From: Candidatus Omnitrophota bacterium
Lineage (GTDB): Bacteria > Omnitrophota > Gorgyraeia > Duberdicusellales > 4484-171
Assembly: GCA_023819525.1 (NCBI GenBank)
Contig: JAMWCT010000002.1
Coordinates: 1-37,179, forward strand
Direction of reading: 5' to 3'
Length of the DNA stretch: 37,179 nucleotides
Positions 1 through 37,179 of this stretch are shown here, piece after piece. Both the position numbers and the translations under genes were made by a program. Position 1 is the first letter of the stretch. The number at the start of each line of letters is the position of its first letter. A model generated the notes under the pieces. It worked only from the letters and a program-made list of their open reading frames with translations. It ran no database searches and was not told the origin of the DNA.

Positions 1-13
1 TTTGATTGGTTAA

Positions 14-1237
14 TTAACCTTGAAGCCTTTTTTTTACACTTTCTAAATGTTTTGTCATGCCTTCCAGAGTTGCAATTTTCTCTAAAACTTCATATTCATC
101 CTGTAATGCTTTTTTTGTGTAACTTATAATATGAACTTCTTTTAAGAATTCTTTAGTGGACAATGAAGAAAAAAATCTTGCAGTTCCGCCGGTTGGGAGA
201 ATATGGCTTGGGCCTGCTGTATAATCGCCCAAGGCAACAGGAGAGTTTTCGCCTAAAAAAATTGCTCCTGCATTTTTGATTTTTTTTAATAATTTTCTTG
301 GTGTTTTAGAAAATATCTCCAAATGTTCAGGAGCGATTTTATTTGCAATAAAACAAGCCTCTTCTAAATTCTTAACTTTTAAAACAAAACCTGTAATTTT
401 TTTTAGCTTTAATTCTTTTATAATTTTTTTTGAATTAGTAATAACGATACCTAAACCTTTATGATGCTCAAGTTGAGCCTCAAGGTCAGCAACAATATAA
501 TCTATATTTGAACCCCTAGAAGCAATAATAGCAATTTCCGAAGGGCCTGCAAGCATATCAATACCTACTTCACCAAACACCTGTCTTTTTGCTTCAGTGA
601 CAAATTCATTTCCAGGTCCTATGATTTTATCTACCTTTTTGATTGTTTTTGTGCCATAAGCTAGAGCTGCTATAGCCTGTGCGCCACCTATACGATAGAT
701 TTCTTTAATTTTTAAAAGTGAGGCAACTGCTAAAATAAATGGATTGATGGTTTTATCTTTTCTAGGTGGAGAGGCTAAAACTATTTCTTTTACACCAGCA
801 ACTATTGCAGGAATTGCTGACATATAAACAGTAGAAACCAACGGTGCACTTCCCGCAGGAACATAAATACCTACTCTTTCTAATGGAATATATTTACTAA
901 TTAAAACTTTGCCATTGCTTTCGCGTATACATTTAAAATTTGATGAGACCTCTTTTTTGTAAAATTTAGTAACATTATCTATGACTAGTTTAAATGAGTG
1001 AATTATTTTGCTGTCAAGCTCATTAAATGCTGCACTTATTTCAGATTCACTAATACGTAATTCATTTACTTTTAAACTTACTTTATCAAAACGCTTTGTG
1101 TATTCTATAATTGCTTCGTCGCCTTTTTCTTTTACATCCTTTAATATTTTTACTACTCTATCGGTTAGTTTAATATTGTATCTTCGTTTCCTTAATATTA
1201 ATTTTTCTAATGTTTCGAAATTTCTTATTACTCTCAT
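14..1237 (-). CDS. hisD: Histidinol dehydrogenase
   Basis: 407 aa ORF; HisD motifs such as IGGAQAIAALAYGT, DKIIGPGNEFVTEAKRQVFG, DMLAGPSEI and APEHLEI. Confidence 0.97.
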   Translation of the reverse strand: MRVIRNFETLEKLILRKRRYNIKLTDRVVKILKDVKEKGDEAIIEYTKRFDKVSLKVNELRISESEISAAFNELDSKIIHSFKLVIDNVTKFYKKEVSSNFKCIRESNGKVLISKYIPLERVGIYVPAGSAPLVSTVYMSAIPAIVAGVKEIVLASPPRKDKTINPFILAVASLLKIKEIYRIGGAQAIAALAYGTKTIKKVDKIIGPGNEFVTEAKRQVFGEVGIDMLAGPSEIAIIASRGSNIDYIVADLEAQLEHHKGLGIVITNSKKIIKELKLKKITGFVLKVKNLEEACFIANKIAPEHLEIFSKTPRKLLKKIKNAGAIFLGENSPVALGDYTAGPSHILPTGGTARFFSSLSTKEFLKEVHIISYTKKALQDEYEVLEKIATLEGMTKHLESVKKRLQG

Positions 1238-3825
1238 AAATTCAAAAATTGCTTAAAGCACTCCTCAACTTCGAACAAAATATTTCTTTTTCTTTCTAAA
1301 ACTATCCCCTGCACTAATTCTTTTCTTCCCCCACCTTTAAGCGAAAGTCTATCTTTAAATTGCTCTAAAAATCGTAAACAATCTATATTTTTTTCTACTA
1401 AATCATTAGATGCCCTACAGACAAAAATTTGTTTATCATAAAAGTTTGAAATAATAAAAACAAAAAAATTTGATAACTTTTGTTTTATAAGATCCGTAAA
1501 ATAAAAAAGTAAAGGGTAATCTTTATTTTCCAATTTCACAGTTATAAAATTTATTTCCTGTATTTGTTTTTTTGCTTGAAGACTCTCATTTACAATATAT
1601 GCAAGTAATTCTTTTTCTAACGATAAAATGTGCTCTTTTTGATTTTTTAAGTCTAAAAATATTTTTTCTATTGCTAAACTTATATCATCTATATTGCACT
1701 TTAAAAAATTTGCCACCTTTTTGCTCTGTTGACTTAATTTATTTATATAGTTATAAGCTTCTTTGCCTACAAGAGCCTCAATTCGCCTTATTCCACTACT
1801 TATAGAAAACTCAGAGATAATAATAAATAAACCTACTTGAGAAGTATTATCTAAATGGGAACCTCCACACAACTCTTTACTATAATCTGATATTGAAACT
1901 AAGCGCACAATTTTTTCATACTTATCTTTAAAAAATGCCAATGCTTTTTCTTTTTTTGCTTCTTCAAAACTTACTATTTTCTTTTCTACAGGGTCTGCCC
2001 TCAAAACAAATTCATTCACTAAATCTTGAATTTCTTCTAATTGAGCACTAGCCAAAGCTTTTGGATGCGTAAAGTCAAAATGTAATCTATCTACATCAAC
2101 TAAAGAACCTTGCTGCATTATAGTTTCCCCTAAAACTTTTCGTAAAGCCGCTTGCAAAAGATGAGTAGCAGTATGTGCTCTTGATAATGCTTTTCTTCTT
2201 TCAACATCAAGGAAAGCCAAAGCTTCATCTTTCTTGATTTTTCCTTTTTCAACAAAACCACTATGAAGTATTATATCGCCTATCTTTTTAACCTCTTCAA
2301 CAAAAAATTTTCCTTCTTTTGTTTCTATATACCCTTTATCAGAAAGTTGACCACCACTTTCTGGATAAAAAGGGGTTTTATCCAAAACAATAACGCCTCT
2401 TTCTTTTTCATTTAAAAAATCTTTTTCTATATCATCAACTAACAAATGTACAATATTTACTGTGCTTTGAAAATTATCGTATCCAATAAATATAGTTTTT
2501 GTGTCAAAATTAAAATAACTTTTTGCAAATATATTTTCATCAAACATACTTTTTTTCTTTGAAAGTTCTCTTTGTTTTATAAGCAACTGGTCAAAACCTT
2601 CTAAAGAGAGGCTAATATTGTATTTTTTTGCCAAATCAATTATTATCTCTAATGGAAAACCTTTTGTATCATATAAATAAAACAATTCCTCTGCATTAAG
2701 TTTTTGTTTGGTTGAAATATAGTAATGAGCTTGGTCAAGCAAATCTAGAAATTTTTCCTCTTCTGCTTGAATGATTCTTAAAATAGCATCTTTTTTTTCT
2801 TCTATCTCTGGATATGCATCTTTCATATATTTTATTACCAAGTTACTTAACATATAAAAACAAGGTTTATTATACCCTAATAAATTAATATTACTTACAG
2901 CTCTGCGGATGATCTTTCTCAAGACATATCCGCGTTCTTCATTTGATGGATATACTCCATCAGCTATTAAAAAGGTAGCAGCCCTTATGTGGTCTGCTAC
3001 CGCATTAACCAATTGAGTTGAGTTTTGGTTTTTTTTCTCCAATCCAACTATTTGCCAAATACGTTCTACGATCGGAAAAAATATATCGATTTGGAAATTA
3101 CTTTGTTTGCCTTGCAAAACTGAAGCTATTCGTTCAAGCCCCATCCCTGTATCAATGTTTTTTTGTGGAAGTGGTTCTAACTTATTTGGTCCGACTCGAT
3201 TAAATTGCGTAAAAACTAAATTCCAAACTTCAACAAATCTAGAACAATCGCAAGCTGGGCTACAACTTGGTTTTCCACAACCAATTGTTTCTCCCTGATC
3301 AAAAAATATTTCAGAACAAGGTCCGCAGGGACCATTAGGACCATCTTGTAGTGCATTTGCTGGCCAAAAATTTTTATCTGGTCCTAATTTTGATATTTTT
3401 TCTTCTGGTACTTTAATATAATCTTTCCATATAGAATAAGCTTCATCATCGTCTTTATAAACAGAAACCCAAAGGTCTTTTTCTTTTATATTTAATTCAG
3501 TTGTCAAAAACTCCCATGCGAAACTAATCGCTTCTTTTTTAAAGTAATCTCCAAATGAAAAATTTCCAAGCATCTCAAAAAATGTATGATGGTAAGCGGT
3601 TTTTCCAACTTTATCTAAATCATCTGTTCGCAAGCACTTCTGACAACTTGTAGCTTTTTTAATATCAGTTTTTTCGCCTAAAAAATAAGGCTTAAACTGG
3701 TTCATCCCAGCAGAGGTAAAAAGAACACTTTTATCAAAAGGTATAAGACTATCTGAAGGAAAAATTACATGGTCTTTATTTTTAAAAAAATCTAAAAATT
3801 TTTTTCTCACTTCAGCTGTTGTCAT
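1234..3825 (-). CDS. alaS: Alanyl-tRNA synthetase
   Basis: 863 aa; MTTAEVRKKFLDFFKNKDHVIFPSDSLIP, FTSAGMNQFKPYFLG, editing motif HTATHLL and CGGSH. Confidence 0.98.
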   Translation of the reverse strand: MTTAEVRKKFLDFFKNKDHVIFPSDSLIPFDKSVLFTSAGMNQFKPYFLGEKTDIKKATSCQKCLRTDDLDKVGKTAYHHTFFEMLGNFSFGDYFKKEAISFAWEFLTTELNIKEKDLWVSVYKDDDEAYSIWKDYIKVPEEKISKLGPDKNFWPANALQDGPNGPCGPCSEIFFDQGETIGCGKPSCSPACDCSRFVEVWNLVFTQFNRVGPNKLEPLPQKNIDTGMGLERIASVLQGKQSNFQIDIFFPIVERIWQIVGLEKKNQNSTQLVNAVADHIRAATFLIADGVYPSNEERGYVLRKIIRRAVSNINLLGYNKPCFYMLSNLVIKYMKDAYPEIEEKKDAILRIIQAEEEKFLDLLDQAHYYISTKQKLNAEELFYLYDTKGFPLEIIIDLAKKYNISLSLEGFDQLLIKQRELSKKKSMFDENIFAKSYFNFDTKTIFIGYDNFQSTVNIVHLLVDDIEKDFLNEKERGVIVLDKTPFYPESGGQLSDKGYIETKEGKFFVEEVKKIGDIILHSGFVEKGKIKKDEALAFLDVERRKALSRAHTATHLLQAALRKVLGETIMQQGSLVDVDRLHFDFTHPKALASAQLEEIQDLVNEFVLRADPVEKKIVSFEEAKKEKALAFFKDKYEKIVRLVSISDYSKELCGGSHLDNTSQVGLFIIISEFSISSGIRRIEALVGKEAYNYINKLSQQSKKVANFLKCNIDDISLAIEKIFLDLKNQKEHILSLEKELLAYIVNESLQAKKQIQEINFITVKLENKDYPLLFYFTDLIKQKLSNFFVFIISNFYDKQIFVCRASNDLVEKNIDCLRFLEQFKDRLSLKGGGRKELVQGIVLERKRNILFEVEECFKQFLNL

Positions 3826-4264
3826 TATACAATCCTTTCCTACTTAATTGAGTTAAAATTTCATCGTATTCAAAACCTCTTGCTAAAAAATATCTTAAAA
3901 TTTTAGAAACAATATTTTTGCTACCCTTATATTGAAGAACTTTTTTATCAATCATAGACGAAAGTATATTAGCAGTATGTGGGAAATCTAAATTATCAAT
4001 CACTTGCTGCGATATCCCTATTTTTTTTAATGTTGCTAAAATTCTTTTTTTCCCATAACCTTTTTTAGATAAAGTTATTATGTAACTCTTTGCAAGCTCC
4101 TCGTCATTCAAATACCTCTGTTCTTTTAAATATTCTAAAATCTTTTGAATTGTTTGCTTGTTATAACCTTTTTTATTTAATCTAAAAATAAGTTCACTAC
4201 TACTTCTTTGTCTAAATTTCAGCAATAAAAATGTATATTTTAAAGCTTTATCAAAATCGTCCAA
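3812..4264 (-). CDS. recX: Regulatory protein RecX
   Basis: 150 aa; RSSSELIFRLNKKGYNKQTIQKILEYLKEQRYLNDEELAKSYI is typical of RecX; lies downstream of recA. Confidence 0.88.
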   Translation of the reverse strand: MDDFDKALKYTFLLLKFRQRSSSELIFRLNKKGYNKQTIQKILEYLKEQRYLNDEELAKSYIITLSKKGYGKKRILATLKKIGISQQVIDNLDFPHTANILSSMIDKKVLQYKGSKNIVSKILRYFLARGFEYDEILTQLSRKGLYNDNS

Positions 4265-4265
4265 T

Positions 4266-5681
4266 TTATTCTTCTTTTAAAATAATAAAACCCCTATTTG
4301 TTCTTACTAAACATTTACCTTTTATTTTAGAAGTTATCTCAAAAAAGTCATTTGTATTTTTTATAATCTTATTTTCAATTTTTAAAATCACATCACCAAC
4401 CATAAAACCACTTTTTTCTGCTGCAGAATTTTCTTGGATATTAGTGATGACTACTCCTTCGTTTTCTTTTATATTATATTTTTGCTTTAAAAATAAATCT
4501 ATATCTTTAACTTTCATTCCTCTAAAAATAATTTCTTTTTTGATTTTTGCTGTCTCAAAATAACTATCCTCATAGGGGCGTGGGGCAACTTCTATATCTA
4601 AAAATAATTGTTTACCATCGCGCAATATCTGTATTGGATAAGTTTTACCTATTTGTAGTGAAGAAACTATCTTCTCTAAATCTCTTTTATTAGAGATAAT
4701 TTTATTATTAAAACTTAAAATTAAATCGCCCTCTTTAAGATTAGCTTTTTTTGCAGGAGAATTTTCTTCTACCTTGACAATAATTACTCCTTCTTTTTCT
4801 TTTGTCCCAAAATAGCTGCGAAGTTCTTCGTTTAGATCTTGTATCCCTATACCTAACCAACCATACAAAACTTTTTCTCCTCGTATAAGTTTATCTAAAA
4901 TTTGTTTTGCTTTATTTATTGGAATAGCAAAACCTACGCCCTGATATCCACCGGTAGTTGTAATAATTGCTGTATTTATTCCAATCACTTCTCCGTTTAA
5001 ATTAACTAAAGGACCTCCGCTATTTCCGGGGTTAATCGCAGCATCTGTCTGTATTAGATCACTATATGCACGCCTACCAATCCTGGCTAAAGCAGGTATA
5101 TCCCGATGTAAAGCACTTATAACACCAACGGTTACTGTTGGTTCTGGATTATCAATAGCAAAACCAAAAGGGTTACCTATTGCTACTACCCACTCACCTA
5201 TTTTTAAATTATCAGAATCACCTAATTTTGCATAAGGAAGGTGGTATGCATTAATTTTTATAATTGCTAAATCAGTAGTTGGATCTGTTCCTTTAATTTC
5301 AGCATCAAATTCTCTTCCATCTGCAAGTTTAACTTTTATCTGGCTTGCGCCAACAATTACATGCTCATTGGTTAAAATATAACCATCTGGATCAATAATA
5401 ACCCCGCTTCCCAAACCAACGTGTTTATATTCTCGGTATGGTATTTCTCCAAAAAATTCTTCAAAAAATCTTCTAAATGGATCGTTCTCAAACTCATCAA
5501 ATGGATAGCCAAAATACCAACCACCTCCAACCCTTACCTTTACAACACTACTTATAGATACGACTGCCTTTCCAACAGTTTCCGCAACAGAAATCGTTGC
5601 ATTTTCTAAATCACTATATTTTTGAGCAAATGTGTTTGTAAAACAAAATATAAAAATTAAAAAAAATAAAATTTTTTTCAT
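4266..5681 (-). CDS. HtrA/DegP-type periplasmic serine protease with two PDZ domains
   Basis: Signal peptide; catalytic triad contexts ILTNEHVI, TTDLAIIKI, GNSGGPL; two C-terminal PDZ-like segments. Confidence 0.95.
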   Translation of the reverse strand: MKKILFFLIFIFCFTNTFAQKYSDLENATISVAETVGKAVVSISSVVKVRVGGGWYFGYPFDEFENDPFRRFFEEFFGEIPYREYKHVGLGSGVIIDPDGYILTNEHVIVGASQIKVKLADGREFDAEIKGTDPTTDLAIIKINAYHLPYAKLGDSDNLKIGEWVVAIGNPFGFAIDNPEPTVTVGVISALHRDIPALARIGRRAYSDLIQTDAAINPGNSGGPLVNLNGEVIGINTAIITTTGGYQGVGFAIPINKAKQILDKLIRGEKVLYGWLGIGIQDLNEELRSYFGTKEKEGVIIVKVEENSPAKKANLKEGDLILSFNNKIISNKRDLEKIVSSLQIGKTYPIQILRDGKQLFLDIEVAPRPYEDSYFETAKIKKEIIFRGMKVKDIDLFLKQKYNIKENEGVVITNIQENSAAEKSGFMVGDVILKIENKIIKNTNDFFEITSKIKGKCLVRTNRGFIILKEE

Positions 5682-5688
5682 ATTTCCT

Positions 5689-6699
5689 CTACCTCTTTTC
5701 GTAAAGTTTTTTATTTACTTCCTCTTCCAACTCTTTTCTTAAACTTTGGTTTTCTTTTAAAAGTAGACGAAGTTGTTCTTTTCCTTGAGCAAGATTTTTA
5801 TCTTTATATGAAAGCCAGCTACCTGATTTTTTAATTATCTCTTTTTCTATCGCTTCATCAATTAAAGAACCAATTTTAGAAACCCCTTCGGTATGTAAGA
5901 TTTCAAAAACAGCTTCTTTAAAAGGAGGTGCAACTTTGTTTTTTACAATTTTTGCTTTTACCTTTGCACCGATAACTTGCTCCTGATTTGTTATAGTTGC
6001 AATTTTTCGTAGATCAATTCTTACAGAAGCATAAAACTTCAAAGCCCTTCCGCCAGGTGTAACTTCAGGATTACCAAACATAACTCCTACTTTTTCTCGC
6101 AACTGATTAATAAAAATTACGCAAGTTTTTGATTTACTGATGGCTGCTGTTAGTTTTCTTAAAGCTTGACTCATAAGGCGTGCTTGGAGGGCAATTTGAG
6201 AATCACCAATTTCTCCTTCAAGTTCAACTTTTGGAACTAGTGCCGCAACTGAATCAACAACAATTAAATCTACAGCATTTGAGCGCACAAGCGTCTCTAC
6301 TATATCTAAAGCCTGTTCTCCTGTATCTGGTTGTGAAATTAAAAGTTCATCTAAATTTACTCCTATAATTTTTGCATAATTTGGGTCAAAGGCATGTTCT
6401 GCATCTACAAATGCTGCTATCCCATCGTTAGCTTGAGCCTGAGCGATAATGCTTAACGTTAAAGTAGTTTTTCCTGAAGCCTCCGGCCCAAAAACCTCAA
6501 TAACTCTACCTCTTGGCAACCCACCAACGCCTAAAGCCATATCTAAAGAAACTATTCCTGTTGAAATAACTTCAACATCTAATTTTACACTTTCACCTAA
6601 ACGCATTATCGCACCTTTTCCATATTGTTTTTCTATTTGAGACAATGCAAGTTCTAATGCTTTTCTTTTTTGACTATGAATATCTTTTTCTTTAATCAT
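5689..6699 (-). CDS. recA: Recombinase RecA
   Basis: 336 aa; Walker [42 protein letters not shown]. Confidence 0.99.
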
Positions 6700-6719
6700 A
6701 AAATACCCCCTTTTGCTTT

Positions 6720-7334
6720 TTAAAATCGGTATTCTTCTTTTATAATTAAATTCTTGATATTTTTTTTATGCCGCCAAATAACTAAAATCAACAACAAAAA
6801 CGAAAAAATTTTTATCTCTATATCTTTTAAAAAAACTAAAGTACTAATAAAAAAAATAATAGCAGCTAAAATTGAAGCTAACGAAACATATCGCCAAATA
6901 AAAAAAACTACTAACCAACTAATTATACCTATACTAATCGCTATCCAAAGTTTTGCAAATATAAAACTTAATGCCACCATTGCTCCAAAAGAAGTTGCAA
7001 CTCCTTTTCCACCTTTAAATTTTAAAAATATTGGCCAGTTATGGCCTAACACAGAAAATAAAGCCATAAATATAAAAATATAACTGTCAAAAGAGGTGGT
7101 TTTTAAAAAACTTTTTGCAAAAATTATAGGGAAAAATGCTTTTAAAAAATCTAAAACAAAAACTACTATTCCCCAAAATTTTCCAATTACTCTTGTAACA
7201 TTCGTAGCACCAATATTGCCAGAGCCAAAATTTCTAATATCTATTTTTTTTACAAAATATGCAATCACAAAACCAAAAGGAATGCTACCTAAAATATAAC
7301 TTATTAAACAAAGTATAAAAATTTGCATAACCAA
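6720..7334 (-). CDS. plsY: Glycerol-3-phosphate acyltransferase PlsY
   Basis: [46 protein letters not shown] motifs; polytopic membrane protein. Confidence 0.96.
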
Positions 7335-7337
7335 AAG

Positions 7338-7904
7338 TTAAACTTCTGATAATTTGTTTATAGCCTTTACGCCTCGTGTAAAGTAGCCTATTCCTGAAAT
7401 TATGGTAAAGACTACAGCTATTGTCCAAATATAGGGCGGTATAACAGGAATATCTAATAGAATTGATAAAATAGTAAGCATTTGAAAAAAAGTCGTAAAT
7501 TTTCCCCAAATTGAAGGAGCAATTGGTATATCTATTTTTAAAAAATGTAAAATTGCTACCCCTAAAAGAATTATAATATCTCTAATTGTTACAACCAAAA
7601 CAACTGCCAAAGGTAACTTAAATTTAAGGGGGAAGGTGTCTTTTAAAGCATAAATTAAAATAAAAGAAGTAAATAAAAGCAATTTGTCCGCAAGCGGGTC
7701 AATAATTTTTCCTATCTCTGATTTTTCTTTTTTCAACCTCGCAATTAAACCATCAAAAAAATCTGTAAGCATTGCTAATATAAAAATAAAAATTATAGGG
7801 TATTTTAAATATTGATGTTGTGAATTAAAATAAAAAAGCAAAAAAACAAAAATTGGAATAAGTAATATGCGCAAAACTGATATTTTATCTGCAAAACTCA
7901 TCAC
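7338..7904 (-). CDS. pgsA: CDP-diacylglycerol--glycerol-3-phosphate 3-phosphatidyltransferase
   Basis: CDP-alcohol phosphatidyltransferase motif DFFDGLIARLKKEKSEIGKIIDPLADK. Confidence 0.94.
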   Translation of the reverse strand: MMSFADKISVLRILLIPIFVFLLFYFNSQHQYLKYPIIFIFILAMLTDFFDGLIARLKKEKSEIGKIIDPLADKLLLFTSFILIYALKDTFPLKFKLPLAVVLVVTIRDIIILLGVAILHFLKIDIPIAPSIWGKFTTFFQMLTILSILLDIPVIPPYIWTIAVVFTIISGIGYFTRGVKAINKLSEV

Positions 7905-8485
7905 TCAATCATTTTTATTCTTTTTGGGGGCCACCATAAAAATATAGCCTTACCTATAATATCTACCTCATCAACAAAGCCCCAGAATCTACTGTCTAAA
8001 GATGAAATGCTATTATCTCCAAGAAAAAAATATTTTCCTTCTGGAACAATTATTTGGTGATTTTCTTTTCCATATTCACCCTGATTATAGTAATAGTTTC
8101 TTGCAATCCTTGGATCAGAAAAAATTTTGCCATTTAAATAGATATTACCATCTTTTATGAGGATTATATCACCGCCCACCCCAATTAGCCTTTTTATATA
8201 CGCTTTTTTTCTATCATGCGGTGGAACAAACACTACCACCTCTCCTCTTTGAGGTTTTCTAAAACCTTGAATGCGAAGCCTCGTGAAAGGTATTTTTGGC
8301 CCATAGACAAGTTTACTTACAAATATTTTATCTCCGGGAAGAAGCGTTGGAACCATAGAATTTGTTGGAATTTTATATAATTGGAAAAAAAAGGTTCGCA
8401 AAAATACTGCTAAAGCACCGGCAATAATAAAAGCCTCTACCCACTCTCTTAACTCACTTTTCTTATCCGTTACTTTTTGAAGCAT
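7901..8485 (-). CDS. lepB: Signal peptidase I
   Basis: IPTNSMVPTLLPGDKIFVSKLVYG (catalytic Ser), KAYIKRLIGVGGD (catalytic Lys), GDNSISSLDSRFWGFV. Confidence 0.95.
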   Translation of the reverse strand: MLQKVTDKKSELREWVEAFIIAGALAVFLRTFFFQLYKIPTNSMVPTLLPGDKIFVSKLVYGPKIPFTRLRIQGFRKPQRGEVVVFVPPHDRKKAYIKRLIGVGGDIILIKDGNIYLNGKIFSDPRIARNYYYNQGEYGKENHQIIVPEGKYFFLGDNSISSLDSRFWGFVDEVDIIGKAIFLWWPPKRIKMIE

Positions 8486-8492
8486 ATGGTAG

Positions 8493-8521
8493 ATGATACA
8501 CTAAAAAAACGCAAAAATCAA
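8493..8521 (-). promoter_or_regulatory. Predicted sigma70-type promoter for the lepB operon, near-leaderless
   Basis: Minus strand TTGATT - 17 nt - TATCAT; ATG of lepB begins 8 nt after the -10 hexamer. Confidence 0.6.
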
Positions 8522-8551
8522 GGAATAAATTGAGAACTCTTTTTAATTTTT

Positions 8552-10357
8552 TTAAAAAGTAGCCCTTAAGACTTCTAAAAATGCATTATCCGGAACAGAA
8601 ACATTACCTATTTGTTTCAATTTCTTTTTTCCTTCTTTTTGTCGTTCCCAAAGTTTTCGTTTCCGCGTAATATCCCCTCCATAACATTTTGCTGTAACAT
8701 TTTTCTTTAAAGCACTTATGCGTTCGCTAGCAATAATTCTGCTGCCAATAGCCGCTTGAATGTTTACCTCAAACAATTGCCTTGGTATCAGTTCTTTTAA
8801 TTTCTCAACAATAGCCCTTGCTTTGATTTCCATTTTTTCTTTATGAACCAAAAGTGAAAATGCTTCAATTTTTTTATGATTAATTAGAATATCAATTTTT
8901 ACAATCTCTGTTTTATTATAACCTATAAACTCATAATCTAATGAACCATAACCTCTTGTTATAGACTTTATCTTATCATAAAAATCAACTATAACCTCAG
9001 ATAGAGGCAATTGAAATATAACACTTAATCTATCTTTTCCAAGATAATCCATTTTTATAAATTGTCCTCTTTTTGATTTTGCTAGTTCGCATAAAGCCTC
9101 TAAATCTTTTATAGGTACTATTATCGTTGCTTTTACATAGGGTTCTAAAATCTCATCAATTGTAGAAAAATCAGGTAGTTTATGAGGACTTGATATATCA
9201 ATTATTTCTCCATCAGTTTTTTTAATTTTATACATTACATTCGGTGCAGTAATAATCAAATCCAAATTAAATTCTCTTTCAAGACGTTCTTTAACTATTT
9301 CCATATGTAGCAGTCCTAAGAACCCAGCTCTAAATCCATAACCTAAAACACCTAAGTTATCTGGTTCGTATACAAAAGATGGATCTGAAAGGCGTAATTT
9401 TTCTATCGCGTCTTTTAAAATTGGGTAATCTTTTGGATATGTAGGAAAGATACTGCAGAAAACCATTGGTGGTATTTTTTTATAACCACTAAAGGGTATT
9501 TTGGTTGGATTGGATGCTAAAGTAATAGTATCTCCCATATCAACTAACGATGGGTCTTTTAAATTACACGTAATATAACCAACCTCCCCGCATGCTAAAC
9601 TTTCTTTTTTTTGCATTTGTGGCTTAAAGACCCCAAGTTCTTCAACTCTATACACCTTATTTGCGTGCATAAAAAGTATATCATCCCCAATATTTAGTTT
9701 ACCATCGAAAATCCTTACAAAAAGTATTACTCCTTTGTATGGATCGAAAAACGAATCAAAAAGAATTGCCTTTAGAGGAGCATCTATATTTTTAGCAGGC
9801 GGTGGAGCCTCTTTGACTATTCGCTCTAAGAGTTGATAAACACCTTCTCCACTTTTTGCAGAGATAAGCGATAATTCTTCTTTTTTGAAACCAAAAATAT
9901 CATAAAGTTGACTAGCGGTGCGTTCTATATCTGCGCTTTGCAGATCTATTTTATTTATCACAGGTATTATCTTTAAATTATTTTCTAAAGCCAAATAAAA
10001 ATTTGCAACAGTCTGCGCCTCTACTCCTTGAGTTGCATCTACTAAAAGTATCGCTGTTTCAGCCGCTTTTAATGATTTTGTAACTTCGTATGTAAAGTCT
10101 ACATGCCCAGGCGTATCAATAAGATTTAAAATATAGTTTTGAGTTTGATAGTTAAAAGAAAGTCTAACTGCTTTTGCTTTTATGGTTATCCCACGTTCTC
10201 TTTCTAATTCCATGCTATCGAGTATTTGTTCTGCCATAATATTTTTATCTATAGCACCTGTAATCTGAAGAAATCTATCTGCTAAGGTAGATTTCCCATG
10301 ATCAATATGGGCTATAATACAAAAATTCCTAATTTTGTCTATTAAATCTGCAGTCAT
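8552..10357 (-). CDS. lepA: Elongation factor 4 (LepA)
   Basis: 601 aa; GTPase motifs AHIDHGKSTLADR, DTPGHVDF, NKIDL; LepA C-terminal region. Confidence 0.98.
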   Translation of the reverse strand: MTADLIDKIRNFCIIAHIDHGKSTLADRFLQITGAIDKNIMAEQILDSMELERERGITIKAKAVRLSFNYQTQNYILNLIDTPGHVDFTYEVTKSLKAAETAILLVDATQGVEAQTVANFYLALENNLKIIPVINKIDLQSADIERTASQLYDIFGFKKEELSLISAKSGEGVYQLLERIVKEAPPPAKNIDAPLKAILFDSFFDPYKGVILFVRIFDGKLNIGDDILFMHANKVYRVEELGVFKPQMQKKESLACGEVGYITCNLKDPSLVDMGDTITLASNPTKIPFSGYKKIPPMVFCSIFPTYPKDYPILKDAIEKLRLSDPSFVYEPDNLGVLGYGFRAGFLGLLHMEIVKERLEREFNLDLIITAPNVMYKIKKTDGEIIDISSPHKLPDFSTIDEILEPYVKATIIVPIKDLEALCELAKSKRGQFIKMDYLGKDRLSVIFQLPLSEVIVDFYDKIKSITRGYGSLDYEFIGYNKTEIVKIDILINHKKIEAFSLLVHKEKMEIKARAIVEKLKELIPRQLFEVNIQAAIGSRIIASERISALKKNVTAKCYGGDITRKRKLWERQKEGKKKLKQIGNVSVPDNAFLEVLRATF

Positions 10358-11007
10358 TTGATATTCTTAAATTTTATATACTTTAACATTGTTTTAATAA
10401 CCTCATCTATTGAAAGATTAGTAGTATCTATATAAATAGCGTCTTTACTTATTTTTAAAGCACCAACTTCCCTGTTTTTATCGGCTTCATCGCGTCTTTT
10501 TAAATCTTCTAAAACTTCTTTTAAATCAACCTTTATATTTTTTTCTATAAAATCTCTTGTGCGTCTTTTTGCGCGCACCTCTAAATCTGCATCAAGGTAA
10601 AATTTAAATTCAGCGTCAGGGCACACAACTGTCGTGATATCTCTTCCTTCAACTACATAATTTTTTCCTTTTATTATTAAACGTTGTAGTTCAACCATAA
10701 CATTGCGAACTTCAGGGTAAGAAACGACTTTTGAAATATTTTTATCAACCATTGGTGTTCGTATTTGAAAAGTTACATCTTCCCCATCAAGATAAACATT
10801 TTCTTTACTAAACTTTAAAGATAAATTTTTCGCTAAATCTACTAAAGCTTTCACATCATCAAGATTACAACTCTCCCATAAAGCCTTCAGAGTAAGGGTT
10901 CTATACATTGCACCAGTATCTAAATACAAAAAACCTAAAGTTTTTGATAGAAGTTTAGCAACTGTGGTTTTTCCTGAACCAGCAGGACCATCTATGGCGA
11001 TAATCAT
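10354..11007 (-). CDS. cmk: Cytidylate kinase
   Basis: IAIDGPAGSGKTTVAKLL, LDTGAMYR, VVEGRDITTVVCPDAEFKFYLDA. Confidence 0.97.
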   Translation of the reverse strand: MIIAIDGPAGSGKTTVAKLLSKTLGFLYLDTGAMYRTLTLKALWESCNLDDVKALVDLAKNLSLKFSKENVYLDGEDVTFQIRTPMVDKNISKVVSYPEVRNVMVELQRLIIKGKNYVVEGRDITTVVCPDAEFKFYLDADLEVRAKRRTRDFIEKNIKVDLKEVLEDLKRRDEADKNREVGALKISKDAIYIDTTNLSIDEVIKTMLKYIKFKNIK

Positions 11008-11837
11008 AAAAAAAGACTATATTTTTTATTAGCTTCATTAATTAACTTAACAATTGTTTTTTGGTCTTGTTTTTTTATTGCTACCTGAAACTGTCTTAAA
11101 AATTTTATAAAACTTTCGATATCAGCAGTGATGTATTTATTTGTCAAAAAAATATCTTTCCATACAGATGGAGAAGATGCAGAGATTCTAGTTAGATCTT
11201 TAAAACTTTGCGGTGCAAATTTTAAAATTTTTTGATTTGCAACATTAATTAAAGAAAATGCAATGATATGTGGTAGGTGAGAAAAAGTAGAGATTATTTT
11301 ATCGTGTAATGATGGAGAAATAAAAACTACCTTTGCTCCAACTGTTTCCCAAAGTTCTTTTATTATTGAGACTCCATATTTTTTAAAAGGGGTAGTAACT
11401 ATGCATATTGCGTCTTTATAAAGATTAGGATCGCTAAAGTTAGCCCCACTTTTTTGACTCCCACATAAAGGATGGCATCCAACAAAAGTTACATTTTTTG
11501 GTAAATATATCTTAGCATATTTGGTAATTAACTCTTTTGTGCTTCCTATATCAGTGACTATAGTAGATTTTTTTAAAAAGTTAGCTATTTTTTTCAAATA
11601 TTTGATAATTAAATATACGGGTGTAGCTAAAATAACAATATCTGCGTCACTAACTAAAGCTTTTAAATCGCATTCAACTTTATCTAAAATATTTAGTTTT
11701 TTAAGTTTATTATATGAAGTTAAATTACGCGCATACCCCCATACACTTATTTGTGGAAAACTTTTTTTTATACTCAAAGCCAAAGAACCACCCATAAATC
11801 CAACCCCAATAATTGAAATTTTCTTAATTGCTTGCAT
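11004..11837 (-). CDS. tyrA: Prephenate dehydrogenase
   Basis: N-terminal GVGFMGGSLALSIK, VTDIGSTKELI, GCHPLCGSQKSGA, SHLPHIIAFSL. Confidence 0.92.
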   Translation of the reverse strand: MQAIKKISIIGVGFMGGSLALSIKKSFPQISVWGYARNLTSYNKLKKLNILDKVECDLKALVSDADIVILATPVYLIIKYLKKIANFLKKSTIVTDIGSTKELITKYAKIYLPKNVTFVGCHPLCGSQKSGANFSDPNLYKDAICIVTTPFKKYGVSIIKELWETVGAKVVFISPSLHDKIISTFSHLPHIIAFSLINVANQKILKFAPQSFKDLTRISASSPSVWKDIFLTNKYITADIESFIKFLRQFQVAIKKQDQKTIVKLINEANKKYSLFL

Positions 11838-11842
11838 AGAAT

Positions 11843-12859
11843 TTAAATTTCTCTGTCAATTGCGTGTGCTATTTTTTTTAATTCTTGCATAAGCAAGGTA
11901 AAATTCTCAGGTAAAAGTTGTTGAGGTCCATCGCTTAATGCTTCTTGTGGATTTGGATGGACTTCAATTAAAAGCCCATCAGCACCACAAGCAACAGCTG
12001 CTTTACTTAAAGGAGAAACCACTTCCCCTTTACCTGCAGCATGCGAAGGATCAACAATTATAGGTAAATGCGAAAGTTGCTTTACGGCTACTATAGCACT
12101 TATATCCAGAGTATTTCGCGTAAAATCTTCAAATGTTCTTATACCACGTTCACACAAAATTACATTAAAATTTCCTTCAGATAAGATGTATTCAGCACTC
12201 ATTAAAAGTTCCTTTATAGTTGAACTTAAACCTCTTTTTAAAATAACTGGTTTTTGAGTGCTACCAACCTCTTTAAGCAAACTAAAATTTTGCATATTTC
12301 TTGCCCCAATTTGCAAAATGTCAGAATACCTTGCTACCAATTCAACATCTCTTGTATCCATTACCTCTGTAACTGTAACAATTCCAACTTCCTCTGCAAC
12401 TTCTTTTAAAATTTCTAACCCTTTTTTGCCTAAACCTTGAAAAGAATAAGGTGATGTTCTTGGTTTAAAAGCACCTCCTCTTAATATAGAAGCACCAGCA
12501 TTTTTGACACTAATTGCTACTTTATAAAATTGTTCTTTAGATTCAATAGAACAAGGTCCTGCAATTACAACAATTTTCTTTCCTCCAATTTCTACGCCAT
12601 CTTTTATTTTTATGATACTATCTTGTGGTTTAAACTCCCTTGAAACTAACTTATAAGGAGCAAGTACCTGCATTACTTTTTCCACACCAGGAAAAATCTC
12701 AAGGGGTTGTAATCTAACAACATCCTCAGGCCCAATTACACCAACTATTGTTCGCTCAACGCCTTTAGAAACCATAGCTTTTAGTCCTAATTTTTCAACA
12801 CGTTCAACAACGGCGTTGATTTCTTCTTCTGTAGCACCTTTTTTAAAAACAATAATCAT
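11843..12859 (-). CDS. aroF: 3-deoxy-7-phosphoheptulonate (DAHP) synthase with N-terminal ferredoxin-like domain
   Basis: [34 protein letters not shown]; about 70 aa N-terminal regulatory-type domain. Confidence 0.96.
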
Positions 12860-12861
12860 AA

Positions 12862-13956
12862 TCAGCCTCCTTCAAATCTTGCTAAGTAATTTTTAAGATG
12901 TTCTATAAACAGTCTATTTTCTTTATGCTTTCCTACAGTAACTCTAATAAAACCTCTAAGCCCCCAGCTGCTTAATTCTCGTACTATTATTCCTTTTTTT
13001 AAAAGATAATTAGAAAAGGATTTTGCATCTTTTAGATTGATAAGAACAAAATTTGTAGCGCTTTCGATAAAATTTATATTTAAAATTTTTAATTGTTCAT
13101 AAAGATAATTTTTTTCTTTTTTAATATATGAAAGCACTTTCTTTAAAAATGCATTGTTTTTTAATGCCTCTATTGCAGCAATTTGAGCAAATCTATTTAC
13201 ATTAAAAGGCTCTCTCACTTTATTTAAAATAAATGCGATTTTTTTTGAAGTAATACCATAACCGATACGCAAACCTGCCAATCCATAAATTTTAGAAAAA
13301 GTTCGCGTAAATATTATATTTGATTTTTTTTTAAGGAACTGACTGGTATTTGGAAAATCCTGAGGGGCAAATTCACTATAAGCCTCATCAAAGAATACTA
13401 AAATATTGTTACCAATTTTTTTAAGAAAATTACTAACCTCTTCTTCATTTACATAAGTTCCTGTTGGGTTATCCGGATTTGCAATAAAAATAATTTTTGT
13501 GCGGCTAGTAATTTTATTAAGCATCCCATTTAAATCGTATTTAAAATTCTTTAAAGGAACCTGCACTATCCTTGCTCCTCCAATCTTTGCTTGGATTTCA
13601 TAAATCAAAAATGTTGGATAAGCCACAATGACCTCATCGCCTCTATTTATAAATGCACGCACACAAAGTGTAATTATTTCATCCGAGCCGTTTCCAAATA
13701 TTATCTGTTCTGGCAAAATATTGAATTTTTTTGCAACAATTTTCCGCAGATAAAAGCAATCTGATTGGGGGTAACGATTAATGTTTTTTAATTCTTTAAG
13801 TATGCTGTTTTTTATATAGGTTGGCACAAATGGTATTTCGTTTGATGCTAATTTATAAACCTCTTTAAGACGTAAAATCCTTCTTACTTCTTCTATTGGT
13901 TTTCCAGGTTGATATGGTTTGATTTTGGATAATTCTTTATTAAATAACATATTCAA
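12862..13956 (-). CDS. hisC: Histidinol-phosphate aminotransferase (PLP fold type I)
   Basis: [56 protein letters not shown]. Confidence 0.92.
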
Positions 13957-15014
13957 TTAGTTTCTTTAGGATAGGAACCTAAAATTTTTACAAATATACA
14001 AGTATTTTGTAACTCGTTAAGTGCTTTCTGAATACGAATCTCGCTTCTGTGTCCTTCGAAATCAACAAAAAAATAATATTCCCAAGGTTTCATTTTTGAA
14101 GGTCTAGATTCAATTTTTGTTAAATTTATTTTATATTTTTTAAAGGATGCCAAAACATCATGTAGTATCCCAACCCTATCTTTTACAGAAAATAATATTG
14201 AAGTTTTATCTTTGCCAGATGGCAGGCTATCATTTTGAGATATAACTAAAAATCTTGTGTAATTGTGTAAGTTGTCTTGGATAGAAGAAGCGATCACTTT
14301 AAGTCCATACAATTGCGCAAGGATTTTATTACCAATACAAGCACCTCTATTATCAGACCTTGCTTTAATAGCGGCTTTTGCAGTAGAGGTTACTGGAACT
14401 AATTCTGCCTTTGGATAATTTTGAGCAATCCATTTTCTACATTGAGCAAAAACTTGTGGATTAGAATATATTCTCTCTATTTTAGTAGAACTTCTTGCCA
14501 AAAGCACATGAGAAATATTTAAAGTAATTTCTGCGCATATCTTTAAGTCAGAAGAAAAAAACATATCTAATGTATAATTAACAACACCTTCAATTGAATT
14601 CTCTATAGGAACAACGCCATAATCAGCCTCGTATCTTTCAACCTTTTCAAAAACATCGTTAATGCTATCTGCTGCAATATAGTCAACTTTTCTGCCAAAT
14701 TGTTTAATTGCTGCCAAGTATGTAAAAGTTCCTTGGGGTCCCAAATATACAACTTTTAATTGTTTTTTTAATGCGCGACTGACAGAGAGAATTTCTCTAA
14801 AAATTATTTCAATATCTTCGGGTGCAAATGGCCCTTTTGAAAGTTTTTTTAACCGATTTAATAAACTTTGCTCCCTTTCTGGTGAATATATTTCTAATTT
14901 ATTTTTTTCTTTAAGCTGATTAATTTTTATAACCTCTTTTGCGCGTTGTTGTAATAGTTTTAATATTTTTTCATCAATTTTATCAATCTTTTTTCTTAAA
15001 TTCTCTAACTTCAT
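13953..15014 (-). CDS. pheA: Bifunctional chorismate mutase / prephenate dehydratase
   Basis: N-terminal chorismate mutase type II helix; YLGPQGTFTYLAA, VPIENSIEGVVNYTLD; C-terminal ACT with ESRPSK. Confidence 0.95.
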   Translation of the reverse strand: MKLENLRKKIDKIDEKILKLLQQRAKEVIKINQLKEKNKLEIYSPEREQSLLNRLKKLSKGPFAPEDIEIIFREILSVSRALKKQLKVVYLGPQGTFTYLAAIKQFGRKVDYIAADSINDVFEKVERYEADYGVVPIENSIEGVVNYTLDMFFSSDLKICAEITLNISHVLLARSSTKIERIYSNPQVFAQCRKWIAQNYPKAELVPVTSTAKAAIKARSDNRGACIGNKILAQLYGLKVIASSIQDNLHNYTRFLVISQNDSLPSGKDKTSILFSVKDRVGILHDVLASFKKYKINLTKIESRPSKMKPWEYYFFVDFEGHRSEIRIQKALNELQNTCIFVKILGSYPKETN

Positions 15015-15751
15015 AATTTAATTAAAAATTCTTTTTCAGCAATCTTTAAAGTTTCAAAGTGGCCTATATCAAACCATTTGCCTTTTAATATATAACCAAA
15101 AACCTTGTTATTTTTTACTAACCAACTAATATATTTTCCTGAAGCGTCGGCGTTTTCTTTACTGTTTATAAATTCATCTAATAAATAAAGTGAATCTTTT
15201 GGAAAAAAATATATACAAGAAGCTGCTAAATCAGAAAAGGGTATCTTTGGTTTTTCTTCAAATCTTAAAATACAACCATTTATATCTAGGTCTACTATAC
15301 CAAATCTAGAGGCTTGGCTTTTGTTTTCAAGCCTACATACCCCAATTGTTACACAAGGTTTATTTTTTTGTGAAAACTTTAAAAACTCTACTAATGAATC
15401 CTCGAATAAATTATCCCCACCCAATATAAGCCAATTATCTTTTGTATTCTCAATAGCAAACTGAATATCTTTTATTGCCCCTAATCTCTCATGCGGTGAA
15501 TTTGTTCCATCATTAAATATCTTTGCATTTATTTTATAAATATTTTTCCAGTCTAAAAAATTATTATAGAACTTATTATTTGTAACTACTCTTACTTCCT
15601 CAATTTTAAAATATTTTTCTAAATATAAAATTTTATCCATTAAAAAATTTATTATAGGTTTATTATTTATTTTAATAAGCGGTTTAGGCATTTCTAATGT
15701 TAAAGGATAAAGCCTTGTACCATAACCTGCAGCTAAAATTAGAATTCGCAT
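15011..15751 (-). CDS. Sugar-phosphate nucleotidyltransferase (NTP transferase family)
   Basis: ILAAGYGTRLYPLTLEMPKPLIKINNKPII signature. Confidence 0.9.
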   Translation of the reverse strand: MRILILAAGYGTRLYPLTLEMPKPLIKINNKPIINFLMDKILYLEKYFKIEEVRVVTNNKFYNNFLDWKNIYKINAKIFNDGTNSPHERLGAIKDIQFAIENTKDNWLILGGDNLFEDSLVEFLKFSQKNKPCVTIGVCRLENKSQASRFGIVDLDINGCILRFEEKPKIPFSDLAASCIYFFPKDSLYLLDEFINSKENADASGKYISWLVKNNKVFGYILKGKWFDIGHFETLKIAEKEFLIKL

Positions 15752-15753
15752 AA

Positions 15754-17511
15754 TTATCCTAAAATTAAAGTTTGAAAATTATCTTTTAAAATTCTTTGTA
15801 ATTGTTCTTGTAAAAATCTTTCCACCTCTTTTGCTGTTGAAAATTTAACGACTAATTCTGATATTTTTTTTGCTTCTTCAAAAGTTACACTTCTTATAAG
15901 TTGTTTAATCTTTGGAATTCTTGGTGGTGGCATACTAAATTCATCCAATCCTAACCCTAAAAGTAAAAAAGCAAAAAGCGGTTCCCCTGCCATCTCACCA
16001 CACATACCTACCCATATATTATTTTCATGAGCAATATCTATAACATTTTTAATTAACCTTAAAACAGCCGGATGAGCCGGTTCATAAAGATAGGCAACTT
16101 TTTCATTTGCCCTGTCAACCGCTAAAGAATATTGAATTAAATCATTTGTACCTATACTAAAAAAATCACTCTCTTTAGCTAATGCATCAGCAATCAATGC
16201 AGCTGATGGAACTTCTATCATGGTCCCAACAGATATATCTTCGTTAAAATCTTTATTTTCTTTTTTGAGTTCTTTTTTGCATTCCTCTAAAATTTTTTTT
16301 GCCTCACGAAGTTCTTCTAATCCAGAAATCATAGGAAACATTATCTTGATATTACCTTCACTTGCTGCGCGAAGTATTGCGCGCAATTGTATTTTAAATA
16401 TATCTGGTCTAGCCAAACAAAATCTAATCGCTCGCCAGCCTAAAAATGGACTCATCTCAGTGGGCACTTGAGGTTGAGAAAGAAATTTATCTCCACCTAT
16501 ATCTATAGTTCTGACTATTACTGAATATGGTTTTATCTTTTTTGCAACGTTTAGATATGCTTTATACTGTTCATCTTCTGTTGGTAAATCTTTTCTTCCC
16601 AAAAAAATATATTCAGTTCTATATAAACCTATTCCTTCAGCACCATATTCTTGCGCCAACGAAAGCTCCTCAGGCAACTCTATATTTGCAGAGGCTACTA
16701 CTTCTTTTTTATCTAAGGTTACTGTCTTTAATGTTTTTGGTATAAAAATTATTTTTATTTCTTTTGCATATACTTGAAGTTTCTCTTGATATTCGTTTAA
16801 AACCTTCTCTATGCGACCCGCTAAAACTAAACCTTCTAATCCATCAACAATAATTTTATCACCAGATTTTATATGTTGAGTTGCAACCTCTAAACCAACT
16901 ACAGCAGGGATCCCTAAAGCTTTAGCAATAATTGCAGTATGAGATGTCCTTCCACCAACATCTGTAACTATACCTAAAATATTTTCTTTTGGTAGACTTG
17001 CTGTTTGTGAAGGGACAAGATCGTGTGCTACAATAATAACTTTTTCTTTTAAATCTTTTAAACTAGTTATATCCTGTTTTAAGAGCTTACGCAAAACCCT
17101 TCGTGCAACATCTTCAATATCCACAATTCTTTCTTTTAAATAATCATCATTTAACTTAAAAAGAGTATCAGTATATTTTTTTATACTTTGATTAAATGCG
17201 TACTCTACATTTACTCTTTTATTTTTAATTTGTTGAATAATATCCTCTATTAATACCCTATCTTCTAAAACTAACAAATGCGCATCAAATATCTTTGCAT
17301 GTGAAAAACCAAGTTCTTCAGAAATTTTTTTCTGTAAATTTGTAAGTTCTTTTCTTGTCTCAATTAAAGCCTCTTCAAGTTTATATATTTCTACAGTAAT
17401 TTCGTCATAAGAAATTTTTCTTTTTGCAATATTAAATTCCTCTTTACCAACGCAATAAGCTTTGCCTATTGCTATACCAGCAGATGCGGCTATTCCTTTT
17501 AGTTTAATCAT
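15754..17511 (-). CDS. ptsI: Phosphoenolpyruvate-protein phosphotransferase (PTS enzyme I)
   Basis: GGRTSHTAIIAKALGIPAVVG (phospho-His), GIGLYRTEY, SIGTNDLIQY, GMCGEMAG. Confidence 0.97.
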   Translation of the reverse strand: MIKLKGIAASAGIAIGKAYCVGKEEFNIAKRKISYDEITVEIYKLEEALIETRKELTNLQKKISEELGFSHAKIFDAHLLVLEDRVLIEDIIQQIKNKRVNVEYAFNQSIKKYTDTLFKLNDDYLKERIVDIEDVARRVLRKLLKQDITSLKDLKEKVIIVAHDLVPSQTASLPKENILGIVTDVGGRTSHTAIIAKALGIPAVVGLEVATQHIKSGDKIIVDGLEGLVLAGRIEKVLNEYQEKLQVYAKEIKIIFIPKTLKTVTLDKKEVVASANIELPEELSLAQEYGAEGIGLYRTEYIFLGRKDLPTEDEQYKAYLNVAKKIKPYSVIVRTIDIGGDKFLSQPQVPTEMSPFLGWRAIRFCLARPDIFKIQLRAILRAASEGNIKIMFPMISGLEELREAKKILEECKKELKKENKDFNEDISVGTMIEVPSAALIADALAKESDFFSIGTNDLIQYSLAVDRANEKVAYLYEPAHPAVLRLIKNVIDIAHENNIWVGMCGEMAGEPLFAFLLLGLGLDEFSMPPPRIPKIKQLIRSVTFEEAKKISELVVKFSTAKEVERFLQEQLQRILKDNFQTLILG

Positions 17512-17770
17512 CGTTTCTTTCTAAAAAATTTTTTAGTTCATAAAAAGCTTTTTCTGCGTCTTCTCCATCAACAATTAATCTTATCTTTGTTCCAGAATTT
17601 ATACCAAGGCTTAATATTGCAATTATAGATTTTCCATCCACAATTTCGTTATCCTTCGAAAGCAAGACTTTCGCATCAAATTTACTAGCTATTTGGACAA
17701 AGATCGCTGCAGGCCTTGCATGTAATCCGTGTATATTTTTAACTATAATATCATCTTCAATTTTTACCAT
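17504..17770 (-). CDS. ptsH: HPr phosphocarrier protein
   Basis: GLHARPA (phospho-His) and DGKSIIAILSLG (Ser46-type site), 88 aa. Confidence 0.96.
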   Translation of the reverse strand: MVKIEDDIIVKNIHGLHARPAAIFVQIASKFDAKVLLSKDNEIVDGKSIIAILSLGINSGTKIRLIVDGEDAEKAFYELKNFLERNDD

Positions 17771-19011
17771 AATTTTTTATAAAACTTATAAATATTTATT
17801 ATTTCTTTTGCGGTTGTAAATGAATCATGGTGCAAATAATTTGATTTACTGACAATATCTGCCTCAAATACCATTATACCCATTTTCTTTAGGCGCTCTC
17901 TATCAAAAACTACAGGAAATGATTTATCCTGAGAATATTTGGCTAAAAGCTCTGGTTTTAATCTACCAGAATTCACTAAACATGCATTTATAATATTTTT
18001 TTGGCTATGTCTAGTTAGAGTTTCTATATGATCAGCTGCGGTAAAGCCATCAGTTTCACCATGTTGGGTCATAACATTGCAAATATATAGCTTTAATATA
18101 TTTTTTTTAGAAATTTCTTCTGAAATTTGCGATATTAAAAGATTTGGTATGATGCTGGTGAACAAACTCCCTGGCCCTAAAACAATCATATCAGCCTCTC
18201 TTATGGCTTCTATTGCTTCTGGATTTGGCTGGGCATTTTCAGGTATAAGAAATATTCTAGAAATTGGTTTAGCTTCTGTAGGTATTTTATCTTCTCCTTC
18301 TTTTGTTGTCCCATCTTCGTATTGAGCCTTCAAGCGTATCTTATCTAAACTTGAAGGAATGACTTTACCCCTTATTGCCAAAATCTTACTTGATTCCTCT
18401 ATTGCATCTTTAAAACTACCAGTTACTTGCGTCATCGCTGTAATAAAAAGATTACCAAAACTATGTCCTCTAATACCATTCCCTTCTGTAAATCTATATT
18501 GAAAAAGGTCTCTCATCAATTGTGGTGCTTCAGCTAATGAAACTAAGCAATTTCGTATATCACCTGGTGGTAAAATTCCAAATTCTTCACGTAAACGACC
18601 TGATGAACCACCCTCATCTGCAACAGCAACAATCGCAATAATATTAGTAGTGTATTCTTTTAATCCAGCTAATATCATAGATAAACCTGTTCCGCCACCA
18701 ATAGCAACGATTTTAGGGCCACGCGCTAATTTTCGCCTTTCATAGAGAATTTCTATAAGTTCTTTTTGTTGATATGGATAAATTACTTCGAGAAAACTTT
18801 TAAAAAGATAAAATAATGCTGAAATGAGTAATATCAGTCCAATGGTAAATATTACTATACCGGTTACTCGTAATATAAAACGTGATTCATTAGACGAAAT
18901 ATGTGGAGCGCTAGATAGAATCATCACTAAACTTAAAACCAACAATATAATCCAACGCTTTATCCGTAGACCCGGATAAAACCAACGGATAATTTTTAAA
19001 AAATCAATCAT
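17764..19011 (-). CDS. YvcK/CofD-like gluconeogenesis factor with N-terminal transmembrane helices
   Basis: VAIGGGTGLSMILAGLKEYT, VADEGGSSGRLREEFGILPPGDIRNCL, GHSFGNLFITAM; two hydrophobic helices in about the first 75 aa. Confidence 0.94.
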   Translation of the reverse strand: MIDFLKIIRWFYPGLRIKRWIILLVLSLVMILSSAPHISSNESRFILRVTGIVIFTIGLILLISALFYLFKSFLEVIYPYQQKELIEILYERRKLARGPKIVAIGGGTGLSMILAGLKEYTTNIIAIVAVADEGGSSGRLREEFGILPPGDIRNCLVSLAEAPQLMRDLFQYRFTEGNGIRGHSFGNLFITAMTQVTGSFKDAIEESSKILAIRGKVIPSSLDKIRLKAQYEDGTTKEGEDKIPTEAKPISRIFLIPENAQPNPEAIEAIREADMIVLGPGSLFTSIIPNLLISQISEEISKKNILKLYICNVMTQHGETDGFTAADHIETLTRHSQKNIINACLVNSGRLKPELLAKYSQDKSFPVVFDRERLKKMGIMVFEADIVSKSNYLHHDSFTTAKEIINIYKFYKKLW

Positions 19012-19481
19012 CTTATAAGTTGTTGATGCTTATTTATTAAATTAACGACTTCCTCTTGTGTTTTAGAATTTTTTAATTGCTGAACAAAGTATTTATCGCG
19101 TAAAAGTCTTGCTAAAAATGCTAACATCTTTAAATGTAAACCCGCTTCTTTTTCATTAGAAAGAAGTAGAGCAATAATATTTATTGGTTCTCCATCCAAT
19201 GAATTAAAATCAACTCCTTCCTCTGATATAGCTATGCAAATCAAAATATCCTTAACGCAATCAACCCTTGCATGAGGTAAAGCAATATAACCACCTATTG
19301 CTGTTGAGCCCATCTCCTCTCTTTGAAGAAGTTTCTTTAAAATGATTTTTTTATACGCCTTTTTTATTTTCTTTTTTGTAATCAGATGATCCAATATAAA
19401 AGAAAGAATTGTTTTTTTATTTTTTTGCTTCAGCCCTAAAATAACACAATCCTTATCAAAATGTTCTAAAATGTTATCCAC
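19008..19481 (-). CDS. PTS EIIA (fructose/nitrogen-type) domain protein
   Basis: GSTAIGGYIALPHARVD active-site His context; stand-alone 157 aa IIA. Confidence 0.9.
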   Translation of the reverse strand: MDNILEHFDKDCVILGLKQKNKKTILSFILDHLITKKKIKKAYKKIILKKLLQREEMGSTAIGGYIALPHARVDCVKDILICIAISEEGVDFNSLDGEPINIIALLLSNEKEAGLHLKMLAFLARLLRDKYFVQQLKNSKTQEEVVNLINKHQQLIR

Positions 19482-19586
19482 GCTCTCTCCTTAAAATTTT
19501 TAAGAAAATTTGAAGTTGTAAATTAAACGATAAAAGTTTTATTCTGCAAATTTTTATCGCTGTATTCAATTTAGCAATAAACTAAA

Positions 19587-19660
19587 AGCGGGCGAGGGGA
19601 ATTGAACCCCCAACCTTCACGTTGGCAACGTGACGCTCTAGCCGGTTGAGCTACACCCGC
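19587..19660 (-). tRNA. tRNA-Gly(GCC)
   Basis: Cloverleaf: acceptor GCGGGTG/CGCCCGC, anticodon arm TCACG-TTGCCAA-CGTGA, T-loop TTCAATT; no encoded CCA. Confidence 0.95.
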
Positions 19661-19688
19661 AAAGATATTTTTTAAATAACTATTCACC

Positions 19689-19775
19689 TGCGGATGGGGA
19701 GAGTTGAACTCCCATACTCTTTTTAGGAGTACTGGGTTCTAAGCCCAGCGCGTCTGCCAATTCCGCCACATCCGC
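19689..19775 (-). tRNA. tRNA-Leu(TAG)
   Basis: Acceptor GCGGATG/CATCCGC, anticodon arm CTGGG-CTTAGAA-CCCAG, long variable arm; no encoded CCA. Confidence 0.95.
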
Positions 19776-19847
19776 GAAACGAAAATAAAAAATAGTTTTG
19801 CTGATATTAAAAAAATTTCTTTTAGCCATATTGAGGGCGTTTTATAA

Positions 19848-19856
19848 ATTATATCA
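19848..19856 (-). promoter_or_regulatory. Predicted extended -10 promoter (TG-N-TATAAT) upstream of tRNA-Leu/tRNA-Gly
   Basis: Minus strand TGATATAAT about 70 nt upstream of tRNA-Leu; -35 is weak. Confidence 0.45.
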
Positions 19857-19867
19857 CAAAAAAGATT

Positions 19868-19907
19868 TCGTTTTATTTTAAATGAGCCGCCTCAAGAATC
19901 GAACTCG
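19868..19907 (-). repeat. Degenerate duplicate of the tRNA-Lys 3' end (T-arm and acceptor) plus downstream flank
   Basis: tcgttttattttaaatgagccgcc identical to 20108-20131, followed by agaatcgaactcg shared with the tRNA-Lys T-arm after a 1-nt length difference. Confidence 0.85.
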
Positions 19908-19920
19908 TCGCTTCGCTCCT

Positions 19921-19953
19921 CATAAGAGGGAAAACTACGTTTTCCCTCTTATG
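19921..19953. repeat. Perfect 15-bp inverted repeat, 3-nt loop
   Basis: cataagagggaaaac-tac-gttttccctcttatg. Confidence 0.95.
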
Positions 19954-20000
19954 ACGCTTTTCGCTGTCACTCCCTTTCCTTACAAAGAAGAGAAAGTGAT

Positions 20001-20025
20001 GTGAGGGAAAATTCTTTTCCCTCAC
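20001..20025. repeat. Perfect 11-bp inverted repeat, 3-nt loop, related to the 19921 hairpin
   Basis: gtgagggaaaa-ttc-ttttccctcac; shares the gagggaaaa...ttttccctc core. Confidence 0.95.
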
Positions 20026-20122
20026 GCTCCCTTTGCGAGTTCGCTTCTCTTATATGCTTTTATGAAAGAACTTTTTTGCTCTTTAAATTTGAATTTCTTG
20101 TTCGCTATCGTTTTATTTTAAA

Positions 20123-20195
20123 TGAGCCGCCCGAGAATCGAACTCGGGACACCCGGCTTAAAAGGCCGGTGCTCTACCTACTGAGCTAGCGGCCC
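20123..20195 (-). tRNA. tRNA-Lys(TTT)
   Basis: Acceptor GGGCCGC/GCGGCTC, anticodon arm CCGGC-CTTTTAA-GCCGG, T-arm CCGAG-TTCGATT-CTCGG; no encoded CCA. Confidence 0.95.
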
Positions 20196-20198
20196 AAA

Positions 20199-20759
20199 TT
20201 AAAATTCTTTCAATTCTCTTTCTTTTTCTTGAAGAATTTTATCTATCTGACTTATGTATTTATCGGTAATTTTCTGTAACTCCTCTTCAGCTTTAAAACG
20301 ATCGTCTTCAGAAATCTTTTTTTCTTTTTCTAAATTCTTAATTCTATCTTTTCCATTTTGTCTTACAGTTCTTATAGAAATTTTACCTTCTTCTGCCACT
20401 TTCTTCACTACTTTAGCTAGTTCATTTCTTCTTTCTTCAGACAAAGGTGGAATAATTAATCTAATTATCTTACCATCATTTATAGGGGTAACTCCTAAAT
20501 CTGACTGCAAGATTGCCTTTTCTATCTCTTTTAGAGAAGAAGGATCCCATGGATTTATAACAATCATTCTTGCCTCTGGAACAGTAATTGTAGCAATATC
20601 TTTTAAAAGAGTAGGTGTTCCATAGTAATTTACTTTTATTCCTTCAACAATTTTTGGATTGGCTCTACCTGAACGCAATTCTGAAAATTCTCTTTTTGTT
20701 GCATCTACAGCTTTTTTCATCTCTTCTTCTATTTCATTAAGAATTTGTTTATATAACAT
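20199..20759 (-). CDS. frr: Ribosome recycling factor
   Basis: 186 aa; SGRANPKIVEGIKVNYYGTPTLLKDIA, ERRNELAKVVKK. Confidence 0.98.
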   Translation of the reverse strand: MLYKQILNEIEEEMKKAVDATKREFSELRSGRANPKIVEGIKVNYYGTPTLLKDIATITVPEARMIVINPWDPSSLKEIEKAILQSDLGVTPINDGKIIRLIIPPLSEERRNELAKVVKKVAEEGKISIRTVRQNGKDRIKNLEKEKKISEDDRFKAEEELQKITDKYISQIDKILQEKERELKEF

Positions 20760-20782
20760 AGGGCCCCCTTTTAAAAAATTCT

Positions 20783-21502
20783 CTAACTTATAAGTGTTCC
20801 TATCTCTTTACCTAAAACTATATCACGTAAATTACCTTCCTTCATAAAATTAAATACCCTTATTGGAAGATTGTTTTCTTTGCATAATGTAATAGCAGTT
20901 GTATCCATTATTTCTAAACCTTTATTAATAACATCCATATAAGATAATTTCTTAAATAATTTAGCACTTTTATTTTTTAAAGGATCATCCGAATAAACAC
21001 CATCTACCTTTGTACCTTTAAGTAAAATATCAACTTTAATCTCAATACCTCTTAATGCTGCTGCTGTATCCGTTGTAAAATATGGGTTACCTGTTCCTGC
21101 TACAAATATTACAACTCGTTTTTTTTCCAAATGCCTTATAGCACGACGTCTTATATATGGTTCTGCAATTTGTCGCATCTCAATAGCTGTCAAAACCCTT
21201 GTTGGAACAGAAGTATTCTCAAGGGCATTTTGTAGCGCTAAACCGTTAATAACAGTAGCAAGCATACCCATATAGTCTGCAACCGCTCTATCCATCTCAA
21301 ATTCTTTTGAACGAATTGCACCTCTAAAAATATTACCGCCTCCAACCACCAAAGCAATTTCTGTATTTAATTGAAAAACTTCTTTAAGTTGTTTGGCTAA
21401 ATGTGCACAGATAGCTGCATCAATCCCATGACTATATCTTCCTAAAAATGCTTCACCGCTTAATTTAAGGAGAACTCTTTTATATTTAGGTTTCATACTC
21501 AC
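20783..21502 (-). CDS. pyrH: Uridylate kinase
   Basis: [52 protein letters not shown]. Confidence 0.98.
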
Positions 21503-22010
21503 CCAAGCAAAAACGGCTAAATCTTTTAATCACAATATTTTCTCCTGTTTGAGCAATAATATTTTGTAAGCATTGCCCAACGGTCATAGTATCATCTTTA
21601 ATAAATACCTGCTCAAGTAAGCAATTTTTTTTTGCATATTCTTCACTATCTGTTATATTAAGTAATATTTCTTGCGGAATCTCTTTCCTTGTTATATATT
21701 TAGGAGAAGCTGCCGCTATATGCATCGCTAAATCTTTGGCAAATTTTTTAAAAACATCAGTATTAGCTACAAAATCAGTCTCGCAATTAAGTTCAACTAA
21801 CGCACCTACATTTCCATTAAAATGCACATAAGATTCAATTCTCCCTTGTAAAGTCAGCCTATCTTTCTTTTTTTCAAATACCTCAGCCCCTCGTTTTTTT
21901 AAAAGTTCTAAGGCTTTATTTAAATCACCTTTTGCTTCCTCCAAAGCTTTTTTACATTCACTCACCCCAACAGATGTTAGCTCTCTTAATTTCTTGATAT
22001 CATTTAGCAT
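21486..22010 (-). CDS. tsf: Elongation factor Ts, short form
   Basis: [32 protein letters not shown]; start moved to ATG 22010 because the ORF-track start (GTG 22022) overlaps the SD AGGAGGTG. Confidence 0.95.
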
Positions 22011-22032
22011 AATTAAAAACACCTCCTAATTA

Positions 22033-22872
22033 TTAACTTTTTGTCACTTCTTTTTGCTTTGTGCGTTTCTTTATTTCTTTTTTCTCTTTTTCTATAACAT
22101 CTTCCTCTAACTCTTCATATTTTTCAACATTTGGCTCTTCTTCAACTGTCTCTTGCTTTTTAGGCTTTGCTGCGCCAACTTCTTCTAACTTTTTTATACC
22201 TTCAAGTATTGCATCTACTATCACAGACATTATGTATCTTACAGATTTTATTGCATCGTCATTTCCTGGAATAGGATAATCTATAATTTGCGGATCTCCA
22301 TCTGTATCAATTAAGGCTATAACAGGAATAGATAATCTATTTGCCTCTTTCACACAAGCAATTTCTTTTTTTGGATCAACTACAAAAATAGCATCTGGCA
22401 ATTCCTCTAAGGATTTTATTCCACTATAATTTCTTTCCATTCTTCGCAGTTCCCTATTAAGACGGACAACTGATTTTCTTGACATTTTATCAAATTCGCC
22501 TTTCTCTCTTTTTTCTAAAAGCAAAATGTATTTTTGCACTCTTTTCCTTACTGTTGAAAAATTTGTTAAAAGTCCACCAATCCATCTATCAACCATATAA
22601 GGCATATTGCAACTACTTGCCAACTCTTTAGTTAAATCTTTAAGCTGTTTTTTTGTTGCGACAAAAAGAATCTTTCCGCCTTCTTGAGCAATTTGTCTGA
22701 CAAAATCTTTTGCTTCCTCCAGTTTCTGAGCAGTCTTTTCTAAATCAATAATGTATACATTTTTCTTTTTGCCAAAAATAAATTTCTTCATTTTTGGATT
22801 CCAATGTTTACTTAAATGACCAAAATGCACACCATTCTCTAATAATTCTTTAATTATCTGCGGTAAAGCCAT
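22033..22872 (-). CDS. rpsB: 30S ribosomal protein S2
   Basis: LLENGVHFGHLSKHWNPKMKKFIFG, DRWIGGLLTNFSTVRKR; charged C-terminal tail. Confidence 0.98.
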   Translation of the reverse strand: MALPQIIKELLENGVHFGHLSKHWNPKMKKFIFGKKKNVYIIDLEKTAQKLEEAKDFVRQIAQEGGKILFVATKKQLKDLTKELASSCNMPYMVDRWIGGLLTNFSTVRKRVQKYILLLEKREKGEFDKMSRKSVVRLNRELRRMERNYSGIKSLEELPDAIFVVDPKKEIACVKEANRLSIPVIALIDTDGDPQIIDYPIPGNDDAIKSVRYIMSVIVDAILEGIKKLEEVGAAKPKKQETVEEEPNVEKYEELEEDVIEKEKKEIKKRTKQKEVTKS

Positions 22873-22931
22873 ATCTAAAAACCTCCTATATTTGTGTATT
22901 ATTTTTATCTCTACTTAATTACAAAATCAAA

Positions 22932-22959
22932 AGTATACCACAAATTTTTTCCTTGACAA
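22932..22959 (-). promoter_or_regulatory. Predicted sigma70-type promoter for rpsB-tsf-pyrH-frr-tRNA-Lys
   Basis: Minus strand TTGTCA - 16 nt - TATACT about 60 nt upstream of rpsB; SD-like GGAGG before the ATG. Confidence 0.7.
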
Positions 22960-22982
22960 CAAATTATTAAAATTGTCGTAAA

Positions 22983-24791
22983 CTACATCTCAAATTGTAA
23001 TTGATACAACTTTCTATAAAGTTCATTTTCTTCTAAAAGTTTAGTATGTGTGCCTATCCCGACAATTTTGCCATTCTTTAGCACTACTATTCTATTTGCT
23101 CTTTGAACCGTAGAAAGCCTATGCGCAATTATAATTGCAGTTTTGCCTTCTGTAAGATTAGATAAAGCATTTTTTATAAGTTGTTCTGACTCGCTATCCA
23201 ATTGGCTCGTCGCCTCATCTAAAATTAAAATTGGAGCATTTTTTAAAATTGCTCGCGCAATGGCAATCCTTTGTTTCTCGCCCCCAGATAACCTTACACC
23301 TCTATCACCAATAATCGTATCAAACTTTTTCTCAAGCGAATTAATAAAACCGAAAGCATAAGCTTGTTTTGCGGCATAAATAATTTCAGCTTCAGTTGCT
23401 CCTTCTTTGCCGTAGGCAATATTTTCTCTTATCGTTGCGTTAAAAAGCACCATATCTTGAGAAACAATAGAAAAAAGCGATCGCAATGCATTTAATTTTA
23501 GTTGTCTTATATCTATGTTGTCAATTAAAATTCTACCCTTTTGTGGATCATAAAGACGAGGTAATAAACTAACCAAAGTAGATTTGCCTGCCCCTGAGGG
23601 GCCTACTAAAGCAATTATTTCGCCTTTATTTATAGTTAAATTTATATCTTGTAAAACATATTCTTGTTGGTCATAACTAAACCAAATATTTTTGTAAACT
23701 ATCGTCTCTTTGAAGTCTTTAATATCGTAAGCTTTAATAACTTCTTTTACTTTTGGTTCTTCTTCTAAAATATCATAAATTCTATTTGAGGCAGCTATGG
23801 CTTGTTGATTTATTGCATAAACATTCGAAAGTTTCTTTAAGGGTCTTATAGTAGAAAGTAACGAGGCAATAAATAAACCAAAAACTCCAAAAGAAACCTT
23901 TCCTTCAATTACCTGTCTGCCACCTATTACTAAAATTATAGCAACAGCAATAGCCCCTAAAAATTCAGTTAAAGGAGAAAGAATAATTATTCTTTTTATA
24001 CTCTTCATCATAAACTTATAATATTGTTGATTTATATTTTTAAATCTTTCTAGTTCATAATCTTGGCGGCAGAAAACCTTTACTATATACGCACCTTGAA
24101 TGGTTTCGGTTAAAATAGAAGTTAGATCAGCCATCTTTTTTTGGATTTCAGTAGAAATTTTTTTAATACGTTTCCCTAATCTTATTATTGGATAAAGAAT
24201 TAAAGGAAAAATTATAAATACAGCAAACAATTTCCATGATATATTTATTCCTAAATATATTGCTACAGCCGCAAATATTAGAAGTTGCATAGACTCATAA
24301 ATTAGGTCTGTTAAGGCATATGAAAGTGCATTTGCAATAAAACCAACATCGTTTGTAATGCGTGAAATTAATTCGCCTGTCCTTTTTCTTGCATAAAATT
24401 CTAAAGAAAGTTCTTGAAACTTTTGATAAAGTTTATTCTTCACATCTCTAACAACACCTTGAGCAATTTTGTTCATAAGATAATTTTGAAAAAAGAAAAA
24501 TAAGCCTTTAAGAAAAAATAAAACAAAAACAACAAAAGGTATAAATTTTAACATAGTAATAGGCTCAGTATAATTAAGTTTATCAACTACCCTAGATAAG
24601 ATAGAGGGCAAATTTTTTGGAACAATTATTTTTTTATTAGTAAATAGCCTATCAGTGACAGGAATAATCATACTTAAAGATACGCCATCAAATATCGCAG
24701 AAAAGCACATCAAAAAAGATGCTAAAATAAATAATTTTTTAAATGGCTTTAAAAATCTCAACAATTTAAAATATTCCTTCAAATTCACCAT
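22983..24791 (-). CDS. ABC transporter, fused permease/ATPase (MsbA-like)
   Basis: 602 aa; six-TM N-terminus, Walker A GPSGAGKST, LSGGEKQRIAIARAIL, adjacent to lipid A genes. Confidence 0.93.
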   Translation of the reverse strand: MVNLKEYFKLLRFLKPFKKLFILASFLMCFSAIFDGVSLSMIIPVTDRLFTNKKIIVPKNLPSILSRVVDKLNYTEPITMLKFIPFVVFVLFFLKGLFFFFQNYLMNKIAQGVVRDVKNKLYQKFQELSLEFYARKRTGELISRITNDVGFIANALSYALTDLIYESMQLLIFAAVAIYLGINISWKLFAVFIIFPLILYPIIRLGKRIKKISTEIQKKMADLTSILTETIQGAYIVKVFCRQDYELERFKNINQQYYKFMMKSIKRIIILSPLTEFLGAIAVAIILVIGGRQVIEGKVSFGVFGLFIASLLSTIRPLKKLSNVYAINQQAIAASNRIYDILEEEPKVKEVIKAYDIKDFKETIVYKNIWFSYDQQEYVLQDINLTINKGEIIALVGPSGAGKSTLVSLLPRLYDPQKGRILIDNIDIRQLKLNALRSLFSIVSQDMVLFNATIRENIAYGKEGATEAEIIYAAKQAYAFGFINSLEKKFDTIIGDRGVRLSGGEKQRIAIARAILKNAPILILDEATSQLDSESEQLIKNALSNLTEGKTAIIIAHRLSTVQRANRIVVLKNGKIVGIGTHTKLLEENELYRKLYQLQFEM

Positions 24792-24877
24792 AAAACTTAA
24801 ATCACTAAAAAATTATCATTAATAGTAAATATTACACTATCTTTTGAAAATAAACAAATTTAATTTTATCACAGCAT

Positions 24878-24906
24878 TTGACTTCACTCAAGACATTTGA
24901 TATCAT
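24878..24906 (+). promoter_or_regulatory. Predicted sigma70-type promoter for the Gfo/Idh-lpxB operon, near-leaderless
   Basis: TTGACT - 17 nt - TATCAT; ATG 10 nt after the hexamer; no Shine-Dalgarno. Confidence 0.65.
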
Positions 24907-24915
24907 ACAAGCAGT

Positions 24916-25827
24916 ATGAATATAGGTATAGTTGGCATAGGAAAATTAGGAAGCGTGCATTTGCGTCTTTGTCAAGAACTAGAAGCTATAAAAAAAATTT
25001 ATATTGTAGATATTGATCAAAATAAACTATTATTATATCCACAATTCACAACATTTGGAGATTTTAGAAAACTTTTAGGCAAAGTAAATGCCGTAATTAT
25101 TGCTACCCCCACACCCACTCATTTTAAAATCGCTAAATTTTTTTTAGAAAATAAAATTCCTGTATTTGTAGAAAAACCAATCACACAAAATTTAGAGGAA
25201 GGAAAGAAACTATTAAAGTTAGCAAAAAAAAATAAAACCACACTTTTTGTTGGTCACGTAGAAAGATACAACAATGCATATTTAGCTATAAAACAAATTG
25301 CAAAAAAACCCCTTTTTATAGAATGTCACCGTTTAAGTAGTTATCCAAATCGCTCATTAGATATTAGCGTTGTGTTAGATTTAATGATACATGACCTAGA
25401 TATTATTCTTGATTTGGTAAACGATAAAATCAAAAAAATTGAAGCAAAAGGCGTAAAAGTCCTTTCAAAAACAACTGATATTGCTAATGCAAGATTAACT
25501 TTTAAAGGTGGTTGTGTAGCAAATATTACAGCCTCAAGAATCTCATTAAAAAAAGAAAGAAAGATTAGAATATTTTTGACAAATTGTTATATATCTTTAG
25601 ATTATGCACAACAGGAGGTTCAAATATGTGAAAAAAAGGAAAATCAAATAATAACAAAATCTTTGAACATAAGTAAAGAGGAACCGCTTAAAAAAGAAGT
25701 AATGCATTTTTTAGATATAGTAAAATCTAATAGTTTCAGTTTAGAATTTGTAATTAATGCACTAAATGCACTCAAATTAGCATTAGATATTCAAAAAATT
25801 ATTAGTTATGATAAAGTTCTAAAATAA
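24916..25827 (+). CDS. Gfo/Idh/MocA-family oxidoreductase linked to lipid A genes
   Basis: Rossmann GIVGIGKLGSVHL, VFVEKPI, GHVERYN, VVLDLMIHDLDIIL. Confidence 0.9.
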   Translation: MNIGIVGIGKLGSVHLRLCQELEAIKKIYIVDIDQNKLLLYPQFTTFGDFRKLLGKVNAVIIATPTPTHFKIAKFFLENKIPVFVEKPITQNLEEGKKLLKLAKKNKTTLFVGHVERYNNAYLAIKQIAKKPLFIECHRLSSYPNRSLDISVVLDLMIHDLDIILDLVNDKIKKIEAKGVKVLSKTTDIANARLTFKGGCVANITASRISLKKERKIRIFLTNCYISLDYAQQEVQICEKKENQIITKSLNISKEEPLKKEVMHFLDIVKSNSFSLEFVINALNALKLALDIQKIISYDKVLK

Positions 25828-25830
25828 TTT

Positions 25831-26907
25831 ATGAAAAAAATAGTAATTATAGCTGGGGATTTATCTGGCGATTTATATGGTGGATTATTAAGTAAAAAAA
25901 TAAAAGAAAAATTTAGCAATGTAGAAATATTTTCTCTTGGTGGAATAAATCTCGCTCGACATACAAAACAAATTTTCTGTCTAACTGATTATGCTGTTTC
26001 TGGGATATTTGAAGTAACAAGTAGTCTATATAAATTATATAGCATTTTTAAAGATACAGTAGCATATATAAACAAAATTAAACCGGATTTGGTAATTCCT
26101 GTAGATTTTCCAGATTTTAATTTAAGATTGATTAAAAAATTAAATAAAAAATTTCCTGTATTTTATTATGTAAGTCCACAAGTTTGGGCTTGGAGAAAAA
26201 ACAGGTTAAAACTTATAAAAAAATATATAGATACAATGGTAGTAATTTTTAAATTTGAAGAAGAATTTTATCGCAGCCAAAATGTAAATGTAAAATATTT
26301 TGGTCACCCCCTATTAGAATTGGTTACAAAAACAAATATGAAACCAAAAAAAATAATCTCCTTTATGCCTGGTTCAAGAAAAAATGAAATAAAATTAAAT
26401 CTTCCAATTATTGAAAAAACAAAAATCATACTTGAAAAAAAATTGCCAGATTATTCTTTTAGAATTATCTGCCCCCAAAATATTCCAAAAAATTTCTACA
26501 AAAAATTTTCTACTATGGATGTAACCAACCACTCATATCAGGCTATGGAAGAGTCTACTTTTATAATAACCTCTTCAGGAACAGCCACAGTTGAGATAGC
26601 GCTTTTAGAGGTTCCTTTTATCATTTTTTATAAGTTAAGGTCGCCGACATGGTATATTTTAAAACGATTAGTAAATACAAAATTTATTGGAATGGTTAAT
26701 ATATTAGCGGGTAGAAAAATCATTGAGGAATTTCTACAAAATGACGCAAAACCTTTGAATTTAGCAAATAAAACTATTGAAATAATAAATGATAACTTTA
26801 TGTATAACAAAATAAAAAATGAACTTTCAAAAATAAAAGATATCATTTCTCCTTCTGGCGCAACAGAAAATTTTGCTTCCTTTATTGGGGAGTATTTAAG
26901 ATTGTAA
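25831..26907 (+). CDS. lpxB: Lipid-A-disaccharide synthase
   Basis: AGDLSGDLYGG, VDFPDFNLRL, YYVSPQVWAW, FGHPL, PGSRKNEI, SSGTATVE. Confidence 0.96.
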   Translation: MKKIVIIAGDLSGDLYGGLLSKKIKEKFSNVEIFSLGGINLARHTKQIFCLTDYAVSGIFEVTSSLYKLYSIFKDTVAYINKIKPDLVIPVDFPDFNLRLIKKLNKKFPVFYYVSPQVWAWRKNRLKLIKKYIDTMVVIFKFEEEFYRSQNVNVKYFGHPLLELVTKTNMKPKKIISFMPGSRKNEIKLNLPIIEKTKIILEKKLPDYSFRIICPQNIPKNFYKKFSTMDVTNHSYQAMEESTFIITSSGTATVEIALLEVPFIIFYKLRSPTWYILKRLVNTKFIGMVNILAGRKIIEEFLQNDAKPLNLANKTIEIINDNFMYNKIKNELSKIKDIISPSGATENFASFIGEYLRL

Positions 26908-26917
26908 ATAACTTAAA

Positions 26918-27787
26918 TTAGCTTATAGATTTAGTATAAGATTTTATAAAAAATTTATAGGTTGGAATTTTTAAAAGAAAAAGATAAGGATAATCTAAAA
27001 AAAGTTTTTCAAAAAATGTGCTTCTGTGTGGACCACAAATCCCTCGTTTTGAAGACAAAATAAATTCAATTATCTCTTCAACGTATTTGGAGGACATATT
27101 TTTTAGTAACCGCACTGCATTACTTAAGGAAAGTTTGCTGCGATAAATTATATTAAATGCTTTTTTTATTTCTGCTATTTCTTTACTACCAAAACCTTTT
27201 CTTTTAAGCCCAACTAAATTAAGACCCCAAATTTTTGAATCCCCGACTAAAAGCATAAAAGGCAAAACGTCTTGGTTTACTCTTGATAACCCTCCTATCA
27301 TAGCCAATCTGCCTATCCTGACAAATTGATGCACGACTACATTACCTGAAATAAAAGCATTCTCATTGATTTGGACATGCCCTGCTATGAGTGAGCCGTT
27401 ACAAATTACAACATTGTTTGTAATTTCACAATCATGAGCAATGTGACTGAAAGCCATAAAATAATTATTATTTCCAATAGTTGTAGTTTTATCCGCCAAA
27501 CTGGAGGTATGTATAGTAACATATTCACGAATAACGTTATTATTACCTATAAAAAGTCTGCCTAAATTTTCTTTTATACCTAAAATTTGTGGCATTTGGC
27601 CAATAACAGCACCTGTGCCAATAAAATTATTATCGCCTATAGTGGTATTACCAGCAATATGTGCATAAGGACAAATGGTAACATTTTTTCCTATTCTTAC
27701 ATTTTTTTCTATAACAGCATAAGCGCCAATATTTACGGGTTCTTCTAAAATCGCTTCTTTGTCAATGATTGCTGTTGGATGAATCAT
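26918..27787 (-). CDS. lpxA: Acyl-ACP--UDP-GlcNAc O-acyltransferase (LpxA family)
   Basis: Hexapeptide repeats; FSHIAHDC (catalytic His), NLVGLKRKGFGSKEIAEIKKAF. Confidence 0.93.
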   Translation of the reverse strand: MIHPTAIIDKEAILEEPVNIGAYAVIEKNVRIGKNVTICPYAHIAGNTTIGDNNFIGTGAVIGQMPQILGIKENLGRLFIGNNNVIREYVTIHTSSLADKTTTIGNNNYFMAFSHIAHDCEITNNVVICNGSLIAGHVQINENAFISGNVVVHQFVRIGRLAMIGGLSRVNQDVLPFMLLVGDSKIWGLNLVGLKRKGFGSKEIAEIKKAFNIIYRSKLSLSNAVRLLKNMSSKYVEEIIEFILSSKRGICGPHRSTFFEKLFLDYPYLFLLKIPTYKFFIKSYTKSIS

Positions 27788-27805
27788 AAATTTTTATTTA
27801 TAAAC

Positions 27806-28816
27806 TTATAATCCTATGCCAGAAATTTCAAAACCACAATATCGACATTTGCCTCCAATTGCATTATTTTGTAAAATAAAAAATCCTCTTCTTTCAATTA
27901 AAAGTTTATTGCAAGCAGGACAATATGTATTTTCAAATTCACTATATACATTTCCAATATAAACATAATTTAATCCTGCTTCTTTTCCAATCTGATAAGC
28001 AATTTTTAAAGAAGTAAATTCCGTTGCCTGAATATTAGTAAGTTTATAATCTGGGTGAAAAGCTGATATGTGCCAAGGTAAATTTTTATCCACAGAAACT
28101 AAAAACTCTGCTATTTTTTTAAGTTCCTGCTTGCTATCATTTAAACCAGGGATAAGAAGTGTTGTTACCTCTACCCAAATGTTTAATCTTTTCATCAAAA
28201 TTATATTCTCAAGCACTGGTTTTAATGTTGCCTTACAAATTTTTTTATAAAAATCTTCATTAAAAGATTTTAAATCCACATTTGCAGCATCTAAATACGC
28301 TGATATGTATTCCAGCGAATCTTTGCTTATATAGCCATTTGTAACAAAAGCATTCTTTAGTCCTTTTTGTTTTGCAAGTTTACAACAATCAAAAGCAAAT
28401 TCAAAATAAATCGTTGGCTCAGTATAAGTATAAGAAATACTTGGGCAATTTGCTTTTAAGGCTAAATTTATAATTTCATCTGGTGTAACTAAATTTGTCT
28501 TGATATTCAACTTCTTAGCTTCTTTTTCTTGCGAGATTTCCCAATTTTGACAGAAATCGCAACTAAAATTACACCCTACACAAGCAATCGAAAAACTAAC
28601 TGAACCAACTAAAAAGTGAAAAAAAGGCTTTTTTTCAATAGGGTCAATGTTGGCTGCTACAACTTCTCCATAATTTAAAGAATAAAGACTACCATTTTTA
28701 TTTTGCCTTACCCTACATCTACCAAAATTATCTAAAGCAATCAAGCAGTTATGGTTACATAAAAAACATTTTACTTGTTTCTGTTCTAACTTTTTATAAA
28801 ATAAAGCTTCCTTCAT
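27806..28816 (-). CDS. Radical SAM protein, AmrS-type (AmmeMemoRadiSam family)
   Basis: CNFSCDFCQNWE (CxxxCxxC), SYTYTEPTIYFE, WHISAFHPDYK; C-terminal zinc-ribbon-like CPAC...CRYC. Confidence 0.9.
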   Translation of the reverse strand: MKEALFYKKLEQKQVKCFLCNHNCLIALDNFGRCRVRQNKNGSLYSLNYGEVVAANIDPIEKKPFFHFLVGSVSFSIACVGCNFSCDFCQNWEISQEKEAKKLNIKTNLVTPDEIINLALKANCPSISYTYTEPTIYFEFAFDCCKLAKQKGLKNAFVTNGYISKDSLEYISAYLDAANVDLKSFNEDFYKKICKATLKPVLENIILMKRLNIWVEVTTLLIPGLNDSKQELKKIAEFLVSVDKNLPWHISAFHPDYKLTNIQATEFTSLKIAYQIGKEAGLNYVYIGNVYSEFENTYCPACNKLLIERRGFFILQNNAIGGKCRYCGFEISGIGL

Positions 28817-28832
28817 ATTTACATTAATGAAA

Positions 28833-28860
28833 ATTATATCTTGATTTTTTCTAACTTCAA
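28833..28860 (-). promoter_or_regulatory. Predicted promoter for the AmrS-like gene
   Basis: Minus strand TTGAAG - 16 nt - TATAAT. Confidence 0.6.
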
Positions 28861-28869
28861 TGATAATAT
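28841..28869 (+). promoter_or_regulatory. Predicted promoter for the membrane protein / ParA-CBM48 module
   Basis: TTGATT - 17 nt - TAATAT, overlapping the divergent promoter. Confidence 0.5.
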
Positions 28870-28883
28870 TATAAAGTCAAAAT

Positions 28884-29588
28884 ATGAATAAGAAAGCTGA
28901 ACCATTAATAGCCTACAACTTAGATACGCAAAGAATAAAAGAGACTTTTTTTTCTCTACCAAAAAAAAGGCATATTGTAAAAAAGAAAAAAGGTTTTTCT
29001 ACAAAAAACAAATATTTTTTTATAGTAGTTGCCTCTGCTATTTTTTTATCTTTTTTTTTCTTTTTGCTAAATTATGATTTTTTAATTATTCCTAAAAAAA
29101 GTATAAAACAAAATGGTATCCCACTTTTACAAAAAAAATTCTCAAACATTAAAATCATAACAAAAAACACTAACATAAAAGCAATCAAAAAATTGCCTAT
29201 TTATATTGACTTATTACAAAATAAAGAATTAATAATTGAATTTAAAAAACCTACTAATTTAAAAGAAAATTTATTGTTTTTATATATTAAAAAATCACCA
29301 CCGCCTATAGAAATGACAGTTACCGTCAGGGATGAACAATTTTTTTCTAATTCTCTAAACCCTTATAAATTGACAATAACACAAACCAATAATGACTATA
29401 TAAAGATTCCCCTTGATTTTACAACTATAAATTTTCAAAATGCAAATTTAAGAAATATTTCGCAAATAAAATTTTCTTTTTTATCAACGAGCTTTAATTT
29501 AAATATCGAAAAAATTATCAAAAATAAAAATGATAAAAATTGGGTAATATTAAAAAATCTTTTTTTAATAAAAAAGGAGGTATTGTGA
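28884..29588 (+). CDS. Single-pass membrane protein: basic cytoplasmic N-terminus, one TM helix, beta-rich extracytoplasmic domain (possible galactose-binding-like/CBM-like fold)
   Basis: TM YFFIVVASAIFLSFFFFLLNYDFLII; C-terminal beta pattern LLFLYIKKSPPPIEMTVTVRDE...YIKIPLDFTTINFQNANLRNISQIKFSF. Confidence 0.7.
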   Translation: MNKKAEPLIAYNLDTQRIKETFFSLPKKRHIVKKKKGFSTKNKYFFIVVASAIFLSFFFFLLNYDFLIIPKKSIKQNGIPLLQKKFSNIKIITKNTNIKAIKKLPIYIDLLQNKELIIEFKKPTNLKENLLFLYIKKSPPPIEMTVTVRDEQFFSNSLNPYKLTITQTNNDYIKIPLDFTTINFQNANLRNISQIKFSFLSTSFNLNIEKIIKNKNDKNWVILKNLFLIKKEVL

Positions 29589-30601
29589 AAACTATAGCAA
29601 TAGTAAACCAAAAAGGTGGTTGCGGAAAAACAACTATTGCTATAAATCTATCAGCCGCTCTAGTTAAAAAAAATTATAAAGTTTTACTTGTTGATCTAGA
29701 TCCACAAGCCCATGCAACATATTCTTTAGGAGCAAATGCAAATTTATCTATAACTGACATAATGGAAGCAATTGCTGAAAATAAACAACTTTCTTGCGAA
29801 GATATACTTAAATCGTTGTGGGAAAACTTTTATATTATTCCATCAAGTATAGGTTTGGCCTCTTTAGAACATCGACTTATAAATAAAGAAAATAAATTAG
29901 CCTTGCTATCTTCTCTTTTGAAAAACATTTTAAATTTTGATTATTGTATTTTAGATTGTCCACCAAATTTAGGTCTATTAACACTTAATGCATTATGGAC
30001 AAGCCAATATGCAATAATTCCTTTAAGTATGTGTGACTATTCTTTACGTGGCGTAGAAATATTAAAAAATATTATTCTTATGATAAAGGAACAACAAAAC
30101 TCCTGTCCTATAACTTTTTACCTTCTGAATGGTGTAGATAAAAGATATAAATTTGTAGAAAACTTTATTACAAAAGCCAAATTACAACTTAACACTCTTC
30201 TTTTAGATACACAAATACGCACTAATATACATTTACGTGAAGCAGCATCTTCTGGAAAATCAATATTTCAATATAAACCGGATAGTCGTGGAGCTCAGGA
30301 TTTTTATACTTTAGCCGAAGAGGTAGAAAAAATCACTTCACAAAGTAATTGGGTATCGCTTTTTTTAAAAGATAATTCTTTCTCTGAAGTTTATGTTGCT
30401 GGAGATTTTAATAACTGGAATAAAGATCAGAAATATAGATTAAGCAAAATTGGAGATATTTGGAGCATTAATCTTGCTTTAGATAAAGGAAAATATTGCT
30501 ATAAATTTGTAAATCAAGAAAGTTGGTTTTCTGATCCTCATAATAATTTAACAGAAACAGATCCCTTTGGTGGAAAAAACTCTGTACTTATAATTAAATA
30601 A
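29585..30601 (+). CDS. ParA/MinD-family ATPase with C-terminal CBM48/AMPK-beta-type glycogen-binding domain
   Basis: Deviant Walker A QKGGCGKTT, DLDPQAHAT, DCPPNLGLLTLNAL; C-terminus VYVAGDFNNWNKD...GKYCYKFVNQESWFSDPHN...GGKNSVLI. SD AAGGAGG precedes GTG at 29585, preferred over the ORF-track ATG 29540. Confidence 0.93.
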   Translation: MKTIAIVNQKGGCGKTTIAINLSAALVKKNYKVLLVDLDPQAHATYSLGANANLSITDIMEAIAENKQLSCEDILKSLWENFYIIPSSIGLASLEHRLINKENKLALLSSLLKNILNFDYCILDCPPNLGLLTLNALWTSQYAIIPLSMCDYSLRGVEILKNIILMIKEQQNSCPITFYLLNGVDKRYKFVENFITKAKLQLNTLLLDTQIRTNIHLREAASSGKSIFQYKPDSRGAQDFYTLAEEVEKITSQSNWVSLFLKDNSFSEVYVAGDFNNWNKDQKYRLSKIGDIWSINLALDKGKYCYKFVNQESWFSDPHNNLTETDPFGGKNSVLIIK

Positions 30602-30602
30602 C

Positions 30603-31286
30603 TTAATAGTCCTTCCTTGCTAATAAAACCTTCCCAACGGGCAGGTTAACAGATAGATGCAAAACAGTTTTTGTCTCTTTCTCTAAAAACACGTTGATGT
30701 GTTTCTCTTTTAAACCTTTTATAAGATAAACGTTTTTTGTTTTTCCATTTTTCATTAGTGTTTTTAGTGAATCTACTTTCAGATCTATCTTATTAGTTGG
30801 AAAAATAAAACTAAAAAATGATTTTTTATCTAAATCTAAGTTTTTGGGGAAATAATAAAGCAAGGCTAACATATTTTGAATGGGTTTTCCTGGATAAAAA
30901 ATTTTTGTTTTCTTTGCAAAGCCATTAGTATATATTTTTACATAACCTTTTTTTTGATTATATATTTCTTTAATGACTTCTCTTTTTCCGAAAAAATTTA
31001 TCTTTCTCTCTACTTTTAAAGGAAGATATGTTTTGCTATCAAGATAAATATATTCATGACTTTTTAAATTAAATAATGGGGCAACATTTATGTTTGTTTT
31101 AACAAGTAAAACTTCTACCCAATTTTCATAAGTAAAATTTTTCCCAACATAACTATATTCAATTTTTCCTACCAAAACGTCGTTAAAATAAACATCATAA
31201 AAGACGCTCTCTTGATTTGCCAAAACAAATCCATAATTACAAAATAATAACAAAGATATAAGCAGAGAAATTATACGCAATAGCAT
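30603..31286 (-). CDS. Secreted DUF3108-like protein
   Basis: Signal peptide; FYDVYFNDVLVGKIEYSY, LPLKVERKINFFGKREVIKEIYNQKKG pattern. Confidence 0.6.
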   Translation of the reverse strand: MLLRIISLLISLLLFCNYGFVLANQESVFYDVYFNDVLVGKIEYSYVGKNFTYENWVEVLLVKTNINVAPLFNLKSHEYIYLDSKTYLPLKVERKINFFGKREVIKEIYNQKKGYVKIYTNGFAKKTKIFYPGKPIQNMLALLYYFPKNLDLDKKSFFSFIFPTNKIDLKVDSLKTLMKNGKTKNVYLIKGLKEKHINVFLEKETKTVLHLSVNLPVGKVLLARKDY

Positions 31287-33139
31287 TCCAGTTTTTTAAT
31301 TTCCTCTATTTTTTCTATCGCGGCCAGCTTTCCTCTTTCTATAATCTCATATACTTTTTCAAACTCCATCCAACCAATGCCTTCTAGATTTGGATGTATA
31401 ACCACATCAGCTATAGATACGGCTTTATTGATAAATTCTCTTTGCATAGTCTCAATGCTACCAAAAATAAAATCAAATATATGGTGTTTATTGCGTTTTT
31501 TATATTCTCTAAATATTTCTTCTTGAGTAGGTGTAATATTAACGGCAATTACTCTGTTCACATTATAGTTTAGTAGTATTTTTGTTGGAAGCGGATTTAA
31601 TATACCGCCATCTAAAAGAAGTTCTTCTTTAAATTTTACCGGCTCAAAAATTCCAGGCATCGCACAACTAGCCGCTACTGCTTTATATATAGGACCGCTA
31701 TCTATTACTGTTGTTTGTTTTTTTACAAAATCAAAAGCAACAATTTTAAGAGCATGTTTAACATCGTAAAAGCTTTTATTGCCAAAAATTTTCTTACAAA
31801 GGTGCTCAAGGTGTTTTGAACGTATCAAACCCCTAAATGGAATAGAAAAACCAAAAAATGAAAAACTTCGCAACAACTTTCCAAATTCTTTGGCAAGTCT
31901 TTCTATTTCAAATATCTTATAGCCCAAAGCCCAAAGCGCTGCTATAACTGAACCCATGCTTGTGCCGCAGATTAAATCTACAGTTACATTATGTTCCTCT
32001 AATACTTTTAAGACCCCTATATGAGAAAAACCATATGCAGCACCACTTCCCAAAGCCAGACCAACTACAACTTCTCCAAGTTGGCGACTAATTCTTGTAA
32101 TTGCTTTATCATAAGCATCAGTAGATATAGGAGGTAGAGTAGCGTAAATTGGATGATCTAGAATTGTAAGTTTTTCTTGCGTAAGTAAATTATCTTTGCT
32201 CCCAAATTCATTTACAAGAACTCTTATTCTATCCTGCGTAAAAGAATATTTGTTTTTTAACTCACCAATAAAAATGCTTGAGCGCTTTAATTCTTCTAAT
32301 TGTGAAAATAAAATAAAATCTATATAATCTGCTACATCTATAAACTCATCAACCACATCAATCATCTCTAAAGAGGGGACTTCATAAATAATAAAATGAT
32401 AATTTTCAGAAATAAAATTTAAAAAATCACCAAACAGATCTTTAGTGTCAAGTTTTAGCAAAAGATAATCAGCGTCATCAGAAATTATATTTTCAAAAAT
32501 TTTATTTTCATCAAATTTACTTAATAAAAGAGCATTCTGCTCTTTTTTAATAAAATAAGGAAGCATAAAGGTATCAGTTAAAGATATCTCTATACCAATA
32601 ACTTTGCGGTTTGTTACTTTTTTCAAGACTTTACATAGTTTATAAAGATAAGTAGTCTTACCAGAAGAGGAAAAACCTAAAATTGCAATTCTTCTAAATT
32701 GAAATATTTTTTTTGGCCTTGCTTCCTGTGCTCTTACACGCTGTGAAAGCATTCGTGAAAAATCTAACGAAATATTAGGATATTTAGTTAAAAATTGCTT
32801 AAATTTTTCTTTTTCTACTATCAAAATATACGAAGTTTCTATCGCTTTTGCAGTAATTGAATGTGGCTGGTCAGTAAAAAGAGAAATTATTCCAAAAGAC
32901 ATACATCTTTTAAGTAAATCTATTTCAATTTCTTTATTTTCATAAGAAACAGAAGCAACTACTTTTCCTTTCAGAATGAAATAAAAATAATCTGCTGGAT
33001 CAAATTGCTTATAAATTATTTGTCCTTTTTTGTATTCTTTTATAATCGCTATTAAAATAAGTTCATCGATGGCGCTTTCGTTTAATTTGTTAAATGTTGT
33101 GCTATTACTTAAAATAAATTTTACTTCTGCTATATCCAT
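31271..33139 (-). CDS. NTE-like patatin phospholipase: N-terminal cNMP-binding domain, central P-loop region, C-terminal patatin
   Basis: cNMP region YFYFILKGKVVASV; Walker A GFSSSGKTT; patatin GSGAAYGFSHIGVL, GTSMGS (GXSXG), LLLDGGILNPLP (Asp of dyad). Confidence 0.92.
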   Translation of the reverse strand: MDIAEVKFILSNSTTFNKLNESAIDELILIAIIKEYKKGQIIYKQFDPADYFYFILKGKVVASVSYENKEIEIDLLKRCMSFGIISLFTDQPHSITAKAIETSYILIVEKEKFKQFLTKYPNISLDFSRMLSQRVRAQEARPKKIFQFRRIAILGFSSSGKTTYLYKLCKVLKKVTNRKVIGIEISLTDTFMLPYFIKKEQNALLLSKFDENKIFENIISDDADYLLLKLDTKDLFGDFLNFISENYHFIIYEVPSLEMIDVVDEFIDVADYIDFILFSQLEELKRSSIFIGELKNKYSFTQDRIRVLVNEFGSKDNLLTQEKLTILDHPIYATLPPISTDAYDKAITRISRQLGEVVVGLALGSGAAYGFSHIGVLKVLEEHNVTVDLICGTSMGSVIAALWALGYKIFEIERLAKEFGKLLRSFSFFGFSIPFRGLIRSKHLEHLCKKIFGNKSFYDVKHALKIVAFDFVKKQTTVIDSGPIYKAVAASCAMPGIFEPVKFKEELLLDGGILNPLPTKILLNYNVNRVIAVNITPTQEEIFREYKKRNKHHIFDFIFGSIETMQREFINKAVSIADVVIHPNLEGIGWMEFEKVYEIIERGKLAAIEKIEEIKKLECYCV

Positions 33140-33157
33140 AAAAATTGTTTTAAACTA

Positions 33158-34363
33158 TCAGCGTATTATTAATTGATTTTCTTTACATATTTTAGCATAC
33201 AAAAAAGCAAAAGGTTTTATTTTTCTCTCAAAAGTTTCATAATTTACTTCTACCAATCCAAATCTTGGTCTAAATCCTTTTTCCCATTCATAGTTATCGA
33301 TAAGTGACCACCAAAAATATCCATTTATTTTGACACCCCCTTCTATGGCTTTTGCAACACTTAGAAGATGTGAAATTAAATAATCTTTATAAAACTTATC
33401 ATTATTTTCTGCTGTGCCATTTTCTGTGATAATTATAGGCAAATTAAATTTTGCTAATTTAAATAAAAGTATATACAAACCTTTTGGATAAACATACCAG
33501 CCAAGACAATTTTTCCCTCTTTTGTGATCGTGGGGGCATTCTCTACCATATATACCAAAAAATTGTGTATATTCTTTGCAATAGTAGTTAATAGAAAGAA
33601 AATCTAAAATTCTATTTTTGCAAAGTTTATCAAGCAAAGAAAAATTAAAAATGTTATCACGTATTTTAGCGGTTAGTTTGTTTAAACCAAAACTAAAATT
33701 TGGACAACTACGAAAAAACCGTAAATGCTTACTAAAAGAAACTTTGCAAAAATTTCCTGCATATATTCTTTTTATCTCTTCATAACCATTTTTGTACGCA
33801 TCTATTATGTTACATAAAACTTTTTTTGCGTCAGAAAAAGATTTTTTGCCAGGTGGCCAAATTCCTCTTATAAAACCATTATAAATATAAACCAAAGGTT
33901 CATTAAAAATTAACCAATATTTTACCTTATCTTTAAAAATTGAAACAATCTTTGTTAAATATTTTAAAAAGAAATCAATATTTTTTGCAACAAGCCAACC
34001 ATCTTTTTTAATAAACCAAATAGGGTTAGTGAAATGATGTAAAGTAACAAATGGTTCTAAATTTAATTCTATTAATGTATCTATAACTAACCGATAATGC
34101 CTCAGTGGTTCATCTACAAACTCCGTCTTCTCTGAACACAATCTTGACCACTCAAAAGAAAACCTTATTGCATTCAGATTAAGTTTTTTAGCGATACTAA
34201 AATCCTCTTTGAAAAGAAAATAATGATTGCTTGCAGAGGCTGCTGGTTCTAAATTGTTAAGTTTTTCCCACTCATACCAATCGCAATTAAAGTTGTTACC
34301 TTCGGTTTGATAACTTGAGATAGAAGCCCCCCATAAAAAAGATTGTGGAAATTTATAAATCAT
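33158..34363 (-). CDS. Glycoside hydrolase family 1 (beta-glucosidase-like)
   Basis: FLWGASISSYQTEG, FNEPLVYIYNG (acid/base), ITENGTAENND (nucleophile), NGYFWWSLIDNYEWEKGFRPRFGLVEV. Confidence 0.93.
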   Translation of the reverse strand: MIYKFPQSFLWGASISSYQTEGNNFNCDWYEWEKLNNLEPAASASNHYFLFKEDFSIAKKLNLNAIRFSFEWSRLCSEKTEFVDEPLRHYRLVIDTLIELNLEPFVTLHHFTNPIWFIKKDGWLVAKNIDFFLKYLTKIVSIFKDKVKYWLIFNEPLVYIYNGFIRGIWPPGKKSFSDAKKVLCNIIDAYKNGYEEIKRIYAGNFCKVSFSKHLRFFRSCPNFSFGLNKLTAKIRDNIFNFSLLDKLCKNRILDFLSINYYCKEYTQFFGIYGRECPHDHKRGKNCLGWYVYPKGLYILLFKLAKFNLPIIITENGTAENNDKFYKDYLISHLLSVAKAIEGGVKINGYFWWSLIDNYEWEKGFRPRFGLVEVNYETFERKIKPFAFLYAKICKENQLIIR

Positions 34364-34372
34364 CTACTTTTT

Positions 34373-34765
34373 TTAAGAGAGAGCCTCTAATGCTTTATTG
34401 TTATCGCCAGAGGAAAAAACAACAATTGCAGAACCCTTTGGCGTTGCAGCTGTTCCATACATATAAGTAATATCAACATTGGCTTCTTTTAATTTAGAAG
34501 CTAATATGTGGAGTTGACCGATTTCGTCTGGCATATCCACTATAATTACATCTTTGCTTTCAACGGTGCCAAATTTTTTTAAAATTTCTTTGGTAGTAGT
34601 ATTATTTGAAGTAAGTAGCCTAAAATATGCTTTTATACCATCGCTATATGCATTAATAGCTCTAATATTTACATTATTATCTTTTATAATTTTTGTTATC
34701 TGGTCTAATTTAACAATTTTATTTTCAGTAATAAGAAAAATCTCTTCTCCTCTTACTGCTTTCAT
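34373..34765 (-). CDS. Tandem ACT-domain protein
   Basis: 130 aa with two ACT-like repeats; VIIVDMPDEIGQLHILASKLKEANVDITYMYG. Confidence 0.85.
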   Translation of the reverse strand: MKAVRGEEIFLITENKIVKLDQITKIIKDNNVNIRAINAYSDGIKAYFRLLTSNNTTTKEILKKFGTVESKDVIIVDMPDEIGQLHILASKLKEANVDITYMYGTAATPKGSAIVVFSSGDNNKALEALS

Positions 34766-34796
34766 ATTTTTTCCTCCTTTTTGTGTTTAAAATCTA

Positions 34797-34820
34797 TAGA
34801 AAACAGAGGTCGCTCCTCTG
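34797..34820 (-). terminator. Possible intrinsic terminator downstream of the GH57 gene
   Basis: Minus strand CAGAGG-AGCGA-CCTCTG followed by TTTTCT. Confidence 0.5.
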
Positions 34821-34854
34821 ATTTGATTGCCTAAAAATTTGGTCTAAATAATAG

Positions 34855-36900
34855 CTATTTATTTGGATATATACTTAAAGATAAATTAAATTTATTTTTT
34901 TGTTCAAAAATAAAAAGTAAACAAAGTTGTTGATAAACCTTCTCAAAACCATCTTCAGAAGAAGAAACAGTATATATTGGAAAACTAAATATATTAACAT
35001 TTGTGTCTATCTTAAAATCCACAATTATTTTTTTAAATTTATCTAATATTTTAAAATTCTTTATAGAAGAAAAAACTCCTGCCTCTTTCAATGACAATTC
35101 TTCTTTTTTATTTTTAGCAAAAATATCTAATAATGATAAAAAAGACAAATTAAATTCTATTCCAAAATTATACTTATTTAAAATATTTTTTTTATCAAAA
35201 TTGTAAAGCACAGTTAATCCTGCTTCTTTTTCTATCGATATAGTTTTAGTAAAACTTAAATTTTTACTTTTATAATAAAAATCAATAGTGATTTTTTTAT
35301 TTTGACTCTTCATCTTAAAATTATAAAAGGTATTTGCTAAAGTGATAAAACCTCTCTGTTGATCGAAATCCTGTAGCGATATTTTTTTATCTAAAATGTG
35401 ATCTATCAATCCAAGTTTTTGATAATTATCGTATACCAAATACTTATAAAGATCTGGCTCTTTCTGTTTAACTATTTGATGAATAGTAGCAATCTCTTGA
35501 TTTGTGTTACTGTTAGCAGATAATTTTTGATGATATGATTCTTTTTGCCGAGTTACTGTATTTAGTAAATTGTATTGTGGGTCTTTTAGACAAAATTCTA
35601 AAAGAGTACCACCTTTTTGGGAAAAACAAAATATTGCCTTTTTATGATTTACAAGTATTTCGTCTTTTGTACATAAATCTATATCTTCTTGTTTGACCTC
35701 TATATCCTCAAAATCTAAATATTTTTTTTCAAAAAGCACTTGCGCTTTAATTAAATGTTCATAAACAGAACTGCGTAAATGCCCTAAATAGAATCCACCA
35801 AAAATTCCATGCCAATAACTACAGTTAGTCTGCGCTTTCCATAGATTTTTTAAAATTTCTATATCTTGCTTTAGATCTATTTTAGAATGTATTTTTTTAC
35901 TTATAGAAAGCATACGTTTATGCATATAATTTAGACGACTATACTTATGATAAAAATTTCTAAAAAATCCACCACGTATGAAATCTTTAAATTCTTCAAA
36001 TCTGTTCGTTTCTTTAAGAAAATTTTTTAACCTCTCATAAATAATGAAACTCTCAGGCATAAGAACCCATTCCCCCATCTCCTCATATGAGGATGTAGGT
36101 AAATAAATTATTCCGCAAGAACAAAATTTCTGTATTGCTTCTTCTGCTGTAATAGTTATGATATTTTTAGAATTAGACAGTTGGGCAAAAAAATTATTCA
36201 GCCAACCTTTATTATATACCCAATCAAAAGTATTTGGCCAAAGGCCAAATTTTTCTCCATCATCAAAAAGTGTAACTAAAACATCACTATCGGAAGCAAA
36301 ACTATTTAAAAGTTCAATAGCCTCATAGTGCTGGGAAAAAGGAATTTTATACCTTAAAGTTTTACTAATAGGAAAAATAAAAATAGGTTTAGCATCTTCT
36401 TCAGTTGTATAATAGCCAAAAAATTCTTTTTGAATTAGCCCCGCATAACGAAAATGAGTATCATCTAAAAAGGTATATTTTAAATTGCAATTATATATAA
36501 TCTTTACCAAATACTGCTCCCATACTCTTTCTGCAATCCAAATTCCTTTTGGCTCTATCCCAAATTCGCTTCTTAAAAAATCATTCATAAAATTTATCTG
36601 TCCATATTTATCATCATCGCTAATTAAAGGTAATATTGGCTCATAATATCCGCCGCTTATAATTTCAATTTGATTTCTATTTACAAGTTTTTTAAGAATA
36701 TCTATATATTGTGGAGCATTATTTAAAAACCAATCGTAGAGTGGACCAGAGTTGTGGATACAACACTTTATATTTGGAAATTTCTCTAATGTCAAAATAA
36801 ATGGCAAATAACAGTCGTGGTAAGCCTTCCTAAAAATACTATCAAAATTTCCTACCGGCTGATGGTTATGAACACCAAATAAAAAATATACTTTCCCCAT
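34855..36900 (-). CDS. Glycoside hydrolase family 57 (alpha-amylase / 4-alpha-glucanotransferase-like)
   Basis: FGVHNHQPVGNFD, GGYYEPILPLI, GIWIAERVWE (nucleophile), LFDDGEKFGLWP (acid/base), large beta C-terminal domain. Confidence 0.94.
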   Translation of the reverse strand: MGKVYFLFGVHNHQPVGNFDSIFRKAYHDCYLPFILTLEKFPNIKCCIHNSGPLYDWFLNNAPQYIDILKKLVNRNQIEIISGGYYEPILPLISDDDKYGQINFMNDFLRSEFGIEPKGIWIAERVWEQYLVKIIYNCNLKYTFLDDTHFRYAGLIQKEFFGYYTTEEDAKPIFIFPISKTLRYKIPFSQHYEAIELLNSFASDSDVLVTLFDDGEKFGLWPNTFDWVYNKGWLNNFFAQLSNSKNIITITAEEAIQKFCSCGIIYLPTSSYEEMGEWVLMPESFIIYERLKNFLKETNRFEEFKDFIRGGFFRNFYHKYSRLNYMHKRMLSISKKIHSKIDLKQDIEILKNLWKAQTNCSYWHGIFGGFYLGHLRSSVYEHLIKAQVLFEKKYLDFEDIEVKQEDIDLCTKDEILVNHKKAIFCFSQKGGTLLEFCLKDPQYNLLNTVTRQKESYHQKLSANSNTNQEIATIHQIVKQKEPDLYKYLVYDNYQKLGLIDHILDKKISLQDFDQQRGFITLANTFYNFKMKSQNKKITIDFYYKSKNLSFTKTISIEKEAGLTVLYNFDKKNILNKYNFGIEFNLSFLSLLDIFAKNKKEELSLKEAGVFSSIKNFKILDKFKKIIVDFKIDTNVNIFSFPIYTVSSSEDGFEKVYQQLCLLFIFEQKNKFNLSLSIYPNK

Positions 36901-36972
36901 AGAATATTAATATACCAACGATAAAATAATATGCAATTAATTTGTTTATCAATTTTTTGTGAAGTTAACCTT

Positions 36973-37179
36973 TTATTGCTCTATCTTAAATTTTAATTTC
37001 TCAATAGTTTCTGAAGGGCGAGATTTCCAACGTCTATGAATCCACCCCCATTGCTGTGGGTAATTGTAAATCCAATTTTCAAACATTTTCGTAAATCTTG
37101 CTACATTCACAAGAATAGTTTCATCTTTATCAGCCTTAATAATCAATGGCTGCTTAGGTAAAAATTTTATTATGTGTTT
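36973..37179 (-). CDS. C-terminus of an LpxL/HtrB-like lysophospholipid/lipid A acyltransferase (truncated by window end)
   Basis: Partial translation ...FTKMFENWIYNYPQQWGWIHRRWKSRPSETIEKLKFKIEQ*; YPxQWxWIHRRWK is typical. Confidence 0.8.
   Translation of the reverse strand, partial: KHIIKFLPKQPLIIKADKDETILVNVARFTKMFENWIYNYPQQWGWIHRRWKSRPSETIEKLKFKIEQ

Follow-up and report, generated by a model that had tools for sequence, protein, structure and literature searches.

A structured insert behind tRNA-Lys as one copy of an apparently undescribed non-coding mobile family in Omnitrophota bacteria

The tRNA-Lys locus

The window (the whole stretch of 37,179 nucleotides analysed here, from contig JAMWCT010000002.1 of the Candidatus Omnitrophota bacterium assembly GCA_023819525.1) contains an intact tRNA-Lys gene. 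In the direction of the tRNA, this gene is followed by an arm complementary to its T-arm, a compact core of three hairpins and a duplicate of the tRNA 3' end (Table 1). The repeat is made up of 24 identical nt (19868-19891 and 20108-20131, spacing 240) and 13 identical nt (19895-19907 and 20134-20146, spacing 239), with one 1-nt length difference. A 24-nt exact direct repeat within 1 kb is far beyond chance. A preliminary description of this DNA had reported the repeat, two perfect hairpins between its copies and the absence of a credible ORF there, all of which are borne out. The antisense arm did not figure in that description. It is complementary to the tRNA-Lys T-arm as well as to its duplicate and closes the region into one structure; its pairing with tRNA-Lys has a single internal mismatch, opposite A58. 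The fold of the region as RNA has a z-score of -7.5, and 0 of 200 shuffles were equally stable. At the Rfam gathering score only tRNAs score in the window, and the best sub-threshold matches at permissive thresholds are chance-like.

Table 1 Features of the tRNA-Lys locus (window coordinates)
Feature	Position	Strand	Basis or remark
tRNA-Lys(TTT), intact, target gene	20122..20196	(-)	ARAGORN; Rfam RF00005, 69 bits
Target duplication, proximal copy: T-arm, 3' strand of the acceptor, ~14-15 nt of flank	20108..20146	(-)	
AT-rich spacer, from duplicated flank to arm	20050..20107	(-)	sequence
Antisense arm, 5'-GAGAAGCGAACTCGC-3'	20035..20049	(-)	complementary to tRNA-Lys nt CGAGTTCGATTCTC and to the distal duplicate
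Conserved structured core, AAAGGGAG ... GGAGCGAAGCGA(C)	19908..20034	(-)	15-copy alignment; model R1, 131 bits; covariation
Core hairpin 1, GTGAGGGAAAA/TTTTCCCTCAC, perfect, 11 bp	20001..20025	(-)	sequence, fold, covariation
Core hairpin 2, imperfect, CTCTTCTTTGTAAGGAAAGGGAG	19967..19999	(-)	RNA fold
Core hairpin 3, TCATAAGAGGGAAAAC/GTTTTCCCTCTTATGA, perfect, 16 bp	19920..19954	(-)	sequence, fold, covariation
Distal duplicate: 3' end of tRNA-Lys with its flank	19868..19907	(-)	95% identical over 39 nt

The small non-autonomous inserted element proposed in the preliminary description is supported by relatives that have no tRNA-Lys duplication and by filled and empty sites at three tRNAs (see below). 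None of the 15 relatives with a readable flank at tRNA-Lys has a duplication there, and in the 12 of these uninserted relatives where Leu lies in the locus, the Lys-Leu gap is 1-172 bp. The other options raised there, tandem duplication at the locus and a second, decayed tRNA-Lys gene, would account for the repeat itself and nothing else. The duplicate has no 5' half, and the core recurs at tRNA-Pro in the same genome and across the class, which leaves both with a negligible probability.

Elsewhere in the window, Pfam domains show an unusual pairing of a ParA/MinD-like ATPase with a C-terminal glycogen-binding AMPK1_CBM domain (29540-30601, plus strand), and a cyclic-nucleotide-binding domain joined to a patatin-like phospholipase (31271-33139, minus strand).

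Distribution, core structure and placement of the family

The insert belongs to an apparently undescribed family of small, strongly structured, non-coding mobile elements in Omnitrophota bacteria. A second copy in the same genome lies behind tRNA-Pro(GGG) and is 91% identical over the aligned core, with a different arm that is complementary to tRNA-Pro (GCGACACCTTGAACC against GGTTCAAGGGGTCGC). A search of 58 relatives with the core gave matches in 14 genomes, the strong copies nearly all being located behind a tRNA (Asn, Lys, Thr, Met, Phe, Gln or Pro). The covariance model (R1), built from 15 aligned copies and with matches counted at E <= 0.001, detects the element in 17/42 genomes of the order and 117/384 of the class (~30%); in a sample of the phylum it matches 104/384 genomes, and the listed matches all belong to the same class except for one genome. 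The general layout of the copies is a tRNA, a short spacer, a 10-26-nt arm antisense to the same tRNA, the structured core and a second tRNA 3' end. No ORF was found in any copy. Partial units occur in tandem (L010, L018, L086, L097). Copies at different tRNAs of one genome are closer to each other than to the copies of other genomes in only 11/34 cases, so most of the copies are old. Phage and plasmid collections gave no match to the element, and the single match among viral contigs was to a 20-nt motif and unrelated.

The 20-nt string AAAGGGARTTTGAGGGRAAA is also present in Clostridia, Lentisphaerae, Thermoguttaceae and other repeats. Such repeats outside the family have no tRNA context and weak or no model scores, and they were not counted. 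Metagenome-assembled genomes of rabbit-gut Clostridia (L101-L180, e.g. L105 and L167) contain many intergenic repeats with the element's 20-nt hairpin-1 string AAAGGGAGTTTGAGGGAAAA behind a conserved AAAGTTTTTTG, weakly scored by the model and showing no linkage to tRNAs. Some copies that lie upstream of tRNA-Arg or tRNA-Glu, or in tandem (L091), form a possible sublineage (L080, L083, L091, L095): they have their own target-arm hairpin enclosing a TATCCGC..GCGGATA-like stem, and their AGCGAAGCGAC end adjoins the tRNA 5' end. The genome G053 has another kind of repeat (..AAGGAAAACTACGTTTTCCTT..GTAGTTTTTCT): in L016 its end directly precedes tRNA-Met, and L023 contains it again at another place.

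The core comprises ~130 nt and several helices, and the 3' end of the element reads ..AGCGAC or ..TATGARAA. A sorting of the arms by 3'-end lineage rested on a loose pattern and was set aside. Over 82 distinct aligned copies 95.3% of the cells are paired, and in 27 of the 31 pairs both partners vary; none of 500 shuffles comes near these values, and neither do slid controls (51-73%). The alignment was fitted to the model, which biases the counts in its favour, but the margin is wide. Several core positions often have G.U, and such standing pairs favour an RNA read from the tRNA strand.

Of the 127 copies read, 77 directly follow a tRNA in the same orientation, 70 of these at no more than ~110 nt from it, and most kinds of tRNA serve as targets. 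With ~45 tRNA genes in 1.5 Mb, we estimate the chance expectation for this placement at well under 1%. Another 14 copies are upstream of a tRNA, 7 are opposite one and 29 have no tRNA in view, the latter partly because of contig ends or missed tRNAs. At least some of the tRNA-less copies have other targets or tRNAs overlooked by ARAGORN, for instance the 3' end of a pheA-like gene (L081), and L236. In the 51 copies outside the 70, an arm-target complementarity score of at least 10 is reached in 23%, versus 1.4% of swapped pairs.

This distribution bears on the preliminary reading of the two repeats as att sites, which would make them the attL and attR of a tyrosine-integrase element at tRNA-Lys. 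A direct repeat of a tRNA 3' end around an insert is indeed what such a remnant would look like. Nevertheless, the same core is found at most tRNA kinds, each time with a duplicate of that very tRNA and not with a carried att sequence for one tRNA, so the repeats are target duplications made at insertion; the att reading is not supported. In addition, the copies read showed no integrase, either inside or next to them, the window copy having no ORF, and a remnant of this kind would leave the antisense arm and the covarying core unexplained. We regard it as very improbable. With a probability of about 0.6, the region instead arose when a small mobile element of ~150-250 bp, non-coding and non-autonomous, inserted here; the element most likely works as a structured RNA of ~130 nt in the tRNA direction.

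Target duplications, antisense arms and insertion

The genome G453 has empty sites at three tRNAs that are filled in G362, a member of the same genus. The G362 inserts measure ~150 bp and contain the arm and the core as well as an AT-rich spacer; the target duplication spans 20-21 bp, from GTTC... to the last tRNA base (nt 53-73). By analogy with this pair, the AT-rich spacer of the window would be part of the insert. More widely, the outer end of the duplicate is at nt 73 (+/-1) or 3 nt beyond, which is the end of the encoded CCA where present, in 31/59 copies, and the inner end is variable. This suggests that the mature tRNA 3' end matters for the outer end of the duplicate. The pinning to nt 73 could partly come from selection for an intact tRNA, from the decay of unselected flank or, in the G362 cases, from a fixed 21-bp stagger. 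A target duplication with one consistent end, as found in this family, is a feature of target-primed retroelements.

Duplicates are often 100% identical to the tRNA, which could also be expected if the family were not mainly mobile but served tRNA genes as a functional cis RNA (in 3' processing or termination, or as a decoy), its duplicate being kept by selection. The recurrence in many copies of a tandem G.A at positions 57-58 of the arm-tRNA helix would fit such a role. Yet the element is patchily present, related genomes have it at different tRNAs and the empty sites are clean, so that this explanation appears improbable.

The match between arms and targets is specific. In the 70 tRNA copies the mean arm score is 9.7 against the own tRNA and 5.9 against tRNAs of other anticodons, and scores of at least 8 are reached by 52/70 own pairs versus 10% of swapped pairs; one copy (L165) has a perfect antisense arm of ~25 nt to tRNA-Phe. 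The genome G044 has three cores that are 95-96% identical at tRNA-Thr, -Gly and -Met (closest outside match 86-89%), and their arms (AGGGGGCGAAC, CAGGGGCGAGAACCCC and TAGGACGAGAACC, respectively) each match their own tRNA. Likewise, the Asp, Thr and Arg cores of G362 are ~90% identical and have the perfect arms GGGATTTGAAC, GAATCGAAC and GGAATTGAAC. Such near-identical cores with different matching arms imply that the arm is renewed or reselected at each site. It is also linked to the insertion point, since the duplicate starts 0-3 nt from the tRNA position paired with the inner end of the arm in 30 of the 58 copies with a duplicated tRNA 3' end; the offsets of the remaining 28 scatter, partly from misplaced local alignments.

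The start of the duplicate 0-3 nt inside the arm-target duplex in about half of the measured copies could also be explained by an RNA-guided insertion, in which a pre-existing arm directs a nuclease or recombinase to the tRNA as the 5' guide of a scaffold RNA, the arm being a spacer and the duplicate a primer-binding site. The order of guide, scaffold and target complement and the perfect arms at some sites are congruent with this scenario. However, arms differ per target in near-identical cores, and each jump would need a new guide first, which makes the scenario unlikely, if less so than the cis RNA. The search for an IscB N-terminal domain (PF14239) gave 0/24 element-bearing genomes; as the control genomes gave no match either, this is no sign of its absence.

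Mismatches between arm and tRNA are concentrated at tRNA positions 57 (49%) and 58 (55%) and mostly amount to 0-11% across positions 51-68. At position 57 a tRNA G usually faces an arm A, and at position 58 a tRNA A faces an arm G; GAGAAC is found in 28/124 arms against a background of ~0.8%. Position 58 is known elsewhere as the m1A58 site. The mismatches reflect either a selected tandem G.A motif or an arm copied from a tRNA modified at 58. The distal tRNA fragment often has a small extra hairpin in the T-loop (L022, L092, L247), between GTTC and GA and opposite the G.A step of the arm. Together with the tandem G.A, these hairpins are suggestive of a putative k-turn or k-junction.

A mobile structured element with a target-derived antisense arm very probably underlies these observations, and we infer that it inserts via an RNA or a single-stranded intermediate. 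Target-primed copying of an RNA may be the process involved, although we propose it only tentatively. In that case, an opening in the antisense strand of the target, in the T-loop or close to it, would provide a 3' end that primes the copying of the element from the element's 3' end. At the 5' end of the core, the new strand would switch back onto the target (or the tRNA) and copy 10-26 nt of it, producing the antisense arm. The position of the second junction, at the mature tRNA 3' end or further out, would mean that the tRNA stays whole on the left side and that the right side receives a 3' fragment. Such copying with a strand switch would explain why the right end is consistent and the left end variable, and how the duplication and the arm arise. 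Nevertheless, no reverse transcriptase accompanies the family: RVT_1 is present in 8 of ~50 element-bearing genomes and absent from G044 and G362, the genomes with the clearest recent copies. The copies that lie upstream of a tRNA or have none nearby count against the overall explanation. It is conceivable, at longer odds, that the family represents a new bacterial retro-like class, in which a small structured RNA inserts in the tRNA 3' half and each time acquires target antisense sequence at its 5' end, perhaps copied from the modified tRNA itself.

Alternatively, the core could be a compound palindromic repeat moved as single-stranded DNA by a RAYT (IS200/IS605 Y1) transposase, in the manner of REP/BIME sequences. 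To our knowledge, long target duplications are not expected of this chemistry, which counts against it. Y1_Tnp (RAYT) genes are present in 36/46 genomes examined, but no element adjoins any of the 30 RAYT loci examined, and G091 has 6 element copies and no Y1_Tnp match. Even with the resemblance of the CGTC-tagged hairpins of the core to CGTC REPs (PMC3733652), RAYT transposition seems about as improbable as the cis RNA.

Comparison with known systems

A literature search, with subscription papers and preprints outside its reach, found no description of such a family, and we know of no small repeat described in bacteria whose target-complementary arm is made anew with every insertion. Several known systems share some of its features. 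Integrase-dependent islands at tRNA 3' ends also have the tRNA 3' end duplicated around the insert and leave the tRNA intact, but here no integrase was found, the tRNA differs each time and the arm is copied from the target. The OMEGA (IscB/IsrB) guide RNAs have a 5' guide followed by a structured scaffold; unlike them, the present family has an arm that is antisense to the adjacent target and renewed per site, and no nuclease was found. Eukaryotic SINEs and target-primed retroelements are alike in their non-coding RNA-like body, one consistent end, a target duplication of varying length and an enzyme acting in trans, whereas the family described here has a target-complementary arm, a bacterial host and no linked reverse transcriptase.

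REP/BIME sequences, CGTC-tagged REPs and Rickettsia palindromic elements (PMC3733652) are likewise small, palindromic, non-coding and multicopy, often lie just downstream of genes and bear CGTC-like tags. Yet they are hairpins of 20-40 bp, whereas the family has a multi-helix covarying core of ~130 nt, prefers tRNAs, makes long target duplications and carries an antisense arm specific to its target. CGTC-tagged REPs, for which no dedicated enzyme is known (PMC3733652), are the nearest in look, but neither a RAYT gene flanked by the repeat nor a 20-40 bp single hairpin with a GTAG or CGTC tag was found in the family.

None of the known kinds that were tested can explain an antisense arm that derives from the target and is renewed with every insertion. 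Should this be confirmed, the family would be a mobile RNA-like one across Omnitrophota that changes its own targeting sequence, occupies a safe position at essential tRNA genes and requires a mobilising enzyme. The pairs of filled and empty sites and the recent copies make its mechanism directly testable, and it is the renewed arm that sets the family apart from the known systems compared here.
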